Made by a program: the position numbers and the translations under genes. Positions 1 through 64,000 of a stretch of 64,000 nucleotides of DNA are shown here, piece after piece (the stretch's first letter is position 1; every line of letters begins with the position of its first letter). Location: the NCBI GenBank assembly GCA_014650475.1, contig BMVA01000007.1, positions 1 to 64,000 on the forward strand, given 5' to 3'. The DNA comes from Streptomyces albogriseolus (GTDB lineage: Bacteria > Actinomycetota > Actinomycetes > Streptomycetales > Streptomycetaceae). The notes beneath the pieces were generated by a model. It saw only the letters and a program-made list of their open reading frames with translations, had not been told where the DNA came from and did no database searches.

Positions 1-1430
1 TGCGCCCGGCCCCCGAGGACCCGCGCCCTCCCCTTCCGCCCGCCGCCGCCCGCCGGCTCGCGGCGCTGCTCGCCGACCGTCCCGGCGCGTCCGGCGGCGG
101 CCGCCGGGGCGCGGCGCCGGATCTGATGGAGCTGCTGCCGCAGTGGCTCCAGGCGGCGAACGCCCGCGGCTACGCGGCGCCCCCGCAGGCGCTGCCCGCC
201 CTGCTCGACACCGCACGGGGCCGCACCGACCTGCGTCCGGCGGCACTGCGGTTCGCGGGCCCGCGCGCGCTGTGGCTGGCCCGTCTCAACCCGGACTGGC
301 GGTTCGCCCTGCGCGCGGCCCCCGGCGGTGGCCCCTCGGCCCCCGACCTCCGCGACCCGCAGGGGATACGGAGGCTTTGGCAGGAGGGCCTCTTCGCGGA
401 ACGGGTCACGCTGCTCACCGCCCTGCGCTCCCGCGACGCGGCCGCCGCGCGCGCCCTGCTGGAGGAGACGTGGGCGACCGAGCGGGCCGAGGACCGGCTG
501 ATGTTCCTGGACTCCCTGCGCGCCGGACTCGGCCCGGACGACGAGACGTTCCTGGAGCGGGCGCTGGCCGACCGCAGTCGCAACGTACGGGCGACGGCCG
601 CCGAGTTGCTGTCGGCGCTGCCCGCGTCGGCGCTGGCCGCGCGGATGGCGGTGCGCGCCGCCGCGTGCGTGGCGGTGGACCGCACGCAGGACGTGCCGAC
701 GGTCGTCGTGGAGGCGCCGCACGAGTGCGACGCGGCGATGGAGCGCGACGGCGTGGTGGCCAAGGCGCCCGCCGGACGCGGAGAACGGTCGTGGTGGCTC
801 GGTCAGCTGGTGGAGGCGGCGCCCCTCGGCACGTGGCCGGGGCGGCTCGGCGGGCGCACCCCGGAGGAGATCGTGGCGCTGCCGGTCGCCGACGGCTGGC
901 AGGGCGAGCTGCACGGGGCCTGGTGCCGTGCGGCGGTGCGGCAGCGGGACGCGGAGTGGTCCCGGGCGCTGCTCGGGGAGCCCTCCGCGCCGGAGGCGGG
1001 CGGTCCGGGGGCGGTGTCCCTGGCCGAGCGCGCCCGGCTGCTGGCCACCCTGGACGCCGGCGAACGGGCGGCATGGGTCGCCGGGTTCATCGAGACGCAC
1101 GGCCTGTCCGAGGCGTTCCAACTGCTCGGGGTATGTGCGGTGCCCTGGGCCCCGCCGCTCGGGCGGGCCGTGGTCGACGCGCTCAACATCGCGCGGGACG
1201 CAGGGAGTTATCCATGGAGTTTCAGCGGAGTCATGGGCCTGGCCGAGCGCTGCCTCGACCCGTCCGAGGCGAGCCGTCTGGACGCGCTGCTGGCGATACC
1301 GGACGAGCCCGAGGACGCGGCGCCGGGCGCCGGGAGCTACTGGTCGGAGGCCTTCCAGCGCCTGGTGACCACGCTGCGGCTGCGCGGCGCGATGCTGGCC
1401 GAACTGGCTCCGGAGGAACCGGCCCCCTGA
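1..1430 (+). CDS. DUF5691 family protein, 5' end cut by window edge
   Basis: The reading frame is open from base 3 and enters the window without a start codon, so the gene begins upstream; the first in-window ATG (126) lies inside the protein. The visible ~476 residues are Ala/Arg/Leu-rich and alpha-helical. They include a segment (LPQWLQAANARGYAAPP, then LLDTARGRTDLRP) that I associate with the actinobacterial DUF5691 family, and a HEAT-repeat-like stretch (DRSRNVRATAAELLSALP). There is no signal peptide or membrane segment, so it is probably cytosolic. In other Streptomyces such genes often sit with SWIM zinc-finger or MoxR/VWA genes, but those would be outside this window. Biochemical function is unknown. 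Confidence 0.75.
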   Translation, partial: RPAPEDPRPPLPPAAARRLAALLADRPGASGGGRRGAAPDLMELLPQWLQAANARGYAAPPQALPALLDTARGRTDLRPAALRFAGPRALWLARLNPDWRFALRAAPGGGPSAPDLRDPQGIRRLWQEGLFAERVTLLTALRSRDAAAARALLEETWATERAEDRLMFLDSLRAGLGPDDETFLERALADRSRNVRATAAELLSALPASALAARMAVRAAACVAVDRTQDVPTVVVEAPHECDAAMERDGVVAKAPAGRGERSWWLGQLVEAAPLGTWPGRLGGRTPEEIVALPVADGWQGELHGAWCRAAVRQRDAEWSRALLGEPSAPEAGGPGAVSLAERARLLATLDAGERAAWVAGFIETHGLSEAFQLLGVCAVPWAPPLGRAVVDALNIARDAGSYPWSFSGVMGLAERCLDPSEASRLDALLAIPDEPEDAAPGAGSYWSEAFQRLVTTLRLRGAMLAELAPEEPAP

Positions 1431-1774
1431 CCGGACCGGCCGACCTCGTCACGTCCCGGCTCACGACCGGAGCGCGCGGCACATACGCCGACGGACACCC
1501 TCGGCGCCCGGGGACCGGCATCCCGCCGCCCGCCGTCACACGGCCGGCAGCGGCTCCCGCACCGCGGGCACCGGCAGCACCGGCCCCCGCGGTCCTCGTC
1601 GCGCTGACACCAGCCACGCTCGTCGCGCCCACCCCGGACGTCCTGGCCGCCCCGGTATCCGCGCCCGTCAGCACACCGACGCCCACTGCCCCGGCGCCCC
1701 TGGCACCTCTCACCGCGGCCGGCCTCACGGTCCCGGCGGCGCACCGCCGGCCGTCCGCCGCCGCGACCGTGCGC
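1431..1774. other. non-coding gap with Ala/Pro/Thr-type low-complexity sequence
   Basis: This lies between two convergent genes. The centre (about 1540-1760) is made of short GC-rich near-repeats (variants of gcaccggc and ccgacg). Read on the plus strand they translate to an Ala/Pro/Thr/Val-rich low-complexity peptide, and on the minus strand to a Gly/Ala/Arg-rich one. No start codon with a ribosome binding site and no known domain was found in either reading. I see no strong terminator hairpin. Confidence 0.4.
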
Positions 1775-2191
<417 letters not shown>

Positions 2192-2583
2192 CACTGCCTC
2201 CATGAAGCGACTACATCCATCCGTATCGACCAGTACCGCACACATCGCACGGATTCCCCGGCCCGAACCGGCCGCAGAAGTGAACGAACGTTATCTCCAG
2301 CATCCCGCAACCGGCAGTTTCGCGGTGCACAGGGAGGGGGAAATCACACGGTGGGACACGTCCGTCGCACAGCGTTCCCGGACCCGGCCCCGGAGCCGAG
2401 TGCTCGTGCGACGCACGGACATCAGTGGGAACATGCGCATAAGGGATGCGCTTCGAGGTCGACCCACCGCCGCGCACCGTCCACGCGTCACCGGCGCGCG
2501 CCGTCGACCGCTCTCGGAGCGCCATTCCACGAGGGCACACGGGGGACGAGGCTGTCCCCTCGCGTGCCGACAGGAGGTCGGCC
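2192..2583. other. divergent intergenic region, icmB / lipase
   Basis: About 390 bases between divergently transcribed genes, which must hold both promoters. I do not recognise a clear consensus promoter, operator or RNA element. The only clear signal is the AGGAGG at 2572-2577 serving the downstream hydrolase. Confidence 0.4.
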
Positions 2584-3453
2584 ATGAAGGTCACCCAGGC
2601 AGCTCTTCCGTTCCTGCCCCTCTGCCGGCGCCTCCTGCCGGCCCGGCTGGCGGATCTCTCCGTGGGCCTGCTGAAGGCGACCGCGCTCGAGCTGGCGATC
2701 CTGGCGGGCCATGTCCTCCTCTATCCCGCCGGCATCATCCAGGAGCGGCGCGGCCCCGACCGCTCCGCACTGACCACCCCGGAGGGGACGGCGGAGCTGC
2801 CGACGGAGGCCAAGCCCCCGGTCGTGCTGCTGCACGGCTTCATCGACAACCGCTCGGTCTTCGTCCTGCTGCGCCGCAGCCTGGCCCAGCACGGCCGGCA
2901 GCAGATCGAGTCGCTCAACTACTCCCCGCTGACGTGCGACATCCGCACGGCGGCCGAGCTGCTCGGCCGGCATGTCGAGCAGGTCTGCGACCGCACGGGC
3001 AGCGAGCAGGTGGACGTGGTGGGACACAGCCTCGGCGGGCTGATCGCGCGGTACTACGTGCAGCGGCTGGGCGGCGACCGGAGGGTGCGGACGCTGGTCA
3101 CGCTCGGCACCCCGCACTCCGGCACGCGCGTGGCGCCGCTGGCCAACGCCCATCCGATCGTGCGGCAGATGCGTCCGGGCTCCCCGGTGCTGGAGGAGCT
3201 GGCCCGGCCCGCCCCCGGGTGCCGTACGTACTTCGTGGCGTTCTGGAGCGACCTCGACCACATCATGGATCCGCTGGAGACGGCGTGCGTCGACCACCCG
3301 GACCTGGAGGCGGTCAACGTGCGGGTGAGCGGTGTGGGCCACCTGGCGCTGCCGGTGCACCCTGCGGTGGCGACGGGCATCCGGGAGGCGCTGGACACGG
3401 CGCATCCGGGTGAACCGTCCGGCGGACGGGCGAACGGCCTCACGGTGGCCTGA
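2584..3453 (+). CDS. lipase/esterase, alpha/beta hydrolase fold
   Basis: A 289-residue hydrolase. The ATG at 2584 follows AGGAGG by six bases; longer in-frame readings upstream have no such signal. Visible motifs are the oxyanion-region sequence VVLLHGFIDN, the nucleophile elbow GHSLGG, the following LVTLGTPHSGTRVA typical of triacylglycerol-lipase-like esterases, and a late GHLALP that likely supplies the catalytic His. The N-terminal 50 residues contain a hydrophobic stretch (LELAILAGHVLLYPAG), possibly a membrane anchor or signal. Substrate is unknown; lipids or small esters are the family norm. Confidence 0.85.
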   Translation: MKVTQAALPFLPLCRRLLPARLADLSVGLLKATALELAILAGHVLLYPAGIIQERRGPDRSALTTPEGTAELPTEAKPPVVLLHGFIDNRSVFVLLRRSLAQHGRQQIESLNYSPLTCDIRTAAELLGRHVEQVCDRTGSEQVDVVGHSLGGLIARYYVQRLGGDRRVRTLVTLGTPHSGTRVAPLANAHPIVRQMRPGSPVLEELARPAPGCRTYFVAFWSDLDHIMDPLETACVDHPDLEAVNVRVSGVGHLALPVHPAVATGIREALDTAHPGEPSGGRANGLTVA

Positions 3454-3668
3454 GGCGCGGGGGCGCACGACACGCCGGTGCCTCTCCCCCTGGACGGACC
3501 GATCTTTCGCGTCCACAAGCGAACAACATCGGTCAGGGACGGCCGACTTGCCGACGCCCGCGCGTCACTATTTCGAACGCCAGTCGAACAAAGAGCCAAG
3601 ACCGCGCCCGCCGACCGCCAAAACCCGACCGAATGCCCGTTTCCTGCGATCGCGAAACCTGGGGAAGA

Positions 3669-3698
3669 TTGTCGCGCCCGCATACCGCCGGGTACAGT
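3669..3698 (+). promoter_or_regulatory. candidate promoter for the M23 peptidase gene
   Basis: TTGTCG (3669-3674) and TACAGT (3693-3698) are separated by 18 bases. They resemble a housekeeping (HrdB-type) promoter about 50 bases ahead of the peptidase start. Found by eye only. Confidence 0.35.
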
Positions 3699-3746
3699 CG
3701 CCGCACTGCTCTGGCAGCCCCTGTTGTCGAGGCGAAAGAGAAGTTG

Positions 3747-5309
3747 GTGAACGACCGTCACCCGTCGGGGACCATGACCCCGGCTCCGGCCTCCGATGCC
3801 GCCTCGGCGCCCTACGCGTCGTACGGCAGCCAGGAGGCTCCGTACGGGGACGTCACCTCCTACGGCGGCTACGACGCCACCTACTACGGCACCGGCGACC
3901 ACGCCGCCGGCACCTTCGCGGCCGACCCCCTCTTCGGGAGCATGCCGGGCGTGGACCCCGCGCAGGCCGCCTGGACCACCGGTCAGTGGACGGCCGGCGC
4001 GCAGGACACCGGGCACTACGACGCCTACGCCTTCCAGCAGGCCGCGTACGACACCGGCGGCCATGACGCGACCGCCTGGACCACCGGCCAGCAGCCGATG
4101 GCGGTGATCCCCCAGCAGGGCGGGTCCCCCGAGACCGGCGAGTGGGACGCGACCGCCTGGGTCCAGCCCGACCAGACCGAGCAGCCGGCGGACCCCACCC
4201 AGCAGTGGGACTGGGGCACGCAGACCTTCGACAGCGGCGCCTACGACGCCACTCAGTGGAACTCCGCCGGCGGCGAGACGCCCGCACCGGACGCGCAGTA
4301 CGGCGGGGAGCCGTACGAGCAGGAGAACTTCGCGGCGCAGGACAACTTCGCGGCGCAGGAGAACTTCACTCAGGAGAACTTCGCGCAGGAGTCCTACGAC
4401 CAGGACGCCCCCGGCCAGCCGTACGCGGAGGACGCGTACCGCGGGGAGCCCGGTCCGGACGAACCCGGGGCCGGTGAACCGGCCGACACCGGTGAACTCC
4501 CCGCCGTCTCCCTCCTCGACGAGCAGGAGGAGGTCACCCCCGCACCGCGCGCCGCCTCCCGTTCCGGGTCCCGCTCCCGCCGCCGCACCCCGCCCAAGCG
4601 CTCCGCCCTGCTGACCGTGGCCGTGCCCTCGGCGTGCGTGATGGGGGTCGCCGGCATCGCCGCCGCCTCGGTGGGTGATCTGTCCGAGGAGAGCGGCCAG
4701 GACGCGCGGACGACCGCCGCGGACGCCCAGCCGGTCCAGCCCTCCGCCGCCAACGTCAAGCTGGACACCCAGCTCGAGAGCCTCGCCGCCGGCGCCGACG
4801 ACTTCGCCGACCGGGCCAGCCGCGCCCAGGGCCGCATCGACCTCGAGGCACAGCAGGAGCTGGAGCGCAGGCGGGCGGCCGAGGAGGCGGCCCGCAAGGA
4901 GCGGCTCCGCCCGAAGTTCGCGCTCCCGGTGGCGCAGCACGGACTCAGCGCCTACTACGGCCAGTCCGGCATCAACTGGATGTCCCTCCACAGCGGCATC
5001 GACTTCCCCGTCTCCTACGGCACGCCCGTACTGGCCGCGACCGACGGCACGGTGCGCACGCAGTACAACTCCGCCTACGGCAACATGCTGATCGTGACCG
5101 CGATGGACGGCACGGAGACGTGGTACTGCCACCTCTCCACCTACCAGGTGCCCCCCGGCGCGACCGTCAAGGCCGGCGACCAGATCGCGTTCTCCGGGAA
5201 CTCCGGCAACTCGACCGGACCGCACCTGCATTTCGAGGTGCGCCCCGGCGGCGGCTCGGCGATCGACCCGCTCGCCTGGTTCCGCAGCCACGGCCTCGAA
5301 CCGACCTAG
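3747..5309 (+). CDS. membrane-anchored M23 metallopeptidase with long aromatic low-complexity cytoplasmic region
   Basis: The 520-residue protein has three parts. Residues 1 to ~280 are an acidic, disordered region rich in Tyr, Trp, Gln, Ala and Gly with recurring DATxW and GxYDA units and a QENFAAQ-like repeat near residues 190-215. One membrane helix follows (about 285-308, LLTVAVPSACVMGVAGIAAA), then a charged coiled-coil-like segment and a C-terminal LytM/M23 domain. The zinc-site motifs HSGIDFP and HLHFEV are intact, so peptidoglycan endopeptidase activity outside the membrane is expected. The start is the GTG at 3747 (reading VNDRHPSG) with a weak GAAAGAGAAG upstream; an earlier in-frame ATG at 3633 has no ribosome site. 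pcrA converges on it. Confidence 0.85.
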   Translation: MNDRHPSGTMTPAPASDAASAPYASYGSQEAPYGDVTSYGGYDATYYGTGDHAAGTFAADPLFGSMPGVDPAQAAWTTGQWTAGAQDTGHYDAYAFQQAAYDTGGHDATAWTTGQQPMAVIPQQGGSPETGEWDATAWVQPDQTEQPADPTQQWDWGTQTFDSGAYDATQWNSAGGETPAPDAQYGGEPYEQENFAAQDNFAAQENFTQENFAQESYDQDAPGQPYAEDAYRGEPGPDEPGAGEPADTGELPAVSLLDEQEEVTPAPRAASRSGSRSRRRTPPKRSALLTVAVPSACVMGVAGIAAASVGDLSEESGQDARTTAADAQPVQPSAANVKLDTQLESLAAGADDFADRASRAQGRIDLEAQQELERRRAAEEAARKERLRPKFALPVAQHGLSAYYGQSGINWMSLHSGIDFPVSYGTPVLAATDGTVRTQYNSAYGNMLIVTAMDGTETWYCHLSTYQVPPGATVKAGDQIAFSGNSGNSTGPHLHFEVRPGGGSAIDPLAWFRSHGLEPT

Positions 5310-5384
5310 GCCGACCCGCATCGCGGCTCGCCCGTCGCGGCGCCGGGGCGGACCCCGGCCCACGACGGGCCGTCGCCCTTGCCG

Positions 5385-7865
5385 CTAGAGCTTCTCCACC
5401 GGCGCGTACCGCAGCAGCAGGCGCTTGGGCTTCTCGTCGCCGAAGTCGATCGTCGCCTCCGCGTTCGCTCCCGTTCCCTTCACCGCGACGACCGTGCCCA
5501 GGCCGAACTGGTCGTGCGTGACCCGGTCCCCGACCGCCAGCGACACCACGGGCTTCTCCGAGGTGCGGCGGGTGGCGAAGCCGGACGCGCCCGACGCGGA
5601 CGAGCGGGAGCGGGTCGACGACAGCGACGCCGCCACGCCGGACACGGCGCCGGAGGCCACCGGCCCGCTGGCCCCGGTCCTCTTCCACTCCACATGCGTG
5701 GCCGGGATCTCCTCCAGGAACCGCGAGGGCGGGTTGTACGACGGCTGGCCCCAGGCGCTGCGCATCGTCGACCGGGTGAGGTAGAGCCGCTCCCGGGCGC
5801 GCGTGATGCCGACGTACGCCAGGCGGCGCTCCTCCTCGAGCTCCTTGGTCTGGCCGAGGGCGCGCATGTGCGGGAAGACGCCGTCCTCCATGCCGGTGAG
5901 GAAGACGACCGGGAACTCCAGGCCCTTGGCGGTGTGCAGGGTCATCAGCGTGATGACGCCGTCGCCGTCCTCCTCGTCGGGGATCTGGTCGGAGTCGGCG
6001 ACCAGGGCGACCTGCTCGAGGAAGTCGGCCAGCGTGCCGGTCTCGCCCTCGCCGCGCTCCTGCTCGAACTCCAGGGCGACGGCCGCGAGTTCCTGGAGGT
6101 TCTCGATGCGGGTCTCGTCCTGCGGGTCGGTGGAGGCCTGCAACTCGGCGAGGTATCCGGTGCGTTCGAGGATGGCCTCGAGGACCGTCGCCGGTCCCGC
6201 CCCCGACTCGACGACCGTACGGAGGTCCTCCATCAGCGTGTTGAACCGCTTGACGGCGTTCGCCGACCGGGCGGCCATGCCGTACGCCTCGTCGACGCGC
6301 TTGAGCGCCTGCGGGAAGCTGATCTTCTCCCGCTGGGCGAGCGCGTCGATCATGGCCTCGGCGCGGTCGCCGATGCCGCGCTTGGGGACGTTGAGGATGC
6401 GGCGCAGCGGCACCGAGTCCTCGGGGTTGGCCAGCACCCGCAGGTAGGCCAGGACGTCCCGGACCTCCTTGCGCTCGTAGAAGCGGACGCCGCCGACGAC
6501 CTTGTAGGGCAGGCCGACGCGGATGAAGATCTCCTCGAAGACACGCGACTGGGCGTTGGTGCGGTAGAAGACGGCGACGTCGCCCGCCTTGGCCTTGCCC
6601 GTGTCCGTGAGACGGTCTATCTCGTCGGCGACGAACTGCGCCTCGTCGTGCTCGGTGTCGGCGACGTAGCCGGTGATGAGCGAACCGGTGCCGGCGTTGG
6701 TCCACAGGTTCTTCGGGCGGCGGGACTCGTTGCGCTCGATGACGGCGTTGGCGGCGGACAGAATCGTCTGCGTGGAGCGGTAGTTCTGCTCCAGCAGGAT
6801 CGTCGTCGCGTCCGGGTAGTCCTCCTCGAACTGGAGGATGTTGCGGATCGTCGCGCCGCGGAAGGCGTAGATGGACTGGTCGGCGTCGCCCACCACGCAC
6901 AGCTCGGCGGGCGGCACCTCGGCCTCCGGCGGGACGTCGACGGGGTGCTCGGAGGCGCCCCCGACCAGCTCGCGCACCAGGGCGTACTGGGCGTGGTTGG
7001 TGTCCTGGTACTCGTCGACCATGACGTGCCGGAAGCGGCGGCGGTAGTGCTCGGCGACGTCGGGGAAGGCGCGGAGCAGATTGACCGTCGTCATGATCAG
7101 GTCGTCGAAGTCCAGCGCGTTCGCCTCGCGCAGGCGGGACTGGTAGAGCGCGTAGGCCTGGGCGAGGGTCTTCTCGAAACCGTCGGTCGCCTGGGCGGCG
7201 AAGTCCTCCTCGTCGATCAGCTCGTTCTTCAGGTTGCTGATCTTGGCGCTGAAGGACTTCGGCGGGAAGCGCTTGGGGTCGAGGTCCAGGTCGCGGCAGA
7301 CCAGGGCCATCAGGCGCTTGGAGTCGGCGGCGTCGTAGATCGAGAAGGACGACGTGAAGCCCAGCTTCTTGGACTCGCGGCGCAGGATGCGGACGCACGC
7401 GCTGTGGAAGGTCATGACCCACATCGCGTTCGCCCGGGGGCCGACGAGCTGCTCGACGCGCTCCTTCATCTCGCCCGCGGCCTTGTTGGTGAAGGTGATC
7501 GCGAGGATCTGGCCCGGGTGCACGCCCCGCTCGGCGAGCAGGTAGGCGATGCGGTGGGTGAGCACGCGGGTCTTGCCGGAACCGGCTCCGGCGACGATGA
7601 GCAGGGGGGAGCCGGAGTGCACCACCGCGGCGCGCTGGTTGTCGTTGAGCCCCTCCAGCAGCGCGGCGGAGTCGATCACCGGGCGCGGGGCGCCGTCCCG
7701 GTAGTAGGCGTCCCGCTCCGGGGGCACGTCGAACTTCCCGCCGAACAGGTCGTCCGGGAGGGGCTCCGGGGCGTGCTCGTCCTCGGGTGGCGGCGGGGGC
7801 TCGTCCGCCGGGCCGCGCTGGGCCTGGAGGTCCGCCAGGAAGCTGTCGTCAAAGAGGCTGCTCAT
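5385..7865 (-). CDS. pcrA: ATP-dependent DNA helicase PcrA/UvrD (SF1A)
   Basis: At 826 residues it has the usual length for actinobacterial UvrD1/PcrA. Visible motifs are Q-motif LNDNQRAAV, Walker A GAGSGKTRVL, Ia TFTNKAAGEM, Walker B/DExx VDEYQDTNHAQ, motif III GDADQSIYAFRGA, motif IV LEQNYRSTQTIL, motif V MTLHTAKGLEFP and motif VI YVGITRARERL. The C-terminal ~50 residues (GDRVTHDQFGLGTVVAV) form the Tudor-like domain that binds RNA polymerase in this family. It unwinds DNA 3'-5' in nucleotide excision and recombination control. An acidic 45-residue N-terminal extension precedes the helicase core. Divergent from the NlpC/P60 gene. Confidence 0.97.
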   Translation of the reverse strand: MSSLFDDSFLADLQAQRGPADEPPPPPEDEHAPEPLPDDLFGGKFDVPPERDAYYRDGAPRPVIDSAALLEGLNDNQRAAVVHSGSPLLIVAGAGSGKTRVLTHRIAYLLAERGVHPGQILAITFTNKAAGEMKERVEQLVGPRANAMWVMTFHSACVRILRRESKKLGFTSSFSIYDAADSKRLMALVCRDLDLDPKRFPPKSFSAKISNLKNELIDEEDFAAQATDGFEKTLAQAYALYQSRLREANALDFDDLIMTTVNLLRAFPDVAEHYRRRFRHVMVDEYQDTNHAQYALVRELVGGASEHPVDVPPEAEVPPAELCVVGDADQSIYAFRGATIRNILQFEEDYPDATTILLEQNYRSTQTILSAANAVIERNESRRPKNLWTNAGTGSLITGYVADTEHDEAQFVADEIDRLTDTGKAKAGDVAVFYRTNAQSRVFEEIFIRVGLPYKVVGGVRFYERKEVRDVLAYLRVLANPEDSVPLRRILNVPKRGIGDRAEAMIDALAQREKISFPQALKRVDEAYGMAARSANAVKRFNTLMEDLRTVVESGAGPATVLEAILERTGYLAELQASTDPQDETRIENLQELAAVALEFEQERGEGETGTLADFLEQVALVADSDQIPDEEDGDGVITLMTLHTAKGLEFPVVFLTGMEDGVFPHMRALGQTKELEEERRLAYVGITRARERLYLTRSTMRSAWGQPSYNPPSRFLEEIPATHVEWKRTGASGPVASGAVSGVAASLSSTRSRSSASGASGFATRRTSEKPVVSLAVGDRVTHDQFGLGTVVAVKGTGANAEATIDFGDEKPKRLLLRYAPVEKL

Positions 7866-8033
7866 CGCTCTCCGAGTCTAGGGCGCTCCACCGACAACCC
7901 GGGGCCGCCCCGGAAACATCCCGCGGCACCCGCCGCGGGTTCCGCGGCGGGCACCCTCCACGGTCAGCGCCTCACCCTGAGTGACACCGCCGACGAGGTC
8001 ACGAAAATGTATCGGGCATATCACCCATCAACC

Positions 8034-8063
8034 TTCACAAGCGCCACACCAGTTGGCTACCGT
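8034..8063 (+). promoter_or_regulatory. candidate promoter ahead of the c-di-AMP riboswitch
   Basis: TTCACA (8034-8039) and TACCGT (8058-8063) with an 18-base spacer match a housekeeping Streptomyces promoter. Transcription would start near 8070 and include the whole riboswitch in a ~215-base leader. Confidence 0.45.
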
Positions 8064-8120
8064 GCGGTCCGGGCCGCTCGTCCCCCGCCGGCGAACCTCG
8101 CCGGACCGCGCGGCCCCCGC

Positions 8121-8263
8121 CGAGTCCATCGCTGCCCGCCGTGGCAGCCGGAGCCGGGGACCCACCGAGACCTGGGGTGAATCGGCCCACTCCCGCAGGG
8201 AGCGGCCGTAGGGCAACCCTTCCGAACCACCCGCCCGAACCCGACAGCTAACCCGGTAGGCGG
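8121..8263 (+). promoter_or_regulatory. ydaO/yuaA-type c-di-AMP riboswitch
   Basis: The leader contains the conserved blocks of this riboswitch class in order: GAGCCGGGGACCCA, CTGGGGTGAATCGG, GTAGGGCAACCCTTCCGAA and CCCGACAGCTAACCCGGTAGG. In actinobacteria this class sits ahead of cell-wall hydrolase genes (rpfA, NlpC/P60 and others) and represses expression when c-di-AMP is high. It ends 23 bases before the TTG start of the peptidase gene, with the ribosome site GAAGGAG (8271-8277) between. Boundaries are approximate; the variable P-stem was drawn by eye. Confidence 0.92.
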
Positions 8264-8286
8264 AGCACTGGAAGGAGTCGCCTCCC

Positions 8287-9459
8287 TTGGCGTCGCACCG
8301 CAAGTCGCGCACCCCCGGCACGCGCGTGGCAGGCATACGCACCCCGGCCCTGGCCACGGCCGCGCTCACCTCCGTGGCCCTGCTCTCCCAGACCGCCGAG
8401 GCCGCTCCCGGCGACGACCGGCCGAGCCTGGAGGAGGTCGAGAAGAAGGTCGGCGACCTCTACCGTCAGGCCGAGTCGGCGACCGAGAAGTACAACGCGG
8501 CCAAGGAGAAGACCACCAAGCAGCGCAAACGCGTCGACACCCTCCTCGACGACGTGGCGCAGCGCACACAGAAGCTGAACGAGGCGCGCGCGGAGCTGGG
8601 CTCCTACGCGGCCGCCCAGTACCGCACCGGCGCGGGCATGCCCGACACCGCGACGTTCCTGCTCGCGGAGACCCCGCAGGACGTCTTCGACCAGCGCCAG
8701 GTGCTGGACCGGATGACCGGCCGCCAGAAGGCGGCGGTGGACGACTACGTCACCCAGCAGACCGAGACGATGAAGAAGCGGCAGGAGGCCACCGAGAACC
8801 TCCGCACGCTCACCGAGACGCAGGGCGACCTGAAGACGGCCAAGGCCACCGTCCAGAAGAAGCTCGCCGACGCGCGTGAGCTGCTGTCGAAGCTGACCGC
8901 CGAGGAGAAGGCGCGGCTCGCCGCGATCGAGAAGCGCAAGCAGGAGGAGGCCGCCCGCAAGGCCGCGGAGCTGGCCCGGCAGCAGGCGGCGCAGGAGCAG
9001 GCCCGTGAGGAGGCCGCGCAGCAGAGCGGCGGCACCTCGGAGAGCTCCGGGTCCGGCTCCACCGGCTCGGCCGACACCCCGCCGGCCGACTCCTCGTACG
9101 CCGCCAAGGCCGAGAAGGCGCTCGCCTTCGCCCGCGCGCAGATCGGCAAGCCGTACGTCTGGGGCGCGACCGGTCCCGGCTCCTACGACTGCTCGGGGCT
9201 GACCCAGGCCGCCTGGAAGGCCGCCGGCGTCTCCCTCCCGCGCACCACCTACGACCAGGTGAACGCCGGCACCACCGTCCCGGTGTCCCAGGCCCAGCCC
9301 GGCGACCTGGTCTTCTTCTACGACGACGTCACCCACGTGGGCATCTACATCGGCAACGGGATGATGATCCACGCCCCGAAGCCGGGCACGTACGTCCGCG
9401 AGGAGTCCATCTACTACGACGGCGACTCCGCGATCCACAGCATCGTCCGCCCGGCCTGA
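8287..9459 (+). CDS. secreted NlpC/P60 (C40) peptidoglycan endopeptidase
   Basis: A 390-residue secreted protein starting at TTG 8287 behind GAAGGAG. It has a signal peptide (ending near AEAAPG), a long coiled coil (residues ~40-235, with the Glu/Lys/Gln heptad pattern of RipA/PcsB-like hydrolases), a Ser/Gly linker and a C-terminal NlpC/P60 domain. The catalytic residues are visible: Cys302 in YDCSGLTQ, His350 in THVGIYIG and His362 in MIHAP. It should cut stem peptides of peptidoglycan (D-Glu-mDAP type link). The c-di-AMP riboswitch upstream implies control by the nucleotide that reports envelope and osmotic state. Confidence 0.93.
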   Translation: MASHRKSRTPGTRVAGIRTPALATAALTSVALLSQTAEAAPGDDRPSLEEVEKKVGDLYRQAESATEKYNAAKEKTTKQRKRVDTLLDDVAQRTQKLNEARAELGSYAAAQYRTGAGMPDTATFLLAETPQDVFDQRQVLDRMTGRQKAAVDDYVTQQTETMKKRQEATENLRTLTETQGDLKTAKATVQKKLADARELLSKLTAEEKARLAAIEKRKQEEAARKAAELARQQAAQEQAREEAAQQSGGTSESSGSGSTGSADTPPADSSYAAKAEKALAFARAQIGKPYVWGATGPGSYDCSGLTQAAWKAAGVSLPRTTYDQVNAGTTVPVSQAQPGDLVFFYDDVTHVGIYIGNGMMIHAPKPGTYVREESIYYDGDSAIHSIVRPA

Positions 9460-9483
9460 CGGCCGGGTGCCGACGGGTCTACG

Positions 9484-9529
9484 ACGACACCGCCGACCCT
9501 GCCGGAGACGGCTCGGTCGGCGGTGTCGT
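9484..9529. terminator. bidirectional terminator hairpin
   Basis: A perfect 14-bp stem (ACGACACCGCCGAC / GTCGGCGGTGTCGT) with an 18-base loop lies between the converging NlpC/P60 gene and the small membrane-protein gene. There is no U-run, as is common for Streptomyces terminators. Confidence 0.8.
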
Positions 9530-9564
9530 GTCGACGCCGGGGGCGCGGCGTTCCGGGAGCGGGC

Positions 9565-9918
9565 TCAGGTCCAGAGGACCGCGATGAAGATGTTGGCCAC
9601 GGTCAGCAGGCCGACCAGGCCGAAGACGCCCTTGTCCACCTTCTCCTCGTCCCGCTTCACGTAGACCAGGCCGAGGATCACGATCAGCAGCGCCAGCTTC
9701 ACGCCGATCTTTATGTTGTCCACGGCGTAGTCCTGGGCCTGGTTGAGGCCCACCAGCACCACGCCCGTGACCAGCATCGTCAGCGCGCCGTGCAGCATCG
9801 CGGGGACGAAGCGGGCGGTGCCCGCGCCCATCGCCTTCATCTGGGTGAGGAAGCCGCCGAGCAGCGACGCGATGCCGATGATGTGCAGACCGACGAAGAT
9901 GTGGAGAAGTACGTCCAT
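9565..9918 (-). CDS. small integral membrane protein, four predicted helices
   Basis: A 117-residue protein, mostly hydrophobic, with four likely membrane helices (LLHIFVGLHIIGIASLLGGF; MLHGALTMLVTGVVLVGL; IGVKLALLIVILGLVYV; GVFGLVGLLTVANIFIAVLW) and a short basic/acidic cytoplasmic loop (KRDEEKVDK). I recognise it only as a conserved Streptomyces membrane protein. Its topology recalls small haem- or copper-related CopD-like membrane proteins, but no ligand motif proves this. It is followed by the shared terminator and is separated from the two-component operon by 223 bases. Confidence 0.75.
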   Translation of the reverse strand: MDVLLHIFVGLHIIGIASLLGGFLTQMKAMGAGTARFVPAMLHGALTMLVTGVVLVGLNQAQDYAVDNIKIGVKLALLIVILGLVYVKRDEEKVDKGVFGLVGLLTVANIFIAVLWT

Positions 9919-10016
9919 GAGGCCGGAGCCTAGCCAGGGGCGTCCCCTGGCATTCCGCCGCCCTCACCCTTCCCGCCTTCACCCCAACGGTCATCACCCT
10001 GAGTGAGAACGAAGCG

Positions 10017-10044
10017 CCGTAAGCGGTCCAACGGACACTTACGG
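10017..10044. terminator. weak hairpin downstream of the response regulator gene
   Basis: CCGTAAG (10017-10023) pairs with CTTACGG (10038-10044), with a possible inner GTCC/GGAC stem. It lies about 100 bases after the response regulator stop and may end the two-component transcript or belong to the promoter of the membrane-protein gene. Confidence 0.35.
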
Positions 10045-10103
10045 TCATCCGCTGGTCCGTGGGCGACAGTTCCGCACAACGCGTGTCCCGCGCGCGGCCC
10101 CCC

Positions 10104-10136
10104 CACATCGGCAACGGGCAGATGATCCAGGCCCCA
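10104..10136 (+). pseudogene. possible tiny remnant of an NlpC/P60 domain
   Basis: The plus strand encodes HIGNGQMIQAP. This matches the YIGNGMMIHAP segment of the intact NlpC/P60 protein 0.7 kb upstream at 8 of 11 positions. No start, no upstream catalytic segments and no continuing domain are present. It may be all that remains of a second P60 gene at this site; the match is short and could be chance. Confidence 0.3.
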
Positions 10137-10141
10137 GCGGC

Positions 10142-10885
10142 TCAGACCAGACGGCGGGCCGTCGCCCAGCGGGTCAGCTCATGGCGGTTGGACAACTGCA
10201 GCTTGCGCAGCACCGCGGAGACATGCGACTCCACCGTCTTCACCGAGATGAACAGCTGCTTGGCGATCTCCTTGTACGCGTAACCGCGGGCGATCAGCCG
10301 CAGCACCTCCCGCTCGCGCTGGGTGAGACGGTCGAGGTCCTCGTCCACCGGCGGGGCGTCCGTCGACGCGAAGGCGTCCAGGACGAACCCGGCCAGCCGC
10401 GGCGAGAACACCGCGTCGCCCTCCTGCACCCGGAAGATCGAGTCGATCAGGTCGGCACCCGTGATCGTCTTGGTGACATAGCCGCGCGCACCGCCCCGGA
10501 TGACGCCGATGACGTCCTCCGCCGCGTCCGACACGGACAGCGCGAGGAACCGCACCGGCCGCTCCGCGTCCCCCATCAACGAGAGGCAGCGCCGCAGCAC
10601 TTCGACACCGCCGCCCCCGGGCAGGTGCACGTCGAGCAGCACCACCTCGGGCCGGGTCGCGGTGATGACGGTGACCGCCTGGTCGACGTCGGCGGCCTCG
10701 CCGACCACCTCGACGCCGGTCTGCTCGGTCTGCCCGATCTCCGCCTGGACCCCCGTACGGAACATGCGGTGGTCGTCGACGAGGACCACGCGCACATGGC
10801 GCCGCCCGGTACCGCCGGCCGGCTCCGCGGGCGCGTCCCCCGGTGCCGCTTCCGCCGCTGCGCTCGCCTCGGTCGGCTCGCTCAT
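10142..10885 (-). CDS. NarL/LuxR-family response regulator
   Basis: A 247-residue regulator. The receiver domain (from ~residue 33, VRVVLVDDHRMFRTGV) has the acidic pair DD, the phospho-acceptor Asp in VVLLDVHLPGGGG and the Lys in GYVTKTI. The C-terminal LuxR HTH reads LTQREREVLRLIARGYAYKEIAKQ followed by SVKTVESHVSAVLRKL. The start at 10885 overlaps the kinase stop (ATGA), so the two are translationally coupled. An Ala/Pro-rich 30-residue N-terminal extension precedes the receiver. It probably regulates the divergent PspC operon and itself; envelope stress is the usual theme for PspC-linked systems. Confidence 0.93.
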   Translation of the reverse strand: MSEPTEASAAAEAAPGDAPAEPAGGTGRRHVRVVLVDDHRMFRTGVQAEIGQTEQTGVEVVGEAADVDQAVTVITATRPEVVLLDVHLPGGGGVEVLRRCLSLMGDAERPVRFLALSVSDAAEDVIGVIRGGARGYVTKTITGADLIDSIFRVQEGDAVFSPRLAGFVLDAFASTDAPPVDEDLDRLTQREREVLRLIARGYAYKEIAKQLFISVKTVESHVSAVLRKLQLSNRHELTRWATARRLV

Positions 10886-12174
10886 GACGTCTTCTCCGCC
10901 CTCTCCATCTCCAGCTCGACCTCCGTGCCGCCGTCCGGCACCGCGCGCAGCCGCGCCGTGCCGCCGTTGCGTTCCATGCGGCCGATGATCGATTCTCTGA
11001 CGCCCATGCGGTCGGCGGGTATCGAGTCGAGGTCGAACCCGGGACCGCGGTCCCGGACGGACACGAACACCGTCCTCCCCTCGACCTCCGCGTAGACCTG
11101 GACCGCGCCTCCCTCGCCACCGTACTTGGCGGCGTTGACCATCGCTTCTCTCGCGGCCTGCATCTGCGCGCCGATCTTCTCGTCCAGGGGGCAGTCGCCC
11201 ACGACGACGACCTCCAGGGGGACGCCGTGCTTGTCCTCGACCTCGGCGGCGTTGCGCTTGACCGCCTCGGCGAGGGCGGTGGGCTCCTCGTCCTCGTCCT
11301 TGCCGTTCCCCTCCGGCTTGTAGAGCCAGGCGCGCAGGTCGCGCTCCTGGGCCCGGGCCAGACGGCGCACCTCGCCGGGGTTGTCCGCGTTGCGCTGGAT
11401 CAGCGTGAGCGTGTGCAGCACCGAGTCGTGGACGTGGGCGGCGACCTCGGCCCGCTCCTGGGCGCGGATGCGCATCAGGCGCTCCTCGGAGAGGTCCTGG
11501 GTCATGCGAACGAGGTAGGGGCCGGCGAGCAGGGTGATGCCGACGAGGACCGCTAGGGCGGCCTGCAGCACCGCGCCGAGGTGGCTGCCGGAGCCGCGCA
11601 GGACGAAGATGCCGGAGGCGCCCGCCGTCACCAGCAGCACACCCGCCACCGCCCGCAGCAGCGTGACCGTGCGCCGACGGCGGCCGACCTCCATCCAGCG
11701 GGCCCGGCGCGCGTTGTCCGCCTGCCGCCACACCAGGGCCACGCCCGCGCCGACCAGGACGGTCGGCCAGAGGTAGGCCCGGGCGCCGTTGGTGAGGTTC
11801 ACACTGCCCACGAAGATCATGGCCACCACGACCATGAGGAGCAGGGCGACGATCTGCCCCTTGTCCGGTTTCCGTGTGACGAGTCTGCGGCGGCCGTCCG
11901 GAGTGGTCTCGGTGGTGACCGGCGAGGGCGGCTTCTGCGCGTCGACGCCGCCCACCCCGAGCGGCACGAAGAACCAGAACGCGGCGTACAGCAGGGCCCC
12001 GAGACCGTCGGCCATGAACAGGGCGACGAACGCGAGGCGCACCCAGATCACGGGCAGGCCGAGGTGTCCGGCGAGCCCCCGCGCCACTCCCCCGAGCCAG
12101 CGTCCGTCACTGCTGCGGTAGAGCTTGCGCGGCGGCCGCGGCTCGGCGAGGGGCGCTGCTGCGGCTTCCGACAT
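10882..12174 (-). CDS. PspC-domain sensor histidine kinase (DesK/NarL-partner type)
   Basis: A ~430-residue membrane kinase. It starts with a PspC domain (KLYRSSDGRWLGGVARGLAGHLGLPVIWVR), then several membrane helices (to ~residue 230). A HisKA_3-type dimerisation helix follows with the phospho-acceptor His in AAHVHDSVLHTLTLIQ, then a HATPase_c domain (N-box AREAMVNAAKYGG, G1 VRDRGPGFD, and MGVRESIIGRMER). The sequence class pairs with LuxR-type regulators such as the downstream gene. Start at 12174 (MSEAAAAP) was chosen for the conserved N-terminus; no ribosome site is evident, so translation may be leaderless or begin at the GTG at 12189. Confidence 0.9.
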   Translation of the reverse strand: MSEAAAAPLAEPRPPRKLYRSSDGRWLGGVARGLAGHLGLPVIWVRLAFVALFMADGLGALLYAAFWFFVPLGVGGVDAQKPPSPVTTETTPDGRRRLVTRKPDKGQIVALLLMVVVAMIFVGSVNLTNGARAYLWPTVLVGAGVALVWRQADNARRARWMEVGRRRRTVTLLRAVAGVLLVTAGASGIFVLRGSGSHLGAVLQAALAVLVGITLLAGPYLVRMTQDLSEERLMRIRAQERAEVAAHVHDSVLHTLTLIQRNADNPGEVRRLARAQERDLRAWLYKPEGNGKDEDEEPTALAEAVKRNAAEVEDKHGVPLEVVVVGDCPLDEKIGAQMQAAREAMVNAAKYGGEGGAVQVYAEVEGRTVFVSVRDRGPGFDLDSIPADRMGVRESIIGRMERNGGTARLRAVPDGGTEVELEMERAEKTS

Positions 12175-12208
12175 GGCAACGATGGTCACACGCCACGCAA
12201 GCCGGGGC

Positions 12209-12425
12209 ATCAGGGTCCGCCCCGGAGACTCCCCTGATCTCGGAGGGCGGGGCGGTCAACCCTGCACCGGCCCGGGGAGTCCAGCTCGGTCCGCAGGGCA
12301 CAGGGCCCTGCACCGCGGGGCGCCCGGCCCAGGCATCCTGACCCGCCGGCCCCGGACCACAGGGGCGCCGGCCCTGCCGCCCGCACGTCCCGGGGCCCGC
12401 CTCAGGGGCGGATCTCAGGGTCCGG
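12209..12425. promoter_or_regulatory. repeated TCAGGG elements between divergent PspC genes
   Basis: The 302-base divergent region contains an inverted repeat ATCAGGG (12209-12215) / CCCTGAT (12232-12238). Near the other gene there are two direct copies, CTCAGGGG (12401) and CTCAGGGTCCGG (12414). TCAGGGTCCG occurs near both ends of the region. These could be binding sites for the adjacent LuxR-type regulator; nothing else was recognised in the gap. Confidence 0.35.
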
Positions 12426-12476
12426 CCAGGGTCGTTCCCACTGCCGCCGGGGCGGCTCGGCCGTCACCATGGACGC

Positions 12477-13931
12477 ATGACGGATCACCAGCATGCCGCG
12501 TCGGATCCGGGACCGGGCTCGGGCCCGCGTCCCGGGTCCGTTCCCGGCGCGCCCGCCGCGGACCCCTCGCGGGCGGGCGGGCGTGCGGGCGCGGGGAAGG
12601 AGGGGACGGCCGGCGCACCGGCCGGGACCACGGGCGGGGCGGAGCCTGTCGACCCCGGCCGGCACTTCCGGCGCGACCGGCGGCACCAGATGTTCGGCGG
12701 GGTCTGCTCCGGTCTCGCGCGGCAGTACGACATGGACCCGGTGATCTTCCGGATCACGCTCGCCGTGCTGTCCGCGACCGGCGGCATCGGCCTGATCTTC
12801 TATGGCTTCGCCTGGCTGTTCGTCCCGTACGACGACGAGGACGAGAACCAGGTCCGCCGACTGCTCACCGGCCGGGTGGACGGCCACACGCTGGCGGCGG
12901 TGCTGTTCGCGCTGGTCGGCTGCGGCGTCTTTCTGTCCATGCTGAGCAACGACGGGGTGCTGAGCTTCGCCGTCATACTGTCCCTGCTGCTCGCGGGCGC
13001 CGCCTACTGGTCGCGGCGACGCGGCACGCCGAGCCCGGATCCGATAGCGGCTCAGGCCGCCGCCGACGCCCCGCCGGAGCCGCAGGCCCCGCCGGTCCCG
13101 GCCGCGTACCCGTCGTGGTGGCGCGAGCCCATCGTCAAGGACGGCACCCATGTCGGGGGCACGGGCTATCTGTGGGGTCCCGAGGACTCCCGGGACCTGG
13201 ACATCGCCACCGCGGTCGGCGTCGGCGTCCGCTCCGGGGCCGGGGGCGGAGTGAAGGACGTGTGGCGCCCGCCGCAGACACGCCCGCCCAAGCCGAGAGG
13301 GCCGCGCGGGATCGGCGGCTGGGTCTTCCTGTTCGCGCTGCTCGCGGCCGGTCTGGGCACGGGCCTCACGTGGGAGACACACCCCCTCGGCACCAGCCTG
13401 CAGACGGGTCTGGCGTGCGCCCTCGGCGTCATCGGCCTCGGGATCGCCGTCAGCGCCTTCCTGGGCCGCACGGGAGCCGGGTCGATCGTCCTCGCGGTCC
13501 TCACGGCGGGCCTGCTCGCCGGATCGACCGCCATGCCCCAGGACATCGGCACCGACTGGACCCGCACGGGATGGCATCCCGCCTCGGTCGCGCAGATACG
13601 CCCGGTGTACGACCTGGGCGCCGGCGAGGGCGAGCTGGACCTGTCGGCGGTCCGCGTCCCCGAGGGCGACACGGTCTCCACCCAGGTCGAGGTGGGGCTG
13701 GGCCGCATCCATGTGATCGTCCCCCGGGACGTGACCGTGCGGCTGCATGTCGAGGTGGGTCTCGGTGACATCCAGGTGCCGGGCGACGGACGGAAGGACG
13801 TGGACGTGGCGCCGGGCAAGTACAAGGAGGTGACCCTGGAGCCGCCCGCCGGCGCGGGGAAGGCGGGCACGCTCCGGCTCGACCTCAGGGTCGGCGCGGG
13901 GCAGGCGGAGGTGAGCCGTGCTACGTCATGA
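12477..13931 (+). CDS. PspC-domain multi-pass membrane protein
   Basis: A 484-residue protein. After a ~60-residue Pro/Ala/Gly-rich start comes a PspC domain (HFRRDRRHQMFGGVCSGLARQYDMDPVIFRITLAVLSA with the first helix), followed by further helices in two groups (about 125-185 and 280-350). The C-terminal portion (DLGAGEGELDLSAVRVPEG to VEVGLGRIHVIVPRDV) is a beta-repeat region resembling the LiaF/YvqF-type C-terminal domain. LiaF-like proteins restrain LiaRS-type systems, and the gene is divergent from just such a PspC kinase/regulator pair, suggesting it is their membrane partner. The next gene overlaps its last 14 bases. Confidence 0.85.
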   Translation: MTDHQHAASDPGPGSGPRPGSVPGAPAADPSRAGGRAGAGKEGTAGAPAGTTGGAEPVDPGRHFRRDRRHQMFGGVCSGLARQYDMDPVIFRITLAVLSATGGIGLIFYGFAWLFVPYDDEDENQVRRLLTGRVDGHTLAAVLFALVGCGVFLSMLSNDGVLSFAVILSLLLAGAAYWSRRRGTPSPDPIAAQAAADAPPEPQAPPVPAAYPSWWREPIVKDGTHVGGTGYLWGPEDSRDLDIATAVGVGVRSGAGGGVKDVWRPPQTRPPKPRGPRGIGGWVFLFALLAAGLGTGLTWETHPLGTSLQTGLACALGVIGLGIAVSAFLGRTGAGSIVLAVLTAGLLAGSTAMPQDIGTDWTRTGWHPASVAQIRPVYDLGAGEGELDLSAVRVPEGDTVSTQVEVGLGRIHVIVPRDVTVRLHVEVGLGDIQVPGDGRKDVDVAPGKYKEVTLEPPAGAGKAGTLRLDLRVGAGQAEVSRATS

Positions 13932-14151
13932 GTTCCAGCCCGGCCGGCTGGTCGCCGGCACCGTCCTCGTCGCGGCCGCGGTGATCTACGGCGGGGACGC
14001 GGGAGGGGCCTGGGAGACACCGTGGTTCGTGGTGATCCCGCTCGTCGTGGGCGGCCTCTGTCTGGCCGGCGTGGCAGGTGCCGTGACCGGGCAGGTGCGC
14101 CGCCGCCGTGGCCGCCCGGACCTTGGAGGAGGGGAGGCGGCCGACGGCTGA
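13918..14151 (+). CDS. small two-helix membrane protein coupled to the PspC gene
   Basis: A 77-residue protein starting at GTG 13918, inside the 3' end of the PspC gene, with GAGGTGAG just upstream. Two hydrophobic segments (LVAGTVLVAAAVIYGG; WFVVIPLVVGGLCLAGVAGAV) are followed by a basic tail (GQVRRRRGRPD). The overlap implies translational coupling and a shared role with the PspC protein. No known domain. Confidence 0.8.
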   Translation: MLRHEFQPGRLVAGTVLVAAAVIYGGDAGGAWETPWFVVIPLVVGGLCLAGVAGAVTGQVRRRRGRPDLGGGEAADG

Positions 14152-14178
14152 CGGCAGGCGGACGGGAGCGACGGGTGG

Positions 14179-14706
14179 TTAGAAGGACCCGCGTCGGCGC
14201 CGTGCGCGGAGGGCGGCGTCCACGGACAGCAGCGGGGCCCCCGCCAGGATCAGCGGGATCCAGGCCATGAGGTACGGCAGGTCGTTGCCGTAGTAGTACG
14301 GCTCGGCGGCCCAGCTCACGGTCAGCCACAGGCTGAGCGAGATCAGCGCCCCGCCGAGGGCGGCGATCCGGGTGAGCAGCCCGAGCAGGGTGCCGATGCC
14401 GACGGCCAGCTCGCCGAAGGCGATGGCGTAGCCGAAGCCGACGGGGCTCTCCAGCGCCATGTCGACCAGCGCGGGTATGGCGGAGGAGTCGCGGACGACG
14501 CGCATCATGTCGCCGATCGACCCGGCTCCGGAGTCCTTGAGGAAGGCGCTGTCGGTGAGCTTGTCGAGTCCGGCGTAGACGAAGGTGACGCCGAGGAAGA
14601 TCCTCAGCGGCAGCAGGGCGTAGCGGGCGGCGGTGTCCCGCAGCCCGCCGTCACCGGCGCTGTGGTGACGGGGGGTGTAACTGTCTGCGCGCATGCCGTG
14701 CGTCAT
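14179..14706 (-). CDS. DoxX family membrane protein
   Basis: A 175-residue protein with four membrane helices and the DoxX hallmark LRIFLGVTFVYAGLDKL near the first helix, then a later IAFGELAVGIGTLLGLLTRIAA. The ATG at 14706 (reading MTHGMRADSY) has GAGAGG upstream; a longer frame to 14865 is unlikely to be coding. DoxX proteins are quinone-linked or redox-complex membrane proteins in several bacteria; the role here is not evident. Convergent with the PspC operon. Confidence 0.85.
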   Translation of the reverse strand: MTHGMRADSYTPRHHSAGDGGLRDTAARYALLPLRIFLGVTFVYAGLDKLTDSAFLKDSGAGSIGDMMRVVRDSSAIPALVDMALESPVGFGYAIAFGELAVGIGTLLGLLTRIAALGGALISLSLWLTVSWAAEPYYYGNDLPYLMAWIPLILAGAPLLSVDAALRARRRRGSF

Positions 14707-14883
14707 GTCGCCGCTGCCTCTCGACTCCGGGCCCACCTGGACAGACCGAACGTACGGCAATCGGCGCCGGACGGACCCGGTCGACAGCGTTTTCTCAGGA
14801 AAGCGACAGCGGACGTCCAGCAACGGTGCCGCGCCGGCGCACCCCCGCGCCCGTCGCCCCGTCACTCCCCCGCCGTCACCCCG

Positions 14884-16164
14884 TCACTCCGTGACGTCGA
14901 TGGTGTACCGGTTGGTCTCCACACCGGCCGCGGTGACCACTTGCACGTCGACCCGGCCGGGCTCCACCTCCGCGGGGACCGGCACGGTCAGCAGGTCGTC
15001 GGCCGGGTTGTCGAAGCCGCCCACCACCGGCACCAGCGGCACATGGACGTTCACCGGGCCGACCCGCACCACCATGCGCGCCAGCCGGTCCGCGCCCTGG
15101 GCCCCGGCCGGGACGAACCCGGTGCCGCGGATCTCGATGTCGTCGCCGGTGCGGATGGGCGCGTCCAGGTCGCCGGCCTCCCGGGCCCGCACCACGGACA
15201 GGATCACCGGGCGCCCGCCCTCGGCGTACTTGCCCGCGAGGTAGGTGCCCGCCGACACCAGCACCACCAGGGCCAGCCCCCAGGGCAGGTCGGGCAACTG
15301 GTCCGGGCGGCGGGCCAGCCGTACGGCGGCGAAGGCGAGGGCGACGCCGTTGATGACGACGTACTGGATGTCGGCGAAGCTGCCGCGTCCGGAGTCGTCG
15401 GTGAGCAGGTCGGCCGCCCTGGGCCGGTGGGCGCGCACCTTCTGGAGCCGCTGCCCCTGCACCCGGAGCCCGACCACCCGGCGCACCAGCACGGCGATCC
15501 CGCAGACCACGGCGAGCACGGTCACCACGCCGGCGCCGCGGGCGAGTTCCAAGCCGTCGATCAGCGCGTCCCGCTCCCGGTGGTCGGAGGCGGCCGCGAG
15601 CCGCCCCGCCAGCACGAGCACGGCGAACGCGACGAGCAGCACCCACGAGCCGGCCACCGCACGGGACGTGGAGAGCCGGTTGTCCTCGCCGATGACCGGG
15701 GCGAGCGCGCCGCCCCGTGTCCGGTGGAGCCAGGACGCCGCGGTGAGCGCCCCCGCCACCAGCACCGCGGACAGCAGTCCGGCGGTGCGCGCGGAGGTCC
15801 AGCCCGCGCCGATCGCGGTGAGCGCCTGCACGAGCAGCAGCACGAGGACGCCGGCCCAGACGACGACCGCCGTCCGCTGCCACAGGCGGGCCAGCCAGGC
15901 GGCGCCCTCGGCCCGGCCGCGTTCGGCCACCGCCTCGGCGGCCTGGGCGAGTTCCTCGGAGACCCACTGCCGGGAGGCGGAGGCGGAGTGGGCCACCGCG
16001 GCCGGGAGACCCTGACCGGTGGCGTACTCGTCCCGCTTCACCAGGAACGCGGCGACCGCGCGCCGATGCCCTTCACGCGCCCCGTGCGGACAGTCCCCGC
16101 AGGTGCAGCCGCCCTCGTGGGCAGCCGGGTCCGCTCCGCGCTGTCTCGCCTCCTGCACCGCCAC
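14884..16164 (-). CDS. large multi-pass membrane protein with C-terminal IPT-like domain
   Basis: A 426-residue protein. The N-terminus has a Cys cluster (CTCGDCPHG) and a helical soluble region of ~95 residues. It is followed by about eight hydrophobic segments (for example AVVVWAGVLVLLLVQAL, VLLVAFAVLVLAG, VTVLAVVCGIAVLV, LALVVLVSAGTYLA). The last ~130 residues form a beta-rich domain (DIEIRGTGFVPAG ... TVPVPAEVEPGRVDVQVVTAAGVETN) resembling IPT/TIG immunoglobulin-like folds. I do not recognise a named family. The C-x-C-x-x-C cluster could bind metal. Spacing to neighbours suggests a single-gene transcript. Confidence 0.75.
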   Translation of the reverse strand: MAVQEARQRGADPAAHEGGCTCGDCPHGAREGHRRAVAAFLVKRDEYATGQGLPAAVAHSASASRQWVSEELAQAAEAVAERGRAEGAAWLARLWQRTAVVVWAGVLVLLLVQALTAIGAGWTSARTAGLLSAVLVAGALTAASWLHRTRGGALAPVIGEDNRLSTSRAVAGSWVLLVAFAVLVLAGRLAAASDHRERDALIDGLELARGAGVVTVLAVVCGIAVLVRRVVGLRVQGQRLQKVRAHRPRAADLLTDDSGRGSFADIQYVVINGVALAFAAVRLARRPDQLPDLPWGLALVVLVSAGTYLAGKYAEGGRPVILSVVRAREAGDLDAPIRTGDDIEIRGTGFVPAGAQGADRLARMVVRVGPVNVHVPLVPVVGGFDNPADDLLTVPVPAEVEPGRVDVQVVTAAGVETNRYTIDVTE

Positions 16165-16361
16165 GCCCGAAGCCGCCTTCCCGAACTACCCGACACATCT
16201 CGGCACACCATGACCGCCGTCGGCGGCCACCGGACAACTCCCCCGCATCGAGAGCGAATTGTGCCCTACGCCACGCCCGTCCCGTCCGCCGGGCCCGGTC
16301 GCCGCGGGTGAACCTCGAGGCGCCATGTTGACGCACTCCCCAGGGCAGGAGCCACGCGCGC

Positions 16362-17156
16362 TCAGTCCAGCAGATCCGGCTCGCTCCGTGTGATCTCCCG
16401 CCACATCGGCTGGTAGTTGATCCACGCCACCAGGTCCCCGCCCAGCTGCTCCCGCGTGGCCACCGCCTGACGGTGCTCGATCAGCACGGGACGGCCGGCC
16501 GCCCGCGCGGTGAGCTGCACCTGGCAGGAGCGTTCCATGGTCATGAACCACCAGGCCGCCGCGTCCACCGAGTCGCCCACGGTCAGCAGCCCGTGGTTGC
16601 GCAGCACCAGCGCCTTGCGGGTGCCGAGGGCGGCGGCGATGCGGCGGCCCTCCTCGGGGTCGACGGTGACGGAGGTGTAGGCGTCGTAGAGGGCGTGGTC
16701 CTCGTAGAAGGCGCAGCTCTCCTGGGTGATCGGGTCGAGCAGCTCGCCGAGGGCGGCGAGGGCGCGGCCGTGCACGGAGTGGCAGTGGGCGACGGCGACG
16801 ACGTCGGGCCGGGCCGCGTGCACCTGGGCGTGGACGGCGAAGGCGGCCTGGTTGACGTGGTGTCCGCCCTCGACGACCTGGCCGTCCTGGTTGGCGAGCA
16901 CCAGGTCGCTCACGGTGACGTGCCGGAACGGCATGCCGAACGGGTTGACCCAGAAGCAGCCGCTGAACTCGGGGTCGCGTGCGGTGATGTGCCCGGAGAC
17001 GCCGTCTTCGTAGCCGAGCCGTCCGAACAGCCGCAGCGCTCCCGCCAGCCGCTCCTTGCGGTGCCTGCGCTCGTCCTCGAGGGACTCGTGCATGGGCGGC
17101 ATGGCGAACTGCAGTTTGTCGGTGGGCACCGGCGGGGGCGGAGTGGGCCCGTGCAT
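16362..17156 (-). CDS. class II aldolase/adducin family protein
   Basis: A 264-residue protein starting at ATG 17156 behind GGAGG. It carries the zinc-site pattern of the family: HCHSVHGRA (H-x-H), a further His in RNHGLLTVG and acidic SCAFYEDHALYD between. Family members cleave or epimerise sugar phosphates such as fuculose- or ribulose-phosphates, but many (as here, without a linked kinase or isomerase) have unassigned substrates. An N-terminal ~25-residue Pro-rich leader precedes the fold. It is divergent from a flavin-type oxidoreductase gene, with repeat elements between them. Confidence 0.88.
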   Translation of the reverse strand: MHGPTPPPPVPTDKLQFAMPPMHESLEDERRHRKERLAGALRLFGRLGYEDGVSGHITARDPEFSGCFWVNPFGMPFRHVTVSDLVLANQDGQVVEGGHHVNQAAFAVHAQVHAARPDVVAVAHCHSVHGRALAALGELLDPITQESCAFYEDHALYDAYTSVTVDPEEGRRIAAALGTRKALVLRNHGLLTVGDSVDAAAWWFMTMERSCQVQLTARAAGRPVLIEHRQAVATREQLGGDLVAWINYQPMWREITRSEPDLLD

Positions 17157-17235
17157 GAGTCCTCCCGCGGGGGGTTCGCGTACGGGGCGGAAGTTACCCG
17201 TGGGGCGCGCCGTACGACAGCTCTGTTCCGTAACA

Positions 17236-17276
17236 CCGGACACCCGCCGGATACCCGGCGGACCACCCGGATACCC
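17236..17276. repeat. three direct CCGGAYACCC repeats in a divergent promoter region
   Basis: CCGGACACCC (17236), CCGGATACCC (17247) and CCGGATACCC (17267) lie in the 157-base region between the aldolase and oxidase genes. The middle copy is also part of a palindrome (CGCCGGATACCCGGCG). The exact 20-base step between the last two copies is close to two helical turns, which fits an operator. Confidence 0.45.
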
Positions 17277-17313
17277 GACAGAGGATGTCGGATTTCCGGG
17301 TCACACTCGCTCC

Positions 17314-17829
17314 ATGAGCACGCACATGGACACGGACGACCGGAAGGGCGCCGGCGTCAGCTGGGGAGAGGTCGCCGCCGCCGAACCCGACCTGGCGCGG
17401 ACCGCCGAGGAGCGCTTCGCCGCCTACACGCACCACGTCCTCGCGACCCTCCGCCAGGACGGCTCGCCGCGCACCACGGGCCTGGAGGTGCGCTTCCTGG
17501 ACGGCGAGCTGTGGTTCGGGATGATGCCGCGGTCGATGAAGGCGCTGGACCTCCGCCGCGACCCCCGCTTCTCGCTCCAGGCGAACCCGGGCGAGGGGAC
17601 GACCATGGGCGGCGGCGACGTGCGGATCGCCGGCCGGGCGGTCGAGGTGCCGGAGGACGACACGGAGACGAGGGCCCGGTACGCCGAAGAGGTGGAACCG
17701 CCGGAGCCGTTCCACCTCTTCCGCACCGAGGTCACGGAGGTCGTGCGGACCTACGTGGAGGACGAGAAGTATCTCGTCGTGCAGGTCTGGAAGCCCGGAG
17801 CGCCGGTGCGCACGCTCAGACGGACCTGA
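17314..17829 (+). CDS. pyridoxamine 5'-phosphate oxidase-like FMN-binding protein
   Basis: A 171-residue split-barrel protein. Features are a helical lead-in (EERFAAYTHHVLATLRQDGSPRTTGLEVRF), a phosphate-binding stretch (MMPRSMKALDLRRDPRFSLQ) and a late beta segment (EKYLVVQVWKPG). This matches the PNPOx-like/F420-or-FMN oxidoreductase superfamily common in actinobacteria; substrate unknown. ATG 17314 was chosen; ATG 17326 is an alternative, and neither has a strong ribosome site. It ends 20 bases before the guaA stop on the opposite strand. Confidence 0.82.
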   Translation: MSTHMDTDDRKGAGVSWGEVAAAEPDLARTAEERFAAYTHHVLATLRQDGSPRTTGLEVRFLDGELWFGMMPRSMKALDLRRDPRFSLQANPGEGTTMGGGDVRIAGRAVEVPEDDTETRARYAEEVEPPEPFHLFRTEVTEVVRTYVEDEKYLVVQVWKPGAPVRTLRRT

Positions 17830-17848
17830 CCTGGGGACCGGCCGGGGA

Positions 17849-19432
17849 TCACTCCCACTCGATGGTGCCCGGGGGCTTGGACGTGACGTCCAGGACGACC
17901 CGGTTGACGTCGCTGACCTCGTTGGTGATCCGCGTGGAGATCTTCGCGAGGACGTCGTACGGCAGCCGCGACCAGTCGGCGGTCATGGCGTCCTCGCTGG
18001 AGACCGGGCGCAGCACGATCGGGTGACCGTAGGTGCGGCCGTCGCCCTGGACGCCGACCGAGCGGACGTCGGCGAGCAGCACCACCGGGCACTGCCAGAT
18101 GTCGCGGTCCAGGCCGGCCGCGGTCAGCTCCTCGCGGGCGATCGCGTCGGCCTCGCGGAGCAGGTCGAGCCGCTCCTTGGTGACCTCGCCGACGATGCGG
18201 ATGCCCAGGCCGGGGCCGGGGAAGGGCTGGCGGTGGACGATCTCCTCGGGCAGGCCGAGCTCCTGGCCGACCATCCGGACCTCGTCCTTGAACAGCTTGC
18301 GCAGCGGCTCGATCAGCTTGAACTCGAGGTCCTCGGGCAGGCCGCCCACGTTGTGGTGGGACTTGATGTTGGCCGTGCCGGTGCCGCCGCCGGACTCGAC
18401 GACGTCCGGGTAGAGGGTGCCCTGCACCAGGAACTCCACCGCGGGGCCCTCGTCGGCGATGATCTCCGCCTGGGCCTGCTCGAAGACCCGGATGAACTCA
18501 CGGCCGATGATCTTGCGCTTCTGCTCGGGGTCGGAGACCCCGGCCAGCGCCTTCAGGAACCGCTCCTCGGCGTCGACGACCTTGAGCTGGACGCCGGTCG
18601 CCGCGACGAAGTCCTTCTCGACCTGCTCGGTCTCGCCCTTGCGCATCAGGCCGTGGTCGACGTAGACGCAGGTCAGCTGGGAGCCGATGGCCTTCTGCAC
18701 CAGCGCGGCGGCCACGGCGGAGTCCACCCCGCCGGACAGGCCGCAGATGGCGCGCTTGTCGCCGACCAGCTCGCGGATGGCGGCCACCTGCTCGTCGATG
18801 ACGTTGCCGGTGGTCCAGTTCGGCGTGAGGCCCGCGCCCCGGTACAGGAAGTGCTCCAGCACCTGCTGCCCGTGCGTGGAGTGCATCACCTCGGGGTGGT
18901 ACTGGACGCCGTAGAGCTTCTTCTCGTCGTTCTCGAAGGCGGCGACCGGCACGACGTCCGTGGACGCGGTGACGGTGAAGCCCTCGGGGGCGGCGGAGCA
19001 GGCGTCGCCGTGCGACATCCAGACCGCCTGCTCCTCGGGGGTGCCCTCGAAGAGGGTGGAGGAGTTCTTGGCGACGTGCAGGCCGGTGCGGCCGTACTCA
19101 CGGGCGCCGGTGTTGTCCACCTGGCCGCCCAGGGTCTGGGCCATGAGCTGGAAGCCGTAGCACATGCCGAAGACGGGGACGCCGGCCTCGAAGAGCTCGC
19201 GGTCGAGGCGCGGGGCGCCCTCCTCGTACACGGACGAGGGACCGCCGGAGAGGATGATCGCCGCGGGGTTCTTGGCGAGGATGTCCGCGACCGGCATGGT
19301 GCTCGGCACGATCTCGCTGTAGACCCGCGCCTCGCGGACGCGACGGGCGATGAGCTGGGCGTACTGCGCGCCGAAGTCGACGACCAGGACGGTGTCGGGC
19401 GCGTTGGCAGCGGGAGTAGTCGCTGATGACAC
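17849..19432 (-). CDS. guaA: GMP synthase (glutamine-hydrolysing)
   Basis: A 527-residue enzyme converting XMP to GMP. The N-terminal class I glutamine amidotransferase domain has the nucleophile Cys in [10 protein letters not shown] and the His/Glu pair in QYHPEV. The ATP pyrophosphatase domain starts with the PP-loop [14 protein letters not shown], and the C-terminal dimerisation domain ends [10 protein letters not shown]. Full length for the family. Together with guaB and guaB3 about 19-22 kb away, it completes the guanine nucleotide branch in this neighbourhood. Confidence 0.98.
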
Positions 19433-19558
19433 GAGGTGCCTTCCGGCGGTGGGGAGGGGGTCTTGTGCCTCCCGATTCTACCGAGACGGCGGCGAGGTCC
19501 GTCCCGGGCCGACCGCCGCCCGGCGTCCCGCTCCACGTCTCACCATGCGGGCCGGGCG

Positions 19559-19587
19559 TTGGGCGGGCTGGGCCGACCGGGCATACT
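19559..19587 (+). promoter_or_regulatory. candidate promoter for a leaderless leader peptide
   Basis: TTGGGC (19559-19564) and CATACT (19582-19587) have a 17-base spacer. The expected transcription start is 7-8 bases downstream, at the ATG of the 23-residue leader peptide (19595), so the leader would be translated from a leaderless end. Confidence 0.55.
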
Positions 19588-19594
19588 GGGTCCC

Positions 19595-19666
19595 ATGCTC
19601 ACGCACGCGACCTTCCTCTTTACCTATGGCACCCGGCCCGCCGGCTGCCATGGTCGTGCTGCTTGA
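19595..19666 (+). CDS. leader peptide, 23 residues, with clustered Phe/Tyr codons
   Basis: The small frame encodes MLTHATFLFTYGTRPAGCHG and three further residues (RAA) before TGA. Phe-Leu-Phe-Thr-Tyr codons (19613-19627) sit immediately before a hairpin and 60 bases before a strong terminator-like stem. The next gene encodes chorismate mutase, the branch to phenylalanine and tyrosine. That is the arrangement of an amino-acid attenuator: ribosome stalling at Phe/Tyr codons would decide which RNA hairpin forms. Inferred from the sequence layout; translation has not been shown. Confidence 0.6.
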   Translation: MLTHATFLFTYGTRPAGCHGRAA

Positions 19667-19721
19667 GCAACTGACAAGCGACTTCCCAGGCGCCCCGGGC
19701 CGACAGGTCCGGGGCGCCTGG
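19626..19721 (+). promoter_or_regulatory. putative attenuator: pause hairpin plus terminator stem
   Basis: The first hairpin pairs ATGGCA (19626-19631) with TGCCAT (19646-19651), with inner CCGG/CCGG. It begins inside the Tyr codon of the leader peptide. A small GCTTG/CAAGC stem follows (about 19661-19679). The terminator-like stem is a perfect 13 bp, CCAGGCGCCCCGG (19686-19698) with CCGGGGCGCCTGG (19709-19721), followed by CGTTT. Stalling on the Phe/Tyr codons would open the first hairpin and could shift pairing away from the terminator. Confidence 0.55.
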
Positions 19722-19781
19722 CGTTTCACCGGACCGTGCCGGCTCCGGGGCCCCGCACCCCACTCACCGAGGAGCCCCGAG

Positions 19782-20078
19782 ATGACTGCCGCCACCACCG
19801 AGCCGACCGAGAAGACCGGCGCCCGCACCGCCGAGGCCGCCGAGCTGATCGGCGACGCCCGTGAGCGGATCGACGCGCTGGACGACCGGATCATCGGCCT
19901 GGTGCAGGAACGGATGGCGGTGTCCGCCGTGATCCAGAAGGAACGGATCGCCTCCGGCGGCCGCCGTGTGAACCTCTCCCGCGAGATGGAGATCCTCGCC
20001 ACGTACCGGGACGCCCTGGGCAAGCCGGGCACCGCGCTCGCCATGACCCTGCTGGAGCTGTGCCGGGGCAGGATCTGA
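19782..20078 (+). CDS. chorismate mutase, AroQ class
   Basis: A 98-residue all-helical enzyme converting chorismate to prephenate. The typical pattern is present: RERIDALDDRIIGLVQERMAV, then VIQKERIASGG, then NLSREMEILATYRDALG. ATG 19782 follows GAGGAG. Short free-standing AroQ mutases of this type in actinobacteria can associate with DAHP synthase. The leader peptide and terminator stem upstream suggest control by phenylalanine/tyrosine supply. Confidence 0.92.
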   Translation: MTAATTEPTEKTGARTAEAAELIGDARERIDALDDRIIGLVQERMAVSAVIQKERIASGGRRVNLSREMEILATYRDALGKPGTALAMTLLELCRGRI

Positions 20079-20311
20079 ATCCGCGTTCCGGGTACTGGCG
20101 TGCGGATCGGCTCTCACCCGTCCGGTGCGTGACCGGCGGGCCGGGCGGGTCGTTGGTCCCGGTGTCCGCGCCAGCCAGGGGCGGACCGGAGCAGCACCAC
20201 GCGTGGCTCGCCGGAGCGATGAGACGGACGGCTGGTGCCGTGCGTCGTGGGACCTCGTTCCGGTACCGGTGACCGGGAGGCAGGGGACAGCCGTCCCGGT
20301 CACGCGAGAGA

Positions 20312-20345
20312 TCGGCCGGCCCCGGGGACGCCCGGGGCCGGCCGA
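20312..20345. terminator. strong hairpin downstream of chorismate mutase
   Basis: A perfect 15-bp stem (TCGGCCGGCCCCGGG / CCCGGGGCCGGCCGA) with the loop GACG. It is 230 bases after the chorismate mutase stop. A second, smaller hairpin (GGTGCGGGT-GACG-ACCCGCACC) lies at 20375-20396. Confidence 0.7.
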
Positions 20346-20364
20346 CGCATGTGTGTCCGCACCG

Positions 20365-20525
20365 CTACCGCTCAGGTGCGGGTGACGACCCGCACCCGTC
20401 CGGGTCGTTTCCGCGGGCCACGCCCATCCGGGCCCGGGCGGAGAGCTCCTTGGGCGCGGAGGCGGGGACACCGGCCTCGCTGTCCCGGAGGAACTGCTCC
20501 CACACGTCTCGGTGTGCGGCTGATG
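20365..20525 (-). pseudogene. possible C-terminal coding remnant, minus strand
   Basis: In the 660-base gap between chorismate mutase and the surface-protein gene, the minus strand reads VWEQFLRDSEAGVPASAPKE followed by LSARARMG. Its composition looks like real protein (Trp, Phe, acidic and amide residues) rather than a high-GC shadow frame, and it ends at a stop at 20365. No start or recognisable domain lies upstream. It may be a fragment of a lost gene. Confidence 0.3.
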
Positions 20526-20577
20526 CGCGTGATCTTGGTGGGCGGCGAGTCTGCGCCGACGGCCCCCTTGTCCGCCC

Positions 20578-20591
20578 GTGATCCACATCAC
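20578..20591. promoter_or_regulatory. CRP-like palindrome upstream of the surface-protein gene
   Basis: GTGA-TCCACA-TCAC (20578-20591), embedded in a longer palindrome CGTGAT-CCAC-ATCACG, matches the half-site spacing of cAMP-receptor-protein boxes (GTGA-N6-TCAC). It is 150 bases before the ATG of the sortase-substrate gene. Confidence 0.4.
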
Positions 20592-20740
20592 GTAAAGATT
20601 CTGTGAGTTCAGGGACAACCATTCGGCGGCCTCGGTGATCGAACTCACTGACATCACGGATCTGACCCGTGCGCCCCACACGGAGGCGCTTTTCGACTCG
20701 TGCCGCGACCGCGCGGCACGCCGGACTCACCGAGGTCTTC

Positions 20741-21799
20741 ATGAAGCTTCGCCGCGCCCTGGCCGCAGCGGCCGCGACGGCAGCGATAGTCCCGGCCGCC
20801 CTCCTCGCGGCCCCGGCCGCCCACGCGACCGACCCCACGTCCACCGCCTCCGCGACCCAGTCGACGGAGACCGCCCCGACGACCGCCCCCGCCGGGACGG
20901 AGTCCACGGAGTCCGGCACCGACGAGACCGACGACACCGGGAACGGGAACGACACCGGGAACGGGAACGAGGGCGGGAACGACGACGAGGAGGGGAACGG
21001 GACCGACGACTCCGCCTCGCCCTCCCCGTCCACCTCCGCCTCGCCCTCGGCGTCCGCCTCCCCCTCGCCGAGCCCCAGCGCGAGCACCCCGGCCGCGGAG
21101 GACCCGGAGCTCTGCGTCGACGAGAACGGCGAGAGCACGGCCGGGCTCAGCGAGGACCTGCGCAGCGGTCTGTCGGGCCTGCCCGAGACGATCGTCGCGG
21201 GCAGCGGCTGGACCACGTTCTCCTTCGACGTCTCCAACCGCGGCGACGAGGAGATCAAGAACATCAAGCCGCTGATCGGCGTCGCCGCGATCGGCTGGGA
21301 GGACGTCCGCGACTACTCCGGCCAGATCACGGTCCAGGCGTACGACAAGGCGGCCGGCACGTGGAACACGCTCGCGGGCGCCGCGGGCGAGGGCGCCACG
21401 TTCGCCGCGTTCTCGCTGGGCGCCGGCCAGTCCGCCTCCTACCAGCTGCGGCTCTCCGTCAGCGGCAAGGTGCCGGACGCGCTCGGCCTCACCGGCGGTT
21501 TCGCCGAGTACTCGGACACCGAGGGCTGCTGGGTCGCCGACGACCCGAACGGCTGGATCTACTTCTTCGACATCCTGGCGGCCGGCTCCGACGCCGGTGA
21601 CCCGGAGGACGCCAAGCCGCAGACCGGTGGCGTCAAGGAGCTCGACAAGGTCAGCGAGGTGAAGGTCACCGGCAGCCTCGCCGAGACCGGCTCCAGCTCC
21701 GCCCTGCCGGTGATCGGCCTGGTCGGCGGCGCCGCCGTCGTGGCCGGCGCGGGTGCGCTGTTCGTCGTCCGCCGTCGCAAGGCCGGCGCCGAGGCGTGA
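20741..21799 (+). CDS. LAXTG-type (class E sortase) cell-wall-anchored surface protein
   Basis: A 352-residue exported protein. A signal peptide (MKLRRALAAAAATAAIVPAA ... AHA) precedes an extended Thr/Ser/Glu/Gly/Asn-rich stalk with tandem NGND-type repeats (residues ~65-90) and a Ser/Pro block. A beta-rich domain follows (~125-290, TFSFDVSNRGDEEIKNIKP ... ADDPNGWIYF). The sorting signal comes last: LAETG at residues 313-317, a hydrophobic helix, and the basic tail RRRKAGAEA. Streptomyces class E sortases recognise LAXTG and attach chaplins and similar proteins to peptidoglycan. Start at ATG 20741 behind GAGG. Ligand or function of the ectodomain unknown. Confidence 0.88.
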   Translation: MKLRRALAAAAATAAIVPAALLAAPAAHATDPTSTASATQSTETAPTTAPAGTESTESGTDETDDTGNGNDTGNGNEGGNDDEEGNGTDDSASPSPSTSASPSASASPSPSPSASTPAAEDPELCVDENGESTAGLSEDLRSGLSGLPETIVAGSGWTTFSFDVSNRGDEEIKNIKPLIGVAAIGWEDVRDYSGQITVQAYDKAAGTWNTLAGAAGEGATFAAFSLGAGQSASYQLRLSVSGKVPDALGLTGGFAEYSDTEGCWVADDPNGWIYFFDILAAGSDAGDPEDAKPQTGGVKELDKVSEVKVTGSLAETGSSSALPVIGLVGGAAVVAGAGALFVVRRRKAGAEA

Positions 21800-21825
21800 C
21801 CCCGGCCGCCCGCGCGGCGGCCCCT

Positions 21826-21884
21826 GTGACAAGGGGAAAGGACCTGAGCTCGGAGGGGGGCACAGGTCCTTTCCTCTTTGTCAC
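21826..21884. terminator. bidirectional terminator hairpin
   Basis: A long stem between converging genes: GTGACAA pairs with TTGTCAC, and after a small bulge GGAAAGGACCTG pairs with CAGGTCCTTTCC. The loop is 16 bases. Confidence 0.85.
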
Positions 21885-21894
21885 GCATACGCGG

Positions 21895-23712
21895 CTACTT
21901 CTTCGGCGGCACCGCCGGGATCCCCAGGAACGGCAGCTTCAGCGCGCCGAACGCGTCCGCCGGGACGGCCGGGGCCTTCGGCTCCACCGGAGTCAGCCTC
22001 CGGTACGCCTCGCCCTGCGCCGGACGCGGGTCCTCCTCGCCCTTGTTGGGCCAGAACGACATCGCCCGCTCCGCCTGCGCGGTGATGGTCAGCGAGGGGT
22101 TCACGCCGAGGTTCGCGGAGACCGCCGACCCGTCGGCGACGGTGATGCCGGGATGCCCGTACAGCCGGTGGTACGGGTCGATCACGCCGGTCTCGGGGGA
22201 GTCGCCGATCGCGCAGCCGCCGAGGAAGTGGGCGGTGAGCGGCATGCCCGTCAGCTCGCCGACGTTGGAGCCGGCGAAGCCGTTGATCTCGGCGGCCAGC
22301 GCGGACGCGCCGTCGGTGGCCGCCTTGATCTGCTTGGGGTTGGGGGCGCCGTGCCCCTGGCGCGCGGTGAGCAGCCCACGGCCCACCCCGGACGGCTTGA
22401 GGTACGTGGTCAGGGAGTTGTCCAGCGACTGCATCACCAGGCCGATGATGGTCCGCTCCGACCAGCGCCGGTTGGACAGCGACCGCAGCGTCAGCCACGG
22501 GTGCCGCGCCACGTTGCCGAGCCAGCCCAGCACCCGGGCGGCGCCCGAATCGCTGCCCGCGTAGGGCACCTGGAGGATCGACAGGGAGCCCATCGAGTTG
22601 GAGCCCTTGCCGTAGCGGACCGGCTCGATGTGGGTGTTCTCGTCCGGGTGGATGGAGGACGTGATGGCCACACCGCGGGTGAAGTCGGCCTTCGGCTCGC
22701 CGGTGGCCTTGCGGTAGCGCCGGTCGTCGGTCTGCGCGCCCACCAGCGCCTCGGAGTTGGTGCGGGTCCTCTCGCCCAGCCGGTCCGAGAGGTGCGGGAG
22801 CTGCCCGCCCGTGCGCATCCGGTGCAGCAGCGTCTGCGTGCCGTAGGTGCCGGCGGCCAGCACCACCCGGCGGGCGGTGAACGTACGGCCCTTGCCCTTG
22901 CGCCGGTCGTTCGTGGGAAGCGTGGCGACGGCGAACCCGCCGCGCGAGTCCTCCGTCACCGAGACCGCCGTGGTCATCGGGTGCACGACCGCGCCCGCCT
23001 TCTCGGCGAGGTACAGGTAGTTCTCGTTGAGGGTGTTCTTCGCGCCGTGCCGGCAGCCCGTCATGCATTCGCCGCACTCGGAGCAGGCCCGCCGCGAGGG
23101 CCCCGCCCCGCCGAAGTACGGGTCGGGCACCTCCTGCCCCGGCGTGGCCTTGACCTTGCCGTCGGCGTCCTCGCCGTCGCCGAAGAAGACCCCGACGGGC
23201 GCCATGTGGAAGGTGTCGCCGCAGCCCATCCGCTCGGCCGCCGCCTTCAGGTGCACGTCCGAGGGGGTGGTCGTCGGGTTGAGCCGCACGCCGAGCATGC
23301 GCCGCGCCTGGTCGTAGTACGGCGCCAGCTCCTCCTGCCAGTTCGTGATGTCCCCCCACTGGGGGTCCTCGAAGAACGGCTTCGGCGGCACGTACAGGGT
23401 GTTGGCGTAGTTGAGCGAGCCGCCGCCGACGCCCGCGCCGGCCAGCACCATCACGTTGCCCAGCAGATGGATGCGCTGGATGCCGTACATGCCGAGCCTC
23501 GGCGCCCAGAGGTAGTTCTTCAGGTCCCAGGAGTTCTTCGGCAGCGACTCGCGGGTCCAGCGGCGGCCGGCCTCCAGCACGCCGACGCGGTAGCCCTTCT
23601 CGGTCAGCCGGAGCGCCGAGACGGAACCGCCGAAGCCCGAGCCGACGACGAGGACGTCGTAGTCGTAGCCGGCGTCGTCGTCCGGGGCGGGGGCGGAGTT
23701 CTCCTGTGACAC
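21895..23712 (-). CDS. GMC-family FAD-dependent oxidoreductase
   Basis: A 605-residue flavoenzyme starting at GTG 23712 behind GAGGAG. The N-terminal FAD site is VLVVGSGFGGSVSALRLTEK with EAG at the second strand end, and GMC motifs follow (GVGGGSLNYANTL; CSECGECMTGCRHGAKN; AAGTYGTQTLLHRM). The C-terminal part has the active-site His region GCAIGDSPETGVIDPYHRLY and GHPGITVADGSAV. It resembles the cholesterol-oxidase-like GMC subgroup with a Cys cluster. It is transcribed 65 bases after an aldehyde dehydrogenase gene, suggesting alcohol to aldehyde to acid in sequence; substrate unknown. Confidence 0.9.
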   Translation of the reverse strand: MSQENSAPAPDDDAGYDYDVLVVGSGFGGSVSALRLTEKGYRVGVLEAGRRWTRESLPKNSWDLKNYLWAPRLGMYGIQRIHLLGNVMVLAGAGVGGGSLNYANTLYVPPKPFFEDPQWGDITNWQEELAPYYDQARRMLGVRLNPTTTPSDVHLKAAAERMGCGDTFHMAPVGVFFGDGEDADGKVKATPGQEVPDPYFGGAGPSRRACSECGECMTGCRHGAKNTLNENYLYLAEKAGAVVHPMTTAVSVTEDSRGGFAVATLPTNDRRKGKGRTFTARRVVLAAGTYGTQTLLHRMRTGGQLPHLSDRLGERTRTNSEALVGAQTDDRRYRKATGEPKADFTRGVAITSSIHPDENTHIEPVRYGKGSNSMGSLSILQVPYAGSDSGAARVLGWLGNVARHPWLTLRSLSNRRWSERTIIGLVMQSLDNSLTTYLKPSGVGRGLLTARQGHGAPNPKQIKAATDGASALAAEINGFAGSNVGELTGMPLTAHFLGGCAIGDSPETGVIDPYHRLYGHPGITVADGSAVSANLGVNPSLTITAQAERAMSFWPNKGEEDPRPAQGEAYRRLTPVEPKAPAVPADAFGALKLPFLGIPAVPPKK

Positions 23713-23777
23713 GTGCTCTCCTCGTCGAAAGCTCTCGTTCGAAGCGGCGGCGCCGGGACCGGGCCGGGCAAAGGGGC

Positions 23778-25391
23778 CTAGCGGAGACGGAACGCCTTCA
23801 TCAGGCGCAGGCTGCGGCTCATGAAGGCCGCGTACTTCTCGTCGTCCATGCCGAGCGACGGCGCCATCGGCAGCAGCCGCTGCTGGGCGACGGTCTGGGC
23901 CTCGGTGTACTTGAGGATCCCTTCCGAGCCGTGCCGGCGGCCGAGACCGGAGTCCTTCATGCCGCCCATCGGGGACTGCACGCTGCCGTAGGCGGGCGCG
24001 TAGCCCTCGTTGACGTTCACCGTGCCGGTGCGCAGGCGGGCGGCGATGTCCCGGCCACGCCGGGCGTTCCTCGTCCACACCGACGCGTTGAGCCCGTACG
24101 GCGTCCCGTTGGCGCGCTCGACCGCCTCGTCCTCGGAGGAGAAGCGGTAGACGGAGACGACCGGGCCGAAGGTCTCCTCCGTGCACACGCTCATCGGGGC
24201 CTCGACGCCGTCGAGGATGGTCGGCTCGTAGAAGTAGGGGCCGATGTCCGGGCGGGCGGTGCCGCCGGCGAGGACCCTGGCGCCCTTGGCGACGGCGTCC
24301 TCGACGTGCCGGGTCACCGCGTCGAGCTGGCGCTGTCCGACCAGGGAGCCCATGTCGGCGCCGTAGGCGAGGGCGGTGCCCAGGCGCAGCGCCTTGGTGC
24401 GGGCGACGAAGCGCTCCAGGAAGGCGTCGGCGACCGCCTCGTGGACGTAGAGCCGCTCGATGGAGATGCAGAGCTGCCCGGCGGAGGAGAAGCAGGCGCG
24501 GACGGCGCCGGCGGCGGCCTTGTCGAGGTCGGCGTCCTCCAGCACCAGCATGGCGTTCTTGCCGCCGAGTTCGAGGGAGACGCCGACCAGGCGGGCGGCG
24601 GCGCCCTGGGCGACCTCGCGGCCGGTGCGGGTGGAGCCGGTGAAGGAGACGTAGTCGGCGTGCCGGACGACCTCGGGGCCGACGACCGGGCCCTCGCCGA
24701 GGACCACCTGGAAGACGTCGGCGGGCAGCCCCGCCTCGATCAGCAGGTCGCGGGCCCACAGCGCGGTCAGGCAGGTCTCCGTGTCGGGCTTCATCACGAC
24801 CGCGTTGCCCGCGACGAACGCCGGGAGCGCGTCGCCGACGGACAGTTCGAGCGGGTAGTTCCAGGGCGCGATCTGGCCGACGACCCCGCGCGGGTGGCGC
24901 AGCTCGGACACCTTCGTCAGCACCGGCACGGCGCCCGTGTGCCGCTTGGGCCGCAGATAGGCGGCGGCACGACGGCCGTAGTGGCGGGCCGCGACGGCGA
25001 CCGCCTGGACCTCCTCGTGGGCGTGCAGCCGGGCCTTGCCGGTCTCCAGCTGGATCAGGTCCAGCACCTCGGCCTGGCGGCTGAGCACCAGGTCGTGGAA
25101 GCGCAGCAGCACGGCGGCGCGCTCCCGGACCGGTGTCCGCGCCCACACGGCCTGGGCGGCGCGGGCCGCCTCGAACGCCTTCGCCACGTCCTCGGGCGTC
25201 GACTCGGGCAGGTCGGCCAGCTTCTCGCCGGTGAAGGGCGTGTGGTTGGCGGTGCGGCCTGAGCCGGCCACGCCCTTGGTGAGCTGGGCGACCAGTTCCG
25301 GCGTCACCACGTCGGCAGCGGTGCGTACGCCCTGGGGGGCGGGGGCCAAGGGGTTGGTGCCGGTCGTTTCCCGGGTCTGCGCTTCCGTCAT
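23778..25391 (-). CDS. succinate-semialdehyde dehydrogenase-type aldehyde dehydrogenase
   Basis: A 537-residue NAD(P)-dependent aldehyde dehydrogenase. Visible features are the cofactor segment VVGQIAPWNYPLELSVGDALPA, the GSTRTGREV loop, the catalytic Glu in SLELGGKNAML and the catalytic Cys in ACFSSAGQLCISIE, followed by EETFGPVVSVYRF. It is close to GabD2-type succinic semialdehyde dehydrogenases of actinobacteria. First gene of a two-gene unit with the GMC oxidoreductase. A palindrome upstream (25463-25480) may be its operator. Confidence 0.9.
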   Translation of the reverse strand: MTEAQTRETTGTNPLAPAPQGVRTAADVVTPELVAQLTKGVAGSGRTANHTPFTGEKLADLPESTPEDVAKAFEAARAAQAVWARTPVRERAAVLLRFHDLVLSRQAEVLDLIQLETGKARLHAHEEVQAVAVAARHYGRRAAAYLRPKRHTGAVPVLTKVSELRHPRGVVGQIAPWNYPLELSVGDALPAFVAGNAVVMKPDTETCLTALWARDLLIEAGLPADVFQVVLGEGPVVGPEVVRHADYVSFTGSTRTGREVAQGAAARLVGVSLELGGKNAMLVLEDADLDKAAAGAVRACFSSAGQLCISIERLYVHEAVADAFLERFVARTKALRLGTALAYGADMGSLVGQRQLDAVTRHVEDAVAKGARVLAGGTARPDIGPYFYEPTILDGVEAPMSVCTEETFGPVVSVYRFSSEDEAVERANGTPYGLNASVWTRNARRGRDIAARLRTGTVNVNEGYAPAYGSVQSPMGGMKDSGLGRRHGSEGILKYTEAQTVAQQRLLPMAPSLGMDDEKYAAFMSRSLRLMKAFRLR

Positions 25392-25462
25392 GAGGCGCAG
25401 AGTATGCCGGGGCGCACACTTTGTGTACCCGTCGGTAACAGATTCCCGCAGGGCTCACACAA

Positions 25463-25480
25463 TGCCAGTGAACGCTGGCA
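25463..25480. promoter_or_regulatory. palindrome upstream of the aldehyde dehydrogenase gene
   Basis: TGCCAG (25463-25468) and CTGGCA (25475-25480) flank six bases; on the minus strand the core reads TTGCCAGCGTTCACTGGCA. It lies 72 bases before the gene start, in an AT-richer stretch. It could be a repressor operator. Confidence 0.4.
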
Positions 25481-25504
25481 ACAAAGCCGCTGATCAGCAC
25501 GTTG

Positions 25505-25536
25505 CCGTCACCGGTGCCCGACAGCACCGGTGACGG
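25505..25536. terminator. terminator hairpin of the kinase array
   Basis: A perfect 12-bp stem (CCGTCACCGGTG / CACCGGTGACGG) with an 8-base loop. It is ten bases after the stop of the last kinase gene. Confidence 0.8.
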
Positions 25537-25545
25537 CCCGCGGCG

Positions 25546-27321
25546 TCAGCGCTGGTGGACGTCCCATGTGTCGAAGACCGTGCGGGCGATCTCGCGGCCG
25601 TCCTCCGCGAAGTAGCCCTTCGCCGGGTACACGATCCAGAGCCGGTACATGTCACCGTCCGCGTTGCGGTAGTACAGGACCTGCGCCTCGCGCTCCAGCG
25701 GCGGCGTGGTGGTCGTCGTGAAGACGATCGTGTTCGTCGCCGCGTCCTGCTCCTGGTACGTCGTCTCCCTGGGCCGCCCCTGCGGCGCCGGCGTGTCGGC
25801 GATCCCCCAGGAGAACTCGCCGTCCTTCAGCTCGTTCCAGTGGGCGAACGCCTGTTCCGACGCGGACGCCGGGATCTTGTTGTCCTTGTCGTCGGCCTTC
25901 AGGTCCCGGTCGGTCTCGATCCGCACCATCCCGCTCGGGTCGGTGAAGGAGGCGACGGTGCCGTCGGCGTCCTCGGCCGGCTTGTCCTTCACGAAGCCCT
26001 CCGGCACCGCCAGGGACACGCCCACCCGGTCGCCGAGGTCGTGCGTCTTCCAGCCGTCGGGCAGCGGCCCCGCGAACGGGTCGGCGATCACCAGGCCCAC
26101 CACGACGGCCGCCGCGACCACCGCCGCACCCAGCCCCAGCAGCGTCCTGCGGCCGATGCGGACGCCGCCCTCGCGGCCCGGCACGGGCAGCGTGGCCACC
26201 TGGGTGGGCTGCGGCGCCGGCGGGTTGGCGGCGGCCTCCAGTGCGGCGCGGACCTGGGCGGCGTTCGGACGGCGCGCCGGGTCCTTCTGCAGCAGCGCGG
26301 TGATGATCCCGGCCAGCGGGCCCTGCGCGGAGGCGGGCGGTGCCGGCGTGGCGTTGAGGACGGACTGGAGGGTGGCCGGCGTGTTGCTGCGGCGGAACGG
26401 CGACACGCCCTCCGTCGCCGCGTACAGCACCACGCCGAGCGACCACAGGTCGGAGGCGGGGCCGGGGCGCTGGCCCAGCACCCGCTCCGGGGCGATGTAC
26501 TCGGGCGAGCCGACGAAGCCGCCGGTGTCGGTCAGATTGGTCTCGCCCTCGATCTGGGCGATGCCGAAGTCGGTGAGGACGACCCGGTCGTGACGGCCCA
26601 GCAGCACGTTGTCGGGCTTGACGTCCCGGTGCAGGACGCCCGCCGCGTGCGCGGCCTCCAGTGCGCCGAGCACCTCCAGGCCGACGCGGGCGGCCTCACG
26701 CGCGGAGAGCGTGCCCTCCTCCTGGAGCACCGCGCCGAGCGAGCGGCCCTGGACGAGCTCCATCACGATCCACGGCCGGCCGTCGACCACGGCGACGTCG
26801 TGGACGTTGACCACGGCGGGGTGGTCGAGCCGGGCGGCGGCGCGGGCCTCGCGGCGCATCCGCTCGAAGACGTTGGCCCGTTCACGTTCGGGAAGGTGGT
26901 CGGGGACCCGGGGTTCCTTGACGGCGACCTCGCGGTCCACCGTCTCGTCCTTGGCCCGCCACACGGTGCCCATGCCGCCGTGGCCGAGCTTGGCGAGCAG
27001 CCGGTAGCGGCCGGCGATCACCCGTCCGGCGCCGGGGTCGGGCGCGGACGGCCCGGGCGGCACCGGATCGCCCGTCGGGGCGGCCTGTCGCGGACCGCTC
27101 CCCTGCGCATCGTCCCGTCCGCGTGCGCCGTCCGGCGCGGGGTGCGGCGCCCGGCCGTGCGCGTGCGCCTGGCCGTCCCCCTGCGGCGGGACGACTACGG
27201 CCGGCGCCGCGTACGGATTGCCGGGGTGCGGCACGGCCGCCGGCGGGTTCGGGCTGGGCGGTTGCAGACCAAAACTGGTCGGCTCGTCGGCCCCGTTGCG
27301 GGCTCCCCCGTCACTGCTCAT
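25546..27321 (-). CDS. PASTA-less Ser/Thr protein kinase, array member 5
   Basis: A ~591-residue receptor kinase. A disordered Pro/Gly/Asp-rich N-terminal extension of ~100 residues precedes the kinase domain. The domain is intact: G-loop LGHGGMGTVW, Lys in EVAVKEPRVP, catalytic loop LHRDVKPDNVLL, DFG in LTDFGIAQIEG and APE-like YIAPERVLG. One membrane helix (LLGLGAAVVAAAVVVGLVI) leads to an extracellular domain of ~170 residues (VGVSLAVPEGFVKDK ... YRLWIVYPAKGYF). Start at 27321 (MSSDGGARN); an in-frame ATG at 27333 is possible. Last gene of the five-gene array, followed by a terminator. In S. coelicolor, as I recall, the equivalent cluster influences spore-wall synthesis. Confidence 0.92.
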   Translation of the reverse strand: MSSDGGARNGADEPTSFGLQPPSPNPPAAVPHPGNPYAAPAVVVPPQGDGQAHAHGRAPHPAPDGARGRDDAQGSGPRQAAPTGDPVPPGPSAPDPGAGRVIAGRYRLLAKLGHGGMGTVWRAKDETVDREVAVKEPRVPDHLPERERANVFERMRREARAAARLDHPAVVNVHDVAVVDGRPWIVMELVQGRSLGAVLQEEGTLSAREAARVGLEVLGALEAAHAAGVLHRDVKPDNVLLGRHDRVVLTDFGIAQIEGETNLTDTGGFVGSPEYIAPERVLGQRPGPASDLWSLGVVLYAATEGVSPFRRSNTPATLQSVLNATPAPPASAQGPLAGIITALLQKDPARRPNAAQVRAALEAAANPPAPQPTQVATLPVPGREGGVRIGRRTLLGLGAAVVAAAVVVGLVIADPFAGPLPDGWKTHDLGDRVGVSLAVPEGFVKDKPAEDADGTVASFTDPSGMVRIETDRDLKADDKDNKIPASASEQAFAHWNELKDGEFSWGIADTPAPQGRPRETTYQEQDAATNTIVFTTTTTPPLEREAQVLYYRNADGDMYRLWIVYPAKGYFAEDGREIARTVFDTWDVHQR

Positions 27322-27421
27322 GGGTCCATGCATATCGTGCCGGACCACCGCCCTTCCACAGCGGGCCGCCACCGGTCACAGACCCGTGACCGACGCCGGA
27401 ACGTATGCCGTTTTTGTACGG

Positions 27422-28741
27422 CTATGCGGCCGAGGCGGACGAGGAGGCTTCCGGCGAGGCCGTACCCGCCTTTGACGAGGGCGTGGACGAGGTATGGGCA
27501 CCGGTGGGCGAGGCGCCGGCTGCCGTGGACGAGGCGCCGGCCCCCGTGGGCGACGGCGCCGGTCGCCGCGGGGTGGTGGCGGGCGGCACGGGCCCGGGCG
27601 TCGACCCGGTCGCGGGGGTCTCGGGCGCCGTGGTGCTCGGCGTGGAGCCGCCCCCTTCGCCGCCCCGGTCCTGGAGCAGCAGCGCCCCCGCGGACACGCC
27701 CGCCCCGGCCAGCGCGGCGATCACCAGCGCCGCCACCAGCGCGCCCCGCGTGGGCTGACGGCGTACGGGGCGGCCGTCCGGCGCGTCCTGCGGGGCCGTC
27801 TCCGGCACCTCCCGCCACACCGGGGCCCGGCGGCGGGGCGGCTCGCGGTCCGGGAGCAGGTCGAGCGGGGCCGTCTCGGGCGTCCGGCCGGTCGCGAGGA
27901 AGGCGCGCAGCATCCGTTCGGCCCGGTCGGCGTCCAGCCGGCGGTCCGGGTCGCGCTCCAGCAGGCCGCGCACCACCGGCAGGATCGGCCCGGCCTGCGC
28001 GGGCGGCCGGATCTCGTCGACCACCACCGCGTGCAGCACGCCGCTCAGTGAGTCGCGGCGGAACGGCGACTCGCCGCTGAGCGCCGCGCACAGCAGCGCG
28101 CCCAGCGACCACAGGTCCGACTCGGGCCCCGTCCGCGCGCCCGACATCCGCTCGGGGGCGGTGTACTCGGGCGAGCCGACGAACGACCCGCTCTCGGTGA
28201 GCGTGGTCGAGCCCGGCATCTGGGCGATGCCGAAATCGGTGAGCAGCACCCGGTCGGTGCCGTTCTCCAGCAGCACGTTGGCGGGCTTGAGATCGCGGTG
28301 CAGCACCCCTGCGGCGTGCGCGGCGCGCAGCGCGCCCAGCAGGTCGACGCCGATCCGCGCGGCCTCCGCCGCGTCCACCGGCCCGTCGGCGGCCACCCGG
28401 TCGGCGAGGGACGGACCGTCGATCAACTCCAGGACGATGTACGGGCGTTCGTTGTCCTCGACGACGTCGTGCACGACGATGATGTTCGGGTGGCTGAGCT
28501 GGGCCAGGGCGCGCGCCTCGCGCAGGGTGCGTTCCCGCTGCCGCCGGGCGTCGGCCGCGGTGAGCGTGTCGTCGAAGGGCAGTTCCTTCACCGCGACACC
28601 CCGGCCGAGCAGTTGGTCCGTGGCCCGCCACACCACGCCCATGCCGCCGCGTCCGAGCAGTGCCTCCAGGCGGTAACGTCCCGCCACGACGCGGGCGTTG
28701 GCCCCGTCGGTCCCGTTGTCCGGCTCCCCCTCGGTCACCAT
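27422..28741 (-). CDS. Ser/Thr protein kinase with short Pro/Ser/Thr extracellular tail, array member 4
   Basis: A 439-residue kinase with an intact catalytic domain: LGRGGMGVVW, Lys in GVAVKELPF, LHRDLKPANVLL, LTDFGIAQMPG and YTAPERMSG. A membrane helix (GALVAALVIAALAGAGVSAGAL) is followed only by ~85 residues of Ala/Pro/Ser/Thr/Gly low complexity, without the folded ectodomain seen in its neighbours. It therefore probably senses wall tension or partners rather than a soluble ligand, or relies on a neighbour's ectodomain. Start at ATG 28741 (MVTEGEPDNG). 83 bases separate it from the preceding kinase. Confidence 0.92.
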   Translation of the reverse strand: MVTEGEPDNGTDGANARVVAGRYRLEALLGRGGMGVVWRATDQLLGRGVAVKELPFDDTLTAADARRQRERTLREARALAQLSHPNIIVVHDVVEDNERPYIVLELIDGPSLADRVAADGPVDAAEAARIGVDLLGALRAAHAAGVLHRDLKPANVLLENGTDRVLLTDFGIAQMPGSTTLTESGSFVGSPEYTAPERMSGARTGPESDLWSLGALLCAALSGESPFRRDSLSGVLHAVVVDEIRPPAQAGPILPVVRGLLERDPDRRLDADRAERMLRAFLATGRTPETAPLDLLPDREPPRRRAPVWREVPETAPQDAPDGRPVRRQPTRGALVAALVIAALAGAGVSAGALLLQDRGGEGGGSTPSTTAPETPATGSTPGPVPPATTPRRPAPSPTGAGASSTAAGASPTGAHTSSTPSSKAGTASPEASSSASAA

Positions 28742-28824
28742 GCGCCCATCATGCCCCACCGGATGTGTCCACTCCGGTACGGCGATTCGGCCAACGGGCG
28801 CACGTCCGCGCACGCCGGGGGCGG

Positions 28825-30495
28825 TCAGGGCTCGCGCCAGCCTCTGAGAATCGTCTCGAACTGCTGCCTGGTCGTGTCCCAGTCCTCGGCGGGCCCGGCC
28901 ATGTAGAGGGCGTACTCCACGCCGTCGCGCGTGAGGTACATCTGGTCCACCGCACGGTACGGCCCGGGGAACTCGGTGTCCTTGGGCAGCGCGGTCCAGC
29001 TGTACTCCAGACGCGCGGCCTCGCGGTCACGGTAGGTCAGGCGCTTCAGCTCGATCTGCTCGTAGTCGACGAGACGCCCGCCGACCTGCTGGTCGAGGTC
29101 GCTGAGGTGGTCGAACGGGTCGTCGAAGTCCGGGGAGTCGTCGGCGGCGATGCGCAGGAAGTGCTTGCCGCCGTCGGGGGTGTAGTCGACCTGCTGGGTC
29201 TCCTCGTCGAACACCACCCGTTCCCAGTCCTCGCCGGGCAGGACGACGGTGAACCCGAAGGGGTCGCTGCGGCGCACCCATCCCTCGGGCAGGCTGCCCG
29301 CGTCGGTCCCGCCGGTGTCCGACACGCCGGGCGTCTCCACGGTGTCCGCGGTCTCGGTCGGCGCCGCCGTGACGCCGCCCCGGTCGTCCTGCTGCTGGAG
29401 CACCACCGCCGTGCCCCCGCCGATGATCGCGGCCAGCGCGACGACCAGGGCGACCGTCCGCCCGCGCGAGCGCCGGCGCGGCACCACGGGCGCCCCGTAC
29501 GGCGCCTGCACGGCGGTGGAGCCGCCGCCCTGCGGGCGGGCCGGCGTGCCGGTCGGGTAGGGCTGTGCGCCCGCGCCGGGGTGCGGTCCCGTCTGGCGCG
29601 GCAGCGGGACATGGGCGCCGTCGCCCCGGGTGGGCACGTACTCCTGCGCCGCGCGGGGCCGGCGTCCCTCCGCGGCCTCGGCGAGCATCTGCTCGGCCGT
29701 CGCGGCGTCGGGCCGGGTGGCCGGATCCTTCCGCAGGAACGCGCTGATGACGGGCGCGAGCGGGCCGGCGTGCCGGAGCGGCTCGGCCTCCTCCTCGACG
29801 ACGGCCTGCATCGTGGTGAGCGGCGAGGTCCGGCGGAACGGCGAGAGGCCCTCCACCGCCGTGTACAGGGTGGCGCCGAGCGCCCACAGGTCGGAGGCGG
29901 GGCCGGGGTCGTGGCCGCGGACCCGCTCGGGCGCCAGGTAGTCGACGGACCCGACGACCTCGCCGGTGCGGGTGATGGCGGCGTCGCCGTCTATCTGCGC
30001 GATGCCGAAGTCGGTGAGCAGCACCCGGCCGTCCCGGCCGAGCAGCACGTTGCCGGGCTTGACGTCGCGGTGCAGGACGCCGGCGGCGTGCGCGGCGCGC
30101 AGGGCGCGCAGCACCCACAAGCCGATGCGGGCGGCCTCACGGGGCTCGACGCGCTCCTGCTCCTTGACCACGTCGGCCAGCGAGCGGCCCTCGACCAGCT
30201 CCATGACGATCCACGGCCGGCCGTCGTGCTCCAGCACGTCGTGCACGGTGACGACGGCCGAGTGGTTGATCCGCGCGGCGGCCCGCGCCTCCGCGCGGGT
30301 GCGGGCCAGCAGGGTGGCCTGTTCGCTGTCGGAGACGTAGAGCGCGGCGGTCAGTTCCTTGATGGCGACGGAACGGTGCAGCACCTCGTCGTGTGCACGC
30401 CACACCCGGCCCATGCCACCGCTCCCGATGGATTCGCCGAGTCGGTAGCGGCCCGCGACGAGCGAGCCCTGCATCTGATTCACGTTGCCCCGCAA
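28825..30495 (-). CDS. Ser/Thr receptor kinase, array member 3
   Basis: A 556-residue kinase. The catalytic domain starts within 15 residues of the N-terminus: IGSGGMGRVW, Lys in SVAIKELTA, LHRDVKPGNVLL, LTDFGIAQIDG and YLAPERVRG. A basic-Pro/Gly juxtamembrane region and one helix (TVALVVALAAIIGGGTAVVL) lead to an ectodomain of ~180 residues (FGFTVVLPGEDWERVVF ... EYALYMAGPAEDWDTTR). ATG 30495 was taken; ATG 30474 is an alternative and neither shows a clear ribosome site. 126 bases after the pseudokinase gene. Confidence 0.92.
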   Translation of the reverse strand: MRGNVNQMQGSLVAGRYRLGESIGSGGMGRVWRAHDEVLHRSVAIKELTAALYVSDSEQATLLARTRAEARAAARINHSAVVTVHDVLEHDGRPWIVMELVEGRSLADVVKEQERVEPREAARIGLWVLRALRAAHAAGVLHRDVKPGNVLLGRDGRVLLTDFGIAQIDGDAAITRTGEVVGSVDYLAPERVRGHDPGPASDLWALGATLYTAVEGLSPFRRTSPLTTMQAVVEEEAEPLRHAGPLAPVISAFLRKDPATRPDAATAEQMLAEAAEGRRPRAAQEYVPTRGDGAHVPLPRQTGPHPGAGAQPYPTGTPARPQGGGSTAVQAPYGAPVVPRRRSRGRTVALVVALAAIIGGGTAVVLQQQDDRGGVTAAPTETADTVETPGVSDTGGTDAGSLPEGWVRRSDPFGFTVVLPGEDWERVVFDEETQQVDYTPDGGKHFLRIAADDSPDFDDPFDHLSDLDQQVGGRLVDYEQIELKRLTYRDREAARLEYSWTALPKDTEFPGPYRAVDQMYLTRDGVEYALYMAGPAEDWDTTRQQFETILRGWREP

Positions 30496-30621
30496 TGGTC
30501 TTGACAGGGCAAGGGTAGGTACCCCGGCCCGTCCTGGGAACCGAGGGGGTGCCAGAGAGACCGCACTGTGATGGTTTGTCGCGCCCCCGCGTCGCGTCTC
30601 CCCTCACGGTCGCGCCGGAGG

Positions 30622-33078
30622 TCAGCCGGTGTGCCGGTACGTGGCGGCCGCCTGCTCGAAGAGCCGTGTCACCTCGTCCCGTTCGCCGTCAGGGCCGCGC
30701 ACCTGCACCACGTGGTAGCGGCCGTCGATCAGCGCCGCGAGGTTGCGCACGTACAGCTCGCCCTGGTCGCCGGTCCAGGTGAACTGGCCCTCGGCCATGA
30801 CCCGTCCGCCGACCTCGATGGTCTTCAGCCCGGTGGAGGTGGCCCAGCTGGAGTCGCGGTAGGGCTGCAGCTCGCGCTCGGCGTCCCGCTGGTAGACCAT
30901 CGGGTCGCCGCCGAACTGCTGGGCGCTGTCCCGGCCCGGCACCACGATGAGCTCGAAGTCGCCTTTGGAGTAGACGACCTGGCCGCTGCCGTTCTTGGCG
31001 GTGCGCTGCCAGCCCTCGGCGACGGCGACCTCGAAGCCCTCGGGGTCCTTGCGCAGCGTGAAGCCGTCGGCGGCCTCAGGGCCGGTGGTCTGCGTCTCGG
31101 TCGAGGCGGCCGACTCCTCGGGGCTGGTCTGCGGACCGTCGCCGCCGCTCGGGGAGTTGTCGCCGTCCGGGCGCGCGTCCCCCGAAGGGCTCGGCGCGGC
31201 CCCGCCGACGGCTCCGGTGCGGTCGGCGGAGGGCGACCCGGTGGTCTCCTCGCCCGCCTTCGGCATGAACAGCATCGCGTACGCGATCGCCGCCGCCATG
31301 GCGAGCAGCACCAGCAGGAGCAGGGTGCGGCCGAGGCGGCGCGGTGAACCGGCGCGCGGCGCGGCCTTCTTGTGCCGTCCGTGCCGCGCGGGCAGCCCGG
31401 CGCGCCGCCTGCGCACGAGTTCTCCCCGGCGCCGTACGACCGGCAGACGTCCCACGTCGACCGGCGGGGCCGTTATGACGTTCAGGCCCGCCTCCGGCTC
31501 GGGCGCGGACCGCACCAGCGACCGCAGCCAGCCGCGCAGCTCCTCGAAGTCGGGGCGCTCGGTGGGGTCCTGGCGCAGCAGCGACTCGACGACCGGGCGC
31601 AGCGGGCCGCACTCCTCGGCGAAGGCGGGCGGCTCGGCGCACACCATCTGCACCAGCTCGGCCGTCGACTCCTCCGGGTAGGCGGCGTGCCCCTGCACGG
31701 CGCGGAACAGCAGGGCGCCCAGCGCCCACAGGTCGGTGACGGGTCCGATGGGCGGGGCGAGCTGCCAGTTCTCGTGCACGGGCCCGGCCTGCTCGGGCGC
31801 CCAGCGCTCGGTGACGGGCCCGACGACGGCCATCCGCGCCTGCCGGGCGCGCTCGGCGGCCAGCGCGGTGGCGGGGCCCCGGCGGGCGGGGGCGTGCGGG
31901 GCCGGCTCGTCCCAGCGGCCGGCGGGGGCGGCAGGAGCCGCTCCGGACTCGGGGGCGGCGGCCGCGGGTTCGGGCGTGCCGCCCGCCTGTGCGCCGATGC
32001 GGGGGGTGGCCCCGTGCCAGCCGGAGGCGGCCGCCCCGTACGGGTCGGCTATCTGTCCCGGGGGCGTCGACGGCCGCTGCCCGGCACCCTCCTCGGGGGC
32101 GGGGCGCGCCCCCGGCAGCGCGCGGGAGCCCTGCTGGGCCTCCTGCACGCGGGCCGCGGCCCGGGCGCCCGCGCGGTAGGCGGCGATGGCACCGGCCCGC
32201 GCCGCCCGTACGTCGCCCGCGCTGTCCAGGGCGCGGGGCGCCACCACGGGCGAGAGGTCGCCGGGGCCGCCGGTCCCGCCGCCGTCCGGCAGCCGTCCGG
32301 CCCGCGCCTCGATGGCCGCGCGGCGCGCCGCGTCCGGGTCGGGGTCGGCGGTGAACCCGGGCGGCCAGGCCGGTCCGCGCCCGCCGTCCGCTCCGGCGCC
32401 CGGGCCGAGCGCCTCGAGCGCCGCGCCCGGCTCCGGTCCTTCGTCGTCGGCGGGCGGCACCGGGTCGTATCCGCACAGCGCCTCCTCGGCCGCGCCGACC
32501 GCGAGCCCGGTGAGCATCACCCGGCCGTCGTCGCAGACCAGGACCGTGCGCGCGGTGATGTTGCGGTGGACCCAGCCGTGGGAGTGCAGCACCCGCAGGG
32601 CGGTGAGCACGTCGGAGGCGACCTCGGCGGCCCGGTAGGGGGACAGCGGCTTCTCGGCGAGCAGCGCGGCCAGCGGGCGCGCGGCGACGCACTCGCTGAC
32701 GATCCACAGCGAACCGCCCTCCGCGAACACGTCGAAGACCTGGTCCAGGCGCGGATGGTCGGGCAGGGCCGCCGCGGCCTGCGCGGCCTCCACGGCCCGC
32801 CGCACGACCGGGTCGGCGGGCCGGCGCACCGCGCCCTGGCCGCCTCCGGGCACGCCTCTGCCGCGCCGCGCGCCGTCCCGGGCGGTGAAGCCCTCGGGCA
32901 GCCCTTCGGCGTCCAGCACCTCGGCCTCGACGACCTCCGGCAGCGGCACCTGCCGGACCAGGACCTCCTGGCCGCTGTAGGTGTCGAAGGCGCGGCTCTC
33001 GGTCAGCTCGTACTCGTCGGAAGGGGGCAGGGGCAGGCGGTAGCGGTCGGCGAGAACCCGTCCCGCATAGTCGTCCAC
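30622..33078 (-). CDS. membrane-anchored pseudokinase, array member 2
   Basis: An 818-residue protein starting at GTG 33078 with GGGGGAGG six bases upstream. The N-terminal half is a degenerate kinase fold. There is no glycine loop, the ATP-anchoring Lys is Arg42 (EVLVRQVPLP), the catalytic loop reads HRN at 171-173 instead of HRD (WVHRNITARTVLV), and DFG is replaced by TGL (MLTGLAVGA). A ~230-residue Ala/Pro/Gly-rich insertion separates it from a kinase C-lobe-like tail (PIGPVTDLWALGALLFRAVQ ... DPTERPDFEELRGWL). Then come one membrane helix and a ~150-residue ectodomain related to those of its neighbours. All three key catalytic positions are lost, so it probably acts as scaffold or allosteric partner. 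Confidence 0.88.
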   Translation of the reverse strand: MDDYAGRVLADRYRLPLPPSDEYELTESRAFDTYSGQEVLVRQVPLPEVVEAEVLDAEGLPEGFTARDGARRGRGVPGGGQGAVRRPADPVVRRAVEAAQAAAALPDHPRLDQVFDVFAEGGSLWIVSECVAARPLAALLAEKPLSPYRAAEVASDVLTALRVLHSHGWVHRNITARTVLVCDDGRVMLTGLAVGAAEEALCGYDPVPPADDEGPEPGAALEALGPGAGADGGRGPAWPPGFTADPDPDAARRAAIEARAGRLPDGGGTGGPGDLSPVVAPRALDSAGDVRAARAGAIAAYRAGARAAARVQEAQQGSRALPGARPAPEEGAGQRPSTPPGQIADPYGAAASGWHGATPRIGAQAGGTPEPAAAAPESGAAPAAPAGRWDEPAPHAPARRGPATALAAERARQARMAVVGPVTERWAPEQAGPVHENWQLAPPIGPVTDLWALGALLFRAVQGHAAYPEESTAELVQMVCAEPPAFAEECGPLRPVVESLLRQDPTERPDFEELRGWLRSLVRSAPEPEAGLNVITAPPVDVGRLPVVRRRGELVRRRRAGLPARHGRHKKAAPRAGSPRRLGRTLLLLVLLAMAAAIAYAMLFMPKAGEETTGSPSADRTGAVGGAAPSPSGDARPDGDNSPSGGDGPQTSPEESAASTETQTTGPEAADGFTLRKDPEGFEVAVAEGWQRTAKNGSGQVVYSKGDFELIVVPGRDSAQQFGGDPMVYQRDAERELQPYRDSSWATSTGLKTIEVGGRVMAEGQFTWTGDQGELYVRNLAALIDGRYHVVQVRGPDGERDEVTRLFEQAAATYRHTG

Positions 33079-33230
33079 GTTGCCTCCCCCGGCACTACGG
33101 TCGGTCAGTTCCGTTCTCCGGACAGCCCGTTCCCGCTCCGTACGGTCCGCAACCACTCACGATACGTGCCGGAGGCAACCCGCAGAGAGGGGATGCCACA
33201 TCTGGCGTCCCGATCCGCGGGCCGGGCGGA

Positions 33231-35255
33231 TCAGGACTTCGGGCGGAACGTCTCCGTCAGCGTCCGCCACGTGTTCTTGCGCTGCTCGCCGTCCCACGCG
33301 TCGGCCCTGGCCGTGTAGAACAGCCCGTACCCCAGACCGTCGTTGACGACGGTGCCCCGGTCCACGGACCGGTAGGTGACGCCGCCGTCGACGTAGGTGA
33401 ACTCCCAGTCGGCCGTCTTCCAGCCGCGGTACTCCACCGCCACGATCCGTATGCGCTTGTACTGGGAACGCACCATGAAGCGCTCCTGGTTCGTCCAGTC
33501 GGCGACCGGGTCGTCCTTGGGCGTGGTGGTCCAGCCGATGAGCAGCTTCTGCCCGTTCGGCCCGGTGAAGCGGTCTCCGGCGTCGCCGGACGACTTGTAC
33601 GTCCATCCGGCGGGCAGACCGATCGAGTACCCCTGCTGCCCCCGGTACGTCGTGGCCGCCCCGGCCTCGCCCGTTCCGCCGCCTGCGGCGTCCGAGGAGC
33701 TGCCCGGCGCGGCGCCGCCGCCCGTCCCGGTGGAGCCGGGGGAGGCTCCGGCGCTCGCGCCCGTCCCGGTGGACGCGGTGGCGGAGCCGTCGGTGCGGGT
33801 GCCGCCCTTGTCGTCCTTCCTGGTCTCGGCGCTGGGGGTGCTCTCCGCCGCGGTCCGGTCGCCGCCGGCGCCCTGGGCGCCCTTGCCGCCCTCGTCGTCG
33901 CCGAGGGTGAGGGCGAGCACGGTGCCGATCACGGCGAGCACCACGACCAGCGCGATGACCACCAGCGTGCGGCGCGGCACCACGTCGGTGATCGAGGCGC
34001 GTGGCGCGGGCCGCGCGGGGAGGTCCGGCGGGGTCATCACGGGCCAGCCCGAACTGCGGCCTCCGGTGGCCGCGTCGGCGCCGCGCGCGCCTCCTGCCGT
34101 CCCCGCGGCGGGGCTCGCGGCGGTCGCGGACCGCGCGGCGGCCGGCGTCGCGTCCGGGGTGCGGGTCGCCGCGCCGGACGCCGAGGCGGAGGTGGAGGCG
34201 GACGTGGAGGTGCCGGACTTGGTGCGGGCGGCGCCGGCCGCGCCGGCCGCCACCGCGGCCTTGCGCACGGAGCGCAGAGCTCCGCGCAGCTTCTCCGCGG
34301 CCTCCTCGCCGCGCTTGGCGCCGGTGTCCCGCGTGCCGGGCTGCTCGGGCAGCGGCACGACGCGGGTGGCGTCGGCCGGCTGTCCGTCGGCGTCCTCGGC
34401 GTCGGGCGCGCTGATGACGGCGGTCAGCATGGCCCGCGCGGCGCGGTCGTCGAGCCGCTGGGCGGGGTCCTTGTTCAGCAGCCCGTGGATGACGTCCCGC
34501 AGGGGGCCGGCGTTCTTCGGCTCCTCCAGCGGTTCGGTCATCACCGCGGTGAGCGTCGCGATCGCGGAGCCCTTGTCGTACGGCGGGGTGCCCTCGACCG
34601 CCGCGTACAGCAGGCCGCCGAGCGACCACAGGTCGGCCGCCGGTCCGGGCTTGTGCCCGCGGGCGCGCTCCGGGGAGATGTAGGAGGGGGCGCCGACGAG
34701 CATGCCGGTCGAGGTGATGGAGGGGTCGCCCTCGACCTGGGCGATCCCGAAGTCGGTGAGGACGACGCGGCCGTCATCGGCGATCAGCACGTTGGACGGC
34801 TTCACGTCGCGGTGCAGGATGCCCTCGCGGTGCGCGGACCGCAGCACGTCGAGGACGGCGAGCCCGACCTCGGCGGCGCGGCGCGGCTCCAGCAGGCCGT
34901 CCTCCCGGATGACCTCGGCGAGCGACTTGCCCTCGACGAGCTCCATGACGATCCAGGGACGGTCGTCCTCCTGGACCACGTCGAAGACGGTCACGGCGCT
35001 GGTGTTGCGGATCCGCGCGATCGCCTTGGCCTCGCGCAGCGTCCGGGTGATCAGCCGCCGCTTCTCCTCCTCGTCGATGTTCGACGGGAAGCGGAGCTCC
35101 TTGACGGCGACCGTACGGCCGAGGGTCTCGTCCTCGGCCCGCCACACCGTCCCCATGCCGCCGCGGCCGAGCACGTCTCCCAGCCGGTACCGCCCGGCGA
35201 GGAGACGTGCGCTCTTGTCCTGACGGGATGTCCCCGCCCGCTCCGCCTCCGACAT
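33231..35255 (-). CDS. Ser/Thr receptor kinase, array member 1 (promoter-proximal)
   Basis: A 674-residue kinase. Catalytic motifs are complete: LGRGGMGTVW, Lys in TVAVKELRFP, LHRDVKPSNVLI, LTDFGIAQVEG and YISPERARG. A ~120-residue Ala/Ser/Thr/Gly juxtamembrane region with a possible phospho-acceptor-rich stretch (TSTSASTSASASG), a membrane helix (TLVVIALVVVLAVIGTVLAL) and a disordered linker lead to the ectodomain (GYSIGLPAGWTYKSSGD ... YGLFYTARADAWDGEQ). Start at ATG 35255, with GAGGGG upstream; ATG 35267 is an alternative. First gene of the array, so its promoter lies in the gap to glpD. Confidence 0.92.
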   Translation of the reverse strand: MSEAERAGTSRQDKSARLLAGRYRLGDVLGRGGMGTVWRAEDETLGRTVAVKELRFPSNIDEEEKRRLITRTLREAKAIARIRNTSAVTVFDVVQEDDRPWIVMELVEGKSLAEVIREDGLLEPRRAAEVGLAVLDVLRSAHREGILHRDVKPSNVLIADDGRVVLTDFGIAQVEGDPSITSTGMLVGAPSYISPERARGHKPGPAADLWSLGGLLYAAVEGTPPYDKGSAIATLTAVMTEPLEEPKNAGPLRDVIHGLLNKDPAQRLDDRAARAMLTAVISAPDAEDADGQPADATRVVPLPEQPGTRDTGAKRGEEAAEKLRGALRSVRKAAVAAGAAGAARTKSGTSTSASTSASASGAATRTPDATPAAARSATAASPAAGTAGGARGADAATGGRSSGWPVMTPPDLPARPAPRASITDVVPRRTLVVIALVVVLAVIGTVLALTLGDDEGGKGAQGAGGDRTAAESTPSAETRKDDKGGTRTDGSATASTGTGASAGASPGSTGTGGGAAPGSSSDAAGGGTGEAGAATTYRGQQGYSIGLPAGWTYKSSGDAGDRFTGPNGQKLLIGWTTTPKDDPVADWTNQERFMVRSQYKRIRIVAVEYRGWKTADWEFTYVDGGVTYRSVDRGTVVNDGLGYGLFYTARADAWDGEQRKNTWRTLTETFRPKS

Positions 35256-35634
35256 GCGTCCCCTCATGCAACCCGCCCTGACAGAGCCTTCATTGTCCCT
35301 CACCCGACAAGCGCCCGACGCCCAGGGTGCCCCTGTCCGCCCACCGGACACGGCGGGCGGAGGGGTGGGGGAACGAAGCGTTCACCCACTCTGCCGGACG
35401 GGTGCCGACAAAGGCGGACCCGAAGCGCACCGATTCGGTCACAGGTGGGCCGGCCTGACGCTTCGTCGCCCAGGCCGGCAGGGGCGCGGGAGCCCTGAGC
35501 CCTCGCACGCCGCAGGTCCCGAACCGGTCGCAAAGATGGCCGAGTCGAGTCCCCGGCCGCACGAATGGCCGAGTCGCGCCCCCGGGCGCGCCGGGCAACC
35601 GCCCCGTGCCCTGGGGGACGAGCCGTCGCCCGGA
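35256..35634. other. gap between kinase array and glpD
   Basis: About 380 bases downstream of glpD and upstream of the first kinase gene. It must hold the kinase-array promoter, but I could not pick one with confidence. Near the glpD end is an imperfect tandem repeat of 21 bases with a 29-base period (35536-35556 and 35565-35585, core ATGGCCGAGTCG). No gene was recognised. Confidence 0.45.
35536..35585. repeat. imperfect 29-base-period tandem repeat
   Basis: Two 21-base copies (core ATGGCCGAGTCG then CCCCGG) differ at two positions. They lie 50-100 bases beyond the glpD stop. Function unknown. Confidence 0.5.
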
Positions 35635-37374
35635 CTACAGCGGCACGATGTCCGGCGCCCCCAGCCGGGCCGCGTCCGCGGTCAGGTCGTCGGGCTGCCG
35701 CTGCGACTCCCGCTCGGCCTCCACCCGCTTCTCGTAGTGCTGCACCTCGCGGTCGATCTGGCCGCTGTCCCAGCCCAGCACGGGAGCCATCAGCTCGGCG
35801 GCCTCGCGTGCGCTGCGCGTGCCCCGGTCGAACGTCTCGATGGATATGCGGGTGCGCCGGGTCAGCACGTCCTCCAGATGGCGCGCGCCCTCGTGCGAGG
35901 CGGCGTAGACGACCTCGGCGCGCAGGTAGTCGTCGGCGGCCCGCAGCGGCTCGCCCAGGGACGGGTCTCCGGCGACGAGGTCCAGCACCTCCTCGGTGAG
36001 CGACCCGTACCGCTGGAGCAGGTGCTCCACCCTCACCGGGTGCAGGCCGGTGCGGGCCGCCGTGCGGGCCCGGCCGTTCCACAGGGCGTGGTAGCCCTCG
36101 GCGCCCACCAGCGGGGTCTCCTCGGTCACGCAGTCCGCCACGCGCAGGTCGAGTCCGTGCACCGCGGCGTCCACCGCGTCCTTGGCCATCACCCGGTACG
36201 TCGTGTACTTGCCGCCCGCGACCACGACGAGGCCGGGGACCGGGTGGGCGACCGTGTGCTCGCGGGACAGCTTGCTCGTGGCGTCGGACTCACCGGCGAG
36301 CAGCGGGCGCAGCCCCGCGTACACCCCTTCGACGTCGTCCCGGGTGAGCGGGACCGCGAGGACGGAGTTGACGTGCTCCAGCAGGTAGTCGATGTCGGCG
36401 CTGGACGCGGCCGGGTGCGCCTTGTCGAGGTCCCAGCCGGTGTCGGTGGTGCCGACGATCCAGTGCCGGCCCCAGGGGATGACGAAGAGCACGGACTTCT
36501 CGGTGCGCAGGATCAGCCCGGTGGTGGAGTGGATGCGGTCCTTGGGCACGACCAGGTGGATGCCCTTGGAGGCGCGCACATGGAACTGGCCGCGCTCGCC
36601 GACCATCGCCTGGGTGTCGTCGGTCCACACGCCGGTGGCGTTGACCACCTGCTTGGCGCGGATCTCATACTCGCCGCCGCCCTCCACGTCCTGCACCCGG
36701 GCGCCGACGACGCGCTCGCCCTCGCGCAGGAACCCGGTCACGCGGGCGCCGTTGGCGGTCCTGGCGCCGTACGCCGCGGCCGTGCGCACGAGGGTGAGCA
36801 CGAAGCGGGCGTCGTCCATCTGGGCGTCGTAGTACTGCAGGGCGCCGACCAGCGCGTCCTTCCTCAAGCAGGGCGCGGCCCGCAGGGCGTGACGGCGGCT
36901 CAGATGACGGTGCACGGGGAGGCCACGGCCGCGGCCGTGGGTCATCGCCATGGTGTCGTAGAGCGCGACGCCCGCCCCGGCGTACAGCCGCTCCCAGCCG
37001 CGGTGCTGCAGCGGGTAGAGGAACGGCACCGGGCGCACGAGGTGCGGGGCGAGCTTCTCCAGGAGCAGGCCGCGCTCCTTCAACGCCTCGCGGACGAGCG
37101 CGAAGTCCAGCATCTCGAGATAGCGCAGCCCGCCGTGGATCAGCTTGCTGGAGCGGCTGGAGGTGCCGGACGCCCAGTCACGCGCCTCGACCAGTCCCGT
37201 GGACAGACCGCGCGTCACCGCGTCGAGCGCCGTGCCCGCGCCGACCACGCCGCCGCCCACCACCAGGACGTCCAGCTCGCGCTCCGCCATGGACGCCAGT
37301 GATTCGGCGCGCTGCGCCGGCCCCAGTGTCGCTGTCCTCACCGCTGCCTCCCGCTCATCGGTCGCATCGGCCAC
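35635..37374 (-). CDS. glpD: aerobic glycerol-3-phosphate dehydrogenase
   Basis: A 579-residue FAD enzyme oxidising glycerol-3-phosphate to dihydroxyacetone phosphate at the membrane with quinone as acceptor. The FAD site is VLVVGGGVVGAGTALDAVTR, followed by the family signature SSRSSKLIHGGLRYLE. Later motifs are VVNATGVWTDD and VVVAGGKYTTYRVMAKDA, and a C-terminal helical domain completes it (full length for GlpD). No glpF or glpK is adjacent, so it is probably a single-gene unit. It is divergent from the NDP-sugar dehydrogenase gene across a 242-base region with an AT-rich CCGAT...ATCGG palindrome. Confidence 0.95.
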   Translation of the reverse strand: MADATDEREAAVRTATLGPAQRAESLASMAERELDVLVVGGGVVGAGTALDAVTRGLSTGLVEARDWASGTSSRSSKLIHGGLRYLEMLDFALVREALKERGLLLEKLAPHLVRPVPFLYPLQHRGWERLYAGAGVALYDTMAMTHGRGRGLPVHRHLSRRHALRAAPCLRKDALVGALQYYDAQMDDARFVLTLVRTAAAYGARTANGARVTGFLREGERVVGARVQDVEGGGEYEIRAKQVVNATGVWTDDTQAMVGERGQFHVRASKGIHLVVPKDRIHSTTGLILRTEKSVLFVIPWGRHWIVGTTDTGWDLDKAHPAASSADIDYLLEHVNSVLAVPLTRDDVEGVYAGLRPLLAGESDATSKLSREHTVAHPVPGLVVVAGGKYTTYRVMAKDAVDAAVHGLDLRVADCVTEETPLVGAEGYHALWNGRARTAARTGLHPVRVEHLLQRYGSLTEEVLDLVAGDPSLGEPLRAADDYLRAEVVYAASHEGARHLEDVLTRRTRISIETFDRGTRSAREAAELMAPVLGWDSGQIDREVQHYEKRVEAERESQRQPDDLTADAARLGAPDIVPL

Positions 37375-37616
37375 ACCCGTCGGGCGAAGCCCGGTCTCCC
37401 ACCCTCATGCCCAAATTCTGACCGGGTTGCCCGGCTTCAGCCACACGCCGCCTCGAGCTGTGGACAACCGCCCCGCGGAACGACTCACCGAAAACAAGCC
37501 GATCAATCCCACATATCGGTCATATTTACTCCTAGTCTGACATTGCGCTCGCCTGTCCAGTGCACAGCGCTTGCGCACCTGTCGCACTCCGGCTATTGGG
37601 AAGGACGGTCCACGCC

Positions 37617-38825
37617 ATGCCCGCAGATCTCGCCGTCATCGGACTCGGCCCGTTCGGACTGCCCCTGGCCCAGGCCGCCGTCGCCGCCGGCATCCCCACC
37701 GTCGGGTACCGGACCGGCCCCGAGCCCGGCTCCCTCAGCCCCGCCGAGCAGCGGCGCATGCTCGCGCAGGGCTTCCGGGTCACCACCGGCGCGGCCGAGC
37801 TCGGCCGGGTGCGCACGGCCGTGATCTGCGTCCCCACCCCGCCGGCCGCGGACGGCGGACTCGACCTCTCCCAGGTCGAGGCGGCGGCCCGCACCCTCGC
37901 CGCGCAGCTCCGCCCGCACACCACCGTGATCCTGGAGTCCCCCGTGCCGCCCGGCACCACGGAGGGCCCGCTGCTGCGGCTGCTGGAGTCCGGGTCCGGC
38001 CTGCGCGCGGGCCGCGACTTCCACCTCGCCCACTGCCCCAGCCGCGTCGACCCCGGCAACCGCGACGTCACCCCCGCCAACACGCCGAAGGTCATCGGCG
38101 GCCTCACCCCGGCCTGCACCGAGTCGGCGGCGGCCTTCTACGGCCGCATCACCGACAAGGTGGTCCGCGCCCGCGGCCCCCGCGAGGCCGAGACGGTGCA
38201 GCTCCTGGAGACCAACTTCCGGCACGTCAACATCGCCCTGGTCAACGAGATGGCCGCCCTCTGCCACGACCTCGGCATCGACCTGTGGGACGTGCTGCGC
38301 TGCGCGGAGACCAAGCCCTTCGGCTTCCTCGCCTTCCGCCCCGGACCGGGCGTCGGCGGCCACACCGTCCCCCAGGACCTCACCGCGCACGCCGGCCGCA
38401 CCCTGCGCATGGCGGAACTGGCCCAGGAGGTCAACGGCCGCATGCCCCGCTACGTCGTGCAGCGCGCCGCCGCCCTGCTCAACGAGCACGGCAAGTCGGC
38501 GCGCGGCGCGCGCGTGCTGCTCCTCGGGGTCACCTACAAGGCCGACCTCGCCGACCTCCAGGGCAGCCCCGCGCAGGAGATCGCGGTCCGCCTGATGGAA
38601 CTGGGCGCCTCGGTCAGCTACCACGACCCGCACGTCCCGTCCTGGAACGTCCTGGACCGCCCCGTCCCCCGCGCCGACTCCCTCTACGAGGCCGCCGCCG
38701 ACGCCGACCTCACGATCCTGCTCCAGCAGCACCGCACGTACGACCTCCAGGGCCTCTCGGTCAAGGCACAGCTCCTCCTGGACACCCGGGGCGCGACCCC
38801 CACCGGGGCGGCGCACCGGTTGTGA
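37617..38825 (+). CDS. UDP-glucose/GDP-mannose dehydrogenase family protein lacking the catalytic Cys
   Basis: A 402-residue three-domain protein. The N-terminal NAD site is LAVIGLGPFGLPLAQAAVAAG, followed by CVPTP, ESPVPPGTTEG and the central FRHVNIALVNEMAALCHDLGID. The catalytic loop that normally reads GGHC-I-P-x-D reads GVGGHTVPQDL here, with Thr250 in place of the nucleophilic Cys. The C-terminal domain is present (LLGVTYKADLADLQGSPAQEIA). Active members oxidise UDP-glucose, UDP-ManNAc or GDP-mannose to uronates by two steps that need this Cys; this one may stop at an aldehyde, use another chemistry or be a binding protein. ATG 37617 follows GGAAGGA. Confidence 0.85.
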   Translation: MPADLAVIGLGPFGLPLAQAAVAAGIPTVGYRTGPEPGSLSPAEQRRMLAQGFRVTTGAAELGRVRTAVICVPTPPAADGGLDLSQVEAAARTLAAQLRPHTTVILESPVPPGTTEGPLLRLLESGSGLRAGRDFHLAHCPSRVDPGNRDVTPANTPKVIGGLTPACTESAAAFYGRITDKVVRARGPREAETVQLLETNFRHVNIALVNEMAALCHDLGIDLWDVLRCAETKPFGFLAFRPGPGVGGHTVPQDLTAHAGRTLRMAELAQEVNGRMPRYVVQRAAALLNEHGKSARGARVLLLGVTYKADLADLQGSPAQEIAVRLMELGASVSYHDPHVPSWNVLDRPVPRADSLYEAAADADLTILLQQHRTYDLQGLSVKAQLLLDTRGATPTGAAHRL

Positions 38826-38874
38826 GAGGGGGCGCGCGGCGGGCTCCGGGATGATGCGCCCGGCGCAGACGTTA

Positions 38875-38910
38875 AAGGGGCCGGTCACCCGTTCAGGTGA
38901 CCGGCCCCTT
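38875..38910. terminator. bidirectional terminator hairpin
   Basis: A perfect 15-bp stem (AAGGGGCCGGTCACC / GGTGACCGGCCCCTT) with the loop CGTTCA, flanked by A and T tracts. It lies between the converging NDP-sugar dehydrogenase and guaB3 genes. Confidence 0.9.
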
Positions 38911-38928
38911 CTCGTGGCCCGAGGGCGA

Positions 38929-40053
38929 CTACCGGCGGTGCTGCGAGTCCGCCACCGTCACCTCGACGCGCTGGAACTCCTTCAGCTCGCTGTAGCCCGT
39001 GGTGGCCATGGCGCGACGGAGGGCGCCGAAGAGGTTCATCGAGCCGTCGGGGGTGTGGGACGGACCGGTGAGGATCTCCTCCAGCGTGCCCACCGTGCCG
39101 AGGTCGACCTTCTGGCCGCGCGGCAGTTCCTCGTTGACGGCCTCCATGCCCCAGTGGTGGCCGCGGCCGGGCCCGTCGGTGGCGCGGGCCAGCGGGGAGC
39201 CCATCATCACGGAGTCCGCGCCGCAGGCGATCGCCTTGGGCAGGTCGCCGGACCAGCCGACGCCGCCGTCCGCGATGACGTGCACGTACCGGCCGCCGGA
39301 CTCGTCCATGTAGTCGCGGCGGGCCGCGGCCACGTCGGCGACCGCGGTGGCCATCGGCACCTGGATGCCCAGCACGTTGCGTGTGGTGTGCGCGGCGCCG
39401 CCGCCGAAGCCGACCAGGACGCCCGCCGCGCCGGTGCGCATCAGGTGCAGCGCAGCGGTGTAGGTGGCGCAGCCGCCGACGATCACCGGGACGTCCAGCT
39501 CGTAGATGAACTGCTTCAGGTTCAGCGGCTCGTGCGAACCGGAGACGTGCTCCGCCGACACCGTGGTGCCGCGGATGACGAAGATGTCCACGCCCGCGTC
39601 GACGACGGCCTTGGAGAACTGGGCGGTGCGCTGCGGGGAGAGCGCGGCGGCGGTGACGACGCCGGAGTCGCGCACCTCCTTGATGCGCTGCCCGATCAGC
39701 TCCTCCTTGATCGGAGCGGCGTAGATCTCCTGGAGGCGGCGGGTGGCCGCCTCGGCGGGCAGGCCGACGATCTCGTCGAGCAGCGGCTGCGGGTCCTCGT
39801 AGCGGGTCCACAGGCCCTCGAGGTTCAGCACGCCGAGGCCGCCGAGCTCGCCGATGCGGATCGCGGTGGCCGGCGAGACGACCGAATCCATCGGAGCGGC
39901 CAGGAACGGCAGCTCGAAGCGGTAGGCGTCGATCTGCCAGGCGATCGAGACCTCCTTCGGGTCCCGCGTACGGCGGCTGGGGACGACCGCGATGTCGTCG
40001 AAGGCGTACGCCCGGCGGCCGCGCTTGCCGCGCCCGATCTCGATCTCAGTCAC
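38929..40053 (-). CDS. guaB3: GuaB3-family IMP dehydrogenase-related protein
   Basis: A 374-residue (beta/alpha)8 protein without CBS domains, as in actinobacterial GuaB3. Start is GTG 40053 (reading VTEIEIGRGKRGRRAYAFDD), with GGGAAAGG upstream. The FLAAPMDSVVSP region and the phosphate-binding GADSVMMGSPLARATD are present. The loop equivalent to the IMPDH active-site G-S-I-C-T-T-R reads AAHTTRN, with His222 where the catalytic Cys should be. Its reaction is therefore uncertain despite the name. It is 128 bases downstream of guaB and probably co-transcribed, subject to the hairpin at 40135-40168. Confidence 0.9.
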   Translation of the reverse strand: MTEIEIGRGKRGRRAYAFDDIAVVPSRRTRDPKEVSIAWQIDAYRFELPFLAAPMDSVVSPATAIRIGELGGLGVLNLEGLWTRYEDPQPLLDEIVGLPAEAATRRLQEIYAAPIKEELIGQRIKEVRDSGVVTAAALSPQRTAQFSKAVVDAGVDIFVIRGTTVSAEHVSGSHEPLNLKQFIYELDVPVIVGGCATYTAALHLMRTGAAGVLVGFGGGAAHTTRNVLGIQVPMATAVADVAAARRDYMDESGGRYVHVIADGGVGWSGDLPKAIACGADSVMMGSPLARATDGPGRGHHWGMEAVNEELPRGQKVDLGTVGTLEEILTGPSHTPDGSMNLFGALRRAMATTGYSELKEFQRVEVTVADSQHRR

Positions 40054-40134
40054 GTCTGTGGCCTTTCCCTGTTGCGTTGCAGCGCCTTCCAGTATCCCCG
40101 ACGGCCGCGGCGCCCACCGCCCCGGCGGCACGGG

Positions 40135-40168
40135 CGAGGGCGGCCCCGGTGGTCCGGAGCCGCCCTCG
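40135..40168. terminator. hairpin between guaB and guaB3
   Basis: A perfect 10-bp stem (CGAGGGCGGC / GCCGCCCTCG) with a 14-base loop, 13 bases beyond the guaB stop. It may end or attenuate transcription between the two genes. Confidence 0.6.
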
Positions 40169-40180
40169 GGAAGCCCGCCG

Positions 40181-41728
<1,548 letters not shown>

Positions 41729-41868
41729 CTAACGGGAAGCGCGGGTGTCTCATTCCACGGTTCCGCACGGTCCCCGGCTTCGTAGGTTCGTACGGGAACG
41801 GCTGATCGTCCGTTCATATGCAACTGATGCGCTGTCGCGCTCACGAAGAGGCGGCGCGGGGACGGGCG

Positions 41869-42546
41869 TTACTGCTCCGCCAGGGCCCGCAGCCGGCTCA
41901 GCGCGCGGTGCTGCGCCACCCGGACCGCGCCGGGTGACATTCCCAACATCTGGCCGGTCTCCTCCGCGGTGAGCCCCACGGCGATGCGCAGGAGGATCAG
42001 CTCGCGCTGGTTCTCGGGCAGGCTGGCCAGCAGTTTCTTGGCCCACTCGGCGTCGCTGCTGAGCAGGGCGCGCTCTTCCGGGCCGAGCGAGTCGTCGGGC
42101 CGCTCCGGCATCTCGTCGGACGGCACGGCGGTCGAACCGGGGTGCCGCATGGCGGCGCGCTGGAGGTCGGCGACCTTGTGGGAGGCGATGGCGAAGATGA
42201 ACGCCTCGAAGGGCCGGCCGGTGTCCTTGTAGCGGGGCAGCGCGAGCAGCACCGCCACGCAGACTTCCTGGGCGAGGTCCTCGACGAAGTGCCGGGCGTC
42301 GCCCGGCAGACGGGAGAGACGGGTGCGGCAGTAGCGCAGGGCGAGGGGATGGACGTGGGCGAGCAGATCGTGCGTGGCCTGCTCGTCTCCGTCGACCGCG
42401 CGGTGGACGAGCGCACCGATCGCCCCGTGGGCCGTGCCCGCCTCGTCGTCGCGCATCGGTCCATGGTGCCCTGCGGACGCGGGGTCCGTGGCACCGTGTC
42501 CTTGGTTGTGCACCGAAGCGTTATGAGCAGGTGCGCCGGAACTCAT
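41869..42546 (-). CDS. shbA: ECF sigma factor, SigD/ShbA type
   Basis: A 225-residue sigma-70 family protein. Region 2 reads [20 protein letters not shown] then [20 protein letters not shown] and [16 protein letters not shown]. Region 4 reads [20 protein letters not shown] then [20 protein letters not shown]. The position between guaB and the bldM/whiD pair matches M. tuberculosis sigD and the Streptomyces gene shbA, whose product I recall as driving transcription of the principal sigma gene hrdB in S. griseus. Start at 42546 was chosen (GGAGGG upstream); a later ATG at 42456 (MRDDEAGT) would remove a disordered 30 residues. The symbol rests on synteny plus family. Confidence 0.85.
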
Positions 42547-43143
42547 CCCTCGCGCCCTCCCCTTCCGCTCGACCGACTCGTCCCCGAGGAACTCCACACC
42601 TCAAGGATGCGGCATCCGCCGCGAAACGAGCAGTGGGTCCTTCCCGGCCGCGGCGAACACCACGTCCGCCCTGTGGGCCGGCCCACGCCCCGAGCGGCCC
42701 ACGGACCGCTCCGCGGCAGGCCCGCCCGCGGGACGAGGGGCCTGTGCACGGGAGTACGAGGTGTCCGTCACGACACACGACAGTGCGGGATGTCACGGAC
42801 GCGGGGTGCGCGACCGTCCGTCCGGTGACCGCGAGCACCCACGCCCCGAGGGGAACGTCCGGCGCCCGACCACGACACCGCGACCGAACCCGGGACCGCG
42901 AGCTGGGCCGCCCACGTCCTGCCGGACGATCCGCACCGGACCGCCGCGCGCACTCGACACGTCGTACGACCACCGCGCGACGCCCGCGAACCGCTTCCGC
43001 GGGTCCCACCGCGGCCCGAGACGCCCCGGCACCGCGTCCACCCGGACGGCAGCTCACCGGATCCGGGCCCGGAGGCGTGTCCGGACCCCGCGCCGGTACG
43101 GCGCTCCGCAGCCCGGCCGGCCCGGTCCGAAGGACGGGACGGC
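42547..43143. other. 600-base gap between the sigma gene and bldM
   Basis: High-GC sequence between the bldM stop and the sigma-factor start, both genes on the minus strand. It should contain the sigma gene promoter and possibly a long leader. I found no convincing coding frame, clear hairpin or consensus promoter. Long frames here are shadows without ribosome sites. Confidence 0.45.
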
Positions 43144-43755
43144 CTACCGCACCAGGCCCCACCGGAACCCGAGCGCCACCGCGTGGGCCCGGTCCGAGGC
43201 GCCGAGCTTCTTGAACAGACGGCGCGCGTGGGTCTTCACCGTGTCCTCGGAGAGGAACAGCTCGCGGCCGATCTCCGCGTTGGAGCGGCCGTGGCTCATC
43301 CCCTCCAGCACCTGGATCTCACGCGCGGTGAGCGTGGGCGCAGCGCCCATCTCGGCCGAGCGCAGCCGGCGCGGGGCGAGCCGCCAGGTCGGGTCGGCGA
43401 GCGCCTGAGTGACCGTGGCGCGCAGCTCTGCGCGGGAGGCGTCCTTGTGCAGATAGCCGCGGGCCCCGGCGGCCACCGCGAGGGCGACGCCGTCCAGGTC
43501 CTCGGCGACCGTGAGCATGATGATGCGTGCTCCGGGGTCGGCGGAAAGCAGCCGCCGTACTGTCTCCACGCCGCCCAGACCGGGCATGCGCACGTCCATC
43601 AGGATCAGGTCCGAGCGGTCGGCGCCCCAGCGGCGGAGGACTTCCTCGCCGTTGGCCGCCGTCGTCACACGCTCGACGCCGGGCACGGTCGCGACCGCGC
43701 GGCGGAGCGCCTCTCGGGCAAGCGGGGAGTCGTCGCAGACGAGGACGGAAGTCAT
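43144..43755 (-). CDS. bldM: BldM developmental response regulator
   Basis: A 203-residue NarL/FixJ-type regulator of exact BldM length. The receiver has DD (VLVCDDSPLAREAL), the Asp in LILMDVRMPGLGGV and the Lys in GYLHKDAS. The LuxR HTH reads LTAREIQVLEGMSHGRSNAE then LFLSEDTVKTHARRLFKKLG. BldM controls aerial mycelium and sporulation genes, as a homodimer or as a heterodimer with WhiI. Its promoter is an excellent sigma-BldN site at 43878-43905. Divergent from whiD across a 380-base regulatory region. Confidence 0.97.
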   Translation of the reverse strand: MTSVLVCDDSPLAREALRRAVATVPGVERVTTAANGEEVLRRWGADRSDLILMDVRMPGLGGVETVRRLLSADPGARIIMLTVAEDLDGVALAVAAGARGYLHKDASRAELRATVTQALADPTWRLAPRRLRSAEMGAAPTLTAREIQVLEGMSHGRSNAEIGRELFLSEDTVKTHARRLFKKLGASDRAHAVALGFRWGLVR

Positions 43756-43780
43756 GGCCGCCCTCCGCAGCTGATGCGCG

Positions 43781-43820
43781 TCACCTTGAGCCTCCAGGCT
43801 GGTACGAAATCGTCACCTTG
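43781..43820. repeat. direct repeat TCACCTTG in the bldM leader
   Basis: Two exact copies (43781-43788 and 43813-43820) lie 32 bases apart, about three helical turns, inside the predicted bldM 5' untranslated region. They may bind a regulator. Confidence 0.35.
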
Positions 43821-43877
43821 CGGTCGACCGTCTCGGACGCCCGCCCGAGCGCTTGTTCCTTCAACCGCCTCGCACTC

Positions 43878-43905
43878 TCAACGACGGTCACTCGAAAGAG
43901 TTACG
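43878..43905 (-). promoter_or_regulatory. sigma-BldN-dependent promoter of bldM
   Basis: On the minus strand, CGTAAC (-35; 43900-43905) and CGTTGA (-10; 43878-43883) are separated by 16 bases, matching the known sigma-BldN consensus. The start would be near 43870, giving a leader of about 115 bases. bldM is an established sigma-BldN target. Confidence 0.9.
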
Positions 43906-44135
43906 GGGCCGTCTGCCATCTTCGGCACTCTACGTGAGGAGGTGCTCACGGTGGAGACATGCGCGACGTACCCCCCGACTTTCACCACAAGCCATGCCCC
44001 ATTTAGACCCTTTTCTTCCCCTTCGATGGTGTCCGGAGCTAGATTCGCAATGAGTCATATTTTCATCTCCTTTGATCGTAGTTGTACGGTCGTGGACACC
44101 GGATCCGCCCAGTAACGGCTACAAGGGGTCACGCA

Positions 44136-44468
44136 ATGGCAGATTTCTCCCGCCTTCCCGGACCGAACGCGGACCTGTGGGACTGGCAGCTCCTGGCTGC
44201 CTGCCGCGGGGTGGACAGCTCGCTCTTCTTCCACCCGGAGGGCGAACGGGGCGCCGCCCGCAGCGCACGCGAGAACTCGGCCAAGGAGGTCTGCATGAGG
44301 TGCCCGGTGCGCGCCGAGTGCGCCGCACACGCGCTGGCGGTGCGCGAGCCGTACGGCGTGTGGGGCGGCCTGACCGAGGACGAACGCGAAGAACTGATGG
44401 GGCGGGCGCGCAACCGGCTGGTGTCGGCGTCGGGCGCCGGCGGACACGCCACCGCCTCGAACACCTGA
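44136..44468 (+). CDS. whiD: WhiD, WhiB-like Fe-S sporulation protein
   Basis: A 110-residue WhiB-family protein. The four cluster-binding Cys are visible: one in LLAACRGVD and three in CMRCPVRAEC (C-x2-C-x5-C). The turn motif GVWGGLTEDER is typical of the family, followed by a basic helix (ELMGRARNRL). WhiD (WhiB3 orthologue) binds a 4Fe-4S cluster and sigma factor region 4 and is needed for late sporulation. ATG 44136 follows AAGGGG. Position between bldM/sigma and groES/EL matches other actinobacteria. Confidence 0.95.
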   Translation: MADFSRLPGPNADLWDWQLLAACRGVDSSLFFHPEGERGAARSARENSAKEVCMRCPVRAECAAHALAVREPYGVWGGLTEDEREELMGRARNRLVSASGAGGHATASNT

Positions 44469-44495
44469 AGGAACGTTTCTCCAGAAAAGAGCCCC

Positions 44496-44511
44496 GGCAC
44501 GCTCGCGTGCC
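44496..44511. terminator. small hairpin after whiD
   Basis: GGCACGC-TC-GCGTGCC directly downstream of whiD, followed by CTTG. It is short with a tight loop and may end the whiD transcript or the converging LysR transcript. Confidence 0.45.
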
Positions 44512-44562
44512 CTTGATCCGTCGGCCGCCCGCTGCCGGCCCGTCGCCGTCGGCCGGCTTCCG

Positions 44563-45459
44563 TCACCTGGCGGCGGCCGCCGCCAGTTTCTCCAGCGTCG
44601 CGGTGACCGCGGGCACCTGGGCGAGGTCCGGCAGGGTGAGCGCGACGATCTCCCGCCGTACGGCGGGCTCCAGGTCCACGGTGCGTACGCCGCGCGGCCG
44701 CAGCGACTCCAGCGCGAGCTGCGGCAGGACCGCGACCCCGAGTCCCGCGCCGACCAGACCGGCGACCGCCGGGTAGTCGTCCGTCGCGAAGTCGATGCGC
44801 GGGGTGAAACCGGCCGTCTCGCACACCTCGACGAGCTGCCCCCGGCAGCGTGGGCAGCCCGCGATCCACGGCTCCCCCGCGAGTTCGCCGATGGCGACCG
44901 ACCCCGCGCGGGCCAGCCGGTGCCGTTCCGGCACGAGCCCGACCAGCCGGTCCGACAGCAGCGGCCGTACCACCAGGTCGTCCCACTCCTCCGCCCCCGC
45001 CGCGCCCTCGTAGCGGAAGGCGAGGGCCACGTCGCAGTCACCCTCGCGCAGCATCCGCACGGAGCGGGGCGGTTCGGCCTCCTCCAGGGAGACGCGCGTG
45101 CCGGGGTGGGCGTCACGCAGTGCGGCGAGGGCGGTCGGCACGAGCGTGGAGCTGCCGCTGGGGAACGACACCAGCCGCACCCGTCCCGCGCGCAGTCCTG
45201 CGATGGCCGCGACCTCCTCCTCGGCGGCGGTGAGCCCGGCGAGGATGCCCGCCGCGTGCCGCACCAGCGCCTCGCCGGCCTGGGTCAGCCGCATCTCGCG
45301 GCCGGTGCGGATGAGCAGCGGCGTGCCGACGGACGCCTCCAGCGCCTTCATCTGCTGGCTGACGGCGGGCTGGGTGCACCCCAGATCGCGGGCCGCGGCG
45401 GAGAAGGAACCGGTGGAGGCCACGGCGCGCAGCACGCGGAGGTGGCGGGCTTCGATCAC
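44563..45459 (-). CDS. LysR-family transcriptional regulator
   Basis: A 298-residue regulator starting at GTG 45459. The N-terminal winged HTH is RHLRVLRAVASTGSFSAAAR followed by DLGCTQPAVSQQMKALEASV. The C-terminal part is the periplasmic-binding-protein-like effector domain, with a Cys pair (GCPRCRGQL) that is unusual and could sense redox or metal. It is divergent from the MOSC protein gene with 92 bases between, the usual arrangement for a LysR regulator and its target. Confidence 0.92.
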   Translation of the reverse strand: MIEARHLRVLRAVASTGSFSAAARDLGCTQPAVSQQMKALEASVGTPLLIRTGREMRLTQAGEALVRHAAGILAGLTAAEEEVAAIAGLRAGRVRLVSFPSGSSTLVPTALAALRDAHPGTRVSLEEAEPPRSVRMLREGDCDVALAFRYEGAAGAEEWDDLVVRPLLSDRLVGLVPERHRLARAGSVAIGELAGEPWIAGCPRCRGQLVEVCETAGFTPRIDFATDDYPAVAGLVGAGLGVAVLPQLALESLRPRGVRTVDLEPAVRREIVALTLPDLAQVPAVTATLEKLAAAAAR

Positions 45460-45551
45460 ACCGCCAGGATACCCACAGGGATAAGCCCGCCTTTGATCAA
45501 TGAGGAATAAATGCGTCGAAGCTTTGACGTGGATGCCCTACCGTGCACCGC

Positions 45552-46232
45552 ATGAAGCTTCTGTCTGTGAACCTGGGCCGCCCGAAGCCCGTCCCCTACA
45601 CGGGTCAGCGCGACGGCCTGACCGGTATCGACAAGCGTCCGGTGGAGGGGCCGGTGCGGGTGTCGGCGCCCGGTGCGAAGGGCATCGGCGGGAGCGGTCT
45701 GGCCGGGGACGCGGTGTGCGAGACGCGGCACCACGGCGGGGACGACCAGGCGGTGTACGCGGTGGCCCGCGAGGACCTCGACGAGTGGGAGCGCGCGCTG
45801 GGCCGCACGCTGTCCGCCGGCGCCTTCGGCGAGAACCTCACCACCCTGGGCGTCGACGTCTCCGGCGCGCTGATCGGCGAGCGCTGGGCCGTGGGTCCCG
45901 AGGTGGTCCTGGAGGTCACGTCCGGGCGTATCCCGTGCCGCACCTTCCAGGGCCATCTGGGTGAGGAGGGCTGGGTCAGGCGGTTCACGGAGCGGGCCGC
46001 GCCGGGGGCGTACCTGCGGGTGATCACGCCCGGCGAGGTGCGCGCGGGGGACGCCGTACGCATCGTCCACCGCCCGGACCACGACGTGACGGTGGCCCTC
46101 CAGTTCCGGGCGGTGACGACGGAGCGCTCCCTGCTCCCCCGGCTGCTGGCGGCGGGGGACGCGCTGCACCCGGAGGCGCTGGGGAAGGCGCGGGAGCATG
46201 TGAAGAAGTCCGGCACGGCCGTGGAGGTCTGA
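45552..46232 (+). CDS. MOSC domain protein (YiiM-like)
   Basis: A 226-residue protein with the MOSC fold and C-terminal helical (3-alpha) extension typical of YiiM-type proteins. Motifs are RHHGGDDQAVYAVAREDLDEW, FGENLTTLGVDV, and the Cys of the MOSC core in SGRIPCRTFQGHL. These proteins handle molybdenum cofactor sulfur and can reduce N-hydroxylated compounds. ATG 45552 (MKLLSVNLGRPKPV) fits the conserved N-terminus. Likely controlled by the divergent LysR regulator. Confidence 0.9.
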   Translation: MKLLSVNLGRPKPVPYTGQRDGLTGIDKRPVEGPVRVSAPGAKGIGGSGLAGDAVCETRHHGGDDQAVYAVAREDLDEWERALGRTLSAGAFGENLTTLGVDVSGALIGERWAVGPEVVLEVTSGRIPCRTFQGHLGEEGWVRRFTERAAPGAYLRVITPGEVRAGDAVRIVHRPDHDVTVALQFRAVTTERSLLPRLLAAGDALHPEALGKAREHVKKSGTAVEV

Positions 46233-46318
46233 CCGTACGTCGGCGCGTGTCCTGGAGGCCCGGTGTCGGCCCGCACCGCAGAGCGGACGGCTCCGCTCCG
46301 GGTAACTACTCTTGGGCC

Positions 46319-47092
46319 ATGACAACGGCTCTGATTACGGGATCGACGGCGGGAATCGGTGCCGCGTTCGCGCGGCGGCTGGCGGCCGACGGCCACGACC
46401 TGGTGCTCGTGGCCCGGGACACCGCCCGGCTTCGGGAACAGGCGACCGAGCTGCACGACCGCCACGGCATCGAGGCGGAGGTGCTGACCGCCGACCTGGC
46501 CGAGGACAAGGGCATCGAGGCGGTGGAGCGCCGGCTCGCCGACCGCCGTAACCCCGTCGACCTGCTGATCAACAACGCCGGGTTCGGGCACAAGGGCCGC
46601 TACCTCGAGGTCCCCATGTCCGACGAGCTGATGATGCTCAAGGTCCACTGCGAGGCCGTGCTGCGGCTGACGTCGGCGGCGGTGGAGGCGATGCGGGAGC
46701 GCGGACGCGGCGGGGTCGTGAACGTCGCCTCGACCGCGGCGTTCGTGCCGCGCGGGACGTACGGCGCGTCGAAGGCGTGGGTCGTGCAGTTCACGCAGGG
46801 CGCGGCGCAGGACCTGGCCGGTCACGGCGTGCGCCTGATGGCGCTGTGCCCCGGCTTCGTGCGCACCGAGTTCCACCAGCGGGCGTGCATGGGCACGGAC
46901 AACATTCCCCGGTGGATGTGGCTGGACGCGGACAAGGTCGCCGCGGCGGCGCTGGCGGACCTGGCCCGGGGCAAGTCGCTGTCCGTCCCGGATCCGCGGT
47001 ACAAGGTGCTGATGGGGGCGTCGAAGCTGGTCCCGCGTGGGCTGCTGGGCGGGATCTCGTCGCGGACGGGGCGGAAGTACGGGCCTCGCTGA
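46319..47092 (+). CDS. short-chain dehydrogenase/reductase
   Basis: A 257-residue SDR. The cofactor motif TGSTAGIGAAFARRL, the NNAG motif (LLINNAGFGHKG), the catalytic Ser (VNVASTAAFVP) and Y-x-x-x-K (TYGASKAWV) are all present. It groups with the DltE/YdfG-like short SDRs; substrate unknown. The last eight codons are followed by a near-copy of themselves beyond the stop (47094-47113). Confidence 0.9.
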   Translation: MTTALITGSTAGIGAAFARRLAADGHDLVLVARDTARLREQATELHDRHGIEAEVLTADLAEDKGIEAVERRLADRRNPVDLLINNAGFGHKGRYLEVPMSDELMMLKVHCEAVLRLTSAAVEAMRERGRGGVVNVASTAAFVPRGTYGASKAWVVQFTQGAAQDLAGHGVRLMALCPGFVRTEFHQRACMGTDNIPRWMWLDADKVAAAALADLARGKSLSVPDPRYKVLMGASKLVPRGLLGGISSRTGRKYGPR

Positions 47093-47113
47093 CGCGGACG
47101 GGCGGAAGTACGG
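47062..47113. repeat. near-duplicate of the 3' end of the SDR gene
   Basis: GCGGACGGGGCGGAAGTACG (47062-47081) is repeated as GCGGACGGGCGGAAGTACGG (47094-47113) with one G missing. The second copy lies just beyond the stop codon, as from a small tandem duplication. Confidence 0.6.
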
Positions 47114-47259
47114 TCCCGGCAGGCCACGGGTGCGCCTCGGGCACTCCGCCCTGCGCACGGTCACGGCGGGACGCGGGCCGCTCCCCGGAGGAAGATGGAG
47201 GGGACAGGGCACCCAGAACCCGAGACACCCGGCCCCCGGGTGCCGGAGGTGGCGACGTC

Positions 47260-47967
47260 ATGACCTTCGTACAGTTGATCGACTGCAAGACGAGCCGGTT
47301 CGAGGAGATGGACCAGCTCATGGACCGGTGGGTCGAGCAGACCAAGGGGAAGAGGACGGCGACGCACGCGGTGGTCGGCAAGGACCGCTCGGACGCGTCG
47401 CACGTCGTCGAGATCGTGGAGTTCCCGTCGTACGAGGAGGCGATGCGGAACTCGCAGCTGCCGGAGACCGACCGGATCTTCCGGGAGATGGTGGCCCTCT
47501 GCGACGAGATGCCCACCTTCACGGACCTGGACGTGGTGCGCGACGCCCAGCTGAACACGGACACGGCGCGGCGCTTCTTCGAGGTGGCGGTCACGGCGGA
47601 CGACCTGTCCGGGCTGTCGGGTCTGGTCGAGGAGCACTACCACGGCCACGATCCGGCCAACGAGCAGGACGTGCTCGGCCTGGACCACCTCCGGCGCGAG
47701 CTGGACGAGTGGCGCGGCGGCTTCGACTTCACCTTCCGCGTCGAGGACCACATCGCCGAGGGCGACCGGGTGTGCACCCGGTGGGTCTGGAAGGCGACCC
47801 ACCGGGCCGACTTCCTCGGCATCCCGGCGACGAACAAGGACGTCACCATGACGGGCACGACCATCTTCCGCTTCGGCGACAACGGCAAGATCGTCGAGGG
47901 CTGGTGGGAGTACGACCGGCTGGGCCTGATGGCGGAGCTGGGGGCGCTGGAGCCGGTGGACCTCTGA
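47260..47967 (+). CDS. two-domain protein: dimeric alpha/beta barrel plus SnoaL-like domain
   Basis: A 235-residue protein starting at ATG 47260 with GGAGGT upstream. The first ~95 residues (MTFVQLIDCKTSRFEEMDQL ... TFTDLDVVRD) look like a ferredoxin-like monooxygenase/ABM barrel. The rest (FEVAVTADDLSGLSGLVEEHYHG ... GDRVCTRWVWKATHRADFLG ... IFRFGDNGKIVEGWWEYD) is a SnoaL-like/ester-cyclase NTF2 fold. Fusion of the two is common in actinobacteria, but substrates are unknown. The stop codon is inside the left arm of the following hairpin. Confidence 0.85.
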   Translation: MTFVQLIDCKTSRFEEMDQLMDRWVEQTKGKRTATHAVVGKDRSDASHVVEIVEFPSYEEAMRNSQLPETDRIFREMVALCDEMPTFTDLDVVRDAQLNTDTARRFFEVAVTADDLSGLSGLVEEHYHGHDPANEQDVLGLDHLRRELDEWRGGFDFTFRVEDHIAEGDRVCTRWVWKATHRADFLGIPATNKDVTMTGTTIFRFGDNGKIVEGWWEYDRLGLMAELGALEPVDL

Positions 47968-47993
47968 TACCGGCGGGGCTCCGCCGGTATCAG
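47964..47993 (+). terminator. terminator hairpin overlapping a stop codon
   Basis: A perfect 13-bp stem (CTGATACCGGCGG / CCGCCGGTATCAG) with the loop GGCT. The TGA stop of the preceding gene is within the stem. Confidence 0.8.
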
Positions 47994-48262
47994 CCGACGA
48001 CGCGGGCGGCGGTGGTGCGCGCACACCAGGGACTCCGCGTGTGCGGTGTCCGCTCCAGGGCGTGGAACACCCCCTCGTGCACCACGTCCGCCTGCCGCGC
48101 GGCCGTCCCCTGCACCCGGTCATCTGATGTACAGCGAAGACGCCCTGAAACAGGAACAGGCCATTCCTGAATCTGGAATCCGTCACACGGGAACGACGTC
48201 TTCGCCTTCGGCCTCCTGACATACAGGCTGACGCCGACCAGTCAGCTCACGCGGGGGGATTC

Positions 48263-48799
48263 ATGCGCACCACGGGGCACAGACGTGTCATCGCCGCAGC
48301 CGCGACCACGACGGCGGCACTCACGCTGATCGGCGCACCGGTGCAACGCCGACGCCTCTTGGCCGTGGCGGCAGCGCTGGTCGTCGCATCCGGCTGCTCG
48401 TCCCAGGACGACGAAACCCCGTCGTCCTCGGCCTCGGAGTCCTACGACGGGGCCCGCGAGGCCGTCGAGGCCTATGTGCGGGCCCTCAACTCCCGCAGTG
48501 TCACCGGGCTGATCTCGGTCGGAGGCGTCGAGGACGCGGAGTGGTCCCGGCAGGAGGCCGAGCGAATCCTCGCCGACCGGGGCGGACGCGGTTGGAAGAT
48601 CAAGGACGTGCGGATCCGGCGCGACATGGGTCCGGACGTCGGCTCGGCCCGCCTCCTCGCCGAGGACAGGGCGGGCAAGCCACTGCGGGATACCTTCACC
48701 GTCACACGGGAGAAGGGTGCCTGGCACCTGACGGTGTTCACCGGCCAGCCCGCCGAACCGGGCAAGGAGTCCGCCGCGACCGACGAGCCACGTTCCTGA
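48263..48799 (+). CDS. lipoprotein with two tandem signal-peptide-like segments
   Basis: From ATG 48263 (GGGGGGA upstream) the protein is 178 residues. Residues 1-26 look like a secretion signal (MRTTGHRRVIAAAATTTAAL), and residues 27-45 look like a second one ending in a lipobox (RRRLLAVAAALVVASGCSS). A GTG at 48341 could start a 152-residue lipoprotein alone. The mature part (EAVEAYVRALNSRSVTGLIS ... FTVTREKGAWHLTVF) resembles small exported NTF2/DUF4878-like domains. It lies at the left end of the accessory block, with a ~270-base featureless stretch before it. Confidence 0.7.
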   Translation: MRTTGHRRVIAAAATTTAALTLIGAPVQRRRLLAVAAALVVASGCSSQDDETPSSSASESYDGAREAVEAYVRALNSRSVTGLISVGGVEDAEWSRQEAERILADRGGRGWKIKDVRIRRDMGPDVGSARLLAEDRAGKPLRDTFTVTREKGAWHLTVFTGQPAEPGKESAATDEPRS

Positions 48800-48841
48800 C
48801 GATCACTGGCGCGTGGTGGCCCGGTCCAGCGGCTTTCCCGG

Positions 48842-49508
48842 GTCACCACGTCACGGGACACAGAGCCCTGGGAGAAGCGCGAAGCCGCTGCCCTCCGGAG
48901 CTGGCTGCTCGATGCTGCCGAGCGGGGGGAGTTGTGGTTCGAGGAGCGGGACGGGTTCACCGTGCCTCGGCCGCTCACCGTCAATCAGCTTGCCGATGAG
49001 CTGCGGCACGACCAGGAGGTGCAGGCCGTGGCCGCGCTCTACGCCGCCGATCACCTCGGCAAGCGGGACGCCTCCCTCGCCACCGTCATCAAGGCCGAGC
49101 ACGTGCCCTACCTCGCCGCCCTCCGTTACAAGGACTCCGGGCTGCGCAAGCGGGCCCAGTGGAAGCAGGTCTGGGAGCAGACGGCTCCCTGCTGCTCGGC
49201 TGGGCCGGCTGGAACCACCGCGACCAGGCCGACGCCCTCGTCGGACTGATCCGCAACAGCCGTGTGGAGACCGACGGCTGGACCAGGACGACTCCCGCTT
49301 CGTACCGCTTCTCGCCGGGCTGCGCGAGGTGCTGCCCTGGGTGCACCAGTGGTACGGCGAGTACGACGAGGAGTGGGATGGCAACCCCGCCGAGGAGTTC
49401 CAGGCCGCCCTCGACACCGGTGGCGCGGAGCGTGAGCTGTCCGAGGCGGATCTCGTCAACTGGCGTCCCGAGAAGAAGGCAGGCGGGCGGCGCAAGAAGA
49501 GCGAGTGA
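48842..49508 (+). pseudogene. decayed 3' fragment of pglX (BREX type 2 DNA methyltransferase)
   Basis: Three frames together match the C-terminal part of PglX as I remember it. Frame one (to ~49188) reads LRSWLLDAAERGELWFEERD, LTVNQLADELRHDQEVQAVA and EHVPYLAALRYKDSGLRKRA. After an apparent internal deletion, a second frame reads DGSLLLGWAGWNHRDQADAL. Near 49281 a further shift gives DQDDSRFVPLLAGLREVLPW and ends NWRPEKKAGGRRKKSE at 49508. Restoring one G at ~49281 would rejoin DGW to DQDDSR. No start codon, methyltransferase domain or pglW/Y/Z gene is nearby, so it is a non-functional remnant of a phage-defence gene. Confidence 0.8.
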
Positions 49509-49579
49509 GCACCACGCTCCGTGGCATGACTGAGGGCGGTGGGGAGCGCAAACGTGCTTCCCACCGCCCCTCGTTCGTC

Positions 49580-49786
49580 TCAAACGCCTGCGGCCATCCG
49601 CACGAACGCCGTCCACTGGGCAGACGGCACATTGAGGATCGCCACGTCCGGGCGCTTGGAGTCCCGGATCAGTACGGCCGTACCGGCGTCCGCGACCTCG
49701 ACGCAATCACCGCCGTTTCCCGCGCTGTAGCTGCTCTTGAACCAGCGCAGTTCGCCAGCGGCAGGCGCGGGGCTGCCTGTCTTCAT
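49580..49786 (-). CDS. DUF397 small regulatory partner protein
   Basis: A 68-residue protein with the DUF397 core: LRWFKSSYSAGNGGDCVEVA, then VLIRDSKRPDVAILNVP and WTAFV. Its ATG overlaps the stop of the upstream XRE-type gene (ATGA), so they are translated together. Such XRE/DUF397 pairs (WhiJ-type) are abundant in Streptomyces; the small partner is thought to counter or tune the DNA-binding protein, like a toxin-antitoxin or repressor pair. Confidence 0.93.
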   Translation of the reverse strand: MKTGSPAPAAGELRWFKSSYSAGNGGDCVEVADAGTAVLIRDSKRPDVAILNVPSAQWTAFVRMAAGV

Positions 49787-50634
49787 AGCTCTCCCAACAG
49801 CTTCTGGATGAAGGCCAGTGATTCCCTGGGAGTCAACGCCTGTGCCGCGAGGACTCTGTACGTTGCCTCCAACGGGCTGACCTTCCTCGGGTCCGAGTAC
49901 AGGGCACTTGTGTCCTGTACCTCCATGTAAGCCATCCTGCGCTGACCGGCGAGATGGATCAATGTGAAGGGGCCCGCCAGTCCCGCGTGCTCGTCGCGCC
50001 GCGTCGGCATCACCTGCAACTCGACGTTGCGCTCGTGCCCGTAGAGCAGCAGTTGTTCCAGTTGCCCCCGCAGCACCTTCGGACCTCCGAGAGGTCGCTG
50101 CAGAACATGCTCCTCGATGACGAAGCTCAGCAAGGGGGCGGGCCGACGAGCGAAGAGCTTCCGGCGCTCCATCCGTGCCGTCACGCCCTGCTCGATCGTC
50201 TCCTCGTCCAACAACGGACGCCACATGCGGAAGACCGCGCGTGCGTACTCCTCCGTCTGCAAGATCCCCTTGACCACATGGTCGGAGTAGGCGTGCAGCT
50301 CAACCGCCTGTCCCTCCAGTTCAGCGTACCGTCGGAAGAACCCCGGATACCGAGCCTTCGCCACCTCCCCCTTCATCGCCACCAACACCCCCCGCCCGCA
50401 CACCTCGCGATCCACCGCGTCCACCAACTCCGGCCGGGGAATCCGCCGCCCCTGCTCGACCGCCGCGATCTGCGCCTCGCCGTACCCGACCCGCTCGCCC
50501 AACTGCGCCTGGGTCAGCCCCGCAGCCTCCCGCAGCAGCTTCATCTGGCGGCCGAAGCACCGCAGGAACTCCCCGTTGGAGTCGGCACCCGCGCCACCCT
50601 CCACGCCCGCACCCGAGTCCGCTCCCGACTCCAT
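49783..50634 (-). CDS. XRE-family HTH regulator with DUF5753 domain (WhiJ-like)
   Basis: A 283-residue protein. The N-terminal HTH reads LREAAGLTQAQLGERVGYGE followed by AQIAAVEQGRRIPRPELVD. The remainder is the DUF5753 domain (YPGFFRRYAELEGQAVELHAY ... HVVKGILQTEEYARAVFRMW ... FVIEEHVLQRPLGG ... RRMAYMEVQDTSALY). Start at ATG 50634 with GAGGGG upstream; an ATG at 50664 is possible. It pairs with the overlapping DUF397 gene. WhiJ-like proteins repress development until relieved by partner proteins; the anti-sigma-like ATPase at 55 kb may be such a partner. Confidence 0.92.
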   Translation of the reverse strand: MESGADSGAGVEGGAGADSNGEFLRCFGRQMKLLREAAGLTQAQLGERVGYGEAQIAAVEQGRRIPRPELVDAVDREVCGRGVLVAMKGEVAKARYPGFFRRYAELEGQAVELHAYSDHVVKGILQTEEYARAVFRMWRPLLDEETIEQGVTARMERRKLFARRPAPLLSFVIEEHVLQRPLGGPKVLRGQLEQLLLYGHERNVELQVMPTRRDEHAGLAGPFTLIHLAGQRRMAYMEVQDTSALYSDPRKVSPLEATYRVLAAQALTPRESLAFIQKLLGEL

Positions 50635-50798
50635 CGCACCAGCCCCCTCAGCACATCCGTCCACCGGTCACCCGTGCTCGCACCGTAGGACGGACGCACT
50701 GCAACCATGCCCGACGTCAGACAAGTTCCGGCTTACGGGTGAACCCCCGGCCTACCATTCCGGCAAGGAACCGGCATCGGCATCCCGAAGGGGTACTC

Positions 50799-51260
50799 GT
50801 GGCGCAACTTGTCCGGCAGCAGCGTGTGAACGCGGATGTGGGGTATCACTCCTTCGCGCTTCAGGAGTCCGATGACGCTGAACTGCCGATACCGTTTCCG
50901 GACGACTATGAGTCCGACGTATTCCTGAACGGGTTTCCCGGGCGCCTCGATTTCTACAGCGGTGGCCACACTCATACCGCCACGCTGATCGTGGAGGTGT
51001 GGGACGGGCCGCCTCCCGAGCAGGACCCCTTGGCCTGGGACGAACGGGGCGAGGCCGAGTTCGAGTCGACCAGCGGAGAGGTGGCGGTCTGGTCGGGGAG
51101 CGTGGGGCGTACGGAGTCCTTCGCGCTGGGCTCTCCGGGTTCGTGGCACGTGCGGGCGCACTGCGTCGGCCGCGCCGAGGCCGCCGCCCTGTCGGAAGGT
51201 GAGGGCACAGGGCACGACGTGGAGAGGTATCTCGTGCAGTTCTGGCCTGCCAAGCCGTGA
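50799..51260 (+). CDS. uncharacterised beta-rich protein divergent from the XRE/DUF397 pair
   Basis: A 153-residue soluble protein starting at GTG 50799 with GAAGGGG five bases upstream. Acidic and aromatic, predicted mostly beta (VGYHSFALQESDDAELPIPF ... RLDFYSGGHTHTATLIVEVW ... SWHVRAHCVGRAEAAALSEG ... VERYLVQFWPAKP). No signal peptide. I do not recognise a family. It shares a 164-base divergent promoter region with the WhiJ-like regulator and may be its target. Confidence 0.7.
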   Translation: MAQLVRQQRVNADVGYHSFALQESDDAELPIPFPDDYESDVFLNGFPGRLDFYSGGHTHTATLIVEVWDGPPPEQDPLAWDERGEAEFESTSGEVAVWSGSVGRTESFALGSPGSWHVRAHCVGRAEAAALSEGEGTGHDVERYLVQFWPAKP

Positions 51261-51316
51261 CGGCGGCGCGGGCGGGGCGGCCGGATGCCGTCCCGCCCGT
51301 CCGCCTGCCCCCGGGG

Positions 51317-52744
51317 TCAGGAACGGATCTTCACGAGGAACCCGTCGTCCATCCCGTCGATGATGCGGTTCTTCGCGTAGAAACTACGCAGGATGTTGCC
51401 GCCCGCCAGGTTCTCTGCCGCGGGGATCGGCTTCACGGAGAAGTTGAACTTCTTCGCTTCTGAGTCGTGGTCCGCCTCCGCGGCACCCTCGTAGGTGGTG
51501 GCGAAGGGGTACTCGTCACACTCGAGTTTGCCGCCCTGGGTGTACTTGGCGCCCCAGTAGCGCTTGCACTGCTTGACCGCCGCCTTGCGGTTGTCGTCCT
51601 TGCGGGTCTTGTTCACCAGCCGGTGCAGCGGGTCCTTCGCGCTCTGGCCCGGCACCTTCTTGGCCGACATGTACGGCTTGGTGTCCTGCGGGACGGTGAA
51701 CGCCGTGCTGATGTGCTGGGCCACGCCCCGCTCCGCGGCCCCCGCCTTGGCGCTGTAGGTCAGCGTGGGCACGTAGCTGAAGGTGGCCGCCCCCTTCTTG
51801 GCAGGAGTGCCGCCGCCGGTGGAGTTGGCCAGGTACGACGCGGCGTCCCAGCGCGGGGCGAGCATGAACAGCTTGCCGCCCAGGGCACCGCTCAGCTTCC
51901 AGGGCGCGGGCGGGGTGTAGCTGATGGCCGGTTCGTACACCGCGAAGAGGAGGTCGGCGGATCCGCTGCCCTGTCCGGGCTTGGCGGTCACGGTCTCCTT
52001 GAACGTGCGCTGCGCCTTGAGCTGGGTGAACGTCTTCGTCCCCGGCATGGTCCCGCCACGGGTGTAGCGCGCACCGGAGGGCCAGCTCTGCGGGATGTCG
52101 GCCTTCGTCGTGATCGGCATCGCGGGCGCGCCGGTGGTGCCGGCGGTGGTGAAGTCGGTGAAGTAGTACTGGAAGGTGATGGTGCGGCTGTTCTGGGCAA
52201 TGGTGCCGACCGCGCGGACATTGAACATGCTGGTGCCGACCGGCTGGCCGTTGCGCGTCCATGTCTGGAGGAAGGACGCCCCGTTGCAGACCGCGAAGCG
52301 GGACTTTACGTAGAACTTCTTGTCGCTGCCCAGACCCTTGACGCATTCGTCGTACGTCATCGTCCGCGCGGGCTCCGGCGCCGTGGCCGTCGGGCCCATA
52401 GCTGCGCGCTGCTGTATCCCTGTGGTGGCGTCCGCCGGCGGTGAGCCGGACGGGCGTCGGGACAGCGGGGCGGACGAGGCCGCCGGACCCACCGTCTCCT
52501 GCGCCAGCGCCGCCCCTGGCTCGGCCGCCGTGGCCGCCCGGCGAAGACGTTCCCTGCCTTCTGCGCTGTGCAGTTCCTCCAGTGACGGTATTGCCGCACC
52601 GGCGGGCAGTACGTAGGACTCCACCCGCAGATCCGCTGTCGTGTCTGCGCCGGCCGTGGAGGGCGCCGTCATCGGCAGGACGGCGGCCGCCGCTGTCACG
52701 GCCAGCATCTGTATACCGGTACGTCTGAACGATTCCCGCTGCAT
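51317..52744 (-). CDS. secreted protein with C-terminal NucA/NucB-type DNase domain
   Basis: A 475-residue exported protein. A signal peptide (MLAVTAAAAVLPMTAPSTAGA within residues 13-33) and a ~90-residue disordered propeptide-like region precede a large beta-rich domain (~125-370, TYDECVKGLGSDKKFYVKSR ... YEPAISYTPPAPWKL). The C-terminal ~90 residues carry the NucA/NucB pattern: CKRYWGA, CDEYPFATTYEGA, then IPAAENLAGGNILRSFY and IDGMDDGFLVKI. In this family the CDE(Y/W)P segment forms the metal-dependent active site. Likely a secreted, possibly polymorphic-toxin-like, deoxyribonuclease. No immunity gene is evident next to it. Confidence 0.8.
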   Translation of the reverse strand: MQRESFRRTGIQMLAVTAAAAVLPMTAPSTAGADTTADLRVESYVLPAGAAIPSLEELHSAEGRERLRRAATAAEPGAALAQETVGPAASSAPLSRRPSGSPPADATTGIQQRAAMGPTATAPEPARTMTYDECVKGLGSDKKFYVKSRFAVCNGASFLQTWTRNGQPVGTSMFNVRAVGTIAQNSRTITFQYYFTDFTTAGTTGAPAMPITTKADIPQSWPSGARYTRGGTMPGTKTFTQLKAQRTFKETVTAKPGQGSGSADLLFAVYEPAISYTPPAPWKLSGALGGKLFMLAPRWDAASYLANSTGGGTPAKKGAATFSYVPTLTYSAKAGAAERGVAQHISTAFTVPQDTKPYMSAKKVPGQSAKDPLHRLVNKTRKDDNRKAAVKQCKRYWGAKYTQGGKLECDEYPFATTYEGAAEADHDSEAKKFNFSVKPIPAAENLAGGNILRSFYAKNRIIDGMDDGFLVKIRS

Positions 52745-53060
52745 CCGGTCGAACCCCCGGTTCTCGAACGGTGCCGGGCCTGTTGCCCGCCACCGGGTCG
52801 ATCACCAGATCTATCGAACAAATGATCGATATCGGGGTCGAGGGAGGTGGATTGACGTGATCGCAGCAGTAGTTGGCTGGACCGCCACGGTCCGGCGGAC
52901 CGAACAGCGAGCCCCGACCTCTTCACTCAACGCGGTCACGCGCGCACGCAGCGTGCGGTAGCGTCGCCTCGACATCACGTCTTCCTCGTGCCACGCCGGG
53001 CACGGAACGAAGGCGACCCCCGCGGCGGCTGCAACCGTCCGCGAGGGCCTTGAACCACCA
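52745..53060. other. divergent gap with AT-rich palindromic core
   Basis: Lies between the DNase gene and the HTH gene. Around 52810-52840 it is AT-richer, with related elements ATCTATCG and CGATATC around AACAAATGAT, possibly an operator. A 54-residue minus-strand frame beginning MSRRRYRTLRARV (start near 52975, GAGGAA upstream) is the only coding candidate and is not convincing. Confidence 0.4.
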
Positions 53061-54017
53061 GTGGAAAGCGACTCCACCGTGATTTACCGGCACCATATCG
53101 CGCCCCCGCGCGCCTTCTCCCAGTTCTCCCATGACCTGATCCGGCACCCCCGACTGTCCTCCGACGCCGTGCGGCTGCTGACCTGGCAGCTCTCCCTCCC
53201 CGACGGGGCGCGCGAGTCGTTGTCGCGCACCGCCGAACGCGCCCGCATCGGGGCGTGCGCCTTTACGCGGGCCAAGCGGCAGCTCAAGGAGGAGGGCTTC
53301 GTGCACGAGCGGCGACTCCAGGGACCCGGCGGGCACTGGGTCACCCAACAGCTCGTCTCCAACGTGCCGTTGAGCGCCGCCGAGGCCGCCAAGCTCCTCG
53401 CCCGGATGCCCGTACACACACCCTCCGCCGACGCGTCACCGCAGGTCGCGCCGAGTCCCCGCATTCCGACCGTCGGTACTCCGACCCCTCCGCCCACCGA
53501 CGGTCATCCAAGGAAAGACCCTGGGGAAGACACCTTCCACCATCCCGCCGAGCCGGAGCGGAGGCCGGACCCGGAGCCCGACCCCGCCCCGCAGGCGACC
53601 GAGGTCCCCGAAGCCGCCCGCACCCTGGTCGCCGCCCTCCCCCACCTCTCCCCCGACCTCCGCCGCATTCCCCGGGGCATGTACGACGAGTTGGCCCGCC
53701 TCGTCTCCCGCTGGCTCGCGGCAGGCCACACCCCCGCCGCCGTCCGCACCCACATCCTGCGCGGCCTCCCCGACGACGGCACCCCCGTCCACCGCCCCGG
53801 CGGCCTCCTGCGCTACCTCCTCCGCGACGTGCCACCCGCGCCGGACCCCGACACCACCCCGGCCGCCGAACACCCCGCCCCCGCACGCCCGTCCAGCCGC
53901 CTCTCCGCCCTCCGCGAATGCGAGGGCGACCACGTCCAGGCAACCCTCTTCCGCCCGACCGGCGACGAAACCCACTGCGGCCGCTGCCTCAGCTCACCCA
54001 CCGGTCAACGGGTCTGA
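53061..54017 (+). CDS. winged-HTH protein resembling replication-initiator/regulatory N-domains
   Basis: A 318-residue protein starting at GTG 53061. The N-terminal ~100 residues (IYRHHIAPPRAFSQFSHDLIRHPRL ... LSRTAERARIGACAFTRAKRQLKEEGFVHERRL) form a winged-helix domain like those of plasmid/phage replication initiators and Streptomyces HTH regulators. A Pro-rich linker (~135-190) leads to a helical C-domain (AARTLVAALPHLSPDLRRIP ... RWLAAGHTPAAVRTHILRGL) and a C-terminal Cys pair (HCGRCLSSPTGQ). Such genes are scattered in Streptomyces chromosomes and integrated elements, consistent with the accessory nature of this block. DNA target unknown. Confidence 0.8.
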   Translation: MESDSTVIYRHHIAPPRAFSQFSHDLIRHPRLSSDAVRLLTWQLSLPDGARESLSRTAERARIGACAFTRAKRQLKEEGFVHERRLQGPGGHWVTQQLVSNVPLSAAEAAKLLARMPVHTPSADASPQVAPSPRIPTVGTPTPPPTDGHPRKDPGEDTFHHPAEPERRPDPEPDPAPQATEVPEAARTLVAALPHLSPDLRRIPRGMYDELARLVSRWLAAGHTPAAVRTHILRGLPDDGTPVHRPGGLLRYLLRDVPPAPDPDTTPAAEHPAPARPSSRLSALRECEGDHVQATLFRPTGDETHCGRCLSSPTGQRV

Positions 54018-54132
54018 CGGGGCCTGGAGCGGACACGGACGGGTACATGAAACGCGCCGCGACATCAGGTTCGCCCAAGTCCGGTTGCCCCGGGGAGCCC
54101 GCGGTGACGCCGCGCCTGGCAGGATGCGCGCC

Positions 54133-54909
54133 ATGGCATCGCGAGAGGACAGCGACGAGGCGTACGTGGTCGGCCTGTGCAACCGGGTCCTCGGCGAAGA
54201 GGCCCTGACACAGCACAAGTTCGACTGGCTGCTGGGTGACCCGGGGGCAGGGGGCCGTCAGGTCCGGCTGCCGGTCGACGCGTACTGGCCCGGACACCGG
54301 CTGGTGGTCGAGTACCGGGAGCTCCAGCACGACCAGCCGGTGCCGCACTCCTACAAGCCGGACCGGCTCACCGTGAGCGGCGTCCACCGGGGCGAGCAGC
54401 GGGCCCTGTACGACGCCCGCCGCGACACCGAGATCCCCGCTCACGGACTGCGGCTGGTCGTGGTCCGTCCGGCCGACCTGGACGCGGACGGGCGCGGGCG
54501 ACTGCGGCGCAGCGAGGAGGCCGACCTGGCGGCGCTGCGGAAGCTCCTGGCCCGGGAGAGCGACGAGGACCGGGTCACCGACGCGTTCCGCACCTGGCTG
54601 CTCGGCGAGGGGTGGACGCCGGTCGAGCCCACAGACCGCTGGACCGACCTGGAAGCGGTGCGCGACGAGGAACGGCTGATCTGCGAGGCCAAGGGCCCCA
54701 CCAAGGAGAAGGGCATCGACGCGGACATCGCCTACGGGCAACTGCTGCGCCGCATGACGAGCCAGGACGCCCGTATACGGTACGCACTCGTCGTGCCGTC
54801 CTCGTCCGTCAGGGCCGTCGAGCGGGTTCCGGCGCACGTCCGCGCGCTGCTGCGGATCGACGTGTACGAAGTGACGGACGACAACGGGGTGCGCCCGCTG
54901 CCCGCGTGA
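54133..54909 (+). CDS. candidate nuclease with two PD-(D/E)XK/Vsr-like cores
   Basis: A 258-residue soluble protein starting at ATG 54133. The first half has LPVDAYWPGHRLVVEYRELQHD, an arrangement like the D...E-x-x-x-Q-H core of Vsr-type or DUF559-like nucleases. The second half has WTDLEAVRDEERLICEAKG then DIAYGQLLRRM, matching the D...(D/E)-x-K pattern of restriction-endonuclease-like folds, followed by YALVVPSSS. No methyltransferase is adjacent. I do not know a named family; activity is inference from motif layout. Confidence 0.65.
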   Translation: MASREDSDEAYVVGLCNRVLGEEALTQHKFDWLLGDPGAGGRQVRLPVDAYWPGHRLVVEYRELQHDQPVPHSYKPDRLTVSGVHRGEQRALYDARRDTEIPAHGLRLVVVRPADLDADGRGRLRRSEEADLAALRKLLARESDEDRVTDAFRTWLLGEGWTPVEPTDRWTDLEAVRDEERLICEAKGPTKEKGIDADIAYGQLLRRMTSQDARIRYALVVPSSSVRAVERVPAHVRALLRIDVYEVTDDNGVRPLPA

Positions 54910-55018
54910 GCGGCCTCGCCCCGACAGGCCCGACAGCGTCGCCCGCCGCCCCGACAGACGACCGCCGTGGAGGCGTCACTCCTGGTGAACAGGGGTGTGG
55001 GCGCGGGATCTTCGGGGC

Positions 55019-55489
55019 ATGACCACTTCCCCCCGCCAGGAGCGGCGGTCCGCGCTGCCGCTCCCGCTCGCCGACCAGACGGTGCTCTCGTTCCGCTTCA
55101 CCCCGTCGCCGCGCGGCGCCCGGCTGGCCCGCCGGCTCGCCTGCTGCCAGATGGACGCCTGGGGCCGGCACCACGGCACCCCGGCGCACGACGCCGTGGA
55201 GCTGATCCTGGCCGAGCTGGCGAACAACGCCGTGACCCACGGGCGGGTGCCCGGCCGGGACGCAGAACTGCGGCTCAGCAGGGAGGACGGCGGGGGCGTA
55301 CGCGTCGAGGTGAGCGACGCGCGGGGCGAGCGGCTGCCCGAGACGCGGGACGCCGGAACCGGGGAGGAGGGCGGGCGGGGGCTCCTCCTCGTCGCCGCCC
55401 TCGCCAAGGAGTGGGGGACGGCCCCGCGTCCCGGTGCCCCCGGCAAGACGGTGTGGGCCGTGGTGCCCGCCGAGCCGGTCCGTGGGTGA
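55019..55489 (+). CDS. anti-sigma-factor-like ATP-binding protein (HATPase_c)
   Basis: A 156-residue GHKL-fold protein of the RsbW/SpoIIAB type: N-box LILAELANNAVTHGRVPG, G1-like VSDARGERLPE and G2 GGRGLLLVAALAKEWG. Starts at ATG 55019. Streptomyces encode dozens of these small ATPases next to XRE/DUF397 genes, where they may act as kinases or sequestering partners. Here the nearest pair is 4.4 kb away. Confidence 0.88.
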   Translation: MTTSPRQERRSALPLPLADQTVLSFRFTPSPRGARLARRLACCQMDAWGRHHGTPAHDAVELILAELANNAVTHGRVPGRDAELRLSREDGGGVRVEVSDARGERLPETRDAGTGEEGGRGLLLVAALAKEWGTAPRPGAPGKTVWAVVPAEPVRG

Positions 55490-55511
55490 GCCAGGGGCAA
55501 CCCCCGGTCCG

Positions 55512-55769
55512 TCAGTAGTGGTACCGGGCCTTGATGATCACGACTTCCTTCTCGGTGGCCCGGTAGACGAGGCGGTGCTCGTCGTCGATCCGGCGTGACC
55601 AGTACCCCGACAGGTCGCCCTTCAGCGGTTCCGGTTTGCCGATACCGGTGAAGGGGTCCCGTTGGATCTCCCCGATCAGGCGGATGAGCTTGCGGAACAG
55701 CTTCTTGTCTGCGGCCTGCCAGTACAGGACGTCCTCCCACCCGGTGGGACGGAACCGCACGTCCCTCAC
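55512..55769 (-). CDS. yoeB: YoeB-type mRNA-cleaving toxin
   Basis: An 85-residue RelE-fold toxin. It carries the family pattern [20 protein letters not shown], then [20 protein letters not shown] and [22 protein letters not shown], including the catalytic Glu/Arg/His set and the final His-Tyr. YoeB binds the ribosome and cuts mRNA at the A site. Its start overlaps the antitoxin stop by four bases. Confidence 0.96.
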
Positions 55770-56044
55770 TCGCCGTCCTCCGCCAGGGATTCCAGCTCCG
55801 CCATACTCCTGGTGATCACCGGGGTGTCGGCGGCCTTGTCCGCGGCGACGGCCGCCATGAGGTGGGCCGCGTTGGCCGGGGAGCGCAGCAGGTAGACGGT
55901 CTCCTGCCAGGAACGGAAGTCGTCGGCGGACATCAGTATGGCGTTGCCGCCCCTGGAGGTGATCTCCACGGGCTCATGGTCATCGTTGACCTGCTGGATC
56001 AGCGGAAACAGCCGGGCCCGAGCCTCGCTGGCGGTGATGGACAT
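55766..56044 (-). CDS. yefM: YefM-type antitoxin (Phd/YefM family)
   Basis: A 92-residue antitoxin. The N-terminal DNA-binding fold is [20 protein letters not shown] followed by [20 protein letters not shown]; the acidic C-terminal tail ([13 protein letters not shown]) is the toxin-binding part. A perfect GGAGGAGC lies directly before ATG 56044. It represses its own operon, and four regularly spaced GTAC motifs upstream are the likely operator. Confidence 0.96.
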
Positions 56045-56062
56045 GCTCCTCCTTCACAGCAA

Positions 56063-56112
56063 CCGGTACGGGAGGACCGTACCAGTGGAATGGTACAAGT
56101 ATCCGGTACCAG
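56063..56112. promoter_or_regulatory. yefM-yoeB operator with four GTAC motifs
   Basis: GTAC cores at 56066, 56079, 56093 and 56106 are spaced 13, 14 and 13 bases, forming two larger palindromes (CCGGTACg...cCGTACC and TGGTAC...GGTACCA). YefM proteins recognise TGTACA/GTAC palindromes in pairs, so this is the expected autoregulatory site. Confidence 0.75.
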
Positions 56113-56323
56113 TGACACGATCTCTACTTGCCCAGGCCGGTACTGCCGCCTCGGCCGGCGGATCAGGAGGGGGACGTGAGGTTCCCGGCTTGACCGCGCG
56201 AGCCCCGGAAGAGGCCCCGGCCGAGGGGGGCGTGTACCGCTACAACCTTCCCTGACCCTCGGGTGTCACAGACGCAGGGGAGGTGAGGCCTCCCCGCGTA
56301 TCGCATCGCTGGTTGGAGACACC

Positions 56324-57211
56324 ATGGCCGTCCGTGCCCCGTACCGTTCACTTCGCGGGCTGTCCGCCCTCGCCGCGCTGGTCGCGCTCGGGGCCGTCGG
56401 CTGTTCGGACGTGTCCGAAGCCGTCGACAGCGCCAAGGACGGGGCGAAGAAGGCCGCCCGGCAGCGGTCGGTGTTCTCGCTCGACGTGGGGGACTGCTAC
56501 AACCCGAACGGCAAGGCCGAGGGCGAGGCCTATCTCGTCGAGGTCGTGCCGTGCGACGAGGCCCACCAGGGGCAGGTCGTCGGTGAGTTCGCCATCGAGG
56601 GCGGCCTTCGGCACCCCGGTGACGAGAAGGTCGCCGCGATCGCCGACGAGCGCTGCCCCGCCGAGGCGCAGAAGCGCGCGCCGGACACCTGGGCGCTCCC
56701 CGCGGGCGTCGGGCTCTCGCACTACACCCCGACCAAGGAGAGCTGGACGACCGGCGACCGCGCCGTGACCTGCACGTACACCGTGGAGAAGGGCACCTTC
56801 AAGGGCTCGCTGGACACCGCGAAGTCCTTCGAGCCCGACCAGCTCACGTTCCTGAAGGGGTCGAACGCCGTCTACGAGGCCCTGTGGGCCAACCAGCCCG
56901 TGACGGACGACGTCGAGGCCGCACTGAAGGACTACCAGGCGCAGGCCAAGGCCGTCGCGGCGGCTCTCGGCACGCACGTCGAGGAACTGGACGGCATCGA
57001 GGGCGCCGAGGTCGGCAAGCTCCGGGCGACGCTCGCCAAGGCGGCGGACCAGTGGGAGAAGGCCGCGAACGCCCCCGACGTCGACACCTTCTACCTCGCC
57101 TACGACCAGGCGTTCACCCTCATCGACCCGGGCAAGACGGTTCCCGCCCGCAAGGAACTGGGCCTGGCCACCACCGTCCCGGCCGACGAGGCCGAGGTCT
57201 GGGCGGTCTGA
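56324..57211 (+). CDS. lipoprotein with septum-formation-type domain
   Basis: A 295-residue lipoprotein. The signal ends in a lipobox (LVALGAVGCSD). The first mature domain has the Septum_form pattern DVGDCYNPNG, VEVVPCDEAHQGQVVGEF and ADERCPAEA, with paired Cys likely in disulfides. The C-terminal ~110 residues are helical (DYQAQAKAVAAALGTHVEEL ... AADQWEKAANAPDV). Septum_form proteins of mycobacteria and Streptomyces are envelope-associated; precise role unresolved. ATG 56324 follows GGAG. Confidence 0.82.
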   Translation: MAVRAPYRSLRGLSALAALVALGAVGCSDVSEAVDSAKDGAKKAARQRSVFSLDVGDCYNPNGKAEGEAYLVEVVPCDEAHQGQVVGEFAIEGGLRHPGDEKVAAIADERCPAEAQKRAPDTWALPAGVGLSHYTPTKESWTTGDRAVTCTYTVEKGTFKGSLDTAKSFEPDQLTFLKGSNAVYEALWANQPVTDDVEAALKDYQAQAKAVAAALGTHVEELDGIEGAEVGKLRATLAKAADQWEKAANAPDVDTFYLAYDQAFTLIDPGKTVPARKELGLATTVPADEAEVWAV

Positions 57212-57247
57212 CCTCGGGCGGGTGACCGGGTGTCGGCCGGGCCCGGC

Positions 57248-58324
57248 TCAGTCGCCTCCGCCGCCTCCGCCTCCGCCTCCGCCGCCTCCGTCTCCCCCTC
57301 CCCCGTCACTGCCTCCGCCGTCCCCGCCGCCACCGTCTCCGGCGTCGCCGCCGTCGCTGCCCCAGCCGTCGCCGCCGCCGGGTTCGTTGTCGTCGCGGCC
57401 GCGGCCGAGGTTGGTGAACCAGGGCTGGTCCCAGCCGTCGTCATCGGCGTCGCGGCGGGGGTGCGTGGTGCGGAACCTCGCCAGGCCCGTCGCGTCGCCG
57501 AGGCCGAAGGACACCGCGACCGCGTGGGCCATCACGGCGTCCAGCGGGTCGGGGCTCTCGTGCCGGACCTCGGCGAGCGGCAGCAGCGGGGTGCCGGGGG
57601 CGGGGGCAGCGCCGCGCGGCGGGCGGACCAGCAGGGCGACCGGTCTGCCGCCGCGGAACAGCCGGGAGGCGACCGCGTTCACGCGGCGCAGGGTCCACTG
57701 CCGGTCGGGGAGCCCGATCTCCACCGTGCTCCTGGACCTGCGGAACTTCTTGCGCAGCACGAGCTGGGCCACGGCGCCCCCCACGGTCAGCACCAGCCCC
57801 GTGCCCCCGACGCTGTCGTTGCCGAGGAAGCCGTGCGGTGCCCGCAGGCGTACGGCGGGTGCGTGGGGGCCCCAGACGTCCACGCGCACCTGGCGGCGGT
57901 CCACGGCGACCGTGACCGGACCGGCCGGACCGGGCGCGTGGCGCCGGGCGATCCACAGCGGTACGCCTTCCTCCCGCGCCCGCGCCGAGAGGGCGGCCAC
58001 CTGCCCGGGCCCGCCGCACCGGCGCACCGCGAGCTCGCCCAGCGCGCGGGCGAACGCGGCGGCCTGACGTGCCTTCACGGGCCGGCAGGTGCCCGTCGCC
58101 CGGGTGACCGGCACGAGGCCGGCGCCCTCGGGGAGCGAGGCCAGGGGCCGTTCGGCGCCTCCGCCGCCGAGCCAGGCGCCCCGCAGGAACGCTTCGGCCA
58201 TGGCGCCGAGGTTCAGCTCCTCCAGCGGGGTCGTCCGGCCGCCTCTGCGCAGTCCGACCTCGCTGAGGTGCACGGTCCGCGCGAGCGGATTGCGGGAGCG
58301 TTCCCCGTAGAGCACCTGGTCCAT
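57248..58324 (-). CDS. uncharacterised protein with Gly/Asp-rich C-terminal tail
   Basis: A 358-residue protein starting at ATG 58324 (MDQVLYGERSRNPLARTVHL) behind GAGGGGGAC. The body is mixed alpha/beta with a hydrophobic middle (SVGGTGLVLTVGGAVAQLVL) and basic stretches. The last ~55 residues are almost only Gly, Asp and Ser, ending in a poly-Gly run. The tail resembles those of TIGR04222/DUF2207-type actinobacterial membrane proteins, but I could not assign a family. Confidence 0.7.
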   Translation of the reverse strand: MDQVLYGERSRNPLARTVHLSEVGLRRGGRTTPLEELNLGAMAEAFLRGAWLGGGGAERPLASLPEGAGLVPVTRATGTCRPVKARQAAAFARALGELAVRRCGGPGQVAALSARAREEGVPLWIARRHAPGPAGPVTVAVDRRQVRVDVWGPHAPAVRLRAPHGFLGNDSVGGTGLVLTVGGAVAQLVLRKKFRRSRSTVEIGLPDRQWTLRRVNAVASRLFRGGRPVALLVRPPRGAAPAPGTPLLPLAEVRHESPDPLDAVMAHAVAVSFGLGDATGLARFRTTHPRRDADDDGWDQPWFTNLGRGRDDNEPGGGDGWGSDGGDAGDGGGGDGGGSDGGGGDGGGGGGGGGGGGD

Positions 58325-58541
58325 CGCCGTCCCCCTCGTCGTTCCGGCCGCCATGAGCACAGACTCCGGACGGGCGTGGTCCGGTTCCAGCACGGGCGGG
58401 GACCGCCGACAGGCACGGCGGCGGACACGGCGAAGGCCCGGCTCCCCGTCGGGTGGACGGGGAGCCGGGCCCTCACTCGGTGTCCGGCGGTCTCGTGACC
58501 GTCAGTGCGGCCTCGCGACCGTCAGCGCGGCCTGAGCGTCG

Positions 58542-60194
<1,653 letters not shown>

Positions 60195-60205
60195 CTAGAT
60201 GAAAT

Positions 60206-60262
60206 CACTGCGCCCCTGGGCCGCCCGGCTCCTTGTCGGATGCTGGGGCCAGGGGCGCAGTG
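60206..60262 (-). terminator. hairpin between groES and groEL1
   Basis: A perfect 14-bp stem (CACTGCGCCCCTGG / CCAGGGGCGCAGTG) with a 29-base loop, in the 150-base groES-groEL1 spacer. In the direction of transcription it is followed by ATTTCATCTAGATTT, a T-rich stretch rare in this genome. It could be a leaky terminator or an RNA-processing/stability element setting the groES:groEL ratio. Confidence 0.65.
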
Positions 60263-60320
60263 TTCGAGCAGAAGTACTTGCTACGAGGTCGGGTTCTCCG
60301 GGGCGGGCCCCGGGGTCCCC

Positions 60321-60629
60321 TTACTTCTCGACGATCGCGAGGACGTCGCGAGCCGAGAGGACGAGGTACTCCTCGCCGTTGTACTTGACCTCGGTGCCGC
60401 CGTACTTGCTGTACAGAACGACGTCGCCGACCTTCACGTCGAGCTCGACGCGCTTGCCGTCCTCGAAGCGGCCCGGACCGATGGCCAGGACGACGCCCTC
60501 CTGGGGCTTCTCCTTCGCGGTGTCCGGAATGACCAGGCCCGAAGCCGTGGTCTGCTCGGCGTCGAGCGGCTGGACCACGATGCGGTCCTCGAGCGGCTTG
60601 ATGGCAACCTTGGAGCTGGCGGTCGTCAC
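60321..60629 (-). CDS. groES: co-chaperonin GroES
   Basis: A 102-residue co-chaperonin: [20 protein letters not shown] at the start, the mobile-loop region [20 protein letters not shown], and [20 protein letters not shown] near the end. It caps the GroEL ring. First gene of the groES-groEL1 operon. Confidence 0.98.
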
Positions 60630-60727
60630 GATCCGACCTCCCCCTTCGGAGATCTCACGGGGTTAACTGTCTGAGGTGGCGACCAGGTCGATCCGTCGTC
60701 GCGGGTGCCGGACCTGCCCGTCGCGTT

Positions 60728-60754
60728 TTGGCACTCTCCAGGGGGGAGTGCCAG
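60728..60754. promoter_or_regulatory. CIRCE element, copy 1 (HrcA operator)
   Basis: TTGGCACTC-N9-GAGTGCCAG is the inverted-repeat operator of the heat-shock repressor HrcA, located just upstream of groES. Confidence 0.93.
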
Positions 60755-60759
60755 ACCCG

Positions 60760-60789
60760 AGACTATGACCGCGATTAGCACTCGGTCAA
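60760..60789 (-). promoter_or_regulatory. groES-groEL1 promoter
   Basis: On the minus strand, TTGACC (60784-60789) and TAGTCT (60760-60765) with an 18-base spacer form a housekeeping promoter lying between and overlapping the two CIRCE elements. HrcA bound at either should block it. Confidence 0.75.
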
Positions 60790-60801
60790 GCGGAGTGCCA
60801 A
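60775..60801. promoter_or_regulatory. CIRCE element, copy 2 (HrcA operator)
   Basis: TTAGCACTC-N9-GAGTGCCAA, nearly perfect to the CIRCE consensus. It overlaps the -35 region of the groES promoter. Confidence 0.93.
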
Positions 60802-60875
60802 TTGCCGTGCGGCGCGTCGGGGTGCGGGGGCGTTCTTCGGGGCGCGGTTGCGCAGTGGCCGGTGTTGCTCCGACC

Positions 60876-60945
60876 GTCCGGGGGCTGCGCCCCCGGACCC
60901 CCTGTCGGCCCTTCGGGCCTCGTCCTCAAGCGCCGGACGGGCTGG
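60876..60945. repeat. Streptomyces-type intergenic GC hairpin repeat
   Basis: GTCCGGGGGC-TGC-GCCCCCGGAC (60876-60898) is followed by a GGCCC-TTC-GGGCC hairpin (about 60908-60920) and CGTCCTCAAGCGCCGGACGG. Sequences of this form recur between genes across Streptomyces genomes. Its right part overlaps the end of the next gene, supplying its final residues and stop. It also works as a terminator-like structure between the convergent deacetylase unit and the CIRCE region. Confidence 0.65.
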
Positions 60946-61684
60946 GTGTCACTCCTACGTGGTCCTCCAGCCTGCCCACCTTCAAGCCCCGCTCGTCCAG
61001 TTCCGCGAGGAGCCGTGTCGTGCGTTCCGCCAGGGTCAGGGGCGGCGCCTCCCCCGACGGTACGGAGACGATGTCGCCCGGGCGCAGGCGGTGGGGGCCG
61101 TGGGCGTAGGTGAGGTGGCCGTCGGGTTCCAGCGTCACGCGCCACAGGACCACTGCGGCGATGCCGCACTCGGCGGCGGCGCGCAGCGTGGTGGTGTCGT
61201 ACCTGCCGTACGGCGGGCGGAAGAGGCGGGGGCGGACGCCGAAGCGGGCGGCGAGCTTGCGCTGCTGGCCGCAGATCTGGGCGCGCTGGGCGGCGAGGGG
61301 CAGGCCGGGCAGGGCCGGGTGGTCGAGGGTGTGGTTCTGGAGGTTGGCGCCGACCGCGCGCAGACGGGCGAAGTGGCCGTAGCCGGGGCCCATCACGCTG
61401 TCGGTGAGGAACATGCTGACCGGCAGCCTGCGCTCGCGCACCAGGTCGATGAAGCGGGGGTCGCGTTCGGCGCCGTCGTCGTAGGTGAGGAAGACGACGG
61501 GGTCGTCGGTGGCGACGTGGCCGACGACCGGCGGGGGCGGCGCCGGGGCGACGGCGGTGGCCGTCCCGCCGGCGCGGGAGGACACGTGCCCCGCGCCGGA
61601 CGGGGCCGCGCATCCGGCGGTCGCGGCGAGCAGCAGGGCGAGGGCCGCCGGGAGGGGCCCCGGGGTCCCGCGCCGCCGCCTCAC
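60926..61684 (-). CDS. polysaccharide deacetylase (NodB fold), lipoprotein
   Basis: A 252-residue exported enzyme starting at GTG 61684, whose codon overlaps the preceding stop (GTGA), with GGAGG upstream inside that gene. The signal ends in a lipobox (LLLAATAGCAAPS). The NodB motifs are present: TYDDG (metal and base Asp), NHTLDH and FRPPYGRYD. It should remove N-acetyl groups from a wall or capsule glycan. The final residues (PSPSGA) come from a dispersed intergenic repeat. Confidence 0.9.
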   Translation of the reverse strand: MRRRRGTPGPLPAALALLLAATAGCAAPSGAGHVSSRAGGTATAVAPAPPPPVVGHVATDDPVVFLTYDDGAERDPRFIDLVRERRLPVSMFLTDSVMGPGYGHFARLRAVGANLQNHTLDHPALPGLPLAAQRAQICGQQRKLAARFGVRPRLFRPPYGRYDTTTLRAAAECGIAAVVLWRVTLEPDGHLTYAHGPHRLRPGDIVSVPSGEAPPLTLAERTTRLLAELDERGLKVGRLEDHVGVTPSPSGA

Positions 61685-62601
61685 AGGTAGTCCTCCAGCC
61701 TGGCCACGGCGTACCCCTCGGCCGTCACCTTGTCGAGGAAGCGGCGGATCATGTCCCGCATGGTGCCGTCCCAGTCCTCGCGGCCCCGGAAGTGGGACAG
61801 CACGATGTCGCCGGGGCGGATCTTCCGGTCCCACTCGCGGTACTCCCAGCGGTCGGCGAAGACCTCCTCGTTCCACAGCGGGACGTGGGTGATGCCGCAG
61901 CTCTTGGCGGCGCGCAGGGTCGCCTTGTCGTAGTTGCCGTAGGGCGGGCGGAAGAGGACCGGGCGGGTGCCGTAGCGCTTCTCGAGGACGTGCTGCATGC
62001 CGCAGATCTCGCGCTTCTGCCCGGCGTACGAGAGGGCCGGCAGGTAGGGGTGGCGGAGGGTGTGGTTGTGCAGGGCCACGCCCCGTTTCTGCATGTCCTC
62101 GAAGTAGCCGTAGTCCGCCTCGACGAGGTAGTCGCTGAGGAAGGCGCTGTACGGCACCTTCAGTTCGGACATCATCCGCAGGAACTTCGGGTCCTTCTCG
62201 GCGCCGTCGTCGATGGTGAGGAAGACGACCTTCTCCTTCACCGGGACGGTGGTGAAGACCGGCGGGAGGTCCAGCCGTTCGTGGCCGTCGACCTCGAAGC
62301 CGTCGCGGGTGGTGATGCGCGGCTTGTCCGCCGGGGGCGGCGGCGCGGTCAGCGGGACCTTCTTCAGGCCCCAGCGTCTGGCCGCGGCGGCGCGTGCGGC
62401 GTGCGCGGCGCGCAGCTTGTCGGCATAGGAGTCGAGGGCGCGGGCCGGGGGCGCCTCGAGGGGCTGGCCGCCGGCCGGTTCGACCGTGTCGCTGTCCTTG
62501 CCGCAGCCCGAGGCGAGGGCGGCGAGCGCGAGCGCGGCGAGACCGGTTCTCGTCCCCAGCCACCGCATCCGCTTCTTATCGTTTTGTCCTACTACTCGCA
62601 T
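61681..62601 (-). CDS. polysaccharide deacetylase (NodB fold), lipoprotein
   Basis: A 306-residue enzyme starting at ATG 62601 (GAGGATCC upstream), or at ATG 62568 for a shorter lipoprotein signal (LAALALAALASGCGKDS). A ~90-residue helical and Pro-rich spacer precedes the NodB domain: TIDDGAEKDP, NHTLRHPYLP and FRPPYGNYDKATL. It shares close motif order with the overlapping downstream gene, so the pair probably arose by duplication and is made together. Peptidoglycan or other N-acetylated glycan is the likely substrate. Confidence 0.9.
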   Translation of the reverse strand: MRVVGQNDKKRMRWLGTRTGLAALALAALASGCGKDSDTVEPAGGQPLEAPPARALDSYADKLRAAHAARAAAARRWGLKKVPLTAPPPPADKPRITTRDGFEVDGHERLDLPPVFTTVPVKEKVVFLTIDDGAEKDPKFLRMMSELKVPYSAFLSDYLVEADYGYFEDMQKRGVALHNHTLRHPYLPALSYAGQKREICGMQHVLEKRYGTRPVLFRPPYGNYDKATLRAAKSCGITHVPLWNEEVFADRWEYREWDRKIRPGDIVLSHFRGREDWDGTMRDMIRRFLDKVTAEGYAVARLEDYL

Positions 62602-62691
62602 GGTGCCGGATCCTCGCAGCCGCCCGGCCCGCGGCCGGCCCGACACCGCGGCCGGAAGCGCACGGTCCACCGACTGGCCCACAATGACCCG

Positions 62692-63867
62692 GTGAACGAC
62701 CTCGCCCCGCTCCTCACCCCCGAAGGCCGCGCCCTCCTCGACGAGGTGCGCGACACCGACCCGGCGCACGAACTCGCCGTCGCGACCCGGCTGCGCCGCG
62801 ACCACCCGGCCGAGCTGGTCTCGGCCGCGCTCGGCCAGGCGCGGCTGCGGCAGCGGGCCGTGGCGAAGTTCGGGGCGGAGGACGCGGCGCGGATGTTCTT
62901 CACGCCGAACGGGGTGGAGCAGTCCACCCGGCGCGGCGTCGCCGCGTACCGGGCGGAGCGGCTGCGGGCGGCGGGCGTACGGTCGGTCGCCGACCTGTGC
63001 TGCGGGATCGGCGGGGACGCGATCGCGCTGGCGCGGGCCGGGATCCGGGTCCTCGCGGTGGACCGGGACCCGCAGACGGCCGCGGCCGCCCGTGCCAACG
63101 CGGACGCGCTCGGCCTCGCCGGCCTCATCGAGGTGCGCGAGGCGGATGTGACGGAGGTCGACACGTCCGCCTACGACGCGGTGTTCGTGGACCCAGCCCG
63201 GCGCTCGTCGAAGCGCGGCCGGATCTTCGACCCGGAGGCGTACTCGCCTCCCCTGTCCTGGGCGGTACGGGCGGCGCTGAAGGCGCCCAGGGCCGCCGCC
63301 CTGAAGGTCGCCCCCGGCATCCCGCACGAGGCGGTTCCGGCCGAGGCCGAGGCGGAGTGGATCTCCGACGGCGGGGACGTGAAGGAGGCGGTCCTGTGGT
63401 TCGGCACGGCCCCGGGCACGATCCGCGCGACCCTGCTCCCTGGCCCGCGCACCCTGGTCTCCCGCGGCCTCCCCGACCCCGCGGTCCGTCCCGTCGGACG
63501 CTACCTGTACGAGCCCGACGGCGCCGTCATCCGCTCCCACCTGGTGGCCGAGGTCGCCGAACCCCTCGACGGCGGCCTGATCGACCCGACCATCGCCTAC
63601 ATCACCGCGGACACCCTGAACCCGACCCCGTACGCCACGGCGTACGAGATCACCGACCGGCTCCCCTTCAACGTCAAGAAGCTGAAGGCGCTGCTGCGGG
63701 AGCGCGAGGTGGGGGTCCTCACCGTCAAGAAGCGCGGCTCGGCCGTCGAGCCGGAGGAACTCCGCCGCAAGGCCCTGCCGAAGCCGCACGGCACCGCGTC
63801 GGTCACGGTGTTCCTCACCCGGGTCGCGGGCGCCCCGACGATGCTGCTGGGCCACCCGGCACGCTGA
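62692..63867 (+). CDS. class I SAM-dependent methyltransferase, THUMP-like
   Basis: A 391-residue protein starting at GTG 62692. A helical N-domain precedes the Rossmann methyltransferase: motif I VADLCCGIGGDAIALARAGI, the acidic residue in LAVDRDPQTAAAA, motif IV VFVDPARRS and GRIFDPEAYSPPL. The C-terminal THUMP-like domain (IAYITADTLNPTPYATAYEI ... LREREVGVLTVKKRGSAVEP) suggests an RNA substrate. No ribosome site is visible; CACAAT (62680-62685) could be a -10 giving a leaderless message. Divergent from the deacetylase pair. Confidence 0.9.
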   Translation: MNDLAPLLTPEGRALLDEVRDTDPAHELAVATRLRRDHPAELVSAALGQARLRQRAVAKFGAEDAARMFFTPNGVEQSTRRGVAAYRAERLRAAGVRSVADLCCGIGGDAIALARAGIRVLAVDRDPQTAAAARANADALGLAGLIEVREADVTEVDTSAYDAVFVDPARRSSKRGRIFDPEAYSPPLSWAVRAALKAPRAAALKVAPGIPHEAVPAEAEAEWISDGGDVKEAVLWFGTAPGTIRATLLPGPRTLVSRGLPDPAVRPVGRYLYEPDGAVIRSHLVAEVAEPLDGGLIDPTIAYITADTLNPTPYATAYEITDRLPFNVKKLKALLREREVGVLTVKKRGSAVEPEELRRKALPKPHGTASVTVFLTRVAGAPTMLLGHPAR

Positions 63868-64000
63868 AGCGACGCCGGTGCGCGCGGCTTCCCGAGGACG
63901 CGAAGCCCTCGCACCACGGCCGGTCACTGCCCGCCTGTACGACAGCCGCGCGTTGGCCCGGACACCACCCGTCCCGTCTCTACCGGCTGGTGACGCCTCG

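Follow-up and report, generated by a model that had tools for sequence, protein, structure and literature searches.

The DNA immediately upstream of the chorismate mutase gene of Streptomyces albogriseolus, in which a short open reading frame (ORF) with Phe and Tyr codons is followed by potential hairpins, raises the question of whether, and how, supply of these two amino acids is sensed in control of the gene. The window, i.e. the whole 64,000-nucleotide stretch that was analysed, comprises positions 1 to 64,000 (forward strand) of contig BMVA01000007.1 in assembly GCA_014650475.1. Chorismate mutase feeds both the Phe and the Tyr branches of the pathway, as is established biochemistry, so a single leader reading both amino acids fits that step. 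As set out below, we consider it likely, with good confidence, that the element is a ribosome-mediated Phe/Tyr transcription attenuator controlling chorismate mutase.

The leader region and its predicted RNA parts

The features of the region are as follows, with coordinates given in the window.

17849–19432, minus strand: upstream neighbour of the leader region, which we take from its sequence to be guaA
19559–19564, plus strand: −35-like TTGGGC, with a spacer of 17 bp to the −10-like element
19582–19587, plus strand: −10-like CATACT, then seven bases and ATG 19595
19595–19666, plus strand: leader peptide ORF MLTHATFLFTYGTRPAGCHGRAA, 23 codons, stop TGA at 19664–19666, apparently leaderless
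19613–19615, plus strand: first Phe codon, TTC, followed by CTC
19619–19621, plus strand: second Phe codon, TTT, near-invariant, probable control codon, followed by ACC
19625–19627, plus strand: Tyr codon, TAT, near-invariant, probable control codon
19622–19654, plus strand: from folding and alignment, hairpin 1:2 (pause/protector), which opens within the Tyr codon; ACC(U)AUGGCA...UGCCAUGGU
19637–19653, plus strand: strand 2 of the predicted antiterminator, pairing with 19686–19699
19661–19679, plus strand: small hairpin GCUUG...CAAGC over the stop codon, nested in the predicted antiterminator
19686–19699, plus strand: strand 3, partner of strand 2 (antiterminator) or strand 4 (terminator)
19686–19721, plus strand: terminator hairpin 3:4, 16 bp including one G–U pair, 4-nt loop, covarying
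19729–19735, plus strand: CCGGACC ('strand 5'), resembling the upper part of strand 3, with complementarity to GGTCCGG (19706–19712) in strand 4
19770–19774, plus strand: AGGAG, likely to serve as the ribosome binding site for chorismate mutase
19782–20078, plus strand: chorismate mutase, AroQ type, 98 aa, by NCBIfam and Pfam matches

A sequence-only reading of this DNA had claimed a promoter-like pair ahead of an ATG, a 23-codon frame with TTC CTC TTT ACC TAT, a hairpin beginning inside the Tyr codon, a perfect 13-bp terminator-like stem and a chorismate mutase gene downstream. The pair and the frame are present as described; the hairpin extends over 19626–19651, its opening base being the second of TAT. 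The stem also stands, although with a length of 16 bp and one G–U pair in place of 13 perfect base pairs. The identity of the downstream gene is borne out by matches above cut-off to NCBIfam NF005894 (122.5 bits; cut-off 73), TIGR01808 (56.7 bits; cut-off 52.15) and Pfam CM_2 (29.6 bits; cut-off 27); by its NCBIfam assignment it serves the synthesis of Phe and Tyr, as the gene behind an attenuator for these amino acids should. It is from the promoter-like pair alone that we infer a probable transcription start at the leader ATG; a start directed by this promoter would leave no space for a Shine-Dalgarno site before that codon.

The segment 19595–19782 has a predicted minimum free energy (MFE) of −103.4 kcal/mol, compared with −76.0 ± 4.4 kcal/mol for 200 dinucleotide shuffles (z −6.2; 0/200 as good). 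The terminator stem is followed by CGTTTCACC (CGTTTC), without a clear or classical U-tract, and the predicted 2:3 pairing comprises 13 bp with bulges. At gathering score, none of the 4227 covariance models of Rfam 15 matches the leader region, and at E-values up to 10 nothing relevant was returned there, the best (0.62) being an unrelated microRNA model. Elsewhere in the window, a c-di-AMP riboswitch (ydaO/yuaA, RF00379) lies at 8127–8279 (plus strand), scoring 60.1 bits (gathering score 38).

Conservation, covariation and linkage to chorismate mutase

Related loci were collected by the mutase protein alone, in a first set (n=110) and a second set (n=100, comprising 85 host-family, 14 order-level and one class-level loci). 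A leader ORF is present in 194 of the 195 family loci, 191 with an F2-x-Y pattern and three as variants (L170, RFFFYG; L175 and L195, with His and Gln for Tyr, respectively). In the first set, the core F/Y-x-F-T/I-Y-G occurs in 109/110 loci, the remaining one (L018) ending short upstream; in the second, an F-x-Y-G pattern occurs in 82/85 family loci. The second Phe codon is TTT in 109/109 leaders of the first set and 81/82 of the second (190/191 in total), and the Tyr codon is TAT in 109/109 and 80/82 (189/191 in total). The search pattern for the first set itself demanded TTT and TAT, such that its 109/109 codon count rests on 109/110 loci passing that pattern; the pattern for the second set allowed either last base in both codons, and the codon pairs recovered were TTT/TAT (79), TTT/TAC (2) and TTC/TAT (1). 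At the first Phe position, TAC is found in 4/109 first-set leaders, and the 82 second-set leaders have Phe in 49, Tyr in 15 and other residues in 18.

Both preferred codons are rare in the window: across 28 long open frames there with high GC3, TTT makes up 5/285 Phe codons (1.8%) and TAT 12/249 Tyr codons (4.8%). TAT may have been kept because its last base pairs in hairpin 1:2; TTT (19619–19621) is unpaired in the window's predicted fold, and no structural reason for its near-fixed use in the leaders was found.

The surroundings of the codons are similarly constrained. CATACT, TACACT or CATAAT precedes the start codon by 6 nt (79 loci) or 7 nt (29 loci) in 108/109 first-set loci, the exception (L107) being cut off upstream, and a looser −10 match is found for 81/82 second-set leaders. 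Start codons are ATG (102) or GTG (6) in the first set and ATG (80) or GTG (2) in the second, and the stop codon has the same position in 103/109 first-set loci. The 109 first-set leaders represent 107 distinct sequences; L003 and L062 seem to be duplicates from a single genome, and L055, a Microtetraspora record, was assigned to the family by its sequence.

Beyond the family, leaders were found in 14/14 order-level loci (MLANRRFFYGYG, RRFSYGH or similar) and in 11/21 class-level loci (types RFFYGYR, RFYGHR, RFYPDR and FYGDR, some with a single F-Y pair), the latter set (L125 and L211–L230) being our own choice of 21 from 40 class-level places. No leader was detected in nine of these 21 loci, two of which (L216 and L229) are contig ends of less than 400 bases, and that of L227 was too doubtful and was left uncounted. 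At least one TTT codon is present in 25/25 of the order- and class-level leaders, each of which is followed by a GC-rich hairpin; this is a rough call, the lowest-energy window in several loci (e.g. L118, L121, L122 and L226) not being an obvious terminator.

Alignment across relatives had been proposed as the check on the sequence-only reading, and with respect to conservation it did not refute that reading: the frame, the Phe/Tyr codons, the −10 spacing and both stems are kept across the family, and the same leader parts recur in diverged form in other orders. As judged by these comparisons, the leader element is deeply conserved, and the leader appears to be what an attenuator calls for, a short translated ORF with the codons of the pathway at a fixed place.

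Covariation was analysed in an alignment (A1) of 97 of 190 aligned loci, from which redundancy was dropped at 93% identity and L083, L110, L130 and L166 were omitted by hand; L018, L107, L170, L175 and L195 never entered it. Hairpin 1:2, the stop-codon hairpin and the terminator are together paired in 92.4% of cells, with two-sided changes in 14 pairs and in 76 cells, compared with 26.6 ± 3.8 cells in shuffled alignments (0/500), which ignore relatedness. The terminator holds 69 of these 76 cells; its stem is 94.0% paired, with two-sided change in 9/16 pairs. The 7-pair helix of hairpin 1:2 is 96.6% paired, with only two pairs changed on both sides. Hairpin 1:2 does overlap the control codons, as in an attenuator. 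The main helix of the small stop-codon hairpin is paired in 75.6% of cells. Strand 3 is less variable than strand 4, which often drifts via G–U pairs. By our score cut, a strong stem follows the leader in 183/190 loci; in 156/190 there are 3–5 T within the 12 nt after the stem, i.e. a poor U-tract. The predicted 2:3 core is paired in 92.6% of cells, and its covariation is not clearly above that of shuffles (10 two-sided cells versus 5.3 ± 2.0, 13/500), 73/500 of which equalled its covariation score.

The leader was captured in a covariance model (R1), which was run over 150 family genomes with a match threshold of at least 55 bits. In 105/105 genomes whose mutase is close (at least 51% identity), the element lies on the same strand, 20–284 nt upstream of the first mutase codon in the match; 58 of these 105 genomes had their locus in the model's training alignment. 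In the 45 family genomes without a close mutase the element was not detected (0/45; best 39.4 bits); 38 of the 45 belong to one genus, such that these absences reflect few events and are not independent. These 38 genomes, all of genus g27, have neither the element nor a close mutase. Five of the 45 element-free genomes contain a distant mutase match (29–44% identity), and these matches were taken as putative paralogues.

Within the S. albogriseolus genome, there is a single complete copy of the element (145 bits), the next best match (36 bits) covering the terminator part only. A scan of the 500 nt upstream of the guessed starts of pheA, tyrA, two DAHP synthases and pheS, for ATG/GTG ORFs of 9–40 codons with two aromatic residues within three positions, revealed no similar leader; the sole ORF returned, ahead of one DAHP synthase, has W-x-W and lacks a −10 element. 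The same genome also has, close to one another, a domain of the chorismate mutase type and a match resembling prephenate dehydrogenase (C19:127504–127740, minus strand, and C19:128134–128337, plus strand), which we take to be perhaps a pair from aminophenylalanine-type secondary metabolism.

Proposed mechanism and alternative explanations

In the proposed mechanism, transcription would begin at the leader ATG or one base away, with a 70S ribosome initiating immediately on the leaderless ORF. With charged tRNA-Phe and tRNA-Tyr both ample, the ribosome would reach UGA 19664 and cover strand 2, whereupon strands 3 and 4 would pair and transcription would stop. Were either tRNA scarce, the ribosome would halt with TTT 19619 or TAT 19625 in the A site, holding strand 1; hairpin 1:2 would then not form, 2:3 would pair, and the polymerase would continue into the mutase gene. 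Without a ribosome, hairpin 1:2 would be expected to form, followed by the terminator. The conserved sequence parts, the terminator covariation and the joint occurrence with a close mutase are shown by the results above; the transcription start, the stalling, the antiterminator and the amino-acid response are the parts of this model that we infer.

Stalled states were modelled by folding the sequence free of the ribosome up to the end of strand 3 (MFE, 97 sequences), the leading edge of the ribosome being set, as is general knowledge, 12 nt from the A-site codon. The antiterminator is present in the MFE structure of 97/97 sequences with Tyr in the A site, 85/97 with the second Phe, 12/97 with the first Phe and 1/97 with no ribosome. 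Since stalls at the second Phe and at Tyr give the antiterminator, the two near-invariant codons are the positions able to flip the predicted fold; the first Phe, according to the same predictions, mostly cannot switch it and would be free to vary.

The energetics of the 2:3 pairing are less favourable. The duplex outperforms 95% of shuffled strand-2 sequences in just 8/97 cases, and the post-stall segments fold approximately one standard deviation better than shuffles. Once strand 4 is made, the antiterminator-only fold has a median deficit of 26 kcal/mol relative to the terminator fold; a similar computation for the trp attenuator of E. coli gives a gap of 2.7 kcal/mol. Both the trp and the phe leader of that species served as controls, of which only trp yielded this yardstick; of two patterns used to seek a trp-leader control in the S. 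albogriseolus genome, the first had no match and the second lacked specificity. With a deficit of this size, antitermination would have to be decided by folding kinetics, i.e. the antiterminator must win kinetically over the terminator, and in these models antitermination via 2:3 appears to be the weakest and least certain step of the attenuator mechanism.

Two further observations concern the strands themselves. In one species (L110:1771–1915), a rewritten strand 2 is predicted to pair with strand 3 even with strand 1 free, and this element is perhaps constitutively open. Across 191 loci, base identities at strand 5/strand 4 are T/A in 33, T/G in 9, C/A in 19 and C/G in 63, with another base in 8 loci and 59 loci unscorable; the association has a Fisher p of 3e-9 in a test that ignores relatedness, and the pair is broken in 19 loci, for which reasons we treat it as a side observation.

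Other explanations of the locus have to be weighed against these results. GC-rich inverted repeats are frequent in high-GC genomes, and a random short ORF beside such a repeat could look like a leader; chance origin is, however, refuted by the conservation of the element in related genomes, throughout the family and order and in some class-level loci, and the fold z of −6.2 points the same way, leaving it a negligible probability. It is also highly improbable, in our view, that the ORF encodes a small functional peptide followed by an ordinary constitutive terminator, with the mutase driven by another promoter: a CHGRAA ending well kept within Streptomyces and the shared stop position (103/109 loci) would suit such a peptide, but the sequence after Tyr is frame-shifted or rewritten in L061, L077, L110, L150, L156 and L158, the N-terminus is variable, and the element follows the close mutase (105/105 genomes versus 0/45).

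A more serious competitor, although still an unlikely one, keeps the leader and hairpins as regulatory and Phe/Tyr-responsive and dispenses with the 2:3 antiterminator; a stalled or absent ribosome would then act via Rho access, RNA decay or coupling to mutase translation, with the GC-rich hairpin serving as a processing or pausing element. The absence of a clear U-tract after the stem, the 26 kcal/mol thermodynamic deficit and the lack of clear 2:3 covariation are all in keeping with this, as is the description, in the accessible text of PMC8079986, of actinobacterial leaders without a typical Rho-independent terminator. The strong covarying stem in 183/190 loci, the lower variability of strand 3 relative to strand 4, as expected of a strand with two partners, and the switching of the predicted fold at precisely the two near-invariant codons argue against it. 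Actinobacterial attenuator look-alikes can nonetheless mislead, since changing the supposed control codons of S. coelicolor ilvB had no effect, as related in the part of PMC1262725 available to us.

The Phe/Tyr-sensing attenuator put forward by the sequence-only reading is supported by the conserved frame, codons and stems and by the terminator covariation; an antiterminator, which that reading had not set out, is predicted in 97/97 sequences and is the weakest part. A broader proposal can be made only tentatively, and we hold it rather more doubtful than probable: that the element is an ancient, widespread actinobacterial switch sensing Phe and Tyr jointly at the enzyme common to both branches. 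In such a switch, rare U-ending codons would be obligatory for control, namely TTT and, in the host family, TAT; sensitivity would be set by slow wobble decoding, the decision would be purely kinetic, with a terminator far stronger than the antiterminator, and the fifth strand (19729–19735) would perhaps capture strand 4.

If the attenuator reading is true, Phe/Tyr control by RNA would be located directly at the branch-point enzyme. Many Streptomyces antibiotics draw on aromatic amino-acid flux, and removal of the leader would be an obvious route to higher flux in production strains. That TTT is kept almost without exception, in a genome otherwise written with TTC, allows a direct test of whether synonymous codons matter for ribosome stalling, and the weak antiterminator offers a test case for kinetic folding.

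Comparison with known systems

A search of the openly accessible literature returned no recognised report of this chorismate mutase attenuator, and no description of Phe/Tyr-responsive RNA control in Streptomyces was found in the literature searched. In the accessible text of PMC1262725, a 2005 survey of Actinobacteria, it is stated that Phe and Tyr operons showed no conserved RNA structures upstream; the present alignment suggests that this survey, as far as its available text goes, missed a conserved element. The portion of PMC1173090 available to us describes putative attenuators before tyrA operons and none for a Streptomyces mutase, and the word 'chorismate' is absent from the main texts of the mycobacterial papers PMC13236596 and PMC4633059. 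The element is very probably a ribosome-mediated attenuator of a known type, and for the gene that it precedes no such report was found.

The nearest known systems are pheL–pheA of E. coli and aroR–aroF of Corynebacterium glutamicum. Comparable leaders from the same genus are those of S. lividans TK24, for which Table 4 of PMC8079986 lists eight: trpL1/2, leuL1/2, ilvL, alaL, thrL and metL. According to the accessible text of that paper, these are, like the present leader, mostly leaderless short ORFs with hairpins, several without a U-tract, and they precede amino-acid or tRNA-synthetase genes; the table itself includes leaders for neither Phe nor Tyr, nor any chorismate mutase entry. In Corynebacterium glutamicum, the aroR leader ahead of aroF (DAHP synthase) carries Phe-Tyr-Phe and acts by attenuation, as stated in the available parts of PMC4046766 and PMC11802643. 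By these published descriptions, aroR resembles the present element as an actinobacterial F/Y leader on an aromatic pathway gene; it differs in the gene controlled (aroF) and, from the same portion of PMC11802643, in responding to Phe and not to Tyr limitation.

The E. coli pheL–pheA system (pheL, b2598) likewise places a Phe-rich leader before a gene with chorismate mutase activity, pheA encoding a fused chorismate mutase/prephenate dehydratase, and its regulation by charged tRNA-Phe is stated in the accessible text of PMC11802643. Compared with it, the Streptomyces element has an apparently leaderless start, no clear U-tract and no Rfam match. E. coli pheL contains Phe codons but no Tyr codon, whereas the Streptomyces leader contains both, matching a mutase that is shared by both branches.
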